A stretch of DNA of 64,000 nucleotides from an uncultured Neglectibacter sp. (GCA_947647615.1 CANSKS010000008.1:1-64000), one strand, 5' to 3'. Positions 1-64,000 are shown, counted from the stretch's first letter. Numbers and translations: made by a program. The notes: generated from the letters alone by a model not told the origin.

Positions 1-270
1 CAACACATTGTTACACACAGAAAGTCCCATAAATTAGGTGACAATCAAGTTGATCAACGCTCCGGTAGAGCCTACTGCTGCCAAAGCCTGGCTTCCGGCA
101 AACCGGCCCACCACCACAATATCTGCCGCATTGAACAGCAGCTGCAAAATACCGGAAAGGGCCAGGGGAATCGCAAATCTGACAAGCTTTCCCAGCAGCG
201 GCCCGTCGGTCATGTCCACCTCGTAGGTCCTTCTGTGACCGCCCCTCCCCAAAAAATGTAGCCTTCTCAA
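1..270 (-). pseudogene. MATE-family efflux transporter, N-terminal part, interrupted by an in-frame stop
   Basis: The N-terminal part matches MATE multidrug/sodium antiporters: the motifs GILQLLFNAADIVVVGRFAG and AVGSTGALINL belong to the first membrane helices. At 34-36 the frame hits TAA. Reading on in the same frame to the window edge gives FMGLSVCNNVL, which continues the MATE pattern (usually LFMGLSVGTNVL). The stop therefore replaces a leucine codon rather than ending a short gene. The start is a TTG at 270 with GGAGG eight bases upstream. The rest of the gene lies outside the window, so a second lesion or re-initiation cannot be judged. Family membership is clear; the pseudogene status rests on one codon near the contig edge. 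Confidence 0.72.
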
Positions 271-331
271 GGAACTCGCCTCCGTTATGTTTCTCCTATA
301 CCATAAACATTCTAAAAACCTGCCAGAGGCT

Positions 332-979
332 TTAATATCCCAGTGTTTCCCCCACCAGGATCACCCGAATTCTAGGCGTTCTTTGGTACCCGGTGACCAC
401 ATACTGGCAGCACATCCGCCTTTCCGAACGGCAGCCCGCCGTCATGTCTTTCCCTTCTGCGCAGCAATGCCCAAGCTCCTCACAGGGTGTCCCTGTGTGA
501 AGCCGCTTGGCGTTTAGCGGCGCCGCCACACATTTGACCCGCTCTACGGCAGCCGGAACATCCGGCACCAATTTATTGCAGCCTGCCACTACAATCACCC
601 TTTTAGGACCGTAGATCATGGCGGCCACCCGGTTCCCGTTGCCGTCTACCTGGTAGATTTCTCCCTTTTCCGTAATGGCGTTGGCGCTGGTCAGGAACAC
701 ATCGGCAGCAAATGTCTTTTGATATACCTCTTCCGCCGGGATCTGCTCCCGGTCTAAAAACCGATATTTCCCGCTTTTCATCAAGTCCCGCACGCCGCTT
801 TCCACCAAAGTGACCGAACCCCCGCAGGAGATGACCTCTCCCTCTCGAAGCATGGCGGCCACCTTTTCCACCGCCTCCGCCTTTGTGGCCACATAAATAG
901 CCGGCATCCCATTTTTTTGCAGCGCCTCTAAAGTCCGCATGACCTGTTCCTCGGTCCAAGCCGCTTTTCGTTTTTCCAT
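332..979 (-). CDS. LUD-domain (LutC/YkgG-like) protein
   Basis: A 215-residue protein covering essentially one LUD domain (PF02589). Family members take part in lactate oxidation (LutC) or stand alone with unknown substrate. Visible features are the glycine-rich stretch SCGGSVTLVESG around residue 55 and the central SANAITEKGEI block, both typical of the stand-alone clostridial form. A cysteine-rich tail (CEELGHCC, CRSERRMCC) could bind metal, but no standard ferredoxin motif is seen. No lutA/lutB partner is nearby, so lactate use is not supported by context. The ATG has GGGAGAG at suitable spacing. It lies downstream of the lipoprotein gene and upstream of the MATE remnant on the same strand. 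Confidence 0.8.
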   Translation of the reverse strand: MEKRKAAWTEEQVMRTLEALQKNGMPAIYVATKAEAVEKVAAMLREGEVISCGGSVTLVESGVRDLMKSGKYRFLDREQIPAEEVYQKTFAADVFLTSANAITEKGEIYQVDGNGNRVAAMIYGPKRVIVVAGCNKLVPDVPAAVERVKCVAAPLNAKRLHTGTPCEELGHCCAEGKDMTAGCRSERRMCCQYVVTGYQRTPRIRVILVGETLGY

Positions 980-1044
980 GGGGCATTCTCTCCCTTCTTT
1001 TCCCCTATTGTACGCTCCTAAGAGTAGGAAAGCAATAGCGGCAG

Positions 1045-1098
1045 GCGCAAAAAAGGCAGCAACCCCACCTTCTCCAGTAAGAGGGAGCTGCTGTCCTA
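1045..1098 (-). terminator. Probable intrinsic terminator downstream of the lipoprotein gene
   Basis: Read on the minus strand, an imperfect GC-rich stem (CAGCAGCTCCC with GGGGTTGCTG) is followed by a run of six T. It lies just after the lipoprotein stop codon. The stem has an internal mismatch, so confidence is moderate. Confidence 0.5.
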
Positions 1099-1126
1099 TG
1101 CTTTTGTCTGTGATTTTGTAAATGGA

Positions 1127-1681
1127 TTAGGCATAAAAGCCCCGGAACAGCTCTGTCACGGTTTCTTTCTGTTTCTTGTTGGCCTCTTCGTTCTTTGTGT
1201 CGGTATAGATTAATAGGTACCTTTCATTGAGGCTGAGCACAACGGGAACCTCTTTTTCCAACACCGTAATAAAGCCTTTTTCCTTTGCGCTGTTCCAACA
1301 GCTTTTCCCCGTTTCGTCCAGGTTCTCCGTATCGAACTCGTAAATCTCTACCTGTACAGTACTGTTTTGATACCGGAACTTATACCGGAACCCCCCGACA
1401 GCGCCGATTTCTTTATAAGACATTTCCACCTTTTCTCCGGCCACCGCATAGTTGCCTTCCAAATATTTGCACAGGCCTTCTAGGCTGTCCTCACAATCCT
1501 CCAGCTTCACCGGAGGCTTGGGAGTGGCGACAGGCTCGGCGCCTTCTTCCCCGGAAACCTGGGAAGCCTCCATCTCTTCCGGCAGCACTAGAGTTTCTAT
1601 CTGCTCCACCGGAGCGCCGCAGGCGGAAAGGGAAAGAACCAGCAAAACAGCCGCCCCAAGGGCGAAAAGTCTTTTTAACAT
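1127..1681 (-). CDS. Hypothetical lipoprotein
   Basis: A 184-residue predicted lipoprotein. A basic and hydrophobic signal peptide ends in the lipobox LSAC at about residue 21, followed by an acidic, proline-rich spacer (to about residue 60) and a small mixed alpha/beta domain. I do not recognise the domain. Unrelated-looking clostridial lipoproteins of this size often carry such a C-terminal domain, and no catalytic motif is visible. The ATG has GGAGG nine bases upstream. It is probably transcribed alone: a terminator of the tRNA unit lies upstream and another probable terminator follows it. Confidence 0.75.
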   Translation of the reverse strand: MLKRLFALGAAVLLVLSLSACGAPVEQIETLVLPEEMEASQVSGEEGAEPVATPKPPVKLEDCEDSLEGLCKYLEGNYAVAGEKVEMSYKEIGAVGGFRYKFRYQNSTVQVEIYEFDTENLDETGKSCWNSAKEKGFITVLEKEVPVVLSLNERYLLIYTDTKNEEANKKQKETVTELFRGFYA

Positions 1682-1705
1682 AGGAAGCAGCCTCCATTAT
1701 CGCAA

Positions 1706-1752
1706 AAATAAAACAAAACAGCGCCGGTCCCATCTACGGGAATTCCGGCGCT
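1706..1752 (-). terminator. Intrinsic terminator of the tRNA-Met/tRNA-Glu unit
   Basis: On the minus strand, directly after the encoded CCA of tRNA-Glu, a stem AGCGCCGG/CCGGCGCT with an inner CCC/GGG pairing is followed by GTTTTGTTTTATTTTT. This is a classic rho-independent terminator. Confidence 0.85.
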
Positions 1753-1757
1753 TGCTT

Positions 1758-1832
1758 TGGTGACCCGGACGAGAATCGAACTCGTGTTACCGCCGTGAAA
1801 GGGCGGTGTCTTAACCGCTTGACCACCGGGCC
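1758..1832 (-). tRNA. tRNA-Glu (TTC)
   Basis: The minus strand folds as a 72-base cloverleaf plus an encoded CCA. The acceptor pair is GGCCCGG/CCGGGTC, the anticodon stem CCGCC/GGCGG encloses loop CTTTCAC with anticodon TTC, and the T loop is GTTCGATTC. It is three bases from tRNA-Met and shares its promoter. Confidence 0.95.
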
Positions 1833-1835
1833 ATA

Positions 1836-1912
1836 TGGTAGCGGCAAATGGACTTGAACCATCGACACTTCGGGTATGAACCGAATGCTCTAGCCAGCTG
1901 AGCTATGCCGCC
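1836..1912 (-). tRNA. tRNA-Met (CAT), elongator type
   Basis: A 77-base minus-strand tRNA with encoded CCA. The anticodon loop TTCATAC sits on stem TTCGG/CCGAA, so the three G-C pairs of initiator tRNA are absent. The sequence closely resembles the elongator tRNA-Met of Bacillus as I recall it. A lysidine-modified tRNA-Ile2 also has CAT and is not fully excluded, but is less likely. Confidence 0.9.
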
Positions 1913-1918
1913 ATATGT

Positions 1919-1978
1919 GCGCTTCACCCTATAAGATGAAGCGCTAATAATTATAACCTGCAAGACAAGCTTTGTCAA
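1919..1978 (-). promoter_or_regulatory. SigA-type promoter of the tRNA unit with an immediate 5' stem-loop
   Basis: On the minus strand TTGACA (1973-1978) and TATAAT (1950-1955) are separated by 17 bases, a full consensus. The expected start site falls at about 1943, exactly at the beginning of a perfect 8-bp inverted repeat, GCGCTTCA/TGAAGCGC (1919-1944). The primary transcript would therefore begin with a hairpin just before tRNA-Met. Confidence 0.85.
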
Positions 1979-2014
1979 CTAGTTTTTCCAATTTTTTTTA
2001 AAAACCAGCATAAA

Positions 2015-3511
<1,497 letters not shown>

Positions 3512-3544
3512 TCACATGATATTTTCCAATTTTTATAAGTGTTA

Positions 3545-3573
3545 ATTATAGCATCGCGGCAGGGGAATTGCAA
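3545..3573 (-). promoter_or_regulatory. guaB promoter
   Basis: On the minus strand TTGCAA and TATAAT are spaced 17 bases, about 50 bases upstream of the guaB start. The short leader leaves no room for an aptamer. Confidence 0.75.
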
Positions 3574-3661
3574 GCATTTTCAAGGATTTCCGCGGGCTTT
3601 CCTTTGCATCCGCCGCTCCGCAATTTTTTGCAGGCTTGACCATTTATTTTTGCAAAAACCA

Positions 3662-3689
3662 TTGACAGCCGCTTCCTGTCTGATATACT
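3662..3689 (+). promoter_or_regulatory. Promoter of the MFS transporter gene
   Basis: TTGACA and TATACT are spaced 16 bases, about 65 bases upstream of the MFS start codon. Confidence 0.7.
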
Positions 3690-3755
3690 CTTTTTGTTGC
3701 GAAATTCTTCCTCATTGGCGGCAAAAAAACTAAACAGTTTAGGATGGTTCCACTT

Positions 3756-4982
3756 ATGAAAAGAAAGCTCCTTCGAAAGCCCGGCCCTGGTGTTTTAGAG
3801 GCAATTAATCTCTCAGGGTTAAACGGTGTTTATTGGTTTGCCATGTCCTTCAGCACCTACCAGGCCGTCTATTTACAAACCCATGGGTTTTCCGCATCCC
3901 TTATGGGCCTGCTTAACGCTCTGGGGTCTGCCGTGGCCATTGCTTCCGTTTCTTTTTGGGGTACGGTCAGCGATAAAGTCGGTTCTGTAAAGAAAATCCT
4001 TGTGATGAGCCTCACGCTGGGCGTTGGGCTTTTTGCCCTAATTCCCTTTCTGCCTGTGGAAAAGTCCTATTCCACCTTGCTGTTTCTCATCTATATTCCT
4101 GCCATCAATTTTTTCCGGGGCTCTATGACAAATCTTACCGATAACATCTTGGTCAGGAACTGCAGCGAGCTTCGCCTGAACTTTGGTGTGATCCGCAGTG
4201 TGGGTTCCTTCCTTTACACCGTGGGCGGCGTGCTCATTGCGGCATTGGTTCCCTACGTGGGAATTCCCGCCACCTTCTGGCTTTCTGCCCTGTGCATGAT
4301 CCCCGCCATCTTCTTTGCCCTTTTTGCCAGGGATCCAAAGTCCCGGCCGCCGAAACGGAGTGCCAATGGAAAGGTTGAAAAGCTGAATTTTGGTGCTCTC
4401 TTCCACAATTACGCTTATATTTCTTTTCTGCTATTTGCATTTTTGTTTTACACAGCTTGCAGCTGCGAAGGAAACTTTGTGCTTTTCTTCGTAAAAAGCC
4501 TGGGGGCCGACACGGAAAAATTCAGCGTTTTTTCGGCTTATCGTGCCCTTTTCGAAATTCCTTTTCTCATTTTTTCTGTAAAGCTGCGCCGAAAATTCCC
4601 ACTGAAATACCTCATCATGGCGGCAGCTGTTCTCATGGCCACAGAATGCCTCTGTTTTTCTCTTTTTGCCCATTCCTTTTTTTCTATTGTAGCCTTCAGC
4701 ACCTTCTTTGGTTTGGGAAATGGTCTATTTTTAGGGTCCGCCCTCCATTACGTTTATGACTTGGCCCCCGACAATTTAAAGGCCAGTGCTCAGGCTTTCT
4801 TTGTGGCTATGCAATCCACCGCTGGTATTTTGGGAAATCTTTTGGGCGGAATGGTGTTCGATTCTGTAGGAGCAAAGCCCTTCTATCTCCTGGTTTTCTT
4901 CCTTTATATTTTGAGCATCCTTATTTTTGCCGGTTCTTTTCTAATCGAAAAAAAACGCGGCCAGAAAGCTGCCGCATTGTGA
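3756..4982 (+). CDS. MFS transporter
   Basis: A 408-residue integral membrane protein with about twelve hydrophobic segments, of the major facilitator superfamily. The N-terminal part resembles the LacY/nucleoside-symporter-like (MFS_1_like) branch: SLMGLLNALGSAVAIASVSF, then WGTVSDKVGSVKK, which is the inter-helix 2/3 motif. Substrate cannot be read from the sequence; sugars, nucleosides or drugs are possible. The track starts at 3744, but AGGATGG overlaps that ATG and is correctly spaced for the ATG at 3756. It has its own promoter and may be co-transcribed with the GNAT gene 57 bases downstream. Confidence 0.85.
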   Translation: MKRKLLRKPGPGVLEAINLSGLNGVYWFAMSFSTYQAVYLQTHGFSASLMGLLNALGSAVAIASVSFWGTVSDKVGSVKKILVMSLTLGVGLFALIPFLPVEKSYSTLLFLIYIPAINFFRGSMTNLTDNILVRNCSELRLNFGVIRSVGSFLYTVGGVLIAALVPYVGIPATFWLSALCMIPAIFFALFARDPKSRPPKRSANGKVEKLNFGALFHNYAYISFLLFAFLFYTACSCEGNFVLFFVKSLGADTEKFSVFSAYRALFEIPFLIFSVKLRRKFPLKYLIMAAAVLMATECLCFSLFAHSFFSIVAFSTFFGLGNGLFLGSALHYVYDLAPDNLKASAQAFFVAMQSTAGILGNLLGGMVFDSVGAKPFYLLVFFLYILSILIFAGSFLIEKKRGQKAAAL

Positions 4983-5039
4983 GTTCTATTTCAACCCATA
5001 GCTATTTTCCCGGAGCAAAGTTTGAAAGGAGAAGGCCCT

Positions 5040-5609
5040 ATGCTGTATTTGGAAACCCCACGTTTCATTTTGCGCGATTATGTTCCTTCGGATGAAGAAG
5101 CTTACTTTCATTTGAAGAGCGATCCCAAAACCATGTACTACCTTCCAGATATTCGCCTGTTTACTCGGGAAGAGGCGCGCCAAGATTTCGGGGCCGTTTT
5201 GGCTGACCTGCTGGCTCCCCAAAGGAAGTTTTATTTTTTTCACATGGAAGAAAAAAGCACCCGGGAGCAGGTGGGCAGCATAGGCTACACAGTAACTCAT
5301 TTTACTCCTGTAGGAAAGCTGGTAGGGGCAGGTTATTTTATTTACCCAAAATTCTGGGGCAGGGGGTATACTACAGAAGCCTTCCGAAAGGTTTTGGAAT
5401 TTGCTTTTACTCAGAACGATGTTTATCGCCTTTCCACCGGCTGTCTGGCGGAAAACGTAGGCTCTGAGCGCGTTATGCAAAAATGCGGTCTCATAAAGGA
5501 GGCCACACATCTCGATTCCGAATGGCATGATGGGAAACTGAAAACCAGGTTGGAATACCGCATGCTGAAGTCGGAATGGAACGCTCTGTCTTCCGGGAAA
5601 TCCCTTTGA
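5040..5609 (+). CDS. GNAT acetyltransferase, RimJ/RimL-like
   Basis: A 189-residue protein opening with LETPRFILRDYVPSDEEAYF, the typical start of the Acetyltransf_3 group that acetylates N-termini or small amines using acetyl-CoA. The acetyl-CoA-binding turn is FWGRGYTTEA, followed by NVGSERVMQKCGL, the standard C-terminal motif. The track uses an upstream TTG, but AAAGGAGAAGG lies just before the ATG at 5040, so this start is chosen. It ends at a shared bidirectional terminator facing serS. Substrate is unknown. Confidence 0.88.
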   Translation: MLYLETPRFILRDYVPSDEEAYFHLKSDPKTMYYLPDIRLFTREEARQDFGAVLADLLAPQRKFYFFHMEEKSTREQVGSIGYTVTHFTPVGKLVGAGYFIYPKFWGRGYTTEAFRKVLEFAFTQNDVYRLSTGCLAENVGSERVMQKCGLIKEATHLDSEWHDGKLKTRLEYRMLKSEWNALSSGKSL

Positions 5610-5656
5610 GATCAATGCTTTTCCTCCTTCAGCTATATAGAAAGATTTTATCGTGA

Positions 5657-5702
5657 AAAAGGCGGGACATGGCAAATTGTCATATCCCGCCTTTCTTTTT
5701 TA
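5657..5702. terminator. Bidirectional terminator between the GNAT gene and serS
   Basis: A stem of AAGGCGGGA with TCCCGCCTT encloses an AT-rich loop. T-rich runs follow on the plus strand (TTTCTTTTTT) and A-rich sequence precedes it, giving a T run on the minus strand. It sits between two converging genes. Confidence 0.88.
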
Positions 5703-5730
5703 TCTATAAAGCAATTCTATATTTCGAAAA

Positions 5731-7008
5731 TTATCGAATCGCTTCTTTTCCTCCCATGTACATTCTCAAAGGCTCCGGAATTTTTATGCTGCCATCCTTT
5801 TGCAGGTTGTTTTCTAAAAAGGCAATCAGCATTCTGGGAGGCGCCACCACGGTATTATTTAAGGTGTGGGCGAAGTAATTTCCTTCTTTTCCTTTAATTC
5901 TTATTCCGAGCCTCCTTGCCTGGGCATCCCCCAGGTTGGAGCAGCTCCCCACCTCAAAATACTTCTTTTGCCTGGGGGACCATGCCTCTACGTCAATGCT
6001 CTTTACCTTTAAATCTGCCAGGTCACCGGAACAGCACTCCAAAGTACGCACTGGAATTTCCAGAGAACGGAAAAGCTCTACGGTATAGCCGTACAGTTTA
6101 TGGAACCAATCCATACTGTCCTCCGGCTTGCACACCACGATCATTTCCTGCTTTTCAAACTGATGGATGCGGTAAACACCCCGTTCCTCAATGCCGTGAG
6201 CGCCCACTTCCTTGCGGAAGCAGGGGGAATAGCTGGTCAATGTTTGGGGAAGCTGGTCTTCCTGCACAATGGTATCTATAAATTTGCCGATCATGGAATG
6301 CTCGCTGGTGCCGATCAGGTACAGGTCCTCCCCTTCGATCTTGTACATCATGTTTTCCATTTCCGCAAAGCTCATGACGCCCGTCACTACATCACTGCGG
6401 ATCATAAAGGGAGGTACGCAATAGGTAAAGCCCTTATCTATCATAAAATCTCTGGCATAAGAAAGGATAGCGGAATGGAGCCTGGCAATATCTCCCATTA
6501 AATAATAGAAACCGTTTCCGCTGGTTTTCCGGGCACTGTCCAGGTCTATACCGTGAAAACGCTCCATAATATCTGTGTGATAAGGCACCTCATAGTCGGG
6601 AACCACGGGCTCCCCAAACCTTTCCACTTCTACGTTTTCACTGTCGTCTTTTCCTATGGGCACGGTGCTGTCAATCAGATTGGGGATCACTAACATCCGC
6701 TTCCGAATTTCTTCGGTCATTTTCCCTTCCTGCCGCTCCATTTCCTCCAATTCCCCGGCAATAGCGGCAACTTTCTTTTTGGTCTCTTCTGCCTCCTCCT
6801 TTTTCCCTTGGCCCATCAGTTTTCCAATTTCCTTGCTGATGGTATTTCTTTGCTGCCGCAGCTCGTCTCCCCTGGCTTTGGAAGCGCGGAACTTGGCATC
6901 CAGTTCTATGACCTCATCTACCAGTACCAGCTTTTCCTCTTGGAATTTTTTCCTGATGTTTTCCTTTACCAGGTCCGGTTCCGTCCGGAGCAGTTTAATA
7001 TCTAACAT
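5731..7008 (-). CDS. serS: Seryl-tRNA synthetase, divergent form
   Basis: Charges tRNA-Ser with serine; class II synthetase of 425 residues. The N-terminal coiled-coil arm covers about residues 28-100, and the catalytic core follows. Motif 2 reads FRKEVGAHGIEERGVYRIHQ. Motif 3 lies near the C-terminus, where the usual GLAVGRT is replaced by VVAPPRM, and HTLNNT replaces HTLNGS. This resembles a second SerRS type seen in some clostridia, so a housekeeping copy might exist elsewhere. It follows parB after 39 bases on the same strand, with AGAGGA before the ATG; no T-box leader fits the gap. It is probably the last gene of the parA-parB unit. Confidence 0.93.
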   Translation of the reverse strand: MLDIKLLRTEPDLVKENIRKKFQEEKLVLVDEVIELDAKFRASKARGDELRQQRNTISKEIGKLMGQGKKEEAEETKKKVAAIAGELEEMERQEGKMTEEIRKRMLVIPNLIDSTVPIGKDDSENVEVERFGEPVVPDYEVPYHTDIMERFHGIDLDSARKTSGNGFYYLMGDIARLHSAILSYARDFMIDKGFTYCVPPFMIRSDVVTGVMSFAEMENMMYKIEGEDLYLIGTSEHSMIGKFIDTIVQEDQLPQTLTSYSPCFRKEVGAHGIEERGVYRIHQFEKQEMIVVCKPEDSMDWFHKLYGYTVELFRSLEIPVRTLECCSGDLADLKVKSIDVEAWSPRQKKYFEVGSCSNLGDAQARRLGIRIKGKEGNYFAHTLNNTVVAPPRMLIAFLENNLQKDGSIKIPEPLRMYMGGKEAIR

Positions 7009-7047
7009 TTTTCGTCCTCTTTCCTGATTTTTATTTTTTGGGAAGGA

Positions 7048-7902
7048 TTACTCCTTGCCGTTCAGGCGAAGCTCCTCCATCAAATTTTTTAAATCTTCTT
7101 CCCCATAAAATTCAATTTGTAAAACGCCTTTTTTCTGGGTTCCTGCCACTTTTACCTTTCGTCCCAAATATTCCCCCACCGCCAGCTGGGCCTCTTCATA
7201 ATACTGGTTTTTGGAAAAAGCGTTCTTTTGGGAAGGCTTCTTTTCTTCATTCAGCTTTTTAGAAAGATTTTCCAGTTCCCTGACTGAGGCGCCCTGCTTT
7301 GCCTTTTGAGCTCCCAGACGCATGGCCTCTTCGCTTTTAAAGCTCAGCAGTGTTCTGGCATGGCCGGCCGAAATTTCCCCGTTTTCCAACATCTGCTGGA
7401 TCTCTTCCGGAAGATTTAAAAGTCTAAGTGCGTTGGTTATGGCAGGCCGCGATTTTCCCACCGCTTTGGAAACCTCTTCTTGCGTAAAATCTTGAGTCTC
7501 GATTAAGGTTCGGTAACCCTTGGCTTCTTCTAAAGGAGTGAGGTCCTCCCGCTGCAGGTTTTCGATCAGGGCGAAGAGCATTTCTTCTGTATCTGTCATT
7601 TCCCGGATCACGGCGGGCACTTCGGAAAGCCCCGCCATCCTTGCGGCACGCCAGCGGCGTTCTCCTGCTACGATCCGGTATTCCCCGGTGAGCATAGGGC
7701 GCAGCAGAAGCGGTTGCAGCACACCGTGCTGGGAAATAGAATCGGCCAATTCAGAAAGGGCTTCGTTGTCAAATTCCTTTCTGGGTTGGTCACGGTTGGG
7801 CTCTATTTCGCTGATCTTTACAGTGACAGCGCCTTCGGCCTCTTCTGCCGTATTCTCCGCAAAAATAGCATCCAGCCCTTTTCCAAGTCCCCTCTTTTTC
7901 AA
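7048..7902 (-). CDS. parB: Chromosome-partitioning protein ParB (Spo0J)
   Basis: Binds parS sites near the origin, spreads as a CTP-dependent clamp and loads condensin; works with ParA. The extreme N-terminus, KKRGLGKGLDAIF, is the ParA-stimulating peptide. The CTP-binding domain contains EYRIVAGERRWRAARMAGL, the arginine-patch motif, at about residues 80-100. The helix-turn-helix is near TQEEVSKAVGKSRPAITNALR. A C-terminal dimerisation region ends at residue 284. The start is TTG with GGAGGAG ideally placed. It is 17 bases downstream of parA. Two matching parS sites are present in this window. Confidence 0.97.
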   Translation of the reverse strand: MKKRGLGKGLDAIFAENTAEEAEGAVTVKISEIEPNRDQPRKEFDNEALSELADSISQHGVLQPLLLRPMLTGEYRIVAGERRWRAARMAGLSEVPAVIREMTDTEEMLFALIENLQREDLTPLEEAKGYRTLIETQDFTQEEVSKAVGKSRPAITNALRLLNLPEEIQQMLENGEISAGHARTLLSFKSEEAMRLGAQKAKQGASVRELENLSKKLNEEKKPSQKNAFSKNQYYEEAQLAVGEYLGRKVKVAGTQKKGVLQIEFYGEEDLKNLMEELRLNGKE

Positions 7903-7919
7903 TGTTTAACTCCTCCGCC

Positions 7920-8684
7920 TCATTTATTGTTCTTTAAAATCTCGCTGGCCAACTGGTCATAGGCTTCCGCTCCTCTGGAAGCCCTGTCGTAATAAAGCAC
8001 CGGCTGTCCAAATCCCGGCGCTTCCGAAAGGCGCACAGTCCTGGGCACTACTGTCTTGAACACCTTTCTGGGAAAATACTTTTTTACCTCATCTACTACC
8101 TGCTGGGTCAAATTTAACCGGCCGTCATACATAGTAAGCAATACGCCTTCAATATCCAGACGTTCATTGTATTGCCGTTTTACCCGACGAACTGTATTGA
8201 TCAGCTGGGAAAGCCCCTCCAGCGCATAATATTCGCATTGTATGGGAATTAAAATGGTATCTGCCGCATTTAACGCGTTGGTGGTAATGAGTCCCAAGGA
8301 AGGGGGACAATCGATCAAAATATAATCGTAATCTCCTCGGATAGCCCCTAAGGCATTTTTCAGCATGGCCTCCCGGTTTTCCAGGTTGGCCAACTCCAAC
8401 TCCGCAGCGGCCAAATCGATATGGGAAGGGAGCAGACTTAAATTGTGAAAAGAGGTTTTCACCACCGAGTCTGCGGCCTTTGTGCCATTGATGAGTATGT
8501 CATAAACCGTTGCTTTATTTTCTCTTTTGTCAATTCCAACGCCGCTGGTGCTGTTTCCCTGAGGGTCTGTATCTGCAAGCAGTACTTGTTTTCCCTTATC
8601 CCCCAAGGAAGCCGCTAAATTCACTGCGGTAGTAGTTTTCCCAACTCCGCCTTTTTGGTTGGCGACAGCAATTATCTTTCCCAC
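7920..8684 (-). CDS. parA: Chromosome-partitioning ATPase ParA (Soj)
   Basis: A 254-residue deviant-Walker ATPase that controls origin segregation and, in Bacillus, DnaA activity. The N-terminal motif is NQKGGVGKTTTAVNLAASLG, with both the signature lysine (KGG) and the P-loop lysine. Switch motifs DTDPQGN and IDCPPSLG are present, and the length is standard. It forms the first gene of parA-parB-(serS). A weak promoter and a parS site lie just upstream of it, which is compatible with autoregulation by ParB but does not prove it. Confidence 0.97.
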   Translation of the reverse strand: MGKIIAVANQKGGVGKTTTAVNLAASLGDKGKQVLLADTDPQGNSTSGVGIDKRENKATVYDILINGTKAADSVVKTSFHNLSLLPSHIDLAAAELELANLENREAMLKNALGAIRGDYDYILIDCPPSLGLITTNALNAADTILIPIQCEYYALEGLSQLINTVRRVKRQYNERLDIEGVLLTMYDGRLNLTQQVVDEVKKYFPRKVFKTVVPRTVRLSEAPGFGQPVLYYDRASRGAEAYDQLASEILKNNK

Positions 8685-8742
8685 GAAAAATCTCCTAGCC
8701 CGCTAAAGACAGCGGATTTCTTTGTTTTTGACGGTGTTTATT

Positions 8743-8771
8743 ATCATATCACAAAACTGCTGTTATGAAAA
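8743..8771 (-). promoter_or_regulatory. Possible parA promoter
   Basis: On the minus strand TTTTCA and TATGAT are spaced 17 bases. The -35 box is poor. The parS site lies about 40 bases upstream of it. Confidence 0.45.
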
Positions 8772-8810
8772 GTACCCTTTCCCTTTTTGGCAGTTTCGTC
8801 TTATGATCTA

Positions 8811-8826
8811 TGTTTCATGTGAAACA
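8811..8826. other. parS site 1
   Basis: TGTTTCATGTGAAACA. The minus-strand reading, TGTTTCACATGAAACA, differs by one base from the Bacillus consensus TGTTNCACGTGAAACA. It lies between parA and the nucleoside phosphorylase gene, about 12 kb from oriC. The identical 16-mer occurs again at 13696-13711. Confidence 0.92.
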
Positions 8827-8851
8827 TTCGCCGTCTGCTCCGGTTTTTTCT

Positions 8852-9613
8852 TCAAGAAGCGATGGCGTAGGCCAGCTCTAAGGCAATATCGAAATGCCCC
8901 ACATCATGTTGGGTGCCTTTTTCCTCTCCTGCCTTACGCCGCTCATCCCACTGAGGTGCATCTAACAAATCGCCGCTTGTGAAAAAGGTGTAAAACTCTA
9001 ACCCTCTGAAATCGCACATTGCCTGCAGAGCGGCGCATTCCATTTCGACAGAAATGCACCCTTCTTCTTTACGCTTCTTAAAATTGTTTACCGTCTCCCT
9101 ATAAAAGGAATCTGTTGTCCAAGTTTTTCCCTTCACATAGGGTATCCCATTTTCCTCCATGAACCTGGCCACAACATCTGCATTTTTAATGGTGATATAG
9201 TCCTTTGCAGGCGCATAATGGTAAGATGTCCCTTCGTCCCGGTACGCCTCTGTCGGGACCATGACTTTTCCATGGGCAATTTCTTTGTTTAAGCATCCAG
9301 CGCCGCCAAACACAAGGTACTTGTTTGTTTTTATCTCTGCCAACGAATCTTCTACTGTGCCAACACAGGCTGGCGCTCCCACATAGGTTTTATAAAAAGC
9401 AAACTTTTTTCCTTTATAATCAATCCGGTATAAAGGTGTGTTTCCTGTGGCAAACCAAAAGGAGGCGATCTCTTCGCAGGGGAAGCTGGCCAGAACAGAT
9501 TTTTCGATAACATGGGAAAAAGTTAAAATGCAGGCATCCACTTCCGGCACATCGGCCTTGATTTTTGGGTTTATAATAGCTTCCGAGCAATTGTCAAAGC
9601 TATCGGTGATCAT
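8852..9613 (-). CDS. Nucleoside phosphorylase (PNP/UDP family)
   Basis: A 253-residue member of the phosphorylase superfamily that splits nucleosides with phosphate. Features include VFGGAGCLNKEIAHG in the middle and the ribose-binding block SVEMECAALQAMCDF (EME) near residue 200. The N-terminus is less typical than in DeoD or Udp, so purine versus pyrimidine preference is not assigned. The ATG at 9613 lies after GGGGGAGGAAAA. It is a monocistronic minus-strand gene with its own promoter, placed between parA and noc, and probably salvages nucleosides. Confidence 0.85.
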   Translation of the reverse strand: MITDSFDNCSEAIINPKIKADVPEVDACILTFSHVIEKSVLASFPCEEIASFWFATGNTPLYRIDYKGKKFAFYKTYVGAPACVGTVEDSLAEIKTNKYLVFGGAGCLNKEIAHGKVMVPTEAYRDEGTSYHYAPAKDYITIKNADVVARFMEENGIPYVKGKTWTTDSFYRETVNNFKKRKEEGCISVEMECAALQAMCDFRGLEFYTFFTSGDLLDAPQWDERRKAGEEKGTQHDVGHFDIALELAYAIAS

Positions 9614-9664
9614 TTTCTCATTTTCCTCCCCCGGCGAACAAACTTTGGGACTCTCTGTGTGGCT

Positions 9665-9693
9665 ATTGTACCATAATCTCCCCTTTTCTTCAA
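9665..9693 (-). promoter_or_regulatory. Promoter of the nucleoside phosphorylase gene
   Basis: On the minus strand TTGAAG and TACAAT are spaced 17 bases, about 50 bases upstream of the start codon. Confidence 0.7.
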
Positions 9694-10027
9694 GCTTCGC
9701 CAGCAGGGCTTTATGGGAGAAACCGGGTTATCATTTGAGCACACAAGACTGGAGCTCCTTTTTAGCTCGCGATATTGTATAGGATGCTATAATGGAAAGC
9801 GTCTAAACACAATGTTGCCTTTTATTATAGCCTGTCCCATTGTATGATTCTATGCAAAAAATGGAATTGTAAGACAAATCTCACAAGATTTTATAAAATG
9901 GATTATCACAGCAAAAAGCAGGAAGAGAAGATAGATAAACTTACAGCAAAATCCCTGACTAATGCTATAAGAAAAGATCTGCTTTATGAAAGTCCAGCCG
10001 CAGAAGGAAGAAAAGGAGTCGCTAAAA
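9694..10027. other. Intergenic region upstream of the URO-D-like gene
   Basis: This stretch contains a TATAAT at about 9790 without a convincing -35, and a small inverted repeat GAGCT/AGCTC. The ORF drawn through it on the plus strand has no family features. I see no gene, riboswitch or remnant here. Confidence 0.4.
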
Positions 10028-11149
10028 ATGAATGCAAAACAACGTATGAAAGCCGCAATGGCTGGGGAAAAGCCAGATCGGGTTCCGCTTATGTGCCAGT
10101 TTTCCCTTGGATATCTGGCACAGCACAGCCATATGGACTTGATCGATTTCTGGTATACTCCTCATGGACTGGCAGAAAGCTATATCCGCGCGGCGGAGCA
10201 ATACCATTTCGACGGTATTTTAGTGAGCATTACGGGCAGAAATCCAGAAGAAAAGAATGCCATCCAGGAGGTGCAAGATGCCCCCGATGGATCAAAACTG
10301 GTGGTCTTTCGCACGGGAGAACAATATATCGTTCCCTACAATGATTTTCCTTACCCGGCAAAAAAAGAGCAAAATGGCAAGCCCTCGGGCCTTGCGGGTA
10401 TTTCGGTGGAGAATCTCCATTTGCCGATGACAAAGGAGGAGCTTCCGGCCTATGAATTCAATATACTGGAGGAGATCCTTGAAAGAAAAAAAGATGAGCT
10501 TTCCATACACGGAGAAGTGGGGACTTGTTTTGAGCTTTACTTAAAATTATTTGACACATGGGAAAATGGCCTTGTATCGCTTTTGGATGAAGAGGAAAAG
10601 GCCCTTTCCCTCATGAAATACATGAATAAATCTGTGATCCTGCTGGCTCTGTCACAATGCGAGCTTGGGATTGACGCGTTAAAACTTAGTTCGCCTTTTG
10701 CGGGAGCAGGTTTCATTTCCAGGGAGATGTACAGCAAGTTTGTTTTGCCTTTTGAAAAGGAAGTCATTGTGGCGGTGCATAAACAGTACGGAATTCCATG
10801 TTATATCCATACTTGCGGAGCCATCGGCGACAGATTGGATTTGCTGGTGAAAACCAATATAGACGGCTTGGAATGTTTAGACCCGAAGCCTTTAGGGACG
10901 GTAGATTTAGAAGAAGCTGTTGCTGAAATTGGCAGTAAAGTATTTATCAAGGGCAATTTAGATTCCGCAAACGAACTCCGCTATGCAACGTCGGAGGAAG
11001 TAATTGAGATCGCCCGCCGCAGGCTGGAGATCGGCGCAAAATGTCAGAAAGGCTACATTTTAAGCACAGCATGTTCCATTTCTCCCGATGTTCCGCCAGA
11101 AAACATTTCCGCCCTGTATAGCTGTATAAAAAGATATGGAGATAAATAA
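10028..11149 (+). CDS. URO-D-fold methyltransferase, MtaA/MtbA-like
   Basis: A 373-residue protein of the uroporphyrinogen-decarboxylase superfamily (PF01208). The zinc-binding pattern of corrinoid methyltransferases MtaA/MtbA is present: His261 and Cys263 in IHTCG, and Cys349 in STACS. Heme UroD lacks these residues and no heme genes are nearby, so methyl transfer is the more likely chemistry. No corrinoid protein gene is adjacent, and substrate and acceptor are unknown. The track start is upstream; the ATG at 10028 follows AAAGGAG at good spacing. It is a single plus-strand gene facing noc, inserted in the noc-parA interval. Confidence 0.82.
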   Translation: MNAKQRMKAAMAGEKPDRVPLMCQFSLGYLAQHSHMDLIDFWYTPHGLAESYIRAAEQYHFDGILVSITGRNPEEKNAIQEVQDAPDGSKLVVFRTGEQYIVPYNDFPYPAKKEQNGKPSGLAGISVENLHLPMTKEELPAYEFNILEEILERKKDELSIHGEVGTCFELYLKLFDTWENGLVSLLDEEEKALSLMKYMNKSVILLALSQCELGIDALKLSSPFAGAGFISREMYSKFVLPFEKEVIVAVHKQYGIPCYIHTCGAIGDRLDLLVKTNIDGLECLDPKPLGTVDLEEAVAEIGSKVFIKGNLDSANELRYATSEEVIEIARRRLEIGAKCQKGYILSTACSISPDVPPENISALYSCIKRYGDK

Positions 11150-11161
11150 GCTCCCTAAGCG

Positions 11162-11198
11162 AAAAGACGGCAGTCCGCTTTGCGGCCAGCCGTCTTTT
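11162..11198. terminator. Bidirectional terminator between the URO-D-like gene and noc
   Basis: The stem AAAAGACGGC/GCCGTCTTTT contains a GC-rich inner loop, with T-rich sequence after it on both strands. It separates two converging genes. Confidence 0.85.
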
Positions 11199-11224
11199 CT
11201 GTGGGAAATGAATAAGGGAATGGG

Positions 11225-12028
11225 TTAAACTTGTACTCTGGTTAATTTTGGGATACGCACCGTGCACTCGATATATTCATCTGTTTCCTTACGTTCTGTT
11301 TGTGCCTGTATCCCTGCGGTTTTCATGGCATCTACCGCATGGTCAATCGTATTGATGAACAAACGGATGTCCTTCGCTACAAAGGTACGTTTGGCTTTCT
11401 TTTGCTTTTTGGGTTCTTGAAGGGAAGAGGCAATCAATTCCTCCGTCTGAGAAACATTCAGCCTTTTTTCTATCACCGCCCGCAGAACCTTTTGCCGCAA
11501 GGTGATGTCGTTGACGCGCAGTAAAGCCCTGGCGTGGCGTTCTGTCAGGTCATGCTCCAAAATTTCCGCCTGTTCCTCCGGACTGAGCTTTAGAAGCCGG
11601 ATTTTGTTGGCCAAATAAGATTGGCTCATCCCAAGCCGCTTTGCTGCCTCTTCCTGGGTGATCTCCCATTCACGAAGCAAATTGACAAGAGCATTGGCCT
11701 GCTCAAACATCTGGAGGTCTTTTCTCTGAATGTTCTCGAGCAGCGCCAGCACGGCGCTGTCGCTGGCCTCGCAATCGGCCACCACCGCCGGTATTTCCCT
11801 TAGCCCCGCCATTTTGCAGGCGCGAAGGCGCCTTTCTCCGGCAATCAAATAATAAACGCCGTTTTCCTTTCGGACAGTGATTGGCTGTAAAAGCCCATTT
11901 TCGGAAATACTCTGCGCCAGCCCTTTCAAATCTTCTTCTCGAAAGACCTTTCTGGGCTGGGAAGGGTTTGGCATGATCTTCTCCGTCTGGAGCTTGACCA
12001 ATTTTATTTTGTCCTTAAAAAACATCAT
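11225..12028 (-). CDS. noc: Nucleoid occlusion protein Noc (ParB paralogue)
   Basis: A 267-residue ParB-family protein that in Bacillus binds its own sites, associates with the membrane and blocks division over the nucleoid. The ParB/Srx domain shows NPSQPRKVF and YYLIAGERRLRACKMAGL; the helix-turn-helix is near TQEEAAKRLGMSQSYLANKI, followed by TERHARALL. The hydrophobic-basic start MMFFKDKIKLV could form the short membrane-binding helix. GGGAGG precedes the ATG pair. The position downstream of rsmG supports Noc rather than a second ParB. A weak promoter (TTCAAC-17-TATGAT) lies in the 117-base gap upstream. Confidence 0.9.
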   Translation of the reverse strand: MMFFKDKIKLVKLQTEKIMPNPSQPRKVFREEDLKGLAQSISENGLLQPITVRKENGVYYLIAGERRLRACKMAGLREIPAVVADCEASDSAVLALLENIQRKDLQMFEQANALVNLLREWEITQEEAAKRLGMSQSYLANKIRLLKLSPEEQAEILEHDLTERHARALLRVNDITLRQKVLRAVIEKRLNVSQTEELIASSLQEPKKQKKAKRTFVAKDIRLFINTIDHAVDAMKTAGIQAQTERKETDEYIECTVRIPKLTRVQV

Positions 12029-12145
12029 GCTTGCCTCCCTTACAACAGAAGTCTATCATAGAAGAAGTGCAGGTTTTGTTGAACGAGGTCGGCCAAAAAA
12101 TTTTTTCCAGCTTCTGAACTATGACCAAACAAAAAGGAGACACTT

Positions 12146-12583
12146 CTAAAAGTACTTTTTAAAACCCTTAACCTCTTCAAAACCCAATGCATGGTAAAAC
12201 TGATGGGCTCCCTTTCTTTGGTTTCCCGAAACCAAAATTTCGTAATGGCAGTCCATGCTTTTCCCCCATTTTTCAATCTCCTCAAACATTCTCTTTCCCA
12301 CGCCTTTTCCCTGGTACTCCGGAAGTACCGCCACATTTTCCACCAACAGAATGGGCTGGCAGGTATCGCAAATATCTTCAAAAACAACACCCAAAAGGCT
12401 GCCGCAAAGGACCCCGCTTTCTTTTTCAAAAGCTGCAAGCAGGTACTTTTGCGGGTCCTGGTTGATCTTCTCCACCAACCGCCACATATTTTCCCGGTCG
12501 GCACTATGGTCGCTAATCACCAGCATCACTTTATCCAGGGCATCTAAATCTTTCTTTTCTGGCTTTCTAAAAATCAAATCCAT
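12146..12583 (-). CDS. GNAT acetyltransferase
   Basis: A 145-residue single-domain acetyl-CoA N-acetyltransferase (Acetyltransf_1). The core is LLVENVAVLPEYQGKGVGKRMF, the beta-4/alpha-3 acetyl-CoA pyrophosphate loop, shown here in part as QGKGVGKRM; it ends with AHQFYHALGFEEVKGFKKYF. Substrate is unknown. It starts 15 bases after rsmG, so it is probably the last gene of the rpmH-rsmG transcript, an addition between rsmG and noc. Confidence 0.88.
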   Translation of the reverse strand: MDLIFRKPEKKDLDALDKVMLVISDHSADRENMWRLVEKINQDPQKYLLAAFEKESGVLCGSLLGVVFEDICDTCQPILLVENVAVLPEYQGKGVGKRMFEEIEKWGKSMDCHYEILVSGNQRKGAHQFYHALGFEEVKGFKKYF

Positions 12584-12598
12584 AACATTTTTTCCTTT

Positions 12599-13315
12599 CT
12601 ATGCTAAGGGATGCTTTGCGATGGTTCCCCCATGTCTTGGGTACCTTTTTGGAGTAACCCTCATTTTGGGCAGAAGCAAAAGACTTCTTGCTTCCCCGTT
12701 TGGCAAAGTAAAAGCTTCTGTTTTCGGCTTTCCGCCTCCTAATTCCGCAATGGCATTCGTAGCCTCCAGCAGTTCTCTACTGGCTCCGGGGCCCTTCATC
12801 GCCACAAAATATCCGCCTGTTTTCACAAAAGGAAGGCAATATTCACATAACACATTCAAAGGCGCCACTGCCCTGGCAACGGCAATATCGTAGCTTTCCC
12901 GCATTTGCTTCTCCTGCCCGGCCTCTTCGGCCCGCTTGTGGATGAAAACTGCCTCTATTTTTAAAGCCGCACAGAGCTCTTTCAAAAAAGAAAGGCGCTT
13001 GTTCAGGCTATCCAGTAAGGTAAGGTCCAAATCGGGCCGCAAAATCTTCAAAGGGATTCCGGGAAATCCCGCGCCGGTGCCCACATCAATCAGCTTTGCC
13101 CCCTGCTTTGGAGGAAAAATCAAAAGCAGGGTCAAGGAATCTAAAAAATGCTTTTCCAAAATTGCCGAAGGCTCTGTAATCGCTGTCAGGTTCATCTTTT
13201 CATTCCATTCCAACAACAGTTCCATATAAGCCTGGAAATTTTCGGCCTGGGAAGGGCTGATTTCCAAGCCCAATTTTTCGGCCTTTTCTACAAGCTCCGC
13301 CCTAATATCTGTCAA
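12599..13315 (-). CDS. rsmG: 16S rRNA (guanine-N7) methyltransferase RsmG (GidB)
   Basis: Methylates G527 of 16S rRNA with SAM; loss gives low-level streptomycin resistance in other bacteria. The 238-residue protein shows NEKMNLTAITEP, the SAM-binding IDVGTGAGFPGIPLKI and VARAVAPL. The track starts at an upstream TTG. The TTG at 13315 follows AAGGGAG and overlaps the mnmG stop as TTGA, giving the usual length and implying translational coupling. It belongs to the mnmE-mnmG-rsmG cluster. Confidence 0.95.
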   Translation of the reverse strand: MTDIRAELVEKAEKLGLEISPSQAENFQAYMELLLEWNEKMNLTAITEPSAILEKHFLDSLTLLLIFPPKQGAKLIDVGTGAGFPGIPLKILRPDLDLTLLDSLNKRLSFLKELCAALKIEAVFIHKRAEEAGQEKQMRESYDIAVARAVAPLNVLCEYCLPFVKTGGYFVAMKGPGASRELLEATNAIAELGGGKPKTEAFTLPNGEARSLLLLPKMRVTPKRYPRHGGTIAKHPLA

Positions 13316-15198
13316 TTTATTTTCTCCCTTCCTTTTCCCATCAGCCAAATGAGAAGCACGGAAATATCGGCCGGGCTGACCCCAGATATTCTGCCGGCCT
13401 GCCCTATGTTTTCCGGACGCACCCGGTTAAGCTTCTCCACAGCCTCCAGCCGCAAGCCTCGAATCTCATGGTAATCTATCTCTTCTGGCAGAGTTTTTCG
13501 TTCCAGGCGGCGCATTTCTTCAATGTCTGCTTTCTGGCGCAGGATGTATCCCTCATACTTCAATTCGATCTCCACATTCTCGAAAACAGCTTTGTCATAG
13601 TTTGGTCTTTCCAAATCGATCTCTTCCAGATCGGCATAGGTAATTTGCGGGCGCTTTAAAAGCTCCGACAAACGAATTCCCGTAGAAACCGGAGATGTTT
13701 CATGTGAAACAAGTATGGCATTCAGCGCCTCTGAAGGGGGAAAAACCGTACTTTTCACTCGTTTCAATTCTTCTTCCTTTTGGCGCTGTTTTTCGGAAAA
13801 CCGTCTCCATCTATCGTCAGGGATCAAACCAATTTCCCTTCCCAATGGAGTCAGGCGCTCGTCTGCATTATCCTGGCGCAGCACCAGCCGGTACTCCGAA
13901 CGGGAAGTCATCATGCGGTAGGGGTCTGCCACTCCCTTAGTCACCAAATCGTCAATCAACGTGCCAATGTAAGAGCCTGCCCGGTCTAAAAGAACAGGGG
14001 GCTTTTTTTGGACCTTTCTTGCCGCGTTAATTCCCGCAATAAGGCCTTGAGCGGCTGCTTCTTCGTAACCTGAGCTACCGTTAAACTGCCCAGCTCCATA
14101 CAAACCGGGAAAATTTCGAAACTCCAAAGAGGAATTCAGCTGCAAAGGATCGCAACAATCATACTCAATGGCATAGGCGCTGCGCATGATCTGAGCCTGC
14201 TCCAACCCTAAAATAGTATGGTAAAAGGCGATCTGCACATCTTCCGGGAGAGAAGAGCTCATACCTTGCAAATACATTTCCTCCGTATCCAGTCCGCAAG
14301 GCTCAATGAACAACTGATGCCTGGGCTTTTCCGGAAAACGAACCACCTTATCTTCTATACTGGGGCAATAACGGGGACCAATCCCCTCTATAGATCCGCT
14401 GTAAAGGGGAGAACGATGTATGTTCTTCAAAATCACCTGTTTTGTTCTGTCATTTGTCCAACTGACATGGCATACAGCTTTGTTTTCCAATTTTTCCATA
14501 GTATCGTAAGAAAAGGGGATCACAGGTTCATCCCCCTTTTGCTCTTCCAATTTTGAAAAATCGATGGAAGAACGCAAAACTCTGGCAGGCGTTCCCGTTT
14601 TGAACCTGCGCAGAGAGATTCCAAGCTTTTCCAAAGAGTTAGGCAAAAAGGCCGCTGGGAACATGCCATCCGGCCCACTTTCATAAGAGACATCCCCAAT
14701 AAAAATTTTCCCACCCAAAAAAGTACCAGTGGCCAGAATTACAGTAGAAGCTCGATAAACAGCTCCCATCCTGGTGACGGCTAACCAGACTCCATCTTCT
14801 CGGGTAAGGTCCACAATCTCTGCCTGACGAAGGGAAAGGTTTTCACAAAGCTCCAGCTTATGCTTCATCATTTTGGAATAAGCATTGCGGTCAATCTGGG
14901 CTCTGAGAGAATGTACAGCAGGCCCCTTTCCTAAATTCAGCATTCGGCTTTGCAGCATACAGGCATCGGCCGTTTTTCCCATCTCGCCGCCCAAAGCATC
15001 AATCTCCCGCACCAAATGACCTTTGGCCGTTCCCCCAATACTAGGGTTACAAGGGCAGTTTCCCACCGCATCCAAATTGATCGTAAAAACCACCACAGAA
15101 CAGCCTAGCCTGGCAGCGGCCAGACCGGCCTCTATCCCGGCATGTCCAGCCCCAATTACCGCCACATCTACTTTTCCCGCATCGTACGTCACAAACAT
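13312..15198 (-). CDS. mnmG: tRNA uridine 5-carboxymethylaminomethyl modification enzyme MnmG (GidA)
   Basis: An FAD protein that works with MnmE to modify wobble U34 of several tRNAs. The FAD-binding motif GAGHAGIEAGLAAARLG is at the N-terminus, with the family signatures GPRYCPSIEDK and SSGYEEAAAQGL further on. The ORF opens upstream, but GGAAGGAAGGA directly precedes the ATG at 15198, giving 628 residues, the usual length. The gene carries a parS site within its coding sequence. Its end overlaps rsmG, and its start lies 35 bases after the mnmE stop. Confidence 0.97.
   Translation of the reverse strand: MFVTYDAGKVDVAVIGAGHAGIEAGLAAARLGCSVVVFTINLDAVGNCPCNPSIGGTAKGHLVREIDALGGEMGKTADACMLQSRMLNLGKGPAVHSLRAQIDRNAYSKMMKHKLELCENLSLRQAEIVDLTREDGVWLAVTRMGAVYRASTVILATGTFLGGKIFIGDVSYESGPDGMFPAAFLPNSLEKLGISLRRFKTGTPARVLRSSIDFSKLEEQKGDEPVIPFSYDTMEKLENKAVCHVSWTNDRTKQVILKNIHRSPLYSGSIEGIGPRYCPSIEDKVVRFPEKPRHQLFIEPCGLDTEEMYLQGMSSSLPEDVQIAFYHTILGLEQAQIMRSAYAIEYDCCDPLQLNSSLEFRNFPGLYGAGQFNGSSGYEEAAAQGLIAGINAARKVQKKPPVLLDRAGSYIGTLIDDLVTKGVADPYRMMTSRSEYRLVLRQDNADERLTPLGREIGLIPDDRWRRFSEKQRQKEEELKRVKSTVFPPSEALNAILVSHETSPVSTGIRLSELLKRPQITYADLEEIDLERPNYDKAVFENVEIELKYEGYILRQKADIEEMRRLERKTLPEEIDYHEIRGLRLEAVEKLNRVRPENIGQAGRISGVSPADISVLLIWLMGKGREKIN
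13696..13711. other. parS site 2, inside mnmG
   Basis: TGTTTCATGTGAAACA, identical in all 16 bases to parS site 1 (8811-8826). It encodes part of MnmG at a variable position, so the match is unlikely to be due to protein constraint. It lies about 7.5 kb from oriC. Confidence 0.92.
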
Positions 15199-15233
15199 TC
15201 CTTCCTTCCGTTTTCCAACAGAATCATCCCGTA

Positions 15234-16607
15234 CTATTTTCCTACACAAAAATTTTCAAAAACTCTATCTACAATCTCTTCCGAAACATGTTCTCCAGTC
15301 AAAGAAAAAAGCGCAGATAAGGCATCTTCCACACAAACAGTGATCGCGTCAAAGGTGAGCCCGCCATCTAAAGCCGTTTTTGCCTCCTCAATGGCGGAAA
15401 GGGCCTGCTGAACATCATGACGCTGTCGTTCCGTACATAAAATTCCCGCTGAGGGATCAAAAGTCTCAAGGCGCAAAAGCTTTTTCAATTCCTGTTCTAA
15501 ATTTTCCAGCCCTGAACCTGTCATGGCAGAAAGAAACACCACATGGGAAAAGTTGGCTGCGATCTTTTGAAGCTGTATGACGTTTTCCAAATCCTTTTTA
15601 TTTACCACAGCAATGGAAGGTACTCCATGCAAAAGCTCCATCAGCTGGAAGTCTTCTTCTTCCAAAGGTTGGGAACCATCAAAAACCGCCAACACCAGCT
15701 GGGCCATTTTCAGCTTTTCTTTTGTGACCGTTACTCCAATGCTTTCTACCGGATCATCCGTTTCCCGAATCCCGGCAGTATCTGCAAGTCGCAAAGGAAT
15801 TCCTCCAAGCAGCACAGTTTCTTCCACTACATCCCGGGTAGTTCCGGCATATTGCGTCACAATAGAACGCTCACAGCCAGCCAAAAGGTTCATCAACGTA
15901 GATTTTCCTGCATTGGGCCTTCCGGCAATCACAGTATATAACCCTTCACGAAATATCTTCCCGCTATCGAAGCCAGAAAGCAGGGCACAAAGCTCTTTTT
16001 TCGATGTTTCCAAAACAGAACACAACTCTTCTTCTTCTATTTCTGGAACCTCTTCTTCCGGAAAATCGGCCCAAGCAGATAAATGAGAAGCAAGCCCCAT
16101 CAGCTTTTCTCGGACCATTCCAATCCTTTTGGAAAGCCTGCCGTCACTTACCGCCTCTGCGGCCCGGAAGGCTTGCTCCCCGCTGGCGCCAATGATCCCC
16201 ATCACCGATTCGGCTTGAGCCAAATCTATTTTTCCATGAAAAAAAGCCCGCCGTGTAAACTCCCCCGGTCCGGCGGGTTCCGCCCCAGCTTCTAGAACCT
16301 CCCGCAGAACCCTTTGTGTCACATAAAGGCCTCCATGGCAAGAGATCTCTGCCACATCTTCACCAGTATAGCTCTTTGGTCCCGCAAATAGCAAAAGCAC
16401 GGCATCATCTAACTTTTCCCCGTTCCTTGAACAAACTTTTCCAAAGGAAGCGGTATAACCTTTCATATCCGCCGCCCTTTTTCCACTTTTTGCAAAAAAA
16501 ACTCGATCGGCAATTTTTCTGGCATCCGGGCCGGAAACACGAATAACACCAATACCGCCGGGAGCCTGGGCGGTAGAAATAGCCGCAATCGTAGTGCCTT
16601 CCCTCAT
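15234..16607 (-). CDS. mnmE: tRNA modification GTPase MnmE (TrmE)
   Basis: A 457-residue GTPase partner of MnmG. The N-terminal folate-binding domain begins TTIAAISTAQAPGGIGVIRV. The GTPase domain shows G1 GRPNAGKST, G3 DTAGIRETDD and G4 NKKD. The C-terminus FCVGK is the family's C-x-G-K end that activates the folate. The start was moved to the ATG at 16607, which has GGAGAG upstream and places the conserved domain at the N-terminus. It lies between jag and mnmG on the minus strand. Confidence 0.97.
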   Translation of the reverse strand: MREGTTIAAISTAQAPGGIGVIRVSGPDARKIADRVFFAKSGKRAADMKGYTASFGKVCSRNGEKLDDAVLLLFAGPKSYTGEDVAEISCHGGLYVTQRVLREVLEAGAEPAGPGEFTRRAFFHGKIDLAQAESVMGIIGASGEQAFRAAEAVSDGRLSKRIGMVREKLMGLASHLSAWADFPEEEVPEIEEEELCSVLETSKKELCALLSGFDSGKIFREGLYTVIAGRPNAGKSTLMNLLAGCERSIVTQYAGTTRDVVEETVLLGGIPLRLADTAGIRETDDPVESIGVTVTKEKLKMAQLVLAVFDGSQPLEEEDFQLMELLHGVPSIAVVNKKDLENVIQLQKIAANFSHVVFLSAMTGSGLENLEQELKKLLRLETFDPSAGILCTERQRHDVQQALSAIEEAKTALDGGLTFDAITVCVEDALSALFSLTGEHVSEEIVDRVFENFCVGK

Positions 16608-16700
16608 TTGTTCTCTCCACTTCCAAGCATATAACTTTCCAATTTCTTTTAATAGCCTCACAAAAAACAGGGTGGCCTGCTCCGACCACCCCGCCTGTTC

Positions 16701-17525
16701 TTACTTTTTTGCTTCTATCTTGCCATAAATCGGCGCGCTGGGGTCATCGGCTTTAGGTCCCCCAGACCTTGGCGCCACATTCTGCCTTGAAGCCCCGCCT
16801 CGAGAAGAACGAGGATTCCGTCTGTCACGGTCATAACCGCCCCGCCGGCCGTCTCTTCCAGAGGAACGCCGGTTGTCTCTTCTTTGAATCCGCTCTCCGC
16901 CTTCCGGACCAATTACCACATGACGGGCCAAATCCTCCCCCTCGCTCCAGGATTTTGCCCCTTCCACCGTCTGAACAGCAGTATGGATAATACGCCGTTC
17001 ATAAGGATTCATTGGCTCCAAAGAAGAATTACGACCGCTTTTCACCGCTCTCAAGGCCATCTTTTTTCCAAGAGATTCCAAAGTTTCCTTTCGTTTCTCC
17101 CGGTAATTTCCCACATCCAAGGTGATACGGTAATAAGAGTCATCTACATGGTTAGCCACCAGAGAGGCCAAATACTGAAGGGCATCCAAGGTCTCTCCCC
17201 GGTAACCGATAATAAAGCCAATGTCCTCCCCCTCTAAAGTGAGGGCGGCCCCAGCTTCTTCTTCCTGAATTTGAATGTTTACCCCAGGGAAGCCCATTTC
17301 AGCAAGCACCTTTTTCAAATACTCAGCAGCTTCCTGGGCAGGGTTATTTTCTTCCAAATAAGCCCTTACTTTAGCGGGACTTCCGCCAAAGAGACCAAAA
17401 GTCTTTTTTGTAGGCATTTCTAAAATTTCAAATTCTGCTTCTGTAGTATCCACCCCTAATTCTTTACAGGCATTCAAAAAGGCCATCTCAACAGTTTCAC
17501 CAGTGGCAATTGCTTCTCTTGTCAT
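16701..17525 (-). CDS. jag: Jag/KhpB RNA-binding protein with an RG-rich tail
   Basis: A 274-residue protein: Jag_N (about 1-55, with KKTFGLFGG), a KH domain (about 80-160; FIIGYRGETLDALQYL) and an R3H domain (about 165-220; NPYERRIIH and HVVIGPEGG). In Gram-positives KhpB works with KhpA in RNA binding and division control. The remaining roughly 50 residues are unusually rich in Arg, Gly, Asp and Ser (RRDNRRSSGRDGRRGG), an RGG-like disordered tail beyond the usual length. The track start overlaps yidC; the ATG at 17525 gives the conserved N-terminus. It follows yidC as in Bacillus. Confidence 0.93.
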   Translation of the reverse strand: MTREAIATGETVEMAFLNACKELGVDTTEAEFEILEMPTKKTFGLFGGSPAKVRAYLEENNPAQEAAEYLKKVLAEMGFPGVNIQIQEEEAGAALTLEGEDIGFIIGYRGETLDALQYLASLVANHVDDSYYRITLDVGNYREKRKETLESLGKKMALRAVKSGRNSSLEPMNPYERRIIHTAVQTVEGAKSWSEGEDLARHVVIGPEGGERIQRRDNRRSSGRDGRRGGYDRDRRNPRSSRGGASRQNVAPRSGGPKADDPSAPIYGKIEAKK

Positions 17526-17574
17526 AACAAATTCACTTTTCCTTTCTTCTGAGTGGAAATAAAGCCAACCTATT

Positions 17575-18651
17575 TTATTTTTTGTTTCCCAAATAATCCG
17601 CTGTATTTTTAGAAGGTCCTCCCGGCTTTTTCCCGGACTTTTTTTGAGGCAGCTGCTTTTGCTTGGCTTCTTTTTGCTGGTTCGCCTGGGCAGAAGAAGC
17701 AATGCGATCGGCAATTTCTTTCTGAGCCGCTGCAGGAAGCGGCCGAACGTTTTCTTCACTTAACTCCAAAGTTAGGGCTCTTCGCGCTTCCGTCATAGCC
17801 GTCATCTGGTTCAAGCTAAAATACTTATTGGTAATAATGCTCTGAGCAAAACTGGTCAAAGAAGAGATCACCCAATAAAAGCCAACAGCCGCAGGCATCG
17901 TATAGGCCCAATAAACACTGATCAAAGGAAACACATACATCATAACCTTCATACAGCCCGACTGCCCCTGTGTCCCATTACCGGAAGTTTTTGTCATGTA
18001 AAACTGATAAGCAAAGCTACTTACCAGAGATAACAGGGGAATAAGCCATAAGAAAGAAAAGAAATTCGAATTCTGGGGAGTCGCCAAAAGATCAAGACCT
18101 AAAAATTTAAAACCCTTGGAAAAAAATTCCATCTTTTCCATATCAGCCGCGCTGAACATGGTTAAGTTTCCTTTTAAATAATCGAAATTCCGCATAATCT
18201 CAAGCTCTGAATACATATTAGTAGAGCCCGAGACCATTCCTGGAAGCTTGGAGATATAGTCGGTAGCCTTCGCAATAGCATCGCTGGAAATATGCAGTGT
18301 ATTGGACAAAGGCAAAATTACGGAATAATAAATGCCCAACATAATTGGGAAAGGCAATAAAGTGGTCAAACAGCCCGCCCCAGGGTTGACGCCTTCCTTT
18401 TCATAAAGCTTTGCCAACTCTTCATTGTATTTTTGCTTGTTATTTCCATACTTTTTTTGCAGCTCTTGCTGCTTTTCGGAAAGCTTTGCTTGAGAGGCCA
18501 TGCTTTTTTGCTGTTTAATAGATGTGGGAAACAACAAAATTTTCAAAATAATCGTGAACAGGATAATGGCTACGCCGTAATTACGCAAAATGGTATAAAG
18601 GAACCAGAGCAGATAGCCAAGAATACTGCCAAAAAAATTAAAAATTGCCAT
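17575..18651 (-). CDS. yidC: Membrane protein insertase YidC (SpoIIIJ/OxaA)
   Basis: Inserts and folds membrane proteins alone or with SecYEG. The 358-residue protein has an N-terminal membrane segment without a lipobox, then the 60KD_IMP domain. [15 protein letters not shown] marks the cytoplasmic coiled-coil loop; three or four further membrane helices follow, ending near [16 protein letters not shown]. The C-terminal tail is strongly basic (QPQKKSGKK-like), as in forms that contact the ribosome. The start overlaps the yidD stop by 14 bases, so the two are translationally linked. Confidence 0.96.
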
Positions 18652-18919
18652 GTTGGTCTTTTACTCCTCTATGTTCAGCCCAGGGGCCTTTTTTCCTTTC
18701 CTTCTTTTCCGGTACCGGATCATATCCCCCCCTGCTCCAGGGGTTACAGCGCAAAATACGAAAAAGGGTTAGCAAACCGCCCTTCACAGCACCAAAACGT
18801 TCCACAGCCTCCAAGCCATATTCCGAACAAGTGGGAATATATCGGCACATTGCCGGTTTTCTAGGCGAAATAGCTGCCCGATAAAACCGAATTGCCCGAA
18901 GCAACAACCGTTTCATCAT
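18638..18919 (-). CDS. yidD: Membrane protein insertion efficiency factor YidD
   Basis: A 93-residue YidD protein that supports YidC-dependent insertion at the inner face of the membrane. It has an N-terminal amphipathic stretch ([15 protein letters not shown]) and the conserved [19 protein letters not shown], followed by [17 protein letters not shown]. The ATG directly follows the rnpA stop, and its end overlaps yidC. Confidence 0.96.
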
Positions 18920-19291
18920 TTATTTTGCTTCCTCTTCCATAGAAAAGCTCGTTGGCCTCAATAAACCAGCTGCAATAAGTTGTTTTTCCATATGCCTTCT
19001 CACATCATAGCTTTTGGCATAAGGCGTTTTTCCGCGGGCCACCAATATTAAGTCATTGCCGCTGAAAATTCTGGGAGAAAGTTCTCGAAATGCTTCCCGA
19101 AGTACTCTACGGGAACGGTTGCGCAAAACTGCGTTTCCTATTTTTTTACTGGTAGTAATTCCTACTCGTACACTTTTACTCTTCTTATTTTTTAACACAT
19201 AAATAACCAACAAAGGGGTGACAAAGCTCTTTCCCTTGCTGTAAATTTTTCTAAATTCGTTATTTTTGCAAATCGAAACAAAATCTCCCAT
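18920..19291 (-). CDS. rnpA: Ribonuclease P protein component
   Basis: The protein subunit of RNase P, which trims the 5' leader of pre-tRNAs. It has 123 residues with KNNEFRKIYSKGKSF at the N-terminus and the RNR motif region NAVLRNRSRRVLREAFRE (18 residues) that contacts the RNA. It lies 65 bases after rpmH and abuts yidD. The Shine-Dalgarno match is weak (GGGACAAG). Confidence 0.96.
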   Translation of the reverse strand: MGDFVSICKNNEFRKIYSKGKSFVTPLLVIYVLKNKKSKSVRVGITTSKKIGNAVLRNRSRRVLREAFRELSPRIFSGNDLILVARGKTPYAKSYDVRRHMEKQLIAAGLLRPTSFSMEEEAK

Positions 19292-19356
19292 AAACTTGTC
19301 CCAAAATCACCACAAAACAAAGAAAGGCCACGCTTAGGTGACCTTTAAAGACATCG

Positions 19357-19491
19357 TCAATAAGAAAGACGTGCTCTGCCCTTTGCTCTGCGGCGTGCAA
19401 GTACCTTGCGTCCATTCTTGTCAGCCATTCTTTTTCTAAACCCATGCTCCTTCTTTCTATGGAGCTTCTTCGGCTGATAGGTTCTCAGCAT
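19357..19491 (-). CDS. rpmH: 50S ribosomal protein L34 (absent from the ORF track)
   Basis: A 44-codon ORF missed by the track because of its length. The translation begins [20 protein letters not shown] and ends RARLSY, the L34 signature. AAAGGAGGG precedes the ATG. It is the first gene of the rpmH-rnpA-yidD-yidC-jag run, and is driven by a consensus promoter about 45 bases upstream. Confidence 0.98.
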
Positions 19492-19533
19492 ATAAAAACC
19501 CTCCTTTCGAGAGTACTTCCCTTGCGAGATAAC

Positions 19534-19563
19534 ATTATAACTTAAAACTCACCTCTCTGTCAA
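19534..19563 (-). promoter_or_regulatory. rpmH promoter
   Basis: On the minus strand TTGACA (19558-19563) and TATAAT (19534-19539) are spaced 18 bases. It drives the leftward rpmH-rnpA operon. Confidence 0.88.
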
Positions 19564-19724
19564 CACAATTTTTTCAGGAATTTTGGGAGTTCTTCCGAGT
19601 TTTTATCTTTTGCTTTTTCAATCTCAGTTTTCTTTCCGGCAAAAAACAGGATCCAGATCATAAAAGAATTTCAACCACTACAAATTGTGTTTTTTGAAAT
19701 CTAAACAGGAAAGAAGAAAAAAGT

Positions 19725-19753
19725 TTGAAACAAAGCGGTTTTCATGGTATAAT
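19725..19753 (+). promoter_or_regulatory. dnaA promoter
   Basis: TTGAAA (19725-19730) and TATAAT (19748-19753) are spaced 17 bases, about 70 bases upstream of the TTG start. The whole rpmH-dnaA interval (19492-19825) otherwise shows only AT-rich sequence. I found no TTATNCACA-type DnaA box in it. Confidence 0.85.
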
Positions 19754-19825
19754 TTCTAGTATATATCGAAATTTTTTATTTTTTTGACTCGTCACGGTCA
19801 TTTTTGCTTTGGAGGGTATTTTATC

Positions 19826-21142
19826 TTGGACTCATTCGATCAAACATGGGAACTGATTTGCGATTATTGCAAAGAAAAAATAACAGAAGTGGCCTATAAA
19901 ACTTGGTTCAGCAGGCTCCGTCCCGTCTCTTTAGATTTTTCCAACGGCATAGCAGTAATTGAGGTACCGAACGATTTTCACAAGCAAACCTTGCTTCGCT
20001 GTTACAGTGACCTGTTAAGCGAGGCTTTTCAAAATGTATTTGGCTCCCAAATCAATTTTTCACTTTGTGTAAAAGAAGAATTAAAAAAAGAACTTGAGAA
20101 AGCAGGACCTGCTTCTGCAGATGGCGATTATGACCTTACTTTCGACAGCTTTGTGGTAGGCTCCTCCAACCGGTTTGCCCATGCCGCCTGTTTGGCAGTA
20201 GCCACAAAACCGGCTCTGTTATATAACCCCCTATTCATTTACGGCAGCTCTGGTCTTGGAAAAACCCATTTGCTTTACGCTATTTCCTGTGAGGTAAAGA
20301 AAAGCTTTCCCAGCATGTCTATTATCTATATTAAAGGCGACGATTTCACCAATGAGATGATAGAATCGATCAAACACGGTACCACGGCTGCTTTCCGGGA
20401 AAAATACCGCCATGCCGACCTGTTTTTGGTAGACGACATCCAGTTTATCGCAGGGAAGGAATCTACACAAGAGGAATTTTTCCACACTTTCAACACCCTT
20501 TATGAAGCAAAAAAACAAATCGTCCTCACTTCCGATCGCCCTCCCAAAGACATTGCCACTTTAGACGACCGGCTAAAAACGCGCTTTGAATGGGGACTCA
20601 CCGCCGATATTCAGCCTCCAGATTTTGAAACACGTATCGCCATCATCACCAGAAAGGCGGAATCTCTGGGATTTCAAATTCCAGACAGTGTTTGTGAATA
20701 TATCGCAAATAAGCTAAAAAGCAACATCCGGCAGTTGGAAGGGGCGGTAAAAAAGCTCCGTGCTTTCTATCTTTTGGAATCAAAGCCAATTAACATCGTC
20801 ACAGCCCAGGCTGCCATCAGCGACATCATTAACAACGACCAGCCTGCCCCTGTCACGGTAGATAAGATTATTGAAGAGGTGGCGCGCACTTACGGGGAGA
20901 TCACTTCAGAAGACATCCGTTCTCAAAAAAGAAATTCTAAAATTTCCGCCGCCCGTCAGGTATCCATGTATATTGTACGGGAAATCACACAAATGTCCAT
21001 GGTGGAAATTGGACAGACTTTTGGCGGGCGGGACCATTCCACAGTAGTATATGCAATGCGGCAAATGGAAAAAAACCTGAAGAAGGATGCACATTTAAGA
21101 GGTATGGTGGAAGATATCATTAAAAATATTCGGGATAGATAA
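19826..21142 (+). CDS. dnaA: Chromosomal replication initiator DnaA
   Basis: The AAA+ initiator that binds DnaA boxes and melts oriC. It has 438 residues: domain I at the N-terminus (ending near residue 85), a short domain II linker, domain III with Walker A GSSGLGKTHL, Walker B LFLVDDIQF and the arginine-finger region, and domain IV with the DNA-binding signature GGRDHSTVVYA. The track uses an earlier TTG, but GGAGGG is placed before the TTG at 19826, and the protein then begins with the usual DSFDQTWELI-type start. Transcription is rightward, away from rpmH. Confidence 0.98.
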   Translation: MDSFDQTWELICDYCKEKITEVAYKTWFSRLRPVSLDFSNGIAVIEVPNDFHKQTLLRCYSDLLSEAFQNVFGSQINFSLCVKEELKKELEKAGPASADGDYDLTFDSFVVGSSNRFAHAACLAVATKPALLYNPLFIYGSSGLGKTHLLYAISCEVKKSFPSMSIIYIKGDDFTNEMIESIKHGTTAAFREKYRHADLFLVDDIQFIAGKESTQEEFFHTFNTLYEAKKQIVLTSDRPPKDIATLDDRLKTRFEWGLTADIQPPDFETRIAIITRKAESLGFQIPDSVCEYIANKLKSNIRQLEGAVKKLRAFYLLESKPINIVTAQAAISDIINNDQPAPVTVDKIIEEVARTYGEITSEDIRSQKRNSKISAARQVSMYIVREITQMSMVEIGQTFGGRDHSTVVYAMRQMEKNLKKDAHLRGMVEDIIKNIRDR

Positions 21143-21407
21143 GTTATTCACAATTTCTTAAACACTTCACAAACATCTTTCCACAGACTGTGGGAAACAA
21201 AAAAAGATTTCACAGCTCTTCTCCTTCTTTCCACAACGGCATCGGAAAAGAAAAATACGGGAAAACCCCGGAGAATTCCCAAAAAACAAAGTTTTTCACA
21301 TATCCACATCCCCTAATACTGCTGTTAAATCTATTTATATCATAAAGAATAAAAAGAGAAGTACCCTCTCTAAAAATCTAACTCACTTGAAAGAAAGGAT
21401 GCTACCC
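21143..21407. other. oriC: Replication origin oriC with a DnaA-box cluster
   Basis: The dnaA-dnaN spacer holds TTATTCACA (21144-21152), CTTTCCACA (21177-21185 and 21227-21235), an inverted TTTCCCACA (21189-21197), TTTTTCACA (21292-21300) and ATATCCACA (21300-21308), all close to the TTATNCACA consensus. An AT-rich stretch (about 21316-21360) next to dnaN is a candidate unwinding element. The coding-strand switch at dnaA and the nearby parS sites support this position. Confidence 0.88.
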
Positions 21408-22511
21408 ATGAAATTTACCGTCAACAAAAGCGACATTTCAGAAGCCGTCACCAACATACAACGGGCGGTTTCTTCCAAAACTTCTATTCCCGCTCTGGAA
21501 GGAATTTTACTCAATGCTTCCGAAAACCATCTGGAGCTTTGTGCCTACGATTTAGAGCTGGGTATTACCACCACAATCCCCGCCCAAATCGCAGAAACGG
21601 GAAAATCTGTACTCAGCGCCAAGTACTTTTCGGAAATCGTCAGAAAAACGCCGTCAGAAACCATAACAGTAGCGGTGGACGAAAAGAATATCGCTTCCAT
21701 TGAAAGCGGTTACAGCAAATTTACGATTATTGGAATCTCAGCAGAAGAATTTCCGGAGCTGCCAAAGCCTACCGATGCAATGGGAATTGAACTTCCTTCC
21801 GCCCTTCTAAAAAGTATGATCCGGCAGACATTGTTTGCCGTAGCCGAAAGCGACGCAAAACCCATTCATCAAGGAAGCCTGTTCCAGTTAGAAAACGGAA
21901 AGCTGGATATGGTCTCCGTAGATGGTTACAGACTTGCCAAACGCACGGAACAGGTGAATTTTAAAGAAAGCCTTTCTTTTGTGGTTCCCGGGAAGACATT
22001 AGGAGAAATTTCCAGAATTTTAAAAGACAACGACAGTACCGTAGCCATCTCTGCAGGAAAACGCCATATCCTTTTTAACATCGAAAATTATACGGTCATT
22101 TCCAGCCTTCTGGAAGGTGAATTTTTAAATTATAAAGCCGCTATTCCCGCAGAAAGCAAAACCGACGTGGTGGTGCGTACCAGAGAAGCCATAGAAAGTG
22201 TAGAGCGCGTTTCTTTGTTGATCACAGATCGCTTAAAGAGCCCCATTCGCTGTTTATTTGCCAACAATGAAATCAAATTGAGCTGTACTACTTCCATGGG
22301 AAGAGCCAGCGACCAATTAGATGTGGAAATCAAAGGCGATGAGGTGGAAATTGGGTTTAACAACCGGTATCTGCTGGAAGCCCTTCGAAATACGGAATGT
22401 GATGAAGTGGTCATTCAGCTGGGTGGGCCTCTCAGTCCCATGAAAATTGTTCCAAAAGAGGGCGACAGCTTCCTTTTCTTAGTACTTCCTGTCCGCCTGA
22501 AAAATGACTGA
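21408..22511 (+). CDS. dnaN: DNA polymerase III sliding clamp, beta subunit
   Basis: Ring-forming processivity clamp, 367 residues in three repeats of the clamp fold. The N-terminus MKFTVNKSDISEAVTNIQRA and the C-terminal end MKIVP...FLFLVLPVRL are typical. The track starts seven codons earlier; AAAGGA is well placed for the ATG at 21408. It is the first gene of the dnaN-rlbA-recF-remB run. Confidence 0.97.
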   Translation: MKFTVNKSDISEAVTNIQRAVSSKTSIPALEGILLNASENHLELCAYDLELGITTTIPAQIAETGKSVLSAKYFSEIVRKTPSETITVAVDEKNIASIESGYSKFTIIGISAEEFPELPKPTDAMGIELPSALLKSMIRQTLFAVAESDAKPIHQGSLFQLENGKLDMVSVDGYRLAKRTEQVNFKESLSFVVPGKTLGEISRILKDNDSTVAISAGKRHILFNIENYTVISSLLEGEFLNYKAAIPAESKTDVVVRTREAIESVERVSLLITDRLKSPIRCLFANNEIKLSCTTSMGRASDQLDVEIKGDEVEIGFNNRYLLEALRNTECDEVVIQLGGPLSPMKIVPKEGDSFLFLVLPVRLKND

Positions 22512-22529
22512 GCTTGGTAAAAGGAAAGA

Positions 22530-22739
22530 ATGATGGAAAAAATTAAGATCAATACGGAATTTATCCGGTTAGATTCCTTTTTAAAACTTACCGGGTTAGT
22601 GGATACCGGCGGCCAGGCAAAGTTTGCGGTACAGCAAGGAGAAGTGCAGGTAAACGGTCAAGTTTGTACCATGAGAGGAAAAAAGCTTTACCCCGGAGAC
22701 AATACTTCTTACCTTGGAAAAACCTTTGTTGTAGAGTGA
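22530..22739 (+). CDS. rlbA: S4-domain RNA-binding protein YaaA/RlbA
   Basis: A 69-residue S4-like domain protein found between dnaN and recF in most Firmicutes and implicated in ribosome assembly in Bacillus. It shows IRLDSFLKLTGLVDTGGQAK followed by GEVQVNG, the S4 RNA-binding turn. Two ATG codons in tandem could start it. It lies 18 bases after dnaN. Confidence 0.93.
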   Translation: MMEKIKINTEFIRLDSFLKLTGLVDTGGQAKFAVQQGEVQVNGQVCTMRGKKLYPGDNTSYLGKTFVVE

Positions 22740-22827
22740 CCGCTTTTCCTTTGCCGAAAATGCAGGACGCAAAAGCCTTTATGGGTACCGAATTTTTTGA
22801 TTTTGTTTTGGAAAGGATATCCTCCTC

Positions 22828-23949
22828 ATGCAGGTCCTTCGGTTGGCAACAAAAAATTTCAGAAATTTGAAAGACGGAGAAATCGTTCCCTGCCAAGGAA
22901 TCAATGTAATTTATGGGTGGAACGCTCAGGGAAAAACAAATTTGTTGGAAGCGATTTGGCTCTTTACCGGTGGACATTCTTTTCGTGGCTCAAAAGATGG
23001 GGAATTGCCGAAGCTCGGTGGTGGAAACGCCTCTCTCTCTCTAGATTTTTATAGTGAAGAGCGGGAACAAAACGCCGTTTTAAACATTGAAAATGGAAAG
23101 AGAAATTCTGTTCTCAACGGTGTAAAAAAAAAGACAGGATCCGCCTTGATCGGCAAGATCCGAGCGGTAATATTTTCCCCGGAGCATTTACTGTTAATAA
23201 AAGAAGGCCCTTCCCGAAGAAGAAATTTTATCGATGGGGCCTTATGCCAAATAAAGCCCAGCTTTGCTGCTCTGCTCAGCGTTTATAACCGTTCTTTGTT
23301 GCAAAGAAACGCCTTATTAAAAGATATTTCCCGCTACCCGGAACTGGAAGAAACGCTCTCTATTTGGGATGCTCGTCTGGCAAAGCTGGGAACAGAAGTC
23401 ATTCAGGAACGGCTCCTTTATGTGAAAAAGTTATCTCCTGTTGTGGTTTCCATTTACGAAGGGATATCAAAGCATAAGGAAACAATAGAAATCGCCTATT
23501 CTTCTTCTTTAAAATCCTCTTTGAAAAGCTGGGAGCCTTCTCATGAGGAAGCCGTCTTTTTAGAGGAATTGGAAAGAACTAGAAAGTCCGATATTCGTTC
23601 CGGTTTTACTAGCCTTGGACCCCACAGAGACGATTTGGATATTCTATTAAACGGGATTTCTTTAAAGGCTTACGGTTCTCAAGGACAGCAGAGAAGTGCG
23701 GTTCTGGCACTGAAATTAGCCGAAGCTCAGCTGCTTTCTGAAAGCACGGGGGAAACTCCTATCATATTGCTGGATGATGTCATGAGCGAGTTGGATCAAA
23801 ATCGGCAGGATTATTTGTTAAATCATTTGTACGACAAACAAGTATTCCTCACCTGTTGCAGCCCGGAAACAATCGATCTTATGAAAACGGGTATGAGGTT
23901 TCGTTTGGATTCCGGAGAAATTTTTCAAGAGTCTATGGAAAGACAGTGA
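22828..23949 (+). CDS. recF: DNA replication and repair protein RecF
   Basis: An SMC-like ATPase that loads RecA at gaps with RecO and RecR. It has 373 residues: Walker A GWNAQGKTNLLEA near residue 33, the signature SQGQQRSAVLALKLAEA, and Walker B ILLDDVMSELD. The ATG follows AAAGGATATCCTCCTC. Its stop is 20 bases before remB. Confidence 0.97.
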   Translation: MQVLRLATKNFRNLKDGEIVPCQGINVIYGWNAQGKTNLLEAIWLFTGGHSFRGSKDGELPKLGGGNASLSLDFYSEEREQNAVLNIENGKRNSVLNGVKKKTGSALIGKIRAVIFSPEHLLLIKEGPSRRRNFIDGALCQIKPSFAALLSVYNRSLLQRNALLKDISRYPELEETLSIWDARLAKLGTEVIQERLLYVKKLSPVVVSIYEGISKHKETIEIAYSSSLKSSLKSWEPSHEEAVFLEELERTRKSDIRSGFTSLGPHRDDLDILLNGISLKAYGSQGQQRSAVLALKLAEAQLLSESTGETPIILLDDVMSELDQNRQDYLLNHLYDKQVFLTCCSPETIDLMKTGMRFRLDSGEIFQESMERQ

Positions 23950-23969
23950 AATTTTTAGGAGCCAGTAAA

Positions 23970-24245
23970 ATGTATTTACATCTGGGACAAAATACTATTA
24001 TTCGTCAGAAGGATATTATAGGTCTGTTTGATTTAGATAATTCTACAGTCTCAAAACATACCAGGGACTTTCTTGCAAAAGCCCAAAAAGAAGGAAGGGT
24101 GGTTAATGTATCTACAGAGCTGCCAAAATCCTTTTTGGTGTGTAAGGCTGGAGAAAAAAAGATTATTTATTTATCACAAATTTCAGCTTCTACTTTGTTA
24201 CGCAGATCGGGAAGCAGTCACGGAATAGATTTTGGAGTATGGTAA
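23970..24245 (+). CDS. remB: RemB-like extracellular matrix regulator (DUF370 family)
   Basis: A 91-residue homologue of Bacillus RemB (YaaB), a paralogue of the biofilm regulator RemA. It begins MYLHLGQNTIIRQKDIIGLF and ends with ISASTLLRRS, both family marks. The track starts far upstream inside recF; AGGAGCC before the ATG at 23970 gives the correct start. Whether it binds DNA here is unknown. Confidence 0.9.
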   Translation: MYLHLGQNTIIRQKDIIGLFDLDNSTVSKHTRDFLAKAQKEGRVVNVSTELPKSFLVCKAGEKKIIYLSQISASTLLRRSGSSHGIDFGVW

Positions 24246-24283
24246 ATTTTTAATGTAGGTCTACAGGAAAGGAAGGTAACCCT

Positions 24284-25204
24284 ATGCAGTATCTTGGAGT
24301 TCCAACTTGCCCTTATTGTAAGAAGAGAGTAAACATCATCAGAACCTGGTCTTTAAAGCGGCAGGGGGAATATAAGTGCCCTAGGTGTGGAGGAATTTCC
24401 AATATATTTCTTTCCCCCTTGGTCTATGTCTTGGCCGCGATTGCCATTCTTTCGGGAGGCGCAATTTACTTTTTTCATAAATTCATTTTAGACGATATCT
24501 CCTTATCTACCGCTTTTCAAGTATTCCTTCCCTTTGCTGCTTTTTTCTTTTTGAGCCTTTTCATGGTTTATTTGGCAAAACCGGTAATTAAAAAGGTTTC
24601 TAGAGAGGAAATGGAGAAAAAACGAAGAAGGGGAAGTGTAGAGGAACGGAGGCGGATGGGAAATTCCGGCCGGAGAGACGGAACAGGAAATGAATTTACT
24701 GACCACGGAGATTACATGCCAAAAACGGACTACCACACAGGACCTGTTCCCATTCAACCAATAGAAGAAAGAAGTCACCTTTCTCCTCCCACGCCTGTAA
24801 GAAAACTGCCGGAAAGGCAGAATGACCTGGCACAAACTTCTGTGATTCCTCTTCAAAAAAAAGAAAGTATTTCTCACTTTTCTCCAGTGCCTCAAATAGA
24901 GCCTCCTACCCGCCATGTAGAAGAGATTCCTCCTAAAAGGGCTACGTCTGCGGCTCCATCTAGGACTTCAGTTTCGAGCAAAACCCAATCCTCAGCTAAA
25001 ATTTCAACTCCGGCGCCTTCTTCACGCCTGGCCAGTGTTGAAACTGGAAAGAAATCTTCCGGTTCTACTGCAGATCCGGAAAAAAAATTCCGGGTAGTCA
25101 GCAGCGTAGAAATTCCAAGCAGTGGGGGAAATCTGTTTTCGAAATATGACGATCCCACTTATGTGGAACAACGTCTCAAGGAAATAAACAACGGAAAAAA
25201 ATAG
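24284..25204 (+). CDS. Zinc-ribbon membrane protein with a long disordered tail
   Basis: A 306-residue protein I cannot assign to a function. A zinc ribbon at the N-terminus (CPYC at 9-12, CPRC at 32-35) fits the CxxC-20-CxxC type. Two hydrophobic segments follow (about 45-65 and 78-98), then a very basic stretch (EEMEKKRRRGS) and about 180 residues rich in Ser, Pro, Thr and Lys. The end, SKYDDPTYVEQRLKEI, looks ordered and may be a short conserved helix. It lies in the recF-remB run, before a strong terminator that isolates gyrB. A membrane-bound factor with cytoplasmic ribbon and tail is inferred. Confidence 0.8.
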   Translation: MQYLGVPTCPYCKKRVNIIRTWSLKRQGEYKCPRCGGISNIFLSPLVYVLAAIAILSGGAIYFFHKFILDDISLSTAFQVFLPFAAFFFLSLFMVYLAKPVIKKVSREEMEKKRRRGSVEERRRMGNSGRRDGTGNEFTDHGDYMPKTDYHTGPVPIQPIEERSHLSPPTPVRKLPERQNDLAQTSVIPLQKKESISHFSPVPQIEPPTRHVEEIPPKRATSAAPSRTSVSSKTQSSAKISTPAPSSRLASVETGKKSSGSTADPEKKFRVVSSVEIPSSGGNLFSKYDDPTYVEQRLKEINNGKK

Positions 25205-25206
25205 GG

Positions 25207-25263
25207 AAAAGCCTGCCTAAAACTGGAAAGGGACACCTTTCGTCTTTTTAGGCAGGCTTTTAT
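25207..25263 (+). terminator. Intrinsic terminator before gyrB
   Basis: The 16-bp stem AAAAGCCTGCCTAAAA pairs with TTTTTAGGCAGGCTTTT, then continues into a T-rich tail. It closes the dnaN-recF-remB transcript. Confidence 0.9.
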
Positions 25264-25300
25264 TAAAAGAAGTTTTTACGGAGTTTTTCTGGCTTTTTCG

Positions 25301-25329
25301 TTTACAAGAAAAATAAAATGTGTTATACT
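25301..25329 (+). promoter_or_regulatory. gyrB promoter
   Basis: TTTACA and TATACT are spaced 17 bases, about 65 bases upstream of the TTG start. Overlapping TATAAT elements follow within 12 bases. Confidence 0.75.
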
Positions 25330-25348
25330 ATATTATAATATAGTTTGA

Positions 25349-27340
<1,992 letters not shown>

Positions 27341-27500
27341 TCACAAAAAGGCGGCAGTTGGTTTTTCTGCCTTAGGACAATTAAGAAAGCCACAGCCGGA
27401 AAATGACTTTGTTTTTGCGGGTAAAATCATGCCCTTTGTCTTTTTACGTCACTTTTAGCAAGGAGCCCTTTTCCAAAAGGCTCAGAAAGGCGAATGATCC

Positions 27501-30086
27501 ATGGATTTTGACAAGAAAGAAATGCAAGAGTTAGAAGCGGAAAGCAATGGTGGCGGACGTGTGATCAATGTAGATGTGACAAAGGAAATGAGAAAATCCT
27601 TTTTGGATTATTCCATGTCCGTTATTGTGTCCCGTGCTCTGCCCGATGTACGAGATGGCCTAAAGCCGGTACACCGGCGCATCCTCTATACTATGTATGA
27701 AAACACTCTGTGGCCGGAAAAACCTTACCGGAAATGCGCCGATACCGTTGGTACAGTGCTGGGCCGCTATCACCCCCATGGCGACGTTTCTGTTTACGAC
27801 GCCATGGTCCGTTTGGCCCAAGATTTTTCTATGCGTTACCTGCTGGTAGACGGCCACGGAAACTTTGGTTCTATTGATGGCGACCCCCCTGCCGCCTACC
27901 GATATACCGAGGCAAAGATGAATAAGCTTTCCGTAGAAATGCTGCAGGATATCGATAAAGAAACGGTAGATTTCATCCCCAATTATGACGACCGTTTAAA
28001 AGAACCTACGGTATTGCCCAGCCATTTTCCGAATCTGCTTGTCAATGGTTCTACCGGTATTGCAGTGGGCATGGCCACCAACATTCCTCCTCACAATATG
28101 GGGGAAATAATAGACGGTATGTGCAGGCTGATCGATCAGCCTGAATCATCTTTGGAAGATTTAATGGAGCACATCAAAGGGCCCGATTTTCCCACCGGCG
28201 GCATCGTGATGGGAAGAAGCGGAATTCGCGCCGCTTACTCTACCGGCAGGGGAAAAATTACAGTGCGGGCCCGGGCAGAGATTGAAGAAGACGAAAAGAC
28301 AGGCCGTTCTAAGATCATTGTCACCGAGCTCCCCTACCAGGTCAACAAGGCAAAGCTGATAGAGAGTATTGCCGATTTGGTGAAGGAAAAGCGAGTTGAA
28401 GGCATTTCCAATATTGATGACCATTCCGATAGAAACGGCATGCATATTGTCATCGATGTAAAACGAGATGCTTCTCCGCAGATCGTACTGAACCATCTTT
28501 TTTCCTATACCCAGCTGCAAATCACCTTTGGCGTGATTATGCTGGCCATTGTAAACGGCGAGCCGAAAATGCTGAACCTCAGGCAAATTCTGGAAGAATA
28601 TATCAAATTCCAAATGGAGGTCATTACAAGGCGCACCCAGTTTGACCTGAAAAAGGCTCAGGAACGGGCTCACATTTTAGAAGGCCTCATGATCGCCCTG
28701 GATTTTATTGACGAGGTGATCGCCATTCTGCGAGCCGCCAAGTCTATTCCAGAGGGCAAAACGGCTTTGATGGAGCGGTTTACCCTGGATGACATACAGG
28801 CTCAAGCCATTGTGCAAATGCGTTTGGGGCAGCTCACCGGCTTGGAACGCACCAAGCTGGAAGAGGAGTTGGCTGCCCTGCGGGAAAAAATTGCCGATTA
28901 TTTGGATATTATCCAAAGCGAAGGAAGAAGGCTTGGCATCTTAAAGGACGAGGCCCAAGAAATGAAGCGGAGGTTCAGCGATGAGCGCCGCACAGAAATT
29001 GCTACGGTAAGCGGAGAAGTTGATATTGAGGACCTGATCCCCGTAGAGGAATGCGTGCTTACCCTGACCAATTTCGGATATGTGAAGCGCCAGAAGATGG
29101 ATACCTACCGCCTGCAAAAGCGCGGCGGCAGAGGCATCACCGGCATGAACCGCCGGGATGAGGACGTGGCCACCGAGATCTTTGTTACAGGGAGCCACGA
29201 TTATGTGATGTTCTTCTCCAATTTTGGCCGGGTATACCGTCTGAAATGCTACGAGATTCCGGAAGGCTCCAGAACCAGCCGGGGCATGAACATTAAAAAC
29301 CTGCTTCCCCTGCAGCCGGAAGAAAAAGTGACTTCCATGATCCGGGTCACAGAATTCGACAGCGAAAAATATCTGGTCATGGTGACGAAAAATGGCGTGA
29401 TCAAGCGCACGAAGCTTTCTGCCTATAATACGGCCCGAAAGGGCGGCTTAATTGCCATTGACCTGGATGAGGGCGATGTGCTTTCGTGGGTGCGAGTAAC
29501 AGGCGGCAACGACGAGCTGATCGTGGCTACTAAAAAGGGTATGGCCATCAAATTCCAGGAAACTCAAGTGAGAGAGCTCAGCCGTACCGCCAGAGGCGTC
29601 CGCGTCATGCAGCTGAAGGAAGAGGACTGTATTGTAGGCATGTCAGTGCTGCGGGAAGGCGGCCTTGTGCTCACTGTGACAGAAACCGGCTATGGCCGGC
29701 TTTCCAACCCGGAAAACTACCGGCTGCAAAAACGGGGAGGAAAGGGCATTACCAATTACCATACAGAAAGGTTTGGCGATGTGGCCGCCATTAAGGTGGT
29801 AGACCTGGAAGATGATATCATTTTAATTTCCGAAGACGGCGTTATCATACGCATCGCGGCTTCCTCTATACGTGTTTGCGCCCGTCCCAGCAAGGGAGTC
29901 CGGGTCATGAAGCTCAGCGAAGGCAGCAAGGTGGTTACCTTGGCCAGAGCTCCCCATGAGGAAGATGAAGTGGACGATATAGAGATCGAAGATGACGGCA
30001 CCGCAGAAGAGGGAGCCGCCGGCTCAGAAGAATTGGAGGAAGAAGGGGCAGAGGAAGCACCGGAAATGCCGGAAGAGGAAGAATAA
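27501..30086 (+). CDS. gyrA: DNA gyrase subunit A
   Basis: The DNA cleavage subunit of gyrase, 861 residues. The catalytic tyrosine is Tyr135 in [10 protein letters not shown]. The quinolone-determining region reads [14 protein letters not shown], so Val96 stands at the E. coli Ser83 position while Asp100 (Asp87) is kept. The C-terminal beta-pinwheel carries the GyrA box QKRGGRG and a second copy QKRGGKG. The last 40 or so residues are very acidic ([15 protein letters not shown]). The ATG at 27501 follows AAAGGCG. The 160-base gap from gyrB contains a small stem-loop (GAGCC...GGCTC) but no gene. Confidence 0.97.
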
Positions 30087-30091
30087 AAAAC

Positions 30092-30127
30092 AAGGCGCTA
30101 TGACACGAAGATCACAGCGCCTTTTCT
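30092..30127 (+). terminator. gyrA terminator
   Basis: The stem AAGGCGCT/AGCGCCTT is followed by TTCTCCTTTTT. It sits a few bases after the gyrA stop. Confidence 0.8.
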
Positions 30128-30147
30128 CCTTTTTCAAACAAAAGTTT

Positions 30148-30234
30148 TCAACATTTGTTCTTTTCCCAAAAGTCTCGCATACTATGCCGGTATTCTTTGA
30201 AGGCAGTTTTCAAATCCGCCTGTCTGAGGCCTGC
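30148..30234 (-). pseudogene. Remnant of an araC-type regulator C-terminus
   Basis: Directly after the GH39 stop, in the same frame, the minus strand encodes about 28 residues ending LKTAFKEYRHSMRDFWEKNK and a stop. AraC proteins typically end this way: the intact AraC in this window ends TPTEYRRSMREFGKQKEKG. The DNA around CCCAAA...GCCGGTATTC is also clearly alike in the two places. There is no start codon and no helix-turn-helix before it, so it is read as the scar of a deleted araC gene. A chance match or a short read-through extension of GH39 is possible. Confidence 0.5.
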
Positions 30235-31788
30235 TCAGGTCAAAAAGATCGTCAGCAGCGCCACACCCATTGGGGGTACCTTTAAACTGACAGAAACTTT
30301 TTCTTGATCAACTGGGATATCAAAAGTCTCACGTTCCGGTTCGGAAGCCGCCTTCAGCTCTTCCAGCTGCGCTTTTGTAACATATTCAGGGGAGCCCTGC
30401 TCACGCCATCGGGCAATGGCATTGGCATGGGTATCATCAATGCGTTCCACCTGGGCTTTTAATATGGCCCCCGCGGAGATCTTCAGGCCTTTCAGCGTGA
30501 TCTGGACTTCTTCTTCCTCAATAGGATGCAGCAGGGAATGATGGTTCACCGCCAGAAGCTGCAGCGCGCCGGCGGCCGCGTGTTTTACTGTGTAAAGATC
30601 TAGCGTCCCTTCGGATAACTTTTCCTCGTAAAGCGTGTCTCCAAGCGTATGCAGTAACTGAAAAGCCCGGTAAGATGCTTTTGGAACACCATGAAGTGTC
30701 AAAAGACCGAAACCTCCGTGAAACTCAGCGCTGGGCATTCCGTTTTCCTCAAAAATATCGCTGAAGGTCCAATAAGAATATCCTTTTGCCAACCCAACAC
30801 CGTCTAATACCGTTTTGACGATAAAGGAGGAACCGAAGGGGCCATCCGAAGGAAGGCCCGCCAAGCTGTTCCACTCGGTATAATAGACCGGAAGACCGTC
30901 AGCTTCCTGAACTGCTTTTCTGGTCATCTGTGTGACAACGCCCCGATCTACGCGTTCCCACAAGTGCGCATGAAAAGCTTCCAGCTTTTCTTGGAAGGCC
31001 TTCATGAATTCCGGATCTTCCAGCTGTTCCGGTGTAGGGCGGCCGAAATTGGCGCTGTCTTCCACACCGTAACCCAAGACTACATCTGTGGGGTAGTGGT
31101 GGGTAGAGATGAAATCGATAGGTACTTGGTTTTCCCGGCAAAATTTCACCATTTCCGGAATCCACGAATTATTGGAGGTGGCAGGTCCTCCTACTCGCAA
31201 AAATTGGTCCTCAGATTTGACGGCTTCGGCTGTCACCTGATACAGCTTGAAATAATCCTCCATAGAACCCGCAAAGAAGCTGTCAGAAGAATCGGGACCC
31301 CCAAGATTAGGTTCATTCCATACTTCAAAAAACCACTGGCGTACCTCTATACGTCCATATCGCTCTATCAAGTGCCGCACAAAGGTGCGGATAAACCAAG
31401 CCCACTTACCGTGATCTGCAGGTGGGGCTGTATTCCCTTTATAATGGAACACGGCGGCCGGTTTGCTCTTTAGGCAGTCCGGCATAAATCCCAGCTCAAT
31501 AAAGGGCTTCATGTTGATGGAAAGAAGAAAATCAAATATACTGTCGATATTGGTAAAGGAAAGCTTCATACCGGTACCAAAAGGTTCCTGTTTCAGTACG
31601 CTCATATCATCGTCGAACAAACCGTGGAACCGCACATAGCGAAAGCCGATCTCTCTCTGGCACTGTTCTAGCTGTTTACGGTAGTCTTCCCGCAGTGCGG
31701 TTGCGCCGTGGCAGCTTCCCACACACAGCTCCCAATATTTTTCCAGAGGTTTAGTAGCGGAATCCACGTTTATTTGAAATTGTTTCAT
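30235..31788 (-). CDS. Glycoside hydrolase family 39, probable beta-xylosidase
   Basis: A 517-residue GH39 enzyme. The acid/base is Glu159 in FEVWNEPN and the nucleophile is Glu305 in YYTEWN, both standard in T. saccharolyticum-type xylosidases. A (beta/alpha)8 barrel is followed by a beta-sandwich. No signal peptide is seen, so it acts inside the cell on imported oligosaccharides. It lies 53 bases after the LplC-type permease as the last gene of the binding protein-permease-permease-hydrolase unit. Xylo-oligosaccharide cleavage is inferred from family; other GH39 specificities are possible. Confidence 0.88.
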   Translation of the reverse strand: MKQFQINVDSATKPLEKYWELCVGSCHGATALREDYRKQLEQCQREIGFRYVRFHGLFDDDMSVLKQEPFGTGMKLSFTNIDSIFDFLLSINMKPFIELGFMPDCLKSKPAAVFHYKGNTAPPADHGKWAWFIRTFVRHLIERYGRIEVRQWFFEVWNEPNLGGPDSSDSFFAGSMEDYFKLYQVTAEAVKSEDQFLRVGGPATSNNSWIPEMVKFCRENQVPIDFISTHHYPTDVVLGYGVEDSANFGRPTPEQLEDPEFMKAFQEKLEAFHAHLWERVDRGVVTQMTRKAVQEADGLPVYYTEWNSLAGLPSDGPFGSSFIVKTVLDGVGLAKGYSYWTFSDIFEENGMPSAEFHGGFGLLTLHGVPKASYRAFQLLHTLGDTLYEEKLSEGTLDLYTVKHAAAGALQLLAVNHHSLLHPIEEEEVQITLKGLKISAGAILKAQVERIDDTHANAIARWREQGSPEYVTKAQLEELKAASEPERETFDIPVDQEKVSVSLKVPPMGVALLTIFLT

Positions 31789-31841
31789 TTGGATACACTC
31801 CCATAATTCGAATTTTTACAGTCTGCCATTTTTGCGTGCCG

Positions 31842-32732
31842 TCACCCTTTGACCGCGCCAATGGTGATTCCCTTTACAAAATATTTTTGGAAAAAGGGGT
31901 AAATAATAAGTGCCGGCAGCGCACCTAAAACGGCGACTGCCATTTTGATCCCTATGGAGGGCAGCGGGCCCATCTGCTGATTTCCTGCGGCCGCTGTATT
32001 GGCGCTGCTCATCAAAAACTGCACGTCCATCAGCATTCGGTTGAGCAGTACTTGAATGCTGTACAGGCTATCCTTTTGAATATAGTATAGGCCGTTGAGC
32101 CAGTCGTTCCAATAACCAAGCCCTGTCAACAGTGCCAGTGTGGCAATGATCGGCAAAGACATGGGCAGTACGACCTTCAGCAGGATCCGCATCTCGCCCG
32201 CCCCGTCTATTCTAGCCGCTTCAATGACGGCATCGGGAATATTGGAAGAAAAATAGGTGCGCATCATAATGACATAGAATGCACCCATGAGCAGGTTTGG
32301 CACCAACAACGCAAAAATGGTATTTTTGATGTGGAAGGTCTGGGTCCACATGATATAGGTGGGCACAAGGCCGCCGTTAAAAAGCATGGTAAAAAAGATA
32401 AAAAAAGAGAAAATGTAGCGGCCCGGCAGATCCCTGCGAGACAGCGGATAGGCCATTAGAGTAGTCATGACCAAGCTGATACAGGTACCCGTTCCCGTGA
32501 CAAAGATGGAAATTATATAGCCTCTTACAATGGAGCTGGAATCTACCAGCAAGTATTTATAAGCATCTATACTGAGATTGGCCGGGAAAAAGGAATACCC
32601 GTTCATAATCAGCCAGTTTTCCTCAGCAAAAGAAGAAATAATCAGCAGCAAGAAGGGCAAAACGCATAGGAGGCATAGCAAAACCATGATACCATGTGCA
32701 ATAATCTGAAACGTTCTATTTCTCTCTACCAC
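31842..32732 (-). CDS. Carbohydrate ABC transporter permease, LplC/YtcP type
   Basis: A 296-residue permease with six membrane segments and the EAA loop EAARIDGAGEMRILLKVVLP that docks the ATPase. The end KYFVKGITIGAVKG is typical of the LplC/YtcP group. The ORF opens 17 codons upstream, overlapping the previous gene; GTG at 32732 has GAGGGGG before it and leaves a 13-base gap, so it is preferred. With LplB and the binding protein it forms an oligosaccharide importer. No ATPase is encoded here, so a shared MsmK-like ATPase elsewhere is expected. Confidence 0.92.
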   Translation of the reverse strand: MVERNRTFQIIAHGIMVLLCLLCVLPFLLLIISSFAEENWLIMNGYSFFPANLSIDAYKYLLVDSSSIVRGYIISIFVTGTGTCISLVMTTLMAYPLSRRDLPGRYIFSFFIFFTMLFNGGLVPTYIMWTQTFHIKNTIFALLVPNLLMGAFYVIMMRTYFSSNIPDAVIEAARIDGAGEMRILLKVVLPMSLPIIATLALLTGLGYWNDWLNGLYYIQKDSLYSIQVLLNRMLMDVQFLMSSANTAAAGNQQMGPLPSIGIKMAVAVLGALPALIIYPFFQKYFVKGITIGAVKG

Positions 32733-32745
32733 GATACCGCCCCCT

Positions 32746-33687
32746 CTAAAACAATGCGTTTTCGGAATCGAGCTTCCGCACAATGAAGTTTGCCGTTAAG
32801 ACCAATATAAAGCCCACCAAAGATTGGTACATGCCCGCGGCCGATGCCATGCCCACATTGTTCAGCTGCATCATACTGCGATAAACAAAGGTATCAATAG
32901 TATTGGTCACATCCATCAGCGCTCCCGAATTCATGGGCACCTGGTAGAACAGGCCGAAGTCAGAATAAAAAATGCGGCCAATGCTCATCAGAGTTAGTGT
33001 GACGATGGTGGGCTTTAAACCCGGGAGAGTCACATGAAGGAATTGCTGCCAACGGTTGGCCCCATCAATTACTGCGGCCTCGTAATAGCCTTGGTCAATC
33101 CCCACCAGCACGGAAAAATAGATAATGCTGTTATATCCGAATACTTTCCACACCTGTACCAGGATCAAGATAAAAGGCCAATATTTCGGAGAGGTATACC
33201 AGGAAACCGGGTTTTTCCCCATGCTGACCAAAATGGAGTTGTTGATGAAGCCTGTATCCGTGGCCAAAAAGGCATTGACCAAATAGCTGACAATGACAAT
33301 GGAAATCAAAAAAGGCACCAATACAATCGTTTGGTAAACCTGCTGAGCTTTTTTGAGCTTGATCTCGTTGAGCAGTACCGCTACTGCTATAGCAAACAAT
33401 GTGCCAATAACAATAAACGCCAAATTGTACAACAACGTATTTCTGGTGATCAGTAGCGCATCCTTGGTTCGGAACAAAAATTCAAAGTTTTTCAGCCCAA
33501 TATTTGGGCTGTTATAAAGGCCCAGGCGGGTATTATACTGTTTAAACGCCACCACAATGCCCGTCATTGGAATGTAGTTGTTGACAATGATATAGGCGAT
33601 GCCCGGAAGCATCATCAGATAGAGCGGCAGATATCGGGTAAAATGCTTTTTTTCTTTTACCGGCCCCGCGGCAGAGAGTTTTGCCAT
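32746..33687 (-). CDS. Carbohydrate ABC transporter permease, LplB/YteP type
   Basis: A 313-residue permease with six membrane segments. It begins with a basic cytoplasmic tail, then RYLPLYLMMLPGIAYIIVNN, and carries the EAA loop YYEAAVIDGANRWQQFLHVT. The group usually serves polygalacturonan, xylan or alginate oligosaccharides. It lies between the binding protein and the LplC permease, with a stem-loop upstream. Confidence 0.92.
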   Translation of the reverse strand: MAKLSAAGPVKEKKHFTRYLPLYLMMLPGIAYIIVNNYIPMTGIVVAFKQYNTRLGLYNSPNIGLKNFEFLFRTKDALLITRNTLLYNLAFIVIGTLFAIAVAVLLNEIKLKKAQQVYQTIVLVPFLISIVIVSYLVNAFLATDTGFINNSILVSMGKNPVSWYTSPKYWPFILILVQVWKVFGYNSIIYFSVLVGIDQGYYEAAVIDGANRWQQFLHVTLPGLKPTIVTLTLMSIGRIFYSDFGLFYQVPMNSGALMDVTNTIDTFVYRSMMQLNNVGMASAAGMYQSLVGFILVLTANFIVRKLDSENALF

Positions 33688-33747
33688 GGAAAGCCCTCCT
33701 TATAGAAATTAGCTGGCAATTCAAACAAGTGCGGGCCAACAGGCCGC

Positions 33748-33769
33748 GCCCGATGAAGCTTCACCGGGC
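33748..33769 (-). other. Intercistronic stem-loop between the LplA-type and LplB-type genes
   Basis: GCCCGGTGAAGCTTCATCGGGC on the minus strand can form an 8-bp stem. No T run follows, so it is not a terminator. Positioned after the binding-protein gene, it could protect that mRNA from 3' decay and set a high binding protein to permease ratio. The second locus has a similar element. Confidence 0.55.
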
Positions 33770-33806
33770 ACATAGCCTATTGCCCGCCTTTTTCGGCCAT
33801 ATAAAA

Positions 33807-35378
33807 CTATTTATTTTCCGCCATCCACGCATCCAACTTGGTCTGCTTATCTTGGATAATAGTATCGAGCCCGGCGTCTTTAAGCTCCTGGTTGAACTTA
33901 TTCAGGTCCGTTTCCGGGTCCAGCGCGCCGGCCTGCAGCGCTTTTACATATTTGTTGAGTACATTGGTGCAGGATGTCACCTCGTTAATGACATCTGCAT
34001 TATCCCATACAAATCCCTTTGCAACAGAAGCAGGAGCGTTGGCGTTGAATTCCCCTAAATTTTTCCAAAGATCTGGGTCATCTCCTTCAAATACATAAGA
34101 GATCTGTTCGTTGGCGGCGCCCCAAGCCAGGTTGGAATAACCGGTGGAACCGGCCTCCACACCATCGGCATAGCCGACGACCCCTTTTTCTTCGTCTACA
34201 AATTTCCAGTGCTTACCCTCAATTCCATAAATAAAGATGTTGGAAAATTCGGGGTTCATATACATTTCGTTGATCACCTGCATAGCGCGTTCCGGCTTTT
34301 CACTGTTGTTGGCGATACACCAACGCAGGCCAATGTTTGCGGTGGTACTGTACTCCTCTACCAGGGGAGCAATATAGACCTCTTTGCCGCAGTTGCGGAT
34401 CCATTCCGCTTCGATACCGGGTTTTATATTTGTGATGAAGGAAAAGGCCTTTCCAGCGCCCAACAGGCTGTTGGCAGATTCCGTGCTGCTGGCGGCATCG
34501 GGCTGCATGTACCCTTTCTGATTGAAATCATACATGGTTTTGATCCAATCCACATAGGATGCCGTCTCAAATAAATTGACGACCTTAAGGTCTTCCTCGG
34601 TGGTCAGCGCATCTTCCAACACTCCAAAGTTTTCGTCACACAAAGGGTCAATGCGTAAGGGACGGCGGATGTCGCCGAAGTCTGCAATGAGCATGTACAT
34701 TTCTGGGTGTTCCGCCCTGACCTTTTCAAAAATGGGTTCGGCATCCTTCAAGGTTTTTATACTCTTCCAATCGATGCCCATGGCATCCACAACATCCTTC
34801 ACCATCAAGAGTCCAAAAGAACTGGCTTTTTCAATGTTGTAGGGGACACCCGTAATGTTCCCGTTGATGGTAACGCACTTCCAGTCCAGATCATTGATCG
34901 CTGCCTTGGTATCCGGAGCATATTCATCCAAATAGTCGTTTAAGGGCAGGATTTGGTTTTGGACCATCATAGTTGCCGGGGAAAAACCGAAAGATGAAAT
35001 GACGTCCAGCTTTTCTCCGGAGTTCAGCGCCAGGTTTGCCTGGTCCTTATAAGAACCGAAACCCACGCGGACCATGTCTATGGTGGTGTTGTATTTAGCT
35101 TTGGTAAGTTCAGAAAGCTTTGCCGCTACCTCATTGGTGTCCTCTGTTTTCGCGTCGCCGAAGTACATGATTTTTACAGTGTATTCCTCTTGCCCACTCA
35201 TGTCATCCGCGGAAGCGCCGCTGCCGGACCCAGACACAACGGAAGAATCTGTGCCACCGTTCCCGCCGGTGCCGGAGGCCGAACCGGCAGAAGAATTTCC
35301 GTCTCCGCCGCAGGCAGCCATGGTGGCTGTCAACATTGCTGCCGCCAGGATCACCGACATAATTTTTTTCAGCTTCAT
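33807..35378 (-). CDS. Extracellular solute-binding lipoprotein, LplA type
   Basis: A 523-residue lipoprotein. A signal peptide ends in the lipobox MAAC at about residue 22, then a Gly/Ser/Asp-rich linker of about 45 residues precedes the binding-protein fold (EEYTVKIMYFG onward). The size and the paired LplB/LplC permeases match the family that binds oligosaccharides. The ATG follows AAAGGAG. It is the first gene of a four-gene operon ending in GH39, divergent from the sensor kinase gene. Confidence 0.92.
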   Translation of the reverse strand: MKLKKIMSVILAAAMLTATMAACGGDGNSSAGSASGTGGNGGTDSSVVSGSGSGASADDMSGQEEYTVKIMYFGDAKTEDTNEVAAKLSELTKAKYNTTIDMVRVGFGSYKDQANLALNSGEKLDVISSFGFSPATMMVQNQILPLNDYLDEYAPDTKAAINDLDWKCVTINGNITGVPYNIEKASSFGLLMVKDVVDAMGIDWKSIKTLKDAEPIFEKVRAEHPEMYMLIADFGDIRRPLRIDPLCDENFGVLEDALTTEEDLKVVNLFETASYVDWIKTMYDFNQKGYMQPDAASSTESANSLLGAGKAFSFITNIKPGIEAEWIRNCGKEVYIAPLVEEYSTTANIGLRWCIANNSEKPERAMQVINEMYMNPEFSNIFIYGIEGKHWKFVDEEKGVVGYADGVEAGSTGYSNLAWGAANEQISYVFEGDDPDLWKNLGEFNANAPASVAKGFVWDNADVINEVTSCTNVLNKYVKALQAGALDPETDLNKFNQELKDAGLDTIIQDKQTKLDAWMAENK

Positions 35379-35903
35379 GTTTCTGTATCTCCTTTATATT
35401 CAACAAAATTCCCTTGTTGGGAGTACTTCTATCCTAGCACATACGTCATTCTGTCCGAAAGAATCTTTGGCGACCTTTTCTTATTGATTTTCTGACCTAT
35501 CTCAACCCAGGCCGCTAGCTGGCATTAAAAAAACGATATTCTGCTGTTGAGAATCTGACATTCGCTTTTCCCTTTTCTTCTCCGGCAAGCAAAAGCCAGA
35601 GTATCATCCGGTTTTTGGTTTTGCAATAAATATCTGGTAAGCAGTGATGAAAATCGTGCTGTTACTTAAAGGATAGCTCACATAAACCAACAGTCGGTTG
35701 TTCTAATGTCTTGTATTGTAATATACTGAAGAAAATCTATAAATGGATAAGAAGTATAGAATATGGCAGAGAATAGGCAGTTCGATTATTCGGCCATGGA
35801 GGGCTGAACAAAGCGTTCCAGCCCAAACTTTTATGTTATCTGCCACCTACCATCAGATTTTTTGAACAGGATTCTTAATCGCTGAAAGAGGTATCTCTGC
35901 AAT
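35379..35903. promoter_or_regulatory. Divergent regulatory region between the LplA-type operon and the YesM-type kinase
   Basis: This 525-base gap has no coding signal. On the plus strand TTGTTC (35698-35703) and TATACT (35722-35727) are spaced 18 bases and could serve the kinase gene. On the minus strand only weak boxes lie upstream of the transporter gene, which fits an activated promoter controlled by the YesN-type regulator. I see no clear catabolite-response element. Confidence 0.5.
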
Positions 35904-37670
35904 ATGAAACTCAACCAAACCTTTGGTTCTATGCCTTTCAAGCGGAAAGCTTTAATTGTGCTGCTGATCCTTGTGTTGCCGCTGCTGATTTTTATCGGCT
36001 GCTTTGTCGCCTATACCATCCAGCGACAGAACGTCCAGCTTTCAGAAAGCGCCAGAAATATGCTCTCTTACTATCAAAACGCTTTTGAAGCCGATTCACG
36101 GAGCATTTCTTCCTACCTTGTAAATCTTTCGTCTACCGACTATGATTTCCAACAGCTCTGCTACTGCAGGCCTTACCTGGATGCCCATCTCAGTTCTTAT
36201 GAACTCATGCAGAAGTTTAAACTTCAACTGGAAGGGAACCTTTCTTTGGGCGCCTTGTTTATCCTCGCGCCAGAGAACGACCTTTTTCGGGGCGTTTACC
36301 ATTTGGAAGATTATCCCCTGGAGATAAAAGAGGAGATCTGGAGCTTTTTGAAGGAATGTGTTCTTCAAGACGATAGCTGCTCTGCCAGGGGCTGGCTGCT
36401 TCGAGAAATGGGCGGTAAATATTTTCTTTTCCATTTCTTTGGGAAAAAGGGCTCGCACACCTATTGTGCCGCTATGATGGACTTGAACCGGGCTATTGTC
36501 CGCAGGATAAACAATACCCCCACAATGTCAGAAGCTTTGGCGTTCTTTTTAGCCTCTGATACCGAAGGCAGTGCTTTTCCTTTAAGCAGTCCCCGGAGCC
36601 TTGAAGAGGCAGATATCGCCCTACAGCCGCGGAAAACCGGGTATTATATCACCGGCGGAACTCAGAAATACCTGATCGTACAAGCGCCCATCGAAAACAT
36701 GGAGATTTCTATTGGCTACGCTACCCCATACTTTGGGTTTTTCAGCGGGCTAGATAGTGTACAGGTAACACTGCTGCTTTTGAGCTGCGGACTGATCGGC
36801 CTGATCCCAATCTGTTATTTGCTGATGCAAAAGTCGTTGTTTTCCCCCATGCGGGAAATGACTCATACCATTGAAAAATTGGGAGACGGCGATCTGCATG
36901 TGAAAATGGAGGCGCCATTTGCCATCCAGGAATTTGAAAGTGTACGAACTTCATTCAATAACATGGTGGAACGGATCCGGCAGTTGAAAATAGCTTCCTA
37001 CGAAAAGGAACTGGAGGCAAAGCATGCCAAACTTCAATATCTCCAATTGCAGATACGGCCTCACTTTTACCAGAACTGCCTGAAGAGCTTATATGCGCTG
37101 GCAGAGGCCCGGCAGTATGACAGTATCCAAAGCTCCATTTTAGCCCTTTCCGGGTATTTGCGTTTTATTTTCAGAGACAGTATGAAGCAGATCCCTCTTT
37201 CCCAGGAGCTGCGAAGCATCCGAGATTACATGCAGCTTCAGGCACTCTGCCACACCTGCCCGCCCCAATGCCGTATGGAGATCGATGCCGGGCTGGAGGA
37301 TTTTTTGATTCCACCTCTTTCCCTGGTTACCTTTGTAGAAAACTCTGTACAGCATGGCGTTACCCTGGGGCATCCCCTTATTATCAATATTTGTGTAACG
37401 TGGATAAAAAGCAGAACAGGGGATTACGTAAGCCTGCTCGTTTCCAATAATGGGCCGCCTTTTCCTGATTCCGTTTTAAAAGAGGCGGCAGATCCGGAAC
37501 CTCAGATCTACCGTTCTCGGCACGTGGGCATCATCAACATTCGCTACCGCCTGCAGTTGTTGTACGGTGGGGCCGCCGCCCTTTCGCTGTACAATTCAGG
37601 TGGCCTTCCCTGTGCAGAAATTTTTTTGCCTTGGAAGGATTCCAACATGAAAGAAGAGGATATCACATGA
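35904..37670 (+). CDS. Sensor histidine kinase, YesM type
   Basis: A 588-residue membrane kinase. One membrane segment lies near residues 15-38 and a second near 285-307, enclosing an extracellular sensor of about 245 residues. A HAMP domain (near PMREMTHTIEKLGDGDLHVK), a His_kinase domain with the phospho-acceptor in QIRPHFYQNCLKSLYALAE, and a HATPase domain (VENSVQHGVTLG, RHVGIINIRYRL) follow. It ends as ATGA overlapping the response regulator start, so the pair is coupled. YesMN-type pairs often respond to plant oligosaccharides and control an adjacent transporter. Confidence 0.93.
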   Translation: MKLNQTFGSMPFKRKALIVLLILVLPLLIFIGCFVAYTIQRQNVQLSESARNMLSYYQNAFEADSRSISSYLVNLSSTDYDFQQLCYCRPYLDAHLSSYELMQKFKLQLEGNLSLGALFILAPENDLFRGVYHLEDYPLEIKEEIWSFLKECVLQDDSCSARGWLLREMGGKYFLFHFFGKKGSHTYCAAMMDLNRAIVRRINNTPTMSEALAFFLASDTEGSAFPLSSPRSLEEADIALQPRKTGYYITGGTQKYLIVQAPIENMEISIGYATPYFGFFSGLDSVQVTLLLLSCGLIGLIPICYLLMQKSLFSPMREMTHTIEKLGDGDLHVKMEAPFAIQEFESVRTSFNNMVERIRQLKIASYEKELEAKHAKLQYLQLQIRPHFYQNCLKSLYALAEARQYDSIQSSILALSGYLRFIFRDSMKQIPLSQELRSIRDYMQLQALCHTCPPQCRMEIDAGLEDFLIPPLSLVTFVENSVQHGVTLGHPLIINICVTWIKSRTGDYVSLLVSNNGPPFPDSVLKEAADPEPQIYRSRHVGIINIRYRLQLLYGGAAALSLYNSGGLPCAEIFLPWKDSNMKEEDIT

Positions 37671-39250
37671 CCATTTTGGTGATAGATGATCAAGTAAACG
37701 TAGTCAACGGCATTGTTTCCGGTGTAGATTGGGAAAGCGCCGGCATCTCAAAGGTGCTGTGCGCTTATAACGCGTCGATGGCCCGTGAAATTCTGGAATG
37801 TCAGCCGGTAGATATCCTGCTGAGCGATATTGAAATGCCGGTGGAGGATGGGTTGAGCCTCTTCCGTTGGACGCGCGGCAGAAGGCTTCCCGTAGAGTGC
37901 ATTTTTCTTACCTCCCATGCAGATTTTATCTACGTAACGGAAGCCCTGAAACTGGGTTGCTTTGATTATCTCCTTCAACCCGCTCGGTATGAGGAAATTT
38001 GCGGTGCCGTCCGCAGAGCTGTGGAAAGAGTGCAGCAAAACAGAGAAGCGCAGCAGCTGTATTCCTATGGAAAGGCAGTATACCGAAATCGGGATCTCTT
38101 TTTCCAAGGGATCCTGAAGGACTGGCTCACCGGTGCTGCCCTTCAGCTCAAGGAAATTTTGAGATGCTTCGGAGATTTGGGAATCCCTATGAGAGAGGAA
38201 ACTCAAATCCGAATCGTCATGGTACATCTACTGCGCTGGTACGATGAGCCTTGGGAGGCGGCCCCTCTCTATACCGCCCTAGAAAACGTTGCCGCCGAGC
38301 TTTTTGAACAGCTTGGTCAAAGGCTTTTGTTGCTGCGCCTGGAAAAGACCAGCTACCTGCTCTTCCTCTTTCCAAAGGCCCTGCAGAATTTGCCGGAGGA
38401 AGCGGTTTTAGAGGCCCAGGTGGCTCGGCTTGCCGAAGCCCTTCAAACCCATCTCCACTGCGGCATTGCATGCTATACGGGAGCCGCGGTTCCCATAAAG
38501 GAATCCCCTGCGCTGGTCCAGCGCTTAAAAAAGATGTCATTAAACAACGTTTCCCGGCAAAGCGGTATATTTTTTTATGAACAGCCCAAAGAGCTTCCTC
38601 CCGCCTTTATCCGTACAGATAAACTTCCCTATTGGAAAAATTTGCTGCTCAACGGCTGTACAAAAATGACGGAAGAAGAGATCTTCTCTTATTTGCGCCG
38701 GGCAGAAGAATCCAATGTTCTGACCCGCGAATTCCTGGAACAGTTTTGCGGCGATTTTATTTGTATGATCGCAACACTTCCACAGGAAAATGATTTTCGG
38801 AATATACTCTCCCAGCCCGAAATTCAAGATCCTTTTTCCCATGCCTCAGAAAACTTGGAAGGCACCTTAACGTTTATCCAAAGAGTTCTTCAGCGGTTTC
38901 AACCCCCTGAAGGAAGGGGTTCGGAAAAAGATCAAATAAACCGTATCGTAGAATATATTCAACACCATCTCAGCGAGGAGCTCCGCCGCTCCGATATAGC
39001 GGAAGCTGTCTATTTGAACCCGGATTACCTGTCCCGACTTTTCCGAAAAGAAAAGGGAATGTGCCTAAAAGAATACATCCTATGTGAAAAAATGAAAATT
39101 GCGCAGGCCATTCTACGCTCTACCGACTTGCCTGTGGCTGTGGCGGCCGCGCGGGTCGGGTTTGAAAACTATTCTTATTTTTCCCAGGTTTATAAAAAGG
39201 TGATTGGGGTGAATCCCTCCGCGGAACGCTTAAAAGGGCCTAATGCGTAA
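37667..39250 (+). CDS. Response regulator, YesN type (REC-AraC)
   Basis: A 527-residue regulator. The receiver domain (1-120) has DD near residue 7, the phosphoacceptor Asp54 in LLSDIEMP, and a conserved Lys/Ala switch (SHADF near residue 80). A middle region of about 290 residues without recognised domain follows. The C-terminal AraC double helix-turn-helix (about 425-525; ADIAEAVYLNPDYLSRLFRKEKG-like, and VGFENYSYFSQVYKKVIG) binds DNA. The start was moved to the ATG overlapping the kinase stop. It probably activates the divergent transporter/GH39 operon. Confidence 0.93.
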   Translation: MTILVIDDQVNVVNGIVSGVDWESAGISKVLCAYNASMAREILECQPVDILLSDIEMPVEDGLSLFRWTRGRRLPVECIFLTSHADFIYVTEALKLGCFDYLLQPARYEEICGAVRRAVERVQQNREAQQLYSYGKAVYRNRDLFFQGILKDWLTGAALQLKEILRCFGDLGIPMREETQIRIVMVHLLRWYDEPWEAAPLYTALENVAAELFEQLGQRLLLLRLEKTSYLLFLFPKALQNLPEEAVLEAQVARLAEALQTHLHCGIACYTGAAVPIKESPALVQRLKKMSLNNVSRQSGIFFYEQPKELPPAFIRTDKLPYWKNLLLNGCTKMTEEEIFSYLRRAEESNVLTREFLEQFCGDFICMIATLPQENDFRNILSQPEIQDPFSHASENLEGTLTFIQRVLQRFQPPEGRGSEKDQINRIVEYIQHHLSEELRRSDIAEAVYLNPDYLSRLFRKEKGMCLKEYILCEKMKIAQAILRSTDLPVAVAAARVGFENYSYFSQVYKKVIGVNPSAERLKGPNA

Positions 39251-39392
39251 CCATAAGGGGGGACCTTTTTAACCGGTACGCATTGCTTCTTTTTTCACAG
39301 CACTGCGGTAAGGCTGTTCAAGATGGGCCTACGAAAAACCAAGGAAAGCGTTCTCCGCCCCTTTCAATAGGGTAGAGAACGCAAAAAATTTT

Positions 39393-39427
39393 GCGGACGG
39401 CGTTTTCTACGACGCCGTCCGCTTTTT
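39393..39427 (+). terminator. Intrinsic terminator after the response regulator
   Basis: GCGGACGGCGT pairs with ACGCCGTCCGC and TTTTTG follows. A second inverted repeat, GCGTTCT/AGAACGC (about 39344-39382), sits just before it, without a T tract. Confidence 0.8.
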
Positions 39428-39448
39428 GTAAGACCAAAAGCAAGGCCT

Positions 39449-40339
39449 TCAGCCCTTTTCCTTTTGTTTCCCAAACTCACGCATGCTGCGCCGGTATTCC
39501 GTGGGGGTTTGACCGGTGTATTTTTTGAAATTTTTTGCGAAAAGCTGGCTGGAAGACATACCCACCGCATAGGAAACCTCAGTGATAGGCATGAAGGTGT
39601 AGGTAAGGATTTCCTTTGCCAGCTCAATTTTTTGCCGCACGATATAATCGTGGGGGCTGTGAAAAGAGATCTCCTGGAATTTCCGCTTAAACTGGGAAAG
39701 AGAAAGGTAGGCCATATCGGCCATAGCCGAAACAGAAAGGTTTTCGGCGGCGTGGGAATCGATATATTCTTTCACAGCCAAAACATTCTCATCCACCTTG
39801 GAAACGTGCTCATTATCGATCAGCCTGCAAAGCTCATAAAAAAACTGAACCATAAGACTTTGTATTCTACAGATCTTCAAAGGGTCCTCGGAAAAATAAA
39901 GGCGAAGGACTTCATCTAAAACAGGTTTCACAATTCCCGCGCCCTTTACAAAACGGGAAGAGACAGAAAATAGCTTTTTCATAATATATTGAGTTTCTTT
40001 TTCACTCAGATTCATAAAGCGGTTTCCAGCCTTTACAGCATCAAAAATCAGATAGAAAAACTTGCTTTTTTCTTCCTGGTAATTTCCCGTGCTGTGATGT
40101 TCATCGGGGAAAGAAATAAAAATATTACCTGCATGGGTATCGTAGCTATGGCCGTTTATTTCGTAATGCTGGCAGCCTTCGTAATGGACGCAAATTTCGA
40201 ATTGCCCGGGATGAGTGTGTGGGACAAAAGCCAGCTCTGAGGCCAGAAATTCCACTTTGGCCAGGGAAAGCAGGTTAGGGATGCCAAGGTTCTCAAAATG
40301 AAGCATTTTCCGCTCTTTTGTAAATTGATCTTCTTTCAC
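39449..40339 (-). CDS. AraC-family regulator with a cupin-like sensor domain
   Basis: A 296-residue regulator. The N-terminal cupin-type arm (EICVHYEGCQHYEINGHSY, AGNIFISFPDEHHS) probably binds a sugar. The C-terminal double helix-turn-helix shows LSVSAMADMAYLSLSQFKRKF and ITEVSYAVGMSSSQLFAKNFK. AAAGGAG lies before GTG at 40339, so this start is used. It is divergent from the binding protein gene of the second uptake locus and likely regulates it. Its end (EYRRSMREF) resembles the remnant at 30148-30234. Confidence 0.9.
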   Translation of the reverse strand: MKEDQFTKERKMLHFENLGIPNLLSLAKVEFLASELAFVPHTHPGQFEICVHYEGCQHYEINGHSYDTHAGNIFISFPDEHHSTGNYQEEKSKFFYLIFDAVKAGNRFMNLSEKETQYIMKKLFSVSSRFVKGAGIVKPVLDEVLRLYFSEDPLKICRIQSLMVQFFYELCRLIDNEHVSKVDENVLAVKEYIDSHAAENLSVSAMADMAYLSLSQFKRKFQEISFHSPHDYIVRQKIELAKEILTYTFMPITEVSYAVGMSSSQLFAKNFKKYTGQTPTEYRRSMREFGKQKEKG

Positions 40340-40418
40340 AGAATTCACTCCTTTGACTTGCAAAACAGAACTGAAATGGGCACCCTTTTTCTGCAGATAA
40401 ATTTTTTATTACTATACA

Positions 40419-40447
40419 ATTATACTACAATTTTTAAGTGTCTGCAA
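40419..40447 (-). promoter_or_regulatory. Promoter of the araC-type gene
   Basis: On the minus strand TTGCAG and TATAAT are spaced 17 bases, about 80 bases upstream of the GTG start. Confidence 0.7.
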
Positions 40448-40486
40448 TGTATAAAAAAAGTTCATGGGACAAAAAAGAAAGTAAAA

Positions 40487-40517
40487 TATACAAAAAATAT
40501 ATAGTATACAAATATAG
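40487..40517 (+). promoter_or_regulatory. Possible activated promoter with a direct repeat
   Basis: Upstream of the binding-protein gene, TATACAAA occurs twice, 18 bases apart, around TATAGT/TATACA -10-like elements. No good -35 box is present, which would suit an AraC-dependent promoter. The region is so AT-rich that the repeat could be chance. Confidence 0.35.
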
Positions 40518-40556
40518 TTCCGTCCATAGTTCTCAATACAAGAAAGGATGAAGAAG

Positions 40557-41882
40557 ATGTTAAGGAAAGTGAAAAGGTCGTTTTTGGTCCTTTTAGCGTT
40601 TTGCTTGCTGTTTACGACAGCCTGTACCGCCTCGCCGGAGAATTCTTCCGCGGAGAATTCCTCTTCCAAGGCAGAAGCTTCGGAAGGCACAGAAAGCAAA
40701 CCTACAGCTCAAAAGACAGAGGGTGATGTCAAAATAAAATTTGCCAGCTTTCAAACCGGAGATGTAGCGGAAGATTGGGAAACCGTTCAATTTCCAAAAT
40801 ATCTGGAAGAAACAGGGGTAGAGGTGGAACATGTGTTTGTGAACCAGGACGACACCATTTCTACTTACCTCACTTGGGCTGCTGCCGACCAAATGCCGGA
40901 TACCGCGATGCTGAGCGCTCTGTATTTGAACTCGCTGGTGGCAAAGGGTATGGTACTCAACCTCAGCGAATACACAGCGGAGAAGTCTCCCGATTACAAT
41001 TTTGACCGCTACCTGCCAAAACTGATGGATGCCTATAAATATGAGGATAATATTTACGCGCTGCCCAGCGACCTGGACCTGGGTCTCATGTGGTATAACA
41101 AAGATATTTTTGACAATGCCGGAGTAGCTTACCCCAATGAAAACTGGACTTGGGAAGATTTGAAAAAGAACGCCGAACTTTTGACCAGCGGGGAAGGCCC
41201 GGAAAAGATATTCGGCGTATGGCTGGGAGGCTACCAGACATACCTATGGCAAAATGGTACCGATATTTTGTCCGAAGACAAAAAGAGCTCTTTATTTAAT
41301 ACGCCAGAAGTAAAGGATACGATAAACTACATGATGGATATGGTGACTGCCGGGGTTGCCATAAATCCCAGCAGTAAAGAACCATTGTTCCAGAACGGAA
41401 AGGCGGCCATGTCCCTGGGTTCTGGTCCCTGGTTTGCCCATTACGAAATGGAAAACGTAGATTTCAACTGGGGAGTTACCGCTTTGCCCAAGGGAAAAGA
41501 AAAGGCTACGACCTGCTATGGCTCTACCTTTGCAGTTTTTGAGGGAAGCAAGAATGTAGATGCCAGCGTGGATTTCCTCACCTGGTTCTTAAGTGATGAA
41601 CAGCAGTTGGACAGAGCCGAAAAGTTCTATTGGTTCCCGCCGACACAAAGCTGTATTGAAAACGATACTTTTATGAGCACCGACAGCATAATGGGTATGA
41701 CAAAGGAACAAAAAGAGCTGGTGCTCGCGGAAACGGCTTTCGGCAAAGCCCCCGTTATTGTGGAAAAGCAAAATGAGGTCAACGAAGTGATAAACAGCGA
41801 GCTTTCCCTGATGTGGGCGGAAGAAAAGAGTGTAGACGACGCCTTGGCCAAGATTGCGGAAGAAGTGGATAAGCTGCTGTAA
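40557..41882 (+). CDS. Sugar ABC transporter solute-binding lipoprotein
   Basis: A 441-residue binding protein of the SBP_bac_1/family 1 type. Signal peptide with lipobox TTAC at about residue 22, a Ser/Glu-rich linker, then IKFASFQTGDVAEDWETVQF and the typical YALPSDLDLGLMWYNKDIF region. The track starts at 40548, but AAAGGATG overlaps that ATG and is correctly spaced for the ATG at 40557. It is the first gene of the unit with two permeases and a URO-D-like protein. Confidence 0.9.
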   Translation: MLRKVKRSFLVLLAFCLLFTTACTASPENSSAENSSSKAEASEGTESKPTAQKTEGDVKIKFASFQTGDVAEDWETVQFPKYLEETGVEVEHVFVNQDDTISTYLTWAAADQMPDTAMLSALYLNSLVAKGMVLNLSEYTAEKSPDYNFDRYLPKLMDAYKYEDNIYALPSDLDLGLMWYNKDIFDNAGVAYPNENWTWEDLKKNAELLTSGEGPEKIFGVWLGGYQTYLWQNGTDILSEDKKSSLFNTPEVKDTINYMMDMVTAGVAINPSSKEPLFQNGKAAMSLGSGPWFAHYEMENVDFNWGVTALPKGKEKATTCYGSTFAVFEGSKNVDASVDFLTWFLSDEQQLDRAEKFYWFPPTQSCIENDTFMSTDSIMGMTKEQKELVLAETAFGKAPVIVEKQNEVNEVINSELSLMWAEEKSVDDALAKIAEEVDKLL

Positions 41883-41901
41883 AAAACAGCTTGTGGAAAA
41901 G

Positions 41902-41935
41902 GTTGAGCCGTGGTTCTAAAAAAACACGGCTCAAC
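41902..41935 (+). other. Intercistronic stem-loop between the binding-protein and permease genes
   Basis: A perfect 11-bp inverted repeat, GTTGAGCCGTG/CACGGCTCAAC, with a 12-base loop, is followed by AATACGG rather than a T run. It is probably an RNA processing or stabilising element that keeps the upstream mRNA more abundant. Confidence 0.7.
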
Positions 41936-41977
41936 AATACGGAATGTCAGAAAACATTGTGAAAAGGGAGGGTTATT

Positions 41978-42871
41978 GTGAAAACCAAAAGTAAACTCGC
42001 CCAGAGGCAAAACTTTTTTGGGTACCTACTCATTTTGCCGGCATTTGTCATTATAGGCGTGTTCAGTCTCTACCCCATTCTCAACGGTCTGTTTTTAAGC
42101 TTTTGTGAGTGGGAGGGCATAGGAAACGCGGCTTTTAACGGAATAGAAAATTATATCACCCTGTTTCATGACGAGGTGTTTGGAATTGCTTTGCTCAACA
42201 CCCTGGTGTTCGTTTTAGGTACAGTCCCCGCTGTAATTCTGCTTTCTCTGATGTTTGGTTCTTTGCTGAATCAAAAAATCGTGGGGAAAAAATTTTTCCG
42301 GTCGGTCTATTTTTTACCCTCGGTCACCTCCGGTGTGGCCATTGCCATGATATGGAAATGGATTTTTAATGAAAATACCGGCCTTTTAAACTTCCTGCTG
42401 TATTCTTTTGGGTTAGACTCAGTAAGCTGGCTGACGAGTTCTCAGTTTTCCTTGATATCGGTCATGATTATGAGTGTTTGGAAAAGCCTGGGCACCAATA
42501 TCGTCATTATGTTGGCAGCGCTGCAGGGAGTACCCAGAGAGCTCTACGAAGTGGTGAGCATGGACACAAAAAGCGGTTTCCGCAAGTTTTTTCATATCAC
42601 AATCCCCATGATTTCCCCCACCATATTCCTAATCATGGTTATGTCGGTCATCAATGCCTTTCAGGCCTTTGACCAGGTTATGGCCCTGACAGGAGGGGGA
42701 CCGGGGAATTCCTCCATGGTAGTGGTGCTCTATATTTATAACCAGGCTTTCAAAAACTTTAAAATGGGGTATGCCTCTACCCTGGCCTATGTGCTGTTCC
42801 TCATTATTCTGGCCGTCACGCTGATACAATGGTACGGGAAAAAGCATTGGGTGTACTCAGAGGTAGAATAA
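41978..42871 (+). CDS. Sugar ABC transporter permease (MalF/UgpA type)
   Basis: A 297-residue permease with six membrane segments: [21 protein letters not shown] at the N-terminus, and the EAA loop VPRELYEVVSMDTKSGFRKFF (here E-x-x-S rather than EAA-G). The start codon is GTG with AAGGGAGGG upstream. It is paired with the MalG-type permease 27 bases downstream. Confidence 0.92.
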   Translation: MKTKSKLAQRQNFFGYLLILPAFVIIGVFSLYPILNGLFLSFCEWEGIGNAAFNGIENYITLFHDEVFGIALLNTLVFVLGTVPAVILLSLMFGSLLNQKIVGKKFFRSVYFLPSVTSGVAIAMIWKWIFNENTGLLNFLLYSFGLDSVSWLTSSQFSLISVMIMSVWKSLGTNIVIMLAALQGVPRELYEVVSMDTKSGFRKFFHITIPMISPTIFLIMVMSVINAFQAFDQVMALTGGGPGNSSMVVVLYIYNQAFKNFKMGYASTLAYVLFLIILAVTLIQWYGKKHWVYSEVE

Positions 42872-42898
42872 AGCTGTGAAAAGAGGTGCTTTCCCATC

Positions 42899-43726
42899 AT
42901 GGAGAAAAAGAATATTTTCAAGAAAATAGCGGTGTACTTTTTTTTGACGCTGGGTGGCATTACCATGGTCCTTCCATTTATTTGGATGATATCCACGTCC
43001 TTGAAAACAAAAAAACAGCTGGTGGCATATCCGCCGGTTTGGATTCCCAACCCGGTAAGGTGGGAAAATTATAGCGAAGCCGTAGGGTCCTTCCCTTTTC
43101 TTCAATACACCTTAAACACCCTGTTTGTGACAGTGTCGGTTTTGGTGGGTACAGTGATCATATCTCTCTGCGCCGGCTACGCCTTTGCGAGAATCAACTT
43201 CAAGTTCCGTGACCAGCTTTTTCTGGTCATTCTGGCCACTATGATGATCCCCGGGCAGGTGACAATGATTCCTATTTTTAAGCTTGTAAAGGACCTGGGT
43301 TGGATGAATTCTTACCTCGCTTTAATTATTCCCTCTCTTTGTTCGGGATTTTCTATTTTCCTGATGCGGCAATTCTTCCTGAGCCTTCCCAAAGAGTTGG
43401 AATCGGCTGCAATGGTGGACGGCTGCGGTCCCTTCCGAACCCTTTGGAGTATTTTTGTGCCCCTGTCCAAACCGGCCATTGCCACGGTTTCGGTTCTGAG
43501 CTTTATGGGGACCTGGAATTCCTTTTTGTGGCCGCTGCTGCTGATCAGCGACAAAAACAAACAGATGATCACAGTAGGGCTTTTGCAGTTTCAAGGCGCT
43601 TTTTCCACCAGTTATGAGCTGTTGATGGCAGCGGCATTTTTGTCTTTGCTGCCGGTGTTCCTCATCTACTTTTTTGCCCAGGAGTATTTTATCGAAGGCA
43701 TTGCGACCTCCGGTATGAAAGGATGA
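42899..43726 (+). CDS. Sugar ABC transporter permease (MalG/UgpE type)
   Basis: A 275-residue permease beginning with a basic tail and a membrane helix (GGITMVLPFIWMISTSLKT). The EAA loop is LESAAMVDGCGPFRTLWSIF and the end EYFIEGIATSGMKG is typical. It probably uses a shared ATPase from elsewhere. It lies ten bases before the URO-D-like gene. Confidence 0.93.
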   Translation: MEKKNIFKKIAVYFFLTLGGITMVLPFIWMISTSLKTKKQLVAYPPVWIPNPVRWENYSEAVGSFPFLQYTLNTLFVTVSVLVGTVIISLCAGYAFARINFKFRDQLFLVILATMMIPGQVTMIPIFKLVKDLGWMNSYLALIIPSLCSGFSIFLMRQFFLSLPKELESAAMVDGCGPFRTLWSIFVPLSKPAIATVSVLSFMGTWNSFLWPLLLISDKNKQMITVGLLQFQGAFSTSYELLMAAAFLSLLPVFLIYFFAQEYFIEGIATSGMKG

Positions 43727-43736
43727 CCTGTTTTTT

Positions 43737-44786
43737 ATGACAGAACGAGAAAATTACTTAAAAACTGTCCGGATGGAAGACCCAAAGTGGATTCCTGCCT
43801 CCATTTCCGTCAATTTGGCTTCGCTGATCGAATATAAGGGCGAAATGGAAGAGGTCATAAAGCGCCATCCCGACTTTTTTCCATGGTTCCGGCCTGGGTC
43901 CATCGATTATTCCAAATATGGCGACGGTACCTGCGACATTCTGGAAAGGGACAGCTGGGGTTATGATTGGCACTATACCATGTATGGGATTGAAGGTTGT
44001 GTGACCCACCATCCATTGGAAAATTGGGAAAACCTTAAAACTTACCGTGCCCCCGACCCGGATCAAGTTTTAGACCGGGGCGGGAAAAGGGATTGGGCCA
44101 AAGAATTTTCCCGCATAGCCGCCCGGAAACAGGCGGGACAGCTCACTTCCGGAAGCCTTGTGCACGGGTTTCTCTTCCTCCGGCTGCAATACCTGAGAGG
44201 GTTTGAAAACCTGATGTACGATATGGCGGACGACGCGCCCCAGCTTTACAAACTCATCGGCATGATAGACGAGCACAACCTGAAAATTACTCGGCGCTAT
44301 TGTGAGGCGGGCGTTGATATTATGGAGGTGCCGGAAGACCTGGGCACAGAGAAATCCATGGTGATCAGCAAGGAGATGTTCCAAAAATTCATCAAGCCCT
44401 CTTACCGGAAAATCGTGGGGGAAATCAAAAAGAATAATGTGCTGGCTTCCATTCACAGCGACGGGTATATCATCGACATTATCGATGACTTGCTGGAGGT
44501 GGGAATGGATATCATAAATCCCCAGGACCTGTGCAACGGCATCGATAATCTCAAGCGGACCTTAAAGGGCCGGGCCTGCATACGGTTGGATATCGATCGG
44601 GTAAAGATTACTCCCTACGGCAGCCGCAAGGAGATTTTTGAACTGATCGAAGAAGAAGTGAAAGAGCTGGGTTCTCCCCGGGGCGGGCTGGATTTCATTT
44701 ACGGCGTCTATCCTCCTGTCACCCCGGACCGTCTCAATTACCTTTGTGAGGCTCTGGAAAAATACCGCACCTACTGGTGGGACTAG
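43737..44786 (+). CDS. URO-D-fold protein lacking the MtaA zinc ligands
   Basis: A 349-residue member of the uroporphyrinogen-decarboxylase superfamily, assigned from its overall pattern (ITRRYCEAGVDIMEVPEDLG, then HSDGYIIDIIDDLLEVGMDI). At the metal site the motif is His240-Ser-Asp242 instead of H-x-C, and the C-terminal cysteine position reads FIYGVYPPV. The zinc triad of MtaA is therefore missing. It is the last gene of a sugar-transporter operon, ten bases after the MalG-type permease, so it probably acts on the imported compound. A role in demethylating O-methyl sugars or in another decarboxylation is a guess. The ATG is preceded by AAAGGATGA at long spacing. Confidence 0.8.
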   Translation: MTERENYLKTVRMEDPKWIPASISVNLASLIEYKGEMEEVIKRHPDFFPWFRPGSIDYSKYGDGTCDILERDSWGYDWHYTMYGIEGCVTHHPLENWENLKTYRAPDPDQVLDRGGKRDWAKEFSRIAARKQAGQLTSGSLVHGFLFLRLQYLRGFENLMYDMADDAPQLYKLIGMIDEHNLKITRRYCEAGVDIMEVPEDLGTEKSMVISKEMFQKFIKPSYRKIVGEIKKNNVLASIHSDGYIIDIIDDLLEVGMDIINPQDLCNGIDNLKRTLKGRACIRLDIDRVKITPYGSRKEIFELIEEEVKELGSPRGGLDFIYGVYPPVTPDRLNYLCEALEKYRTYWWD

Positions 44787-44788
44787 AT

Positions 44789-44831
44789 AATACAAAAGAA
44801 GGCCGGATATTCCGGCCTTCTCTGTATTTTT
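44789..44831. terminator. Terminator between the URO-D-like gene and the esterase
   Basis: The stem GAAGGCCGGA/TCCGGCCTTC, extended by AATACA/TGTATT, ends in TGTATTTTTT. It separates two converging genes. Confidence 0.88.
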
Positions 44832-44871
44832 TGGCTCGCCTTTTGAAAAGCATTTCTCAAAAGCGGAGGGC

Positions 44872-45693
44872 TCAATAGGGATTTCCGGCGCCGGTATCAT
44901 CCAGGCCGAAGAAAGAAAGGGCATGCTGTATAGTGAGATCCCAAAACCGCCATTCGTGGGAGTAACCGTCTATGATCTCAAATTCCGCGTCCAACTTGAG
45001 CTCTTTTGCGTACTCTTGAAAAGAGAGGAAGGCGTCGTAAAACATATCCTGCTTTCCAATGGCAAAGTAGAGGCGGGGCAAGCGGTTGGTCTGGGCCATT
45101 TCTCCCAGGATCTTCCAAGTGTTTTCGTAGGAATCCAAATATTTTTCCAGGCCGCCTGCGTTTTTAATACTGCCCTGGGTACGCTTCCACATATTGGGCT
45201 CCTGCTTGGGGAGAAGATCTACATTTCTGGGGCAGGCCGAAAGCACTGCCGCAGCCGCAAACTTCTCCGGGTGGTTAAAGGCGTAAACACAAGTGCCCCG
45301 CCCACCCATGGAAAGACCGGCGATAAAATTATCTTCCCGCTTTTCGGAGGCTGGGAACCACCCGTAAATCAAGGGCATAAGCTCTTCTGTCAAATAGTCG
45401 TACATGTTAAAGCCAATGGAGAATTCCGGCCAGTTTGCATAATTGGAATTTAAAGCACTGGGCATCACCACAATCAAGTCACGCTCGCAGGCGTAAAGCT
45501 CAATGTTGCTTTTGCGCACCCAGTCGGAATGGTCCCCAAAGGTGCCGTGGAGCAGCCAAAGAACCTTATATTTCTTTTCCTGGGAGTAGAATTCCTTCGG
45601 TGTAAGTCCCCGGGCTTTATCCGGGAGAACTACAGACACCGTGGTGTTCCCCATCAAGTATTCACTTTGAAAGTTCAGCTGTAAATAGGCCAT
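44872..45693 (-). CDS. Alpha/beta hydrolase, EstA/esterase D-like
   Basis: A 273-residue carboxylesterase of the esterase D / putative tributyrin-esterase type. The nucleophile is Ser128 in GLSMGG, the oxyanion region is LLHGTFGDHSDW, and the catalytic His lies near the end (DGYSHEWRFWD). No signal peptide is seen after correction of the start, so it works inside the cell. AAGGAGGG lies before the ATG at 45693, which replaces the longer track start. In this setting deacetylation of imported xylo-oligosaccharides is plausible but inferred. Confidence 0.88.
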   Translation of the reverse strand: MAYLQLNFQSEYLMGNTTVSVVLPDKARGLTPKEFYSQEKKYKVLWLLHGTFGDHSDWVRKSNIELYACERDLIVVMPSALNSNYANWPEFSIGFNMYDYLTEELMPLIYGWFPASEKREDNFIAGLSMGGRGTCVYAFNHPEKFAAAAVLSACPRNVDLLPKQEPNMWKRTQGSIKNAGGLEKYLDSYENTWKILGEMAQTNRLPRLYFAIGKQDMFYDAFLSFQEYAKELKLDAEFEIIDGYSHEWRFWDLTIQHALSFFGLDDTGAGNPY

Positions 45694-45831
45694 AGTTTGT
45701 TCCCTCCTTGAAAAAATTTCCGACTTCCTCAAAAGGCCGTTTTCCTTGGGAAACATCCGCAAGCCACAAGGCGCTCAAAAGGACAGAAACATGCTCCGGC
45801 AAAGGTTGCGGGCGAGGATTCCGAAAACCGG

Positions 45832-46518
45832 TTATCCCATTGGCTCTTCTTCGGGAAGTTCGGCGTTAAAGTCCGGTAAAGTGCCGTTAATCTCATATTG
45901 CAGTTCACACAGCTGGGCGGCTCGTTCCCGGTAAAAAAGCATGGTACCTCGGGCGGCTTCCAAAGCTCCCCCGGTTTCCTGGGCGGCATTGCGAATCTCC
46001 TGCAGCCTTTCTTCCGCGCCTGCGGACCACTCCTCCTGGGAGGCCCGAATGGAATCCCGGTCGGCTTCCTCCGCCAGCCCCAAAACATCCTGGTAGACCA
46101 TGTCGATCATGAGCTTCCAGCGCTCTGTCGCATGGCTGCAGGCCTGGGACATCAGGGTGAGAGAGGTAGAGGTGGAGTATTCCAGCTCAAATTGGCTGTC
46201 GATGGCATTGCCCGAAAAGGCCTGCTGGAACTCCTCGCTTCCGGTTTCAATGGGGGGCAAATATTCCGTGTTGCCGCCTTCCCCGTCGGTCACAGTGCCG
46301 GACCAGGCGGGAGTTTCCGCCTGGCTCAGGGAAGGAGTGGGGTCAGGTTCCTGAGTGGGAGTGGGTTCAGGGGTTTCCTGAGGAGCGGAAGAAATACTTT
46401 CCTGTACCTGGGAGCTGCTGCTGGAGGATTCGTTTTCCTGCTGGCTGCAGGCGGCAGAGCTGAGCAACAAAAGAGCGCAAAATATCAAACAAAAGATACG
46501 GTTTCTTTTTCGTTTCAT
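45832..46518 (-). CDS. Lipoprotein with a DUF1311/LprI-like domain
   Basis: A 228-residue lipoprotein. Signal peptide with lipobox SSAAC at about residue 24, a Ser/Gln/Glu/Pro-rich linker of about 75 residues with TPEPTPTQEPDPTPS, then a helical domain in the second half. EEWSAGAEERLQEIRNAAQ and AAQLCELQYEI resemble the DUF1311 (lysozyme-inhibitor LprI) pattern. The ORF opens nine codons earlier; the ATG at 46518 gives a proper signal peptide. Function is not known. It is separate from its neighbours by more than 60 bases on both sides. Confidence 0.72.
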   Translation of the reverse strand: MKRKRNRIFCLIFCALLLLSSAACSQQENESSSSSSQVQESISSAPQETPEPTPTQEPDPTPSLSQAETPAWSGTVTDGEGGNTEYLPPIETGSEEFQQAFSGNAIDSQFELEYSTSTSLTLMSQACSHATERWKLMIDMVYQDVLGLAEEADRDSIRASQEEWSAGAEERLQEIRNAAQETGGALEAARGTMLFYRERAAQLCELQYEINGTLPDFNAELPEEEPMG

Positions 46519-46585
46519 AAAAATTACCATCCTTTCTCCGGCCATCCGCCGAAGAAAGGATGGTCCTTCCGGCAGTGGCCTTTGG

Positions 46586-47134
46586 TTAAAGTTTTCCTTG
46601 TTCCACCAGCTTGGCTGTCTTTAACACCCCGATCTGGGTCTTGGCGTCGGGGATTTCGTTATTTAACACCATTTCCACCGCTTTGTCAAGGGGAATCCGC
46701 TCCACTTCAATAAACTCGTCTTCATCCAGGTCCAATTCTCCGGGCTCTCCGGAAGCCCGGCAGGCCCACAGCCGGATGATCTCTCCGCAGTACCCCGGAG
46801 TGGGATACACTTCCCCCAGGGGAATATAGCAGCTGCCCACGGTTCCGGTTTCTTCTTTCTGTTCCCGCTTTATAGCCTCGAAAGGGTCTTCTCCAGGCTC
46901 CAGCTTGCCTGCAGGGAGCTCCAGCAGCACTTGTTTATAAGGGTAGCGGAATTGGCGCACAAAAAGCAGTTCATTTTTTTCTGTGAGAATAGCCACGCTG
47001 ACACCGCCGGGATGTTCTACGACTTCCCGTTTGGAAGCGCTGCCGTTTTCCAACAGCACGTCATCTACATGCACCCGGATAATGCGCCCCCGGAAAATCT
47101 CCTGTTCCTTTTTGGTTTCCTCATATAATTTCAT
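46586..47134 (-). CDS. nudF: Nudix hydrolase, ADP-ribose pyrophosphatase type
   Basis: A 182-residue Nudix protein that hydrolyses ADP-ribose or related dinucleotides. The Nudix box is GKLEPGEDPFEAIKRE followed by QKEETGT. The upstream VAILTEKNELLFVRQFRYP is typical of the ADPRase branch. The track starts 16 codons earlier; AAGGGG precedes the ATG at 47134, which gives the usual N-terminus (KLYEETKKEQEIF). It lies 37 bases after the DUF1015 gene on the same strand and may be co-transcribed with it. Confidence 0.9.
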   Translation of the reverse strand: MKLYEETKKEQEIFRGRIIRVHVDDVLLENGSASKREVVEHPGGVSVAILTEKNELLFVRQFRYPYKQVLLELPAGKLEPGEDPFEAIKREQKEETGTVGSCYIPLGEVYPTPGYCGEIIRLWACRASGEPGELDLDEDEFIEVERIPLDKAVEMVLNNEIPDAKTQIGVLKTAKLVEQGKL

Positions 47135-47171
47135 GGAACCCCTTCTTTCCTGTCGCAGTCTAAAAGATATT

Positions 47172-48458
47172 TCAGCAGTCATCCAAGGCGTTCATAGCAA
47201 GGCCCGTGATGAGCTTCGGATAAAAATAAGTGGATTTTTGGGGCATTTTTTCCCCGTTGGCCGCCACTTCCCCAATTTCCGATACCCGGGTGGGATTCAA
47301 AAGAAAACAGCAGCAGCTTTCCCCCTGCTCCACCGAAGCCTTGGCTTCCTCCATGGAACGGGTGTAGGTGAGATTTTTCTGGTTTGCCATATTTTCCTTA
47401 TCAATCCCAAGGAATTTTTCCAGAATCAAGCTGTGAAGAATCGAGACATCCAGCAGGCGGGAGGCCTGGCTTTTTTCCGGTAAAACTCGCGCCATCACTT
47501 GCGGATCTTTCAGAGTGAGCACTGTCCAAGCACTGCCGTCGTAAAAGCCGAAGGCATGTTTTTCCTCCCGGTAGAGGGTATCCAGCATGACTTTGGTCTC
47601 TTCCAATCCTCCTTGAACGGTAAGGAAAAATTCCTCTTCGCAGGCTTTTAACAGAGTTTGGGGCTGGAAGTCCGGCAGCCCGCGAACCAGCCGGTGGGTG
47701 GGAAATACCACAAGGCCTTCATCGGCCATATCGCAGAGCATCATCATCACATATTCGCTGCCCGGGTTCCAACGGCCTTCTTCCCGGCACCAGTTGCGGT
47801 AGTTGATAGCGGTCTCGTACCGGTGGTGGCCGTCGGCAATATAAAGCTTTCTTCCGGAAAAATCTTCCCGAATGGCCTCTATGGCTGCCGTGTCGTTTAC
47901 CACCCAGAGACGGTGGGTCACTAAGCCGTCGGAAAATTCATACCGGGGAGGGCAGGTTTTGGAAAGATTTTCCAGACGGTTTCGGGTAATATGCGCCTCA
48001 TCCTGGTAAAGGGAGTAGATCTGGCTGAAATTGCAGTTGGTGGCTTTCATCAGGTTCAGCCGGTCGGTTTTGGCCTTGCTCAAGGTTTCTTCATGGGGAA
48101 GCACCACTCCGGTGGAAAAATCCTCTACCCGCACCAAGGCTACCAGGCCCTTGAGCTTTTTCTTTTCCCCATGGTCTACAGCATCCCAGAATTCTTCTTC
48201 ATAAATATAGAATCCCGGTTCCATGTCCCGCTTTAAAATGCCCTGGGAGAGCCAATCTTTCAAAAGGGACCCGGCCTCCCGGTAGGGGTCTTCTCCCCGA
48301 GGAAGCTCCAGGCGAATCACGTTATAGGGGTTTTGCCGCAAATAAGCTTCCCGCTGCTCTTCACTGATGATATCATAGGGCGGACAGGTCAGGTCTTCGA
48401 TATTCCCGGCTTTGGAAAGGTCGTAGCGCAAAGCGTGGAATGGCTTTACCTCTGCCAA
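47172..48458 (-). CDS. DUF1015-family protein
   Basis: A 428-residue protein of the DUF1015 family, conserved in many anaerobes and without an agreed function. Family marks are VKPFHALRYD at the N-terminus, CPPYDIISEEQREAYL, and LYIADGHHRYETAINYR with the DGHHRYE core. The TTG at 48458 follows AGAGGTG at good spacing and starts the protein near the usual KPF motif; the track start is 12 codons earlier. It is likely in one unit with the Nudix gene and is divergent from the Gld-like operon. Confidence 0.85.
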   Translation of the reverse strand: MAEVKPFHALRYDLSKAGNIEDLTCPPYDIISEEQREAYLRQNPYNVIRLELPRGEDPYREAGSLLKDWLSQGILKRDMEPGFYIYEEEFWDAVDHGEKKKLKGLVALVRVEDFSTGVVLPHEETLSKAKTDRLNLMKATNCNFSQIYSLYQDEAHITRNRLENLSKTCPPRYEFSDGLVTHRLWVVNDTAAIEAIREDFSGRKLYIADGHHRYETAINYRNWCREEGRWNPGSEYVMMMLCDMADEGLVVFPTHRLVRGLPDFQPQTLLKACEEEFFLTVQGGLEETKVMLDTLYREEKHAFGFYDGSAWTVLTLKDPQVMARVLPEKSQASRLLDVSILHSLILEKFLGIDKENMANQKNLTYTRSMEEAKASVEQGESCCCFLLNPTRVSEIGEVAANGEKMPQKSTYFYPKLITGLAMNALDDC

Positions 48459-48637
48459 TTCCTCACACCTCTTTCTTTTCGATTTTTTTGCCAATCTATC
48501 TCTTTCATTTTAGCGGTTCCAGGCTCGGCCGTCAAGAAAATCTGGGAAACTTCTAAAAGAATCACGCCTCTTTCACAAAAAGTTCACAGAGAACCGCTAA
48601 ACTAGGAAGGAAATCTGAACGCCAGAGGGGAAAAGTA

Positions 48638-48666
48638 TTGCAAAACTGGTCTCTTTGCGGTACTAT
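48638..48666 (+). promoter_or_regulatory. Promoter of the Gld-like ABC operon
   Basis: TTGCAA and TACTAT are spaced 17 bases, about 80 bases upstream of the ATPase gene. Confidence 0.65.
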
Positions 48667-48750
48667 TAAGCAGTTGGCAGTCAGGGCCGTATAGAGGTTA
48701 GCAAGTGTTATGGCCGAAAAAGAACAAACAAAACAGGAGGAATCACGGAA

Positions 48751-49824
48751 ATGGTAGAGGTCAAAAACCTCACAAAGCGCTATGGCCTGAATATGGCGCT
48801 CAAAGACGTGAGTTTTAAAGTAGAGGAGGGAACGATCGTTGGGTTCCTGGGCCCCAATGGCGCGGGAAAGTCCACAACCATGAATATTATTACCGGTTAC
48901 CTTTCGGCAACTTCCGGCGAAGTGACAGTTTCCGGGAAAAATATTCTGGACGAGCCTAACGAAGTGAAAAAGCTGATCGGGTATCTCCCGGAGCAGCCGC
49001 CTCTTTATTTGGATATGACCGTCAGGGAATACCTGAATTTTATGTATGACCTGAAAAAGGTGAAGCAGCCCAGAGGCAAGCACATCAAAGAGATTTGTGA
49101 AATCACAAAGATAGAGGATGTTTATAACCGGCTCATCGGGAACCTTTCCAAGGGCTACCGGCAGCGTGTGGGCATCGCCCAGGCCCTTTTGGGAAACCCT
49201 CCGGTATTAATTTTGGACGAGCCCACGGTGGGCCTGGATCCAAAGCAGATTATTGAGATCCGCAACCTGATCACCAATCTGGGCCGCAACCATACGGTAA
49301 TCCTCAGTTCTCACATCCTTTCTGAAATACAGGCTGTTTGCCAGCGGATTCTGGTGATCAACCATGGCCAGATCGTAGCCGACGGCGCTACCGACACCCT
49401 GGCCCATGACCTTTCTTCCGACCATCGGCTGGTCTTACGGGTAGAAGCCCCCGAGCGGGAGGCTGTTCATGCCATTCGGGAGCTGGAGCATGTGACGGAA
49501 GTCCAGTCCTTTGGAGAAAAAGAGCCCGGTATTTTTGAACTCAGCGTAGAAGCTGACCCAAACGCAGATGTACGCAAACCTCTTTTCGCCCTTTTGGCCA
49601 GAAAAGGTTGGCCTATGATGTCCCTGAAAAATATGGATCTCACGCTGGAAGACCTGTTCCTGCAGCTGACCAGTACCGATAATGTGTACCAGGAGGAGAA
49701 AGAACAGGAGCAGCAGGCAGCGGCTTCGGTGCAGATCGGTCCGGAGGGTATGGTAGAAGTTTCGGAACCCTCTGCGGAGGAAGTCACGGAAGAAAAGGAA
49801 GAGAAAGGAGAAGAGGAAGCATGA
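48751..49824 (+). CDS. ABC transporter ATPase, GldA/NatA-like
   Basis: A 357-residue ABC ATPase: Walker A GPNGAGKST near residue 36, signature LSKGYRQRVGIAQALLG, and Walker B VLILDEPTVGLDP. A C-terminal domain follows the ATPase and ends in a very acidic tail (EEVTEEKEEKGEEEA), unusual for this family. The set with GldF- and GldG-like proteins resembles the gliding-associated export system of Bacteroidetes, but the type is widespread in clostridia where no gliding is known. It overlaps the permease gene by ATGA. Substrate is unknown. Confidence 0.92.
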   Translation: MVEVKNLTKRYGLNMALKDVSFKVEEGTIVGFLGPNGAGKSTTMNIITGYLSATSGEVTVSGKNILDEPNEVKKLIGYLPEQPPLYLDMTVREYLNFMYDLKKVKQPRGKHIKEICEITKIEDVYNRLIGNLSKGYRQRVGIAQALLGNPPVLILDEPTVGLDPKQIIEIRNLITNLGRNHTVILSSHILSEIQAVCQRILVINHGQIVADGATDTLAHDLSSDHRLVLRVEAPEREAVHAIRELEHVTEVQSFGEKEPGIFELSVEADPNADVRKPLFALLARKGWPMMSLKNMDLTLEDLFLQLTSTDNVYQEEKEQEQQAAASVQIGPEGMVEVSEPSAEEVTEEKEEKGEEEA

Positions 49825-50525
49825 AAGCTGTTTTTAAGCGGGAGCTCCGGTCCTATTTTGCCTCTCCCATTGGTTATGTGTGTGTGGCGGCGCTGCTGGC
49901 CCTTTACGGGTACATTTATTTTCAGGTAATGGCCAGCGGTTCCTCCAGCAATATTTCTGCCCTTTATGCCAGCATGTTTACCTTTTCCATGATGGTGATT
50001 CCCATTATCACCATGCGCAGTATGTCAGACGACCAGAAGAACAAGACCGACCAAGCCCTGCTCACTGCGCCGGTGAGCACCATTTCCATTGTTACAGGGA
50101 AATTTTTGGCTTGCTTCTTCGTATATTTTCTGGCTTCCACTTTGGGGCTGCTGCCCGCGGTGGCACTCACCTTTTTTGCCTCGCCTCCCTGGGGCATGAT
50201 TTTGGGAAATTACCTTGGCACTTTGCTTTACGGGGGCGCTATGGTGGCTATAGGTGTGTTTGTTTCCAGCCTCACTGTCAGCCAGATCATCGCGGCTATT
50301 GTGACCTTTGCCATTTCCGTATTTTTAATGATGATCGACGCCCTGACGGCAAGTCTCTCCAACACATGGCTTTCTGCCGTCGTGTCCTGGCTTTCCTTCC
50401 AGTCTCGCTATACTCCTTTTACACAAGGGCTGTTTAATATTCCCAGTGCGGTGTTCTTTCTGAGTGTGATGGCCGTATTCATCTTTCTCACGGCCCGTAA
50501 GGTAGAAAGCCGCCGCTGGAGCTGA
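49821..50525 (+). CDS. ABC-2 transporter permease, GldF-like
   Basis: A 234-residue membrane protein with about six segments. It begins AVFKRELRSYFASPIGYVC, the typical N-terminus of GldF-type permeases, and carries ITMRSMSDDQKNKTDQALLT, the loop that faces the ATPase. It overlaps the ATPase by four bases and lies 26 bases before the GldG-like gene. Confidence 0.92.
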   Translation: MKAVFKRELRSYFASPIGYVCVAALLALYGYIYFQVMASGSSSNISALYASMFTFSMMVIPIITMRSMSDDQKNKTDQALLTAPVSTISIVTGKFLACFFVYFLASTLGLLPAVALTFFASPPWGMILGNYLGTLLYGGAMVAIGVFVSSLTVSQIIAAIVTFAISVFLMMIDALTASLSNTWLSAVVSWLSFQSRYTPFTQGLFNIPSAVFFLSVMAVFIFLTARKVESRRWS

Positions 50526-50550
50526 GCTTGGGAAAGGAAGGAACAAAAAG

Positions 50551-52062
50551 ATGAAGAATAACAACACGGCAAAGAAAAGCTCCTTTGGCAGCTTTATAAA
50601 AAGTAATAAATTTAAAAGAGGCGGCATGGCCACATTAATGAGCGTGGTATTTATCGCCATTGTAGTGGTGCTGAATATTTTGATCACCGCCCTTTCCAAC
50701 CGGTTTCCCTCCATGAATTTTGATATGACGGCCCAAGGCCTCAACACCCTTTCGGACCAGGCCCTGGAGATCGCAAGAGGAGTGGAAAACACAACAGAGA
50801 TCTTCTTTATTGGCGAAGAGGATAAGATCCGGAAAGACCAGATTTATTCCGGGTACGGCTTCCAATACAGCCAGGTGGCCAATTTGGCCGAACGACTTCA
50901 GGAGGCGAACTCAAAGATTTCCGTAAGGTTTATTGACCCAGATGCGAACCCGGACTTCATGAATACCTATGCGGAAGATTCGCTTTCCACGGGCTCTGTG
51001 GTAGTTCGTACGGAAAAGCGCCATAGAGTGCTCACCATAAACGACTTGTTTGTAAAAAGTACAAACCAGGCTACGGGAAGATCAGAAACCTATTCTATCG
51101 CCGACAGTGCCCTGGCGGGCGCTTTGGAGGCGGTGAACCTGGAAAATGTGCCTGTTGTGGCGGTAGCTACCGGCCACAACGAGCTCCTTACCAGCAGCGC
51201 AAGATCGGGCTTAGATAACCTGCTGGAACGGGAAAACTTTGAGGTGCAGGAGGTAAACCTCCTGACAGATGAGATCCCCGCAGAGGCCCAGGTGCTCATG
51301 CTTCCCACCCCCTCTACCGATTACACCGATGCTGAAATTGAAAAGATGAAGGTCTTTTTGTCGGCAGAGGCCTCTGACCTGGACCGTACGATTTTTGTCA
51401 CCAGCTATTATTCCCAGGGAGAGCTGCCCAAGCTGGCCGCTTTCCTGGAAGAGTGGGGCGTGAAGGTAGAGCCCAGCGTAGTGGCGGAAACAGAAAGCTC
51501 CCAAGTATTTGCCGCCGACGCCAGCTATATTTTTGCCAAGTCTGCGGAAGAAGTCCTCACAGATAACGATTACAACCTGCTGGTGGCCCCCCTCACCTCC
51601 CCCATTTCCCTGTATTTTACCGCCAACGACGATATTTCCGTGAAGAAGCTGTGGGTTTCTTCCGACAGTGCCTATGCCGTCACCGGGGAGGATAGTCAGG
51701 AGGACCCGAAAACCGGAGAACAGGTGCTGGCCACTATGTCCAGCAAGCTGATACAGCCGGGCAACAACACCTATATTTATAAAAATGTGGTGGTGTTCGG
51801 TAACTCCCTGTCCTTTACCGAATCCTTTTTGAGCAATACCTTCGGGAACAGGGCCTATGTGTCCGACCTGTTCCACGAGATCACCAAGACAGACGACAGC
51901 GCGTTAAGCGTTTCTACGGAGCGGGTTCAGACCAGCACGGTAGATATTGTGCTCTCTGTGAATACGGTTATCATTTTGGGGCTCTGGGTTTTCACCATTG
52001 CCATCCCTGTGATCATCTTAATTGTGGGCTTGGTGGTATTCCTGAAGAGGAGGCACCTGTAA
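50551..52062 (+). CDS. GldG-like ABC accessory protein
   Basis: A 503-residue protein with an N-terminal membrane segment (about 28-48), a large extracellular domain with a GldG/ABC_transp_aux pattern (VPVVAVATGHNE, LMLPTPSTDYTDAEIEKM) and a C-terminal membrane helix ending in KRRHL. It is probably held outside the cell next to the permease. The function of such proteins in Firmicutes is not established. The gene lies four bases before the DUF4340 gene. Confidence 0.88.
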   Translation: MKNNNTAKKSSFGSFIKSNKFKRGGMATLMSVVFIAIVVVLNILITALSNRFPSMNFDMTAQGLNTLSDQALEIARGVENTTEIFFIGEEDKIRKDQIYSGYGFQYSQVANLAERLQEANSKISVRFIDPDANPDFMNTYAEDSLSTGSVVVRTEKRHRVLTINDLFVKSTNQATGRSETYSIADSALAGALEAVNLENVPVVAVATGHNELLTSSARSGLDNLLERENFEVQEVNLLTDEIPAEAQVLMLPTPSTDYTDAEIEKMKVFLSAEASDLDRTIFVTSYYSQGELPKLAAFLEEWGVKVEPSVVAETESSQVFAADASYIFAKSAEEVLTDNDYNLLVAPLTSPISLYFTANDDISVKKLWVSSDSAYAVTGEDSQEDPKTGEQVLATMSSKLIQPGNNTYIYKNVVVFGNSLSFTESFLSNTFGNRAYVSDLFHEITKTDDSALSVSTERVQTSTVDIVLSVNTVIILGLWVFTIAIPVIILIVGLVVFLKRRHL

Positions 52063-52066
52063 ACCT

Positions 52067-53578
52067 ATGAAAAAGACCACAAGAAATCTTTTGATCATGC
52101 TGGCGGTGCTGGTAGTGCTGGGCGGTACTGCCGCCGCCCTGTGGTGGCTTCCCGGTGGGGAGCCGGAAGAAGAAAGCTCCGCCATCGATTATTCGGTAGA
52201 AACGGAACCGGTGATCGCCCGAACCAGCGAAGAGGTTGCCTCTATCACGGTAAAAAATGCCGAGGGTACCTATGAAATGCTGCCCCTGGAAGCGGAAACG
52301 GAAGCTTCCGCCTCTTCCGAGACAGACTCGGAGGCTGAGCCGGAGATCGATTTTACCATAAAAGGCTTAGAAGATTACAACCTGAATGGCTCGACAGTCA
52401 CCACCCTGGCGAAAAGCCTGCTTTCTATAAACGCTTCCCGGAACCTGGGAGCAAAGGAAAACTTAGAGGATTTTGGCCTTTCGGGAGACGGCCAGGCAAA
52501 GGTTGAGCTCCACTATAAGAGCGGTGAGACCGATACCTTCCTTGTTGGCAACGACGCTGGGGGGAACACAGGTAAGTACCTTTTAAAGGATGGCTCCGTC
52601 TATGTGGTAGCCGGGTTGAACGCCGGTTTGCTGGAAAGCCGGTTAAGCTTTTTAAATACCAGTGTGTACGCCGTGGCCGACCTGACAGAAGAGAGCACCG
52701 ACAGCGAAGGCTCCGCCTCCGAAACCGTAGTGCCCGACATCGTTTACAGCATGAAGCTTTCCGGCAGCAACTTCCCGGAAGAGATTGTGCTGAATTACGA
52801 TTCCAACCGCATGAGCAGTTACCTGATCACTTCCCCGGTGGTGGCGGAATCCGGTACCAACGCCTTTAGCGAAATTATTACGGCTCTGAAGAGCCTTTCC
52901 GCCAATAGAGTGGCTGCCATCGGCGTTTCAAAAGAGAGTTTGGCAGAGTATGGGCTCCAGGAGCCCTTTGCCAAAATAGAATTCGACATGAACGGTGAAA
53001 AGCATGTCTTGGCCGTGAGCGAAAGCAATTCCGAGGGCAACCGCTTCCTGGTGGCCGACAGCTCCGACGTGATCTATGAGGTTGCGGGGGATACCGTGGC
53101 AACCTGGGCGGAGACCTCCCTCATGCAGCTGCGGATGAGCTATATTTGGCTTCCCAATATCAAAGAAGTCAATGAGCTTTCGCTGACTTACAGCGGTGGA
53201 ACCAGCAATTACCATATCACTCGGGTTGTCAACGAAGAAAAATCTACAGAGGAAAATCCTGAGTACGACTTGGCCATCAAGTCCGGCACCGGGAAGGAAA
53301 TCGATTATACCAATTATCAGGGCTTCTACCAGCAGTTGATTTCTATTGCCGTTTTCAGTACCGATCCTGCAGAGTATTCCGGCGAGCCTGTCCTGCGGGC
53401 GGAGTACGGGTATTTTGATGGGCAGGAGCCCACCCTGGTGGAATTTTATGCCATCAAAGACCAAGACCGTTACGCAGTAGAGCTGAACGGCGGCTATTCC
53501 GGCCAGGTCCGTAAAGCTTCGGTGGACCATGTCATAGAGCTGATCGAGAAGTTGAATAACAACGAGGCTACCAAGTAA
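52067..53578 (+). CDS. DUF4340-domain membrane-anchored protein
   Basis: A 503-residue protein with one N-terminal membrane segment (LLIMLAVLVVLGGTAAALWW), then a long extracellular region. Two alike halves can be seen, each with LEDFGLSGDGQAKVELHYKSG- or LAEYGLQEPFAKIEFDMNG-type stretches, which are DUF4340 features. It ends the four-gene Gld-like operon. The pairing of GldG-like and DUF4340 proteins suggests that they form an extracellular complex with the permease, which is inference. Confidence 0.85.
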   Translation: MKKTTRNLLIMLAVLVVLGGTAAALWWLPGGEPEEESSAIDYSVETEPVIARTSEEVASITVKNAEGTYEMLPLEAETEASASSETDSEAEPEIDFTIKGLEDYNLNGSTVTTLAKSLLSINASRNLGAKENLEDFGLSGDGQAKVELHYKSGETDTFLVGNDAGGNTGKYLLKDGSVYVVAGLNAGLLESRLSFLNTSVYAVADLTEESTDSEGSASETVVPDIVYSMKLSGSNFPEEIVLNYDSNRMSSYLITSPVVAESGTNAFSEIITALKSLSANRVAAIGVSKESLAEYGLQEPFAKIEFDMNGEKHVLAVSESNSEGNRFLVADSSDVIYEVAGDTVATWAETSLMQLRMSYIWLPNIKEVNELSLTYSGGTSNYHITRVVNEEKSTEENPEYDLAIKSGTGKEIDYTNYQGFYQQLISIAVFSTDPAEYSGEPVLRAEYGYFDGQEPTLVEFYAIKDQDRYAVELNGGYSGQVRKASVDHVIELIEKLNNNEATK

Positions 53579-53588
53579 TACGAGTTTT

Positions 53589-53624
53589 CCTGCGGGCTTT
53601 CCGGGTTTCCGGAAGGCTCGCGGG
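53589..53624 (+). terminator. Probable terminator of the Gld-like operon
   Basis: The stem CCTGCG...TTTCCGG pairs with CCGGAAG...CGCGGG, followed by CTTGTCTTT. The stem is long, but the T tract is weak. Confidence 0.5.
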
Positions 53625-53693
53625 CTTGTCTTTATCAAGCGGTCTTATTTGGAAAGTTTAAAACAGGTAAAATAAAGGAAGGAGCGAAAGGTT

Positions 53694-54719
53694 ATGAAAA
53701 AATGGTGGACGAGATTAGTCGCGCTTTTGCTGGCATGCGGTATGCTGGCGGGCTGCGCCGGTAAACAGCCCGCCCCCTCCCCTTCTCTGGTAACGGAAAA
53801 AGATAACGGCAAACAGGAGCCCTACCAAATTGGGCTGTTGCAGTACCGGGAAACGAACGATCTCAACAGTGTCCGCGAGGCCTTTATGAGCCGTTTGGAA
53901 GAATGGGGCTACGATGACGCTCAGGTGGTGATCGACTACCAAAACGCGGAAGGTCAAAAGGACAAAGCCGCTTCTATTTGTAAGCAGTTCGTAAAGGACG
54001 GGGCCGATATGATCGTGGCCCTTTCTACGCCCGCAGCCCAGGAGGCTGTAGCGGCAGTACAGAATACCAATATCCGGGTGGTATTCGCCGGCGAAAACAA
54101 CGCGGAAACCACCTTGGGAATAAAGAATTCCGATAGGCCGGAGGGCAATATTACCGGGGTGGCCGGTCAAATTCCGGTATCTCAGACCATAGATCTGGCG
54201 TTGAAGGGGAATGCTGGGCTAAAAAAGCTGGGACTGCTCTATAGTGGGGGCGAGACCAGTGTCAATGCGGTGCTAGAAGAAGCGAGATCCTACTGTAATG
54301 GTAAGGGAGTTGAAATAGCCGAAAAAGCGGTGAACTCCGACGGAGAAATCCCTCAAGCTGCCGCCCAGCTGTGTGCCGAAACCGACGCACTGCTCACCGT
54401 TGCGGATGACGCCCTGGCGGCTGCTGCGTCCAAAATAGCGGAAGAAGCCAAAAAGGCGAAAAAGCCTTGGTATGCCGGTTCTGCTTCCCTGGTGCGGGAA
54501 GGCGCGCTGGCGGCAGTAGGACTTGACTATAGCGAATTGGGAAGAACCGCCGCCGATATGGCAGTAGAGCTCATGGCTGGCAAGCAGGTTTCCCAGGTGC
54601 CGGTGGAATTCTTACGGACAGGCGAGATTTATTTTAACCAAGAGACCCAGGCCGAATTGGATATCACCTTTTCGGAAGAAGTGATGCGGGAAGCCAACTT
54701 CATGGTAAAGGAAGCTTAA
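53694..54719 (+). CDS. ABC transporter substrate-binding lipoprotein, TrpX-like
   Basis: A 341-residue lipoprotein of the ABC_sub_bind (PF04392) group. The lipobox is LAGC near residue 22. The mature part begins YQIGLLQYRETNDLNSVREA and contains ADMIVALSTPAAQEAV and GKQVSQVPVEF. Related proteins bind aromatic amino acids or other small ligands. The cognate permease and ATPase are not adjacent, which is unusual because such genes normally precede them. AAGGAAGGAG is upstream of the ATG. It is monocistronic, with a terminator-like stem before it. Confidence 0.88.
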   Translation: MKKWWTRLVALLLACGMLAGCAGKQPAPSPSLVTEKDNGKQEPYQIGLLQYRETNDLNSVREAFMSRLEEWGYDDAQVVIDYQNAEGQKDKAASICKQFVKDGADMIVALSTPAAQEAVAAVQNTNIRVVFAGENNAETTLGIKNSDRPEGNITGVAGQIPVSQTIDLALKGNAGLKKLGLLYSGGETSVNAVLEEARSYCNGKGVEIAEKAVNSDGEIPQAAAQLCAETDALLTVADDALAAAASKIAEEAKKAKKPWYAGSASLVREGALAAVGLDYSELGRTAADMAVELMAGKQVSQVPVEFLRTGEIYFNQETQAELDITFSEEVMREANFMVKEA

Positions 54720-54847
54720 GTCGGAGCCAGACGACGCTTCTCCCTGCAAAAAAGTAAAATAGAAACCGAGAAAACAGGAGCTAGACATAAGAAAACAGGA
54801 GATTACGAGAGTATATGGCGGACAAATTAAAAAATACAGAAAAACAG

Positions 54848-54876
54848 TTGACACAGGGAAACTCTTGTGTTATGCT
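54848..54876 (+). promoter_or_regulatory. rplM promoter
   Basis: TTGACA and TATGCT are spaced 17 bases. The start site at about 54883 gives a leader of about 95 bases. Confidence 0.85.
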
Positions 54877-54882
54877 GTAAAG

Positions 54883-54976
54883 GCGCTCTGGGAAGGCTCG
54901 TTGCCTCAAAAGCGTGATTTTCTTTGTTTGGCATAAGTTTGGAATAAAGATGGAAAAAAGTTGGAGGTAAAACGCT
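54883..54976 (+). promoter_or_regulatory. Possible L13 autoregulatory leader
   Basis: The leader is long for a Firmicute mRNA and begins with a GC-rich section that can fold around AGGCTCGTTGCCT. Bacillus rplM carries a known L13 leader in the same place. Base pairing here was only inspected by eye. Confidence 0.4.
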
Positions 54977-55405
54977 ATGTCTACTTATATGCCCAAAGCC
55001 GGCCAGGTTGACCGCAAATGGTATGTAATCGACGCCGCCGGCAAGCCTTTGGGCCGTGTAGCGGCACAGGCCGCCGTTTTGTTGCGCGGCAAGCATAAGC
55101 CCACCTTTGCCCCTCATGTTGACTGCGGTGACCATGTGATCATCATCAACTGTAAGGATGCAGTCCTTACTGGAGGTAAAGAGCAGAAGAAATACTACTA
55201 CCGTCACACCGGGTATGTGGGCCATCTGAAGGCGGTTCGGTACGATACCCTGATGAAGACAAAACCGGAGCTGGCCATGGAATTGGCAGTAAAGGGTATG
55301 ATCCCTTCCAATGTTATTGGCCGTAACGCGCTGGGCAGGCTTCGCGCCTATGCTGGCAGCGAGCATAAGCACGCTGCCCAAAAACCCGCCCAGTGGAATA
55401 TGTGA
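54977..55405 (+). CDS. rplM: 50S ribosomal protein L13
   Basis: A 142-residue L13. It shows RKWYVIDAAGKPLGRVAAQA at the N-terminus and KGMIPSNVIGRNALGRLRAY near the end, the family signature. GGAGGT precedes the ATG. It lies 16 bases before rpsI in the standard pair. Confidence 0.98.
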   Translation: MSTYMPKAGQVDRKWYVIDAAGKPLGRVAAQAAVLLRGKHKPTFAPHVDCGDHVIIINCKDAVLTGGKEQKKYYYRHTGYVGHLKAVRYDTLMKTKPELAMELAVKGMIPSNVIGRNALGRLRAYAGSEHKHAAQKPAQWNM

Positions 55406-55421
55406 GAGGAGGACGTAAACT

Positions 55422-55823
55422 ATGTACGAGACTGCACCTTATTTCTACGGCACGGGCAGAAGAAAAAGCTCTGTGGCCAGAGTTAGGATTTATCAAGGCA
55501 CAGGCAAGGTAACGATCAATGACCGGGATATTGACGATTATTTTGGCCTGGATACTCTGAAGTATATTGTCCGTCAGCCTCTGGTTCTTACAGAGACCGA
55601 CCAAAAGTTTGACATTGTATGCCGGGTTTCCGGCGGCGGTGTTACCGGCCAGGCCGGTGCCATCCGTCACGGCGTTGCTCGGGCTTTGCTTCAATACGAT
55701 GGCGAGAACCTTCGTGCCACCTTGAAAAAAGCGGGTTTCCTGACTCGTGACCCCAGAATGAAGGAAAGAAAAAAGTACGGCCTCAAGGCCGCACGCCGCG
55801 CTCCCCAGTTCTCCAAGAGATAA
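55422..55823 (+). CDS. rpsI: 30S ribosomal protein S9
   Basis: A 133-residue S9. The start [20 protein letters not shown] and the end [20 protein letters not shown] carry the conserved basic tail that reaches the P-site tRNA. Co-transcribed with rplM. Confidence 0.98.
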
Positions 55824-55876
55824 TTGGCTGCAAGGCACAGGCTGGTATTTTTGTTGGAAAATCGAATACCGTACAA

Positions 55877-55912
55877 AACCTCTCGGGTTTTTCCGAGAGG
55901 TTTTTCATTTTG
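55877..55912 (+). terminator. rplM-rpsI terminator
   Basis: AAACCTCTCGG pairs with CCGAGAGGTTT, and TTTCATTTT follows. Confidence 0.9.
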
Positions 55913-55976
55913 AACCATTTTTTGAACCAAGAACAGTAGGTTGCTCTATAGGAAAATCATGTTTGCTGGGATACCA

Positions 55977-56005
55977 TTGTTTTTCTATGGAGATTGCTTT
56001 ATAAT
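55977..56005 (+). promoter_or_regulatory. Promoter of the TIGR04076 gene
   Basis: TTGTTT and TATAAT are spaced 17 bases, about 30 bases upstream of the start codon. Confidence 0.6.
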
Positions 56006-56035
56006 TACTACTGGCCAATTTAGTGGAGGAAAAAC

Positions 56036-56428
56036 ATGAAGTATAAAGTAAAGGTAACTGTAATTGATAAGAAGCTTTATCCGGAATTGCAACATCAATA
56101 TTGTAGTAACCCGAATTCTGGGGCCTGCCCTTGCTACCATGTGGGGGATGAGTTCATTTTCTATCGTGACGGCGGGAAAGACGATTTCTGGCGCATGGGG
56201 TTAGATACCCTTGTGAAAACAAACGCAGATCCGAATACCGTTGCAGGCGGCCCTAAAATGCCTTTTTGTTCAGAGGCATGGGATGCGATTTCACGCTATA
56301 TCTACGCTGGGCTACAGGGCGGTTCTATTATGCGGGGCTGGATGAAAGAGGAAAATACGATGATCGCCTGTTGCTCCGATGGGACAAGGCCGGTAATTTT
56401 TAAAATTGAGCGGATGGATTACGAATAA
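56036..56428 (+). CDS. TIGR04076-family protein
   Basis: A 130-residue protein resembling the TIGR04076 family of unknown function. The visible pattern is a VKVTVIDKKLYPEL start, CPCYHVGDEFIF in the first third, and CSEAWDAISRYIYAGLQGG near the middle. Several cysteines (CSN, CPC, FCSEA, CCSDG) could bind a metal; family members also keep some of them. GGAGG lies before the ATG. Monocistronic, with a hairpin downstream. Confidence 0.8.
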   Translation: MKYKVKVTVIDKKLYPELQHQYCSNPNSGACPCYHVGDEFIFYRDGGKDDFWRMGLDTLVKTNADPNTVAGGPKMPFCSEAWDAISRYIYAGLQGGSIMRGWMKEENTMIACCSDGTRPVIFKIERMDYE

Positions 56429-56431
56429 AAA

Positions 56432-56473
56432 GTGTTATACCGGCAGCTCGTGAAACCCGGTATAACATTTTCT
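56432..56473 (+). terminator. Terminator of the TIGR04076 gene
   Basis: GTTATACCGG pairs with CCGGTATAAC, and ATTTTCT follows. The T tract is short. Confidence 0.6.
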
Positions 56474-56553
56474 GAAAAGCAATGGGCAGATACGCAGCGC
56501 AAAAGGGGACATGGCATACCAAAGCAAAGGATGATTTGAAGGGGGTGGTGCAA

Positions 56554-57084
56554 TTGCCAAAATTAATTATCTTAAGAGGAAATTCCGGAAGCGGAAAAAC
56601 TACCGTGGCAAAAGCCTTACAAGAAAAATTTGGCCCTAATACCATGCGAATTTCACATGATATGATCCGCATGGAAATTCTGCATACCTGGGGTATGGAA
56701 GGGATTGCGCGGTCGGAACCATTGATGATTCAGCTGCTCAAATATGGCAGGGAAAATTCGGAGGTGACCATTGTAGAGGGGATCCTACCGGCAAAAGAGT
56801 ATTGTGGGCTGTTTGAAACAGCAGTGAAAGAATATAGGCAGGATATTTTTGCCTATTATTATGATTTGCCTTTCGAGGAGACCCTGCACAGGCACAGTAC
56901 CAAACCCAACCGGAATGATTTTGGTGAGGCCGACATGCGGCGTTGGTGGAAAGAAAAAGATTTTCTGCCTATGATTCCGGAAAAGATTCTGCGGGAAGAC
57001 TTGAATTTTCAAGACGCTGTAGAAATGATATATTGCCAGGTGATGGGCGAAACCAAAGAGGGCGGATATTCTGAAGTGTGGTAG
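56554..57084 (+). CDS. P-loop kinase, zeta-toxin/AAA_33 type
   Basis: A 176-residue P-loop protein: IILRGNSGSGKTTVAKAL at the N-terminus, then ISHDMIRMEIL and a lid region KPNRNDFGEADMRRWW. It resembles small nucleoside/metabolite kinases and the zeta-toxin fold. No antitoxin gene is present beside it, so a toxin role is not supported. The start is TTG at 56554 after GGGGGTGG; the track start is 24 codons upstream and lacks a good site. Substrate is unknown. Confidence 0.78.
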   Translation: MPKLIILRGNSGSGKTTVAKALQEKFGPNTMRISHDMIRMEILHTWGMEGIARSEPLMIQLLKYGRENSEVTIVEGILPAKEYCGLFETAVKEYRQDIFAYYYDLPFEETLHRHSTKPNRNDFGEADMRRWWKEKDFLPMIPEKILREDLNFQDAVEMIYCQVMGETKEGGYSEVW

Positions 57085-57092
57085 TATGCTGT

Positions 57093-57121
57093 TTGAAAAA
57101 ATAGGAAAAGCCGTGTATAAT
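57093..57121 (+). promoter_or_regulatory. Promoter of the dienelactone hydrolase gene
   Basis: TTGAAA and TATAAT are spaced 17 bases. The start codon follows about 35 bases later, after AAAGGGG. Confidence 0.82.
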
Positions 57122-57156
57122 AAACTCATAAAAAATTTTGAAAGGGGAAATTATTT

Positions 57157-57924
57157 ATGTGGAACGACTTAAACACGGGTGTGTATGAGGGCATGATCGC
57201 GGAAACAGTAACAATTTCCGGTTATCAGGGAGATCCTATTCGCGCTTACTATTCTAGGCCTTTGGGGCCTGGCCCATTTCCTGGTTTAGTGCTAATCCCC
57301 CATATGCCAGGCTGGGATGAATATTGCCGGGAAGCGGCCCGGCGTTTTACACAGCACGGTTATAGGGTGCTGTGCCCCAATATTTATGAAAGGTTTGGCC
57401 AGGGCACGCCAACCGAGGTAAGCAGTCGGGCCAGGGAGGCCGGGGGCGCTACAGATGCCAGCGTGATGGGAGATTGTGAAGGCTCCTTGAATTTCCTGCG
57501 CCATCAGGCCAATGCCAATGGGAAGACGGGAGTGATCGGTATGTGTTCCGGCGGCCGCCACACCTTCCTGGCAGCCTGTACCCTGGATGGCATTGACGCC
57601 GCAGTAGATTGCTGGGGCGGCGGCGTGGTATGTCCCCCGGAGGAGGCCACTCCTGCGCGGCCGGTAGCCCCGGTGGAATATGCCAAGGACCTTAGCTGCC
57701 CCCTGCTGGGCATTTTTGGGAATGAAGATCACAGCCCGGATCCGGAAGAGGTAAACCGGTTGGAAGCGGTTTTGAAGGACTTGAAAAAGGATTACACCTT
57801 CTACCGGTATGACGGGGCCGGGCATGGGATATGGTATTACGATAAACCCATGTACCGCCAGGAACAAGCCATGGATTCTTGGAATAAAGCGCTGGCCTTT
57901 TTAGACAGGCATTTAAAACCATAG
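57157..57924 (+). CDS. Dienelactone hydrolase-family protein
   Basis: A 255-residue alpha/beta hydrolase (PF01738). The nucleophile is Cys130 in GMCSGGRH, as in dienelactone hydrolases, and the catalytic His is in DGAGHGIWYY. The N-terminal IRAYYSRPLGPGPFPGLVLI matches the group. Substrate is unknown; aromatic degradation genes are absent. It is followed after 23 bases by the radical SAM gene on the same strand. Confidence 0.9.
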   Translation: MWNDLNTGVYEGMIAETVTISGYQGDPIRAYYSRPLGPGPFPGLVLIPHMPGWDEYCREAARRFTQHGYRVLCPNIYERFGQGTPTEVSSRAREAGGATDASVMGDCEGSLNFLRHQANANGKTGVIGMCSGGRHTFLAACTLDGIDAAVDCWGGGVVCPPEEATPARPVAPVEYAKDLSCPLLGIFGNEDHSPDPEEVNRLEAVLKDLKKDYTFYRYDGAGHGIWYYDKPMYRQEQAMDSWNKALAFLDRHLKP

Positions 57925-57947
57925 GAATAGGAGGCGGAAAGGCCGTC

Positions 57948-59135
57948 ATGGCAAGTTCGGAATTGGAAGAGAAGAACCCCTTTGTGGTGATGGCGAAGCC
58001 GGTAGGGTCTCGCTGCAACATGCGCTGCGCTTATTGTTATTATTTAGAAAAAGGGCTTTATTCTTCCCATGAAAAACAAAGCAGAATGAGCTTCAAACTG
58101 CTGGAACGGCTGATCCGCCAGACAGTGGAAAGCAGTCCCGGCCCGGTGGTCTCCTTTACCTGGCATGGAGGGGAGCCCACCTTGGCCGGGCTCCCCTTTT
58201 ACCAGCGGGTGGTAGAGCTGGAAAAAAAGTATTTGCCCAAAGGCTGGGAGGCCTGGAACAATTTGCAGACAAACGGCTTGCTGCTAAACGAAGAGTGGTG
58301 CCGTTTTTTAAAAGAAAACCGCTTTGATGTGGGGCTGAGCCTAGACGGAAGCGCCTGGGTACACGATAAGCACCGGCGAGATTTGGGCGGCCGGGAGACC
58401 TACGACAGGGTGTGCCGGGCGGCCCAGCGCCTGCAGGCGGCAGGCATTCAGCCGGACTTGCTATGCACGGTGAATTCCGCCTCCACCCAGGATCCCCTTG
58501 GCGTGTATGAGGGCCTCCGAGGGCTGGGAACCGGATGGGTCCAGTTCATTCCCATTGTGGCCTTTTCGCCGGCGGGGGACCTGCTGCCGGAATCTGTTGA
58601 GCCGGAGGCTTACGGCCGGTTCCTGTGCACGGTATTCGACCGGTGGATCACTAGGGACCTTGGGAAGCTGGATGTGCAGCTTTTTGCCGAGACTGCCCGG
58701 GTGTGGGCAGGCGGGAGCCCCAGCCTTTGCTGGATGGCCCCTACCTGCGGCCGGGTGCTGATCGTAGAAGAGGATGGCGCTGTATATTCCTGCGACCATT
58801 TTGTAGACGCGGAGCACCGGCTGGGAAACCTGGCCTCCGCCCGGCTGGACAGCCTTGCCAACAGCCCCGAGCAAATAGCATTTGGAGCGGAAAAGCAAAG
58901 CAGTCTCACAAGGGAGTGCCGGGAATGCCCTTGGCTGAGCTGCTGTAACGGGGGCTGTCCCAAAGATAGGGTTTGCCTTTCCTCCCAAGGAGAGGCGGGC
59001 CAATCCTATTTGTGCCCGGGGTTAAAACAGTTTTTTGCTCATGCCCGCGGTCCCCTGGAGAAGGCCATGGCGCTAAGCCGGGAAAAGAAAGGACCGGAAG
59101 AGATTATGGCCTGGTTCCAAAGGGAAGGAGTCTGA
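57948..59135 (+). CDS. Anaerobic sulfatase-maturating-enzyme-like radical SAM/SPASM protein
   Basis: A 395-residue radical SAM protein. The 4Fe-4S/SAM motif is Cys23-x3-Cys27-x2-Cys30 in CNMRCAYCYY. A SPASM domain with further clusters lies near residues 260-350 (CGRVLIVEEDGAVYSCDHF, then CRECPWLSCCNGGCPKDR). The pattern matches anSME, which makes formylglycine in sulfatases. No sulfatase gene is in the window, so its target lies elsewhere or it serves another peptide. Co-transcription with the hydrolase upstream is likely. Confidence 0.87.
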   Translation: MASSELEEKNPFVVMAKPVGSRCNMRCAYCYYLEKGLYSSHEKQSRMSFKLLERLIRQTVESSPGPVVSFTWHGGEPTLAGLPFYQRVVELEKKYLPKGWEAWNNLQTNGLLLNEEWCRFLKENRFDVGLSLDGSAWVHDKHRRDLGGRETYDRVCRAAQRLQAAGIQPDLLCTVNSASTQDPLGVYEGLRGLGTGWVQFIPIVAFSPAGDLLPESVEPEAYGRFLCTVFDRWITRDLGKLDVQLFAETARVWAGGSPSLCWMAPTCGRVLIVEEDGAVYSCDHFVDAEHRLGNLASARLDSLANSPEQIAFGAEKQSSLTRECRECPWLSCCNGGCPKDRVCLSSQGEAGQSYLCPGLKQFFAHARGPLEKAMALSREKKGPEEIMAWFQREGV

Positions 59136-59193
59136 GACGCTGCCGGAAAGGGGCAGCGCTCTTCCCAATTCATCCAGCAAAGAGGTGTTTAAA

Positions 59194-60750
59194 ATGAGAA
59201 AAAGGCTTGAGGCATTCTTCCTGGCAGCGCTTTGGGTTTTTTGCGGAGTCCTGAGCCTGGGCGCCCACCGGAAAGAAGCTCCCGCTTTTAGTGACGTAAA
59301 GCCGGGAAGCTGGTACTGCGATGTGGTGGAAAAAATGGCGGGAGAGGGACTTTTGAAGGGCTACGAAAACGGAACCTTCCAGCCCAACCGTGTCATTTCC
59401 TTTGGGGAATTTGTGGCGGTGCTGGCCCGGTGCGTCTCTTTGCCGGAAGAACCCTCGGCCGGAGGCCATTGGGCCTCCGGGGTGCTGCAGGCCGCCCTTC
59501 ATGCCGGCTGGTACGATTGGGACGAGTGCCCCCCAAACAGCATGGAAGCCATGAACGGCTTCATTCCCAGACAGGTGGCGGCCAAGGTGCTTATGAAAGC
59601 CTTCGCGCCGGAGGCCAGAGGCGAATACAGCACTTGGGCTGGAAAAATTAAGGATTTCCAGGAGCTGGACGGCCGTTATTACGAAGGAGTCTTTGCCGCT
59701 TACCAGGAAGGGATTTTCCGGGGGAACGGCGATGGGACGCTCCAACCTAAACGGGGCATGACCCGAGCGGAATGCTGTGCGGTCCTGGACAGGGCCCTGA
59801 ATCGGTACCCGCAAGACGGGGACGCACCGGCACCCACCCCCCGGCCTCCTGTACCGGTTTCGGGAGGCGCGGCGAAAAACGGATGGCTCCGGGTGGAGGG
59901 GACGCAGCTTTGCAATGAGGCCGGGGAACCGGTAGTGCTGCGGGGTATGAGTTCCCACGGGATTCAGTGGTACCCCCAATATACCGGGAAAAACGCCATT
60001 GCCGCTACGGCCGACTATGGAGCCAACGTGTTCCGGGTGGCTATGTACACGGAAGAACAGGGCTATTTGAGCAACCGGGAAGAGATAAAGCGGCGGGCGG
60101 TGGAGGCCATGGACGCCGCTATCTCCTTGGATTTGTATGTTGTGATAGATTGGCACATCTTAAGCGACGGCGATCCCAACGCCAATACCGGCCAGGCCAT
60201 GGAATTTTTCCGGGAGATCTCCCGGCGGTACCGGGAAAAGCCCAATGTGATTTATGAAATCTGCAACGAGCCAAACGGCAATGTGAGCTGGGAAGACATT
60301 TCCCGCTACGCGAAGCAGGTGATCCCCGTCATTCGGGAAAACAGCCCCAAGGCGGTGATCGTCTGCGGGACGCCTACCTGGAGCCAAGAGGTAGACAAGG
60401 CCGCCCAAGCTCCCCTGCCCTACGGCAATGTACTTTATGCCCTTCACTTTTACGCCGGTACCCACAAGCAGGAGCTGAGGGACAAGGCGAGAGCGGCCAT
60501 TTCCGCGGGGCTTCCCCTGTTTGTTTCGGAATGGGGAGTCAGCGATGCCAGCGGAAGCGGCGGGGTATACCTTTCCGAGGCAGAGGTCTGGCTGGAATTT
60601 TTAGAGAAGAACGGCATTAGCTGGATCAACTGGTCCCTGTGCGATAAAGGGGAAAGCTCCGCTGCCCTTCGCCCCGGCGCCAGCGGGGATGGCGGGTGGA
60701 AAAGCGGAGATTTGAGCGAATCCGGAAAATTTGTCTTTTCTAAGTTTTGA
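59194..60750 (+). CDS. Surface-anchored GH5 glycanase with SLH domains
   Basis: A 518-residue secreted protein: signal peptide (about 1-25), three S-layer-homology segments (about 30-80, 90-140 and 150-203), a Pro-rich linker (PAPTPRPPVPVSGG) and a GH5 domain. The acid/base is Glu359 in YEICNEPN and the nucleophile is Glu446 in LFVSEWG, both standard. Cellulase/endoglucanase or mannanase activity is the usual range. AGAGGTG precedes the ATG at 59194. Placement next to the anSME gene suggests no direct link. Confidence 0.88.
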   Translation: MRKRLEAFFLAALWVFCGVLSLGAHRKEAPAFSDVKPGSWYCDVVEKMAGEGLLKGYENGTFQPNRVISFGEFVAVLARCVSLPEEPSAGGHWASGVLQAALHAGWYDWDECPPNSMEAMNGFIPRQVAAKVLMKAFAPEARGEYSTWAGKIKDFQELDGRYYEGVFAAYQEGIFRGNGDGTLQPKRGMTRAECCAVLDRALNRYPQDGDAPAPTPRPPVPVSGGAAKNGWLRVEGTQLCNEAGEPVVLRGMSSHGIQWYPQYTGKNAIAATADYGANVFRVAMYTEEQGYLSNREEIKRRAVEAMDAAISLDLYVVIDWHILSDGDPNANTGQAMEFFREISRRYREKPNVIYEICNEPNGNVSWEDISRYAKQVIPVIRENSPKAVIVCGTPTWSQEVDKAAQAPLPYGNVLYALHFYAGTHKQELRDKARAAISAGLPLFVSEWGVSDASGSGGVYLSEAEVWLEFLEKNGISWINWSLCDKGESSAALRPGASGDGGWKSGDLSESGKFVFSKF

Positions 60751-61090
60751 GGCAAACAGGTTGCCGTGATGGGGAAAACAGGAATTTTTCGTCTTTTCGT
60801 AAACGGGTTTTCCAAGCTGAAATTTAAAATTTATACAGGAAAACTCCTAAAATATGAATAAATATTCAAAAAATCTCGAAAAATAGGCGATAATATACAT
60901 AAAATTGAATTTTTAAATTTTGTAACCGCTTTGTAATATGCCATTTTGATGCAATTTGTACAGGGGCTGGTTTCCATAACTCAAAACTGGAAAGGCAAAA
61001 AACCGCAAAAAAGGAGATTTTCCGGAGTTATGTTAAGGTATAACTCATTCATGTTTGTACAAAAAGCACAAAATTGATCTGCAAAAAATC
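60751..61090. other. AT-rich intergenic region before the YabE-like gene
   Basis: No coding pattern is seen. It contains AT-rich stretches (60838-60930) and an inverted TTGTAA repeat. No intrinsic terminator for the GH5 gene and no c-di-AMP riboswitch could be recognised. Confidence 0.4.
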
Positions 61091-61119
61091 TTGACACCTT
61101 GTCTGCTATTGACTATAAT
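61091..61119 (+). promoter_or_regulatory. Consensus SigA promoter of the YabE-like gene
   Basis: TTGACA (61091-61096) and TATAAT (61114-61119) with a 17-base spacer, a perfect match. The leader is only about 37 bases long, leaving no room for a riboswitch. Confidence 0.9.
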
Positions 61120-61162
61120 ATGCTATGGATTCGTCTATTTGGACGATGAAAGGAGCATTCGC

Positions 61163-62575
61163 ATGCACAACAGACGACGAATAAAACTCTCTAAGCGTCT
61201 TGCCATACGGGGCGGCTTGTCGCTGGTTTTGGTAATAGCCCTTTGTGTATCCTCGTTTGCCGTTGTAACCGCGAACACAGTTTCCGCCAATGTGATCGAC
61301 GGCGATAACGCCTATTCTTTTCCCATGCTCAGTACGGATTTGGAAACTATCCTGGGCCAGGCGGAAAGCCAGGGCATGCCTCCTTTAGAGGCGTTGGATA
61401 CTGCGGAGCGGGTACAAAATACCACCACGGTTTATGTGCGCAGAGGCGTCAATTTCATTGTGAACGAGGCCGGCCGGGAAACGCGGCTGGTGGCCTATGA
61501 GGGTGAAACAGTAGAAGAGGCCCTCCAGGAAAGCAACATTCTTTTGAAGGAAGCCGACGAGGTCTCCCCTCCCCTGGAAACGGTGATCACGGAAGACACT
61601 TCTGTTGAGATTGTTCGGGCGTGTACGGTTATTGTCACGGCCGATGGGAAATCCCAGACAGTGTCCCTCAGCGGCGCGACAGTAGGGGATGCCCTGAAAA
61701 AGGCCGGTGTAACTCTTGGGAAAGAAGATTCTGTAAGCTTCCCGGAGGAAGAGCCGCTGTTTGAGAAAATGAACATCCGTGTGGTGCGCGTTACCAAAAT
61801 AAAGGTCACGGCCGATGGCGAAACGAAGGAATACAAAGTGGCGGCCCAATCTGTGGCCGACGCGTTAAAGAAATGCGGAATTTCTTTGGGGGAAGAAGAT
61901 CGTCTCTCCTGCAAGCCTACCGAAAAATTAAAGGAAGGCATGAAGATCACCATCCAAAGGGTGACTAAAGAAGAAACCAAGGTCGCGGAAGAGATTCCTT
62001 ACGAAACAGTTTATGAAGATACCGACGAGCTCTATGAGGGCGAAACTCAGGTAAAGACCGAGGGCGTGGCCGGCGAAAAGGAAGTGCGCTACGAAGTCCT
62101 TTTGGTAGATGGCAAGGAAGAAAGCAAAACTGTTCTGGGGGAAAAAGTTTTAAAGGAGCCTGTGGCGGAGGTAGTCCTTCGGGGCACTTCTGAAAAGGAA
62201 GAAGACGGCGATAACGATGACGAAAACAATATAGAGGCGCCCGAGGGCACCTTTATAGACTGTAACGGCAATGTGGTTTCCTATTCCCGTGTGCTCACAG
62301 GAGACTGTACCGCTGCCTATATTCCCGGCGGCACCACTTCTATTGGCATGGTAGCCGAGTACGGCGTCATTGCGGTGAACCCCGATATTATCCCTTATGG
62401 GACACGGCTTTACGTGGCCTCTCCCGACGGCAGTGTAGTTTACGGCTATGGCGTAGCCGGCGATACCGGCGGGGCTTGTATGTCGGGCCTAATTATCGCG
62501 GACCTCTATTATAATACGTTGGAAGAGTGCAGTATTATTGGCCGCAGGGTTATGAATGTGTATGTTCTTTCTTAA
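61163..62575 (+). CDS. YabE-like cell-wall protein with DUF348, G5 and 3D domains
   Basis: A 470-residue secreted protein. A basic N-terminus and membrane segment (LSLVLVIALCVSSFAVV) are followed by about three DUF348 repeats (FIVNEAGRETRLVAYEGETV, VIVTADGKSQTVSL, KVTADGETKEYKVAA), a G5 domain (about 285-360), an acidic linker (EKEEDGDNDDENN) and a C-terminal 3D domain with AGDTGGACM, the catalytic DTGG block. Such proteins resemble resuscitation-promoting factors and cut peptidoglycan. The track start at 61055 lies upstream of the promoter; AAAGGAG fixes the ATG at 61163. Confidence 0.92.
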   Translation: MHNRRRIKLSKRLAIRGGLSLVLVIALCVSSFAVVTANTVSANVIDGDNAYSFPMLSTDLETILGQAESQGMPPLEALDTAERVQNTTTVYVRRGVNFIVNEAGRETRLVAYEGETVEEALQESNILLKEADEVSPPLETVITEDTSVEIVRACTVIVTADGKSQTVSLSGATVGDALKKAGVTLGKEDSVSFPEEEPLFEKMNIRVVRVTKIKVTADGETKEYKVAAQSVADALKKCGISLGEEDRLSCKPTEKLKEGMKITIQRVTKEETKVAEEIPYETVYEDTDELYEGETQVKTEGVAGEKEVRYEVLLVDGKEESKTVLGEKVLKEPVAEVVLRGTSEKEEDGDNDDENNIEAPEGTFIDCNGNVVSYSRVLTGDCTAAYIPGGTTSIGMVAEYGVIAVNPDIIPYGTRLYVASPDGSVVYGYGVAGDTGGACMSGLIIADLYYNTLEECSIIGRRVMNVYVLS

Positions 62576-62582
62576 AAGGAGC

Positions 62583-62617
62583 AAAAAGGGCCTCAAAGGT
62601 TGAGGCCCTTTTTTTGT
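62583..62617 (+). terminator. Terminator of the YabE-like gene
   Basis: AAAAGGGCCTCA pairs with TGAGGCCCTTTT, then a run of T. Confidence 0.92.
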
Positions 62618-62716
62618 GTCCGGAGAGCGAAAGTGGCTGGAAGCGGGTACTTGTAATTTCCTTTGGCCCCGGATATAATAGGAGAGAAACAAGGCACAAG
62701 AGAAAGGGGATTTGGC

Positions 62717-63010
62717 ATGCAGTATTTTTACGCGATCTTATGGTTCGCCGTGGGTTTGATCCTTATTTTTTCTATTTCCAAAGAAAATAAGATTTTCTAT
62801 TTTGCCGGCAGCTTTTTTCTGCTGCTGGGCGCTTGGTGGCTGGCAGATGCCTTGCTGCCGGAGGTAAATTTGTTTGCCGGCGGCTGGGGAATCGCGTTAA
62901 AGTGCCTGAGCGGCGCGGCGCTGGTGGTGCTTGTCATATGCTTTTTGCGGAATTACCAAAAAGGGAAGCGAGAGAGCGAAAAGCAACCCACTTCCAAAGA
63001 GGATTTTTGA
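62717..63010 (+). CDS. Small membrane protein of unknown function
   Basis: A 97-residue protein with three hydrophobic segments (about 3-17, 25-43 and 56-76) and a basic, hydrophilic tail (NYQKGKRESEKQP). I do not recognise the family. AAAGGGG is placed before the ATG at 62717, which is used instead of the longer track ORF. It lies 47 bases before the AEC transporter gene and may be co-transcribed. Confidence 0.7.
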   Translation: MQYFYAILWFAVGLILIFSISKENKIFYFAGSFFLLLGAWWLADALLPEVNLFAGGWGIALKCLSGAALVVLVICFLRNYQKGKRESEKQPTSKEDF

Positions 63011-63057
63011 GAAAGCCGTAAACGCCGCCAAAAGGCGGGCAAAGAGGGGAACAGAAA

Positions 63058-63987
63058 ATGGAAGCGTTACTCACCATTACCACCAAGGTCGCGGTTATGC
63101 TTTTTATGATCGCCGTGGGATATGTCATTACCAAAAAAGGGATGCTCACGCAGCAGGGCGCTTCGGAGATCACAGCCCTGCTGCTAAAGATTGTGACGCC
63201 CTGCCTGATCATTTCCTCCTTTCTCACTGCGGGAGACGATCTCAAGCCCTTTGAAATGCTGTTGTCCGCAATTTTAGCGGCTTTGGCCATTTGTCTCAGC
63301 ATAGGCGTAAGCCTGCTGGCCTTTCGCAAAGAGCCGCCGGAGCGGCGGAAGGTGTTGCGCTTCGCCGTTATTTTTAGCAACACGGGCTTTATGGGAATTC
63401 CCCTTGTGCAGGGGATCGTGGGAGAAAAGGGCGTGGTTTACGGCTCCTTTTTTGTGGCGGTTTTTAATTTGTTTTGCTGGACCTATGGTTACCGCATGAT
63501 GAACAAGGGAGGCCGGCTGAACCTGAAAACTCTCCTGCTGAACCCAGGGCTCATCGGGCTGGCGGTAGGGCTTCCCATCTATTTTTTGAAGCTGCCCATT
63601 CCGGCGGTGCTTTCGGAGCCCATCAACTTCTTCGCGGGGCTCAACACACCCTTGGCCATGCTGGTAATAGGCAGTTACGTGGCCAAAGTGGACCTGCGGT
63701 CTTTCGTCTCCGATATGGCGGTGTACCAGGCCTCGGCCCTGCGGCTGCTGGTTGCCCCTGCTCTGTTTGTGGGCCTCATGCTGCTTCTGCGCCCGGAAAA
63801 AGATTTGTTTATTGGATTCGTGATCCAGGCCAGTTGCCCGGCTGCCGCCAATACGGTGCTTTTCGCGGTGCAGTACCAGGGCGATTCTCCCCTGGCCTCC
63901 AAAACCGTGGCAGTTTCTACCGTGCTTTCTATTCTCACCATCCCGGTGCTCACTATGATCGCCCAGCTGCTCACGGGGATGCTTTGA
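63058..63987 (+). CDS. AEC-family transporter
   Basis: A 309-residue membrane protein with about ten segments, of the auxin-efflux-carrier family. Marks are VGYVITKKGMLTQQGASEITALLLKIVTPCLI-type N-terminus (quoted in part as LLLKIVTPCLI), FSNTGFMGIPLVQ, and the C-terminal IQASCPAAANTVLFA. Bacterial members carry malonate, malate or similar organic acids; the substrate here is not known. It ends close to the window edge and is complete. Confidence 0.9.
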   Translation: MEALLTITTKVAVMLFMIAVGYVITKKGMLTQQGASEITALLLKIVTPCLIISSFLTAGDDLKPFEMLLSAILAALAICLSIGVSLLAFRKEPPERRKVLRFAVIFSNTGFMGIPLVQGIVGEKGVVYGSFFVAVFNLFCWTYGYRMMNKGGRLNLKTLLLNPGLIGLAVGLPIYFLKLPIPAVLSEPINFFAGLNTPLAMLVIGSYVAKVDLRSFVSDMAVYQASALRLLVAPALFVGLMLLLRPEKDLFIGFVIQASCPAAANTVLFAVQYQGDSPLASKTVAVSTVLSILTIPVLTMIAQLLTGML

Positions 63988-64000
63988 GAAGGAAGGCCGG

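Follow-up and report, generated by a model that had tools for sequence, protein, structure and literature searches.

A sugar transporter operon ending in a URO-D-fold protein of the HSDG clade, a candidate corrinoid methyltransferase

Why does an operon for sugar uptake end in a gene for a protein of the URO-D superfamily, and what might this protein do there? The question arises from a 64,000-nucleotide stretch of DNA from an uncultured Neglectibacter sp., an anaerobic bacterium; the stretch was analysed as a whole and is called the window in the following. The original prediction had placed here a divergent AraC regulator and an operon of a sugar-binding protein (SBP), two permeases and a metal-site-deficient URO-D-like protein. 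All five genes are indeed found in their predicted places, and the AraC gene is divergent.

The transporter operon and its surroundings

The AraC-family regulator, with a cupin sensor domain and an HTH_18 domain (PF12833 7.7e-17, PF02311 6e-7), is encoded on the minus strand (39449-40363). On the plus strand, one operon comprises a MalE-like sugar-binding lipoprotein, i.e., the SBP (40557-41882; PF13416 1.5e-30, PF01547 2.1e-30), two CUT1-type permeases and the URO-D-fold enzyme of 349 aa (43737-44786), with gaps of 95, 27 and 10 bp between consecutive genes. The first permease is UgpA/MalF-like (41978-42871; PF00528 5.4e-16) and the second UgpE/MalG-like (42899-43726; PF00528 3.6e-23), with scores of 143 and 149 bits in the NCBIfam UgpA and UgpE models, both below cut-off. 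The operon thus has the SBP_bac_1/8 protein and the two BPD_transp_1 permeases that mark a CUT1 sugar ABC transporter. The SBP reading frame is open already from 40548; the start at 40557, as originally predicted, has the better-spaced Shine-Dalgarno sequence. Best solved relative of the SBP is Lmo0181 (5f7v, 2e-24), and since SBP homologues bind many oligosaccharides, we do not call its ligand.

Two stem-loops accompany these genes on the plus strand. One can be read directly in the 95-bp gap between SBP and first permease (41902-41935, GTTGAGCCGTGGTTC...CACGGCTCAAC) and probably serves differential expression by setting a higher SBP level. The other closes the operon as a terminator-like structure (44797-44821) of 11 pairs, seven of them G-C, and is terminator-like on the other strand too. 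CUT1 sugar ABC operons under AraC have the same SBP and two permeases, a divergent AraC gene and no ATPase gene; the ATPase presumably is a shared one. Usually, however, a glycoside hydrolase or phosphorylase takes the last position, which here is held by the URO-D enzyme.

Beyond the terminator, a convergent esterase gene (PF00756, 44872-45762) lies outside the operon. On the other side, at 30235-39250, the window holds genes for a GH39 protein, two permeases and a DUF3502 SBP on the minus strand together with a histidine kinase/AraC-type response regulator pair on the plus strand. The transporter at 31842-35378 has a close paralogue on contig C34 (SBP 416 bits, permeases 490 and 470 bits), accompanied there by a related kinase/regulator pair (253 and 282 bits). 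The segment 7048-30086 is the replication-origin region with ParB, DnaA, DnaN, an SMC/RecF-type protein, GyrB and GyrA; the distance between dnaA and the sugar operons is about 10-25 kb.

Sequence class and conserved pocket of the HSDG clade

With a PF01208 score of 46.1 bits against a gathering cut-off of 23.9, the last protein of the operon belongs to the URO-D superfamily. RQAGR is the N-terminal substrate motif of the HemE family, uroporphyrinogen III decarboxylase. Our protein lacks this motif and reaches 19.3 bits with the HemE model TIGR01464 (cut-off 302.95), which rules out a HemE function; the folds are alike (Foldseek top matches, 10-16% identity), but the operon contains no haem genes. 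The original prediction had likewise seen no link to haem synthesis. Sequence affinity is greater to MtaA-type methyltransferases (about 35.4-37 bits with TIGR01463, cut-off 235.4), and the best solved relative of the clade profile described below is the Methanosarcina mazei methylcobalamin:CoM methyltransferase 4ay7.

The clade profile alignment to 4ay7 puts H240 and D242 of the motif H240-S241-D242-G243 (codons 44454-44465, plus strand) on the zinc ligands His and Cys. The predicted exchange of H-x-C for H-x-D is therefore present, and the C-terminal cysteine is missing as well: cysteines occur only at positions 66, 88, 189, 266, 281 and 337, and Y322 occupies the third-ligand position of MtaA. 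As only one of three zinc ligands remains, this is not a typical MtaA, again as proposed. A second URO-D paralogue of the window (9986-11149, plus strand, start probably at 10028; PF01208 137 bits) has the full H-C-C ligand set and, when read from 10028, keeps H261, C263 and C349 exactly at the predicted positions.

Across 84,980 scanned species genomes, we found 79 loci with 39-68% identity, distributed over Clostridia, Armatimonadota, Zipacnadia/WS1, Planctomycetota, Lentisphaerae, Kiritimatiellae, Hydrogenedentota, Omnitrophota, Spirochaetes and Bathyarchaeota; a search of viral contigs gave no match. Aligning 78 loci with the window protein gave 79 sequences, of which 77 have HSDG and two HHDG, so that the motif is no chance feature, and Asp replaces Cys throughout. 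Twenty-four positions are invariant, namely N6, D72, G75, W78, P106, H143, G144, R154, D162, D201, G203, P221, Y223, H240, D242, G243, N261, Q263, D285, D287, R288, L311, G316 and G317. At the third-ligand position, the clade has Y, A, C, V or others, and this ligand is hence not conserved. The term metal-site-deficient was thus misleading: with H143, D201, H240, D242, N261, Q263, D285, D287 and R288 invariant in all homologues, the protein appears, also from its structure model, to have a different, fully conserved active site. A degenerate or dead copy is ruled out by the motif's constancy in 79 sequences and by a branch support of 1.0 for the clade. The HSDG clade is a real, widespread and uncharacterised branch of the UroD superfamily, and our literature search found no paper describing it.

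An AlphaFold2 model built from the clade alignment (mean pLDDT 96.8, pTM 0.92) places these residues in space. Strands 138-140, 195-197 and 236-240 are predicted to end at or just before invariant polar residues (H143; D201; H240 and D242, respectively), and those following strands 259-261 (N261, Q263) and 281-285 (D285, D287, R288) are modelled at or just after the C-terminal strand ends. By the secondary structure of the model, the invariant polar residues hence sit at the active-site end of a TIM barrel. Closest Foldseek neighbours are UROD and M. mazei MtaA (TM 0.62-0.67), followed by MetE.

In the host genome of 2.8 Mb, we found about 23 URO-D genes but only one gene each for a corrinoid protein, the corrinoid-protein activator RACE and MttB (loci L115-L134). 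The second ligand position is C in 12 and D in 11 of the 23 paralogues, with D on several branches, which rules out that H-x-D is unique to the window protein. Taken together with the clade alignment, this means that H-x-D recurs across the superfamily, and it is the fully conserved HSDG pocket that defines the clade. In the tree, the window protein and a paralogue on contig C3 form one clade with support 1.0. The third Cys is clearly kept at its canonical position by only three host paralogues, on contigs C66 and C6 and in the window. The one on C6 (L116:7420-11041) is a 459-aa protein with FVCG and the C-terminal Cys, followed by genes for a GTPase of CobW type and a binding protein of NMT1 type, an arrangement that could be a link to metal delivery.

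Gene neighbourhoods and corrinoid machinery

The roughly 23 URO-D genes are scattered over the host genome; sugar ABC transporter operons contain or adjoin five of them, namely the one in the window operon and those on contigs C55, C2, C34 and C71. The C55 locus repeats the order AraC, SBP, two permeases and URO-D. On C34, a URO-D gene with HSCG stands beside a two-component system and the transporter closely paralogous to the one at 31842-35378 of the window. The C71 operon (L133, G000:C71:4337-11998, minus strand) encodes two permeases, GH4, MttB, a divergent URO-D protein with HADA for HSDG, and a nucleoside hydrolase. This MttB is the only one of the genome, and through it a sugar operon of the host also includes a methyltransferase of a second family.

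In other clade members, neighbours lean to carbohydrates, with an alpha-galactosidase (L088), GH20 and GH88-like proteins (L045), Gfo/Idh/MocA and xylose-isomerase-like proteins. AraC homologues adjoin the clade gene at L035, L096, L100, L103, L105 and L109. Two of these loci (L096 and L109, Candidatus Merdivicinus) share the clade gene, a divergent AraC gene and a second URO-D gene on the opposite strand, an arrangement kept between two species. It had been proposed to collect homologues beside sugar permeases and to look for the HSDG form: the form is general among the homologues, but within the clade we saw direct permease-permease-URO-D adjacency only in the window and at Treponema L097, there with an alpha-L-fucosidase and a ROK gene. 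With 176 and 102 Pfam families, the neighbourhoods are diverse, and we found no operon partner conserved enough to reveal the substrate.

As regards the substrate, the next operon of the window pairs a DUF3502 SBP and permeases with GH39, which makes xylan-type compounds one candidate. Polysaccharides of plants and algae often bear O-methyl groups, e.g., in the 4-O-methylglucuronate of xylan, and this sugar would be a natural guess from general knowledge. Our literature searches on URO-D proteins with sugars, corrinoid-dependent demethylation of sugars and aldouronates returned nothing direct, and no anaerobic enzyme removing O-methyl groups from sugars was found reported. An O-methylated sugar, one of the substrates originally considered, stays plausible, whereas positive evidence is lacking for a carboxylated sugar or for a chemistry not described for this fold.

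Corrinoid machinery accompanies the clade. Besides the host, 49 genomes bear a clade gene; many are drafts, so that absences are soft. RACE is found in 47 of the 49. B12-binding_2 is matched in 47 as well, in most cases by a small corrinoid protein (200-270 aa). By hand tally from the tables, every one of the 49 has RACE or B12-binding_2, and in 18 both lie within 5 kb. Base rates were taken from host family and host phylum. Among 200 genomes of the family, RACE occurs in all six clade carriers compared with 61 overall (p = 7e-4), and in a phylum-wide sample the corresponding numbers are 6/6 and 218/399. Within the family, RACE also goes with URO-D genes as such: it is present in 33 of 40 genomes with at least two URO-D matches, counted among the matches listed, versus 28 of 160 (p = 2e-14). 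Among family genomes with any URO-D match, 6/6 clade carriers have RACE versus 31/50, hence the clade adds little. The link between clade and RACE is an association and not a proof; it may stem from further URO-D or MttB enzymes that these genomes encode, and RACE lies near the clade gene at only one of 78 loci (L058).

The host encodes both a corrinoid protein and its reductive activase, the prerequisite for a methyltransferase I. Their genes form a hub on contig C4 (L130:5848-10376) in the order RACE (65.8 kb), DUF1638, AraC and MtgC-like corrinoid protein (69.7-70.4 kb), and neither a URO-D nor an MttB gene adjoins them. Just outside this hub lie a ketohexokinase and a GH4 gene. Among the genes of the window operon, there is none for a corrinoid protein, RACE or a methyltransferase II, and a PF00809 search for pterin-binding proteins in the host matched solely dihydropteroate synthase, i.e., no methyltransferase II of the PF00809 type. 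The layout, with URO-D genes scattered and a single hub, suggests that many substrate-specific methyltransferases I may feed one corrinoid protein, which would be unusual.

Candidate reactions and their meaning

Can methyl transfer be expected from a protein that has lost zinc ligands? The original prediction had answered in the negative, and our analysis does not support this exclusion. CdmB, a UroD-superfamily methyltransferase with a solved structure, contains no metal and is unaffected by EDTA or zinc, and zinc was also reported to be absent from the Moorella O-demethylase (PMC13222342). These precedents, together with a clade that travels with corrinoid machinery, weaken the argument from the missing ligands. 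Like the HSDG protein, OdmB, VdmB, MtvB, MtoB and CdmB belong to the superfamily; zinc is dispensable in CdmB and MtvB, and all need a corrinoid protein and an activase (PMC13222342). Compared by their descriptions, they are clustered with corrinoid protein and methyltransferase II genes and have aryl methyl ethers or chloromethane as substrates (PMC13222342), whereas the HSDG protein has a sugar ABC transporter context and a polar invariant pocket.

We tentatively propose, with slightly less than even confidence, that the URO-D protein is a sugar- or glycoside-specific corrinoid methyltransferase I acting in trans with the single corrinoid protein of the genome. AraC would induce the operon, and the ABC transporter would bring in a small glycoside or oligosaccharide, a plant or algal sugar compound. 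The URO-D protein would bind this compound or a breakdown product in its polar pocket (H143, D201, H240, D242, N261, Q263, D285, D287, R288) and transfer an O-methyl group to the Co(I) form of the corrinoid protein from C4 (69.7-70.4 kb), kept active by RACE (C4:65.8 kb), while the demethylated sugar would pass into ordinary catabolism. Methyl transfer, the sugar-like substrate and action in trans are what we infer in this scheme. It counts against a methyltransferase I that the operon comes without corrinoid protein or methyltransferase II, whereas known systems of this kind are usually clustered.

The main rival is that the URO-D barrel forms a sugar-modifying enzyme (lyase, isomerase, epimerase or decarboxylase), metal- or acid-base-dependent and without any methyl chemistry, in which the conserved His and Asp residues would bind a divalent metal or the sugar directly. 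This corresponds to the undescribed chemistry first envisaged. In its favour, Asp, Asn, Gln and His abound in the conserved set, just as they do in TIM barrels that act on sugars, and the context leans to carbohydrates with no adjacent corrinoid gene; Foldseek also returns sugar epimerases, although far more weakly. Near-universal co-occurrence with RACE and corrinoid proteins and the sequence affinity to methyltransferases speak against it, and we regard it as rather unlikely.

Alternatively, the methyl group might come not from the sugar but from a methoxylated aromatic aglycone of plant glycosides (monolignol/ferulate-type). Among characterised relatives, OdmB, VdmB and MtvB are demethylases of methoxyaromatics (PMC13222342; PMC10418091), and the convergent esterase at 44872-45762 would fit. 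Yet the cavity of CdmB is mainly aromatic (PMC13222342), unlike the polar invariant residues here, the esterase stands outside the operon and the SBP is of sugar type, which leaves an aromatic substrate improbable.

H240 and D242 align to MtaA zinc ligands and thereby recall a methylcorrinoid:thiol methyltransferase of MtaA/Mlp type, i.e., a methyltransferase II with an altered metal site. With MtaA, MtbA, MtsA and the Mlps (type 1 MGCs, PMC10418091), the HSDG protein shares the fold (4ay7, TM about 0.66), the His of H-x-C and a genome that also encodes a corrinoid protein and RACE. It differs by Asp for Cys, an unconserved third Cys, scores far under the family cut-offs and the lack of a gene cluster with corrinoid genes. 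Since, of the three zinc ligands for thiolate activation, two are missing or unconserved clade-wide, and the three other host paralogues with the full ligand set suit thiol transfer better, this role seems very unlikely. Least probable is a regulatory or substrate-binding pseudoenzyme that reports the imported sugar: the canonical catalytic ligands of characterised types are lost, but 24 positions invariant in 79 sequences, among them charged residues modelled at active-site strand ends, point to catalysis.

Extending the methyltransferase I proposal to the family, we may speculate that the HSDG clade is the missing oxygen-independent O-methyl-sugar demethylase, in the form of single-gene methyltransferases I that are dispersed over sugar-import and glycan operons of many anaerobic phyla and share one corrinoid protein and one RACE, although we hold this generalisation to be more doubtful than not. 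If true, it would explain why some clade genomes have at least 20 URO-D genes and only one corrinoid protein and one activase, and the clade would tie the degradation of glycans by anaerobes of gut and sediment to corrinoid C1 metabolism. Whatever its chemistry, the HSDG clade is a large and clearly defined enzyme family that is simple to assay.
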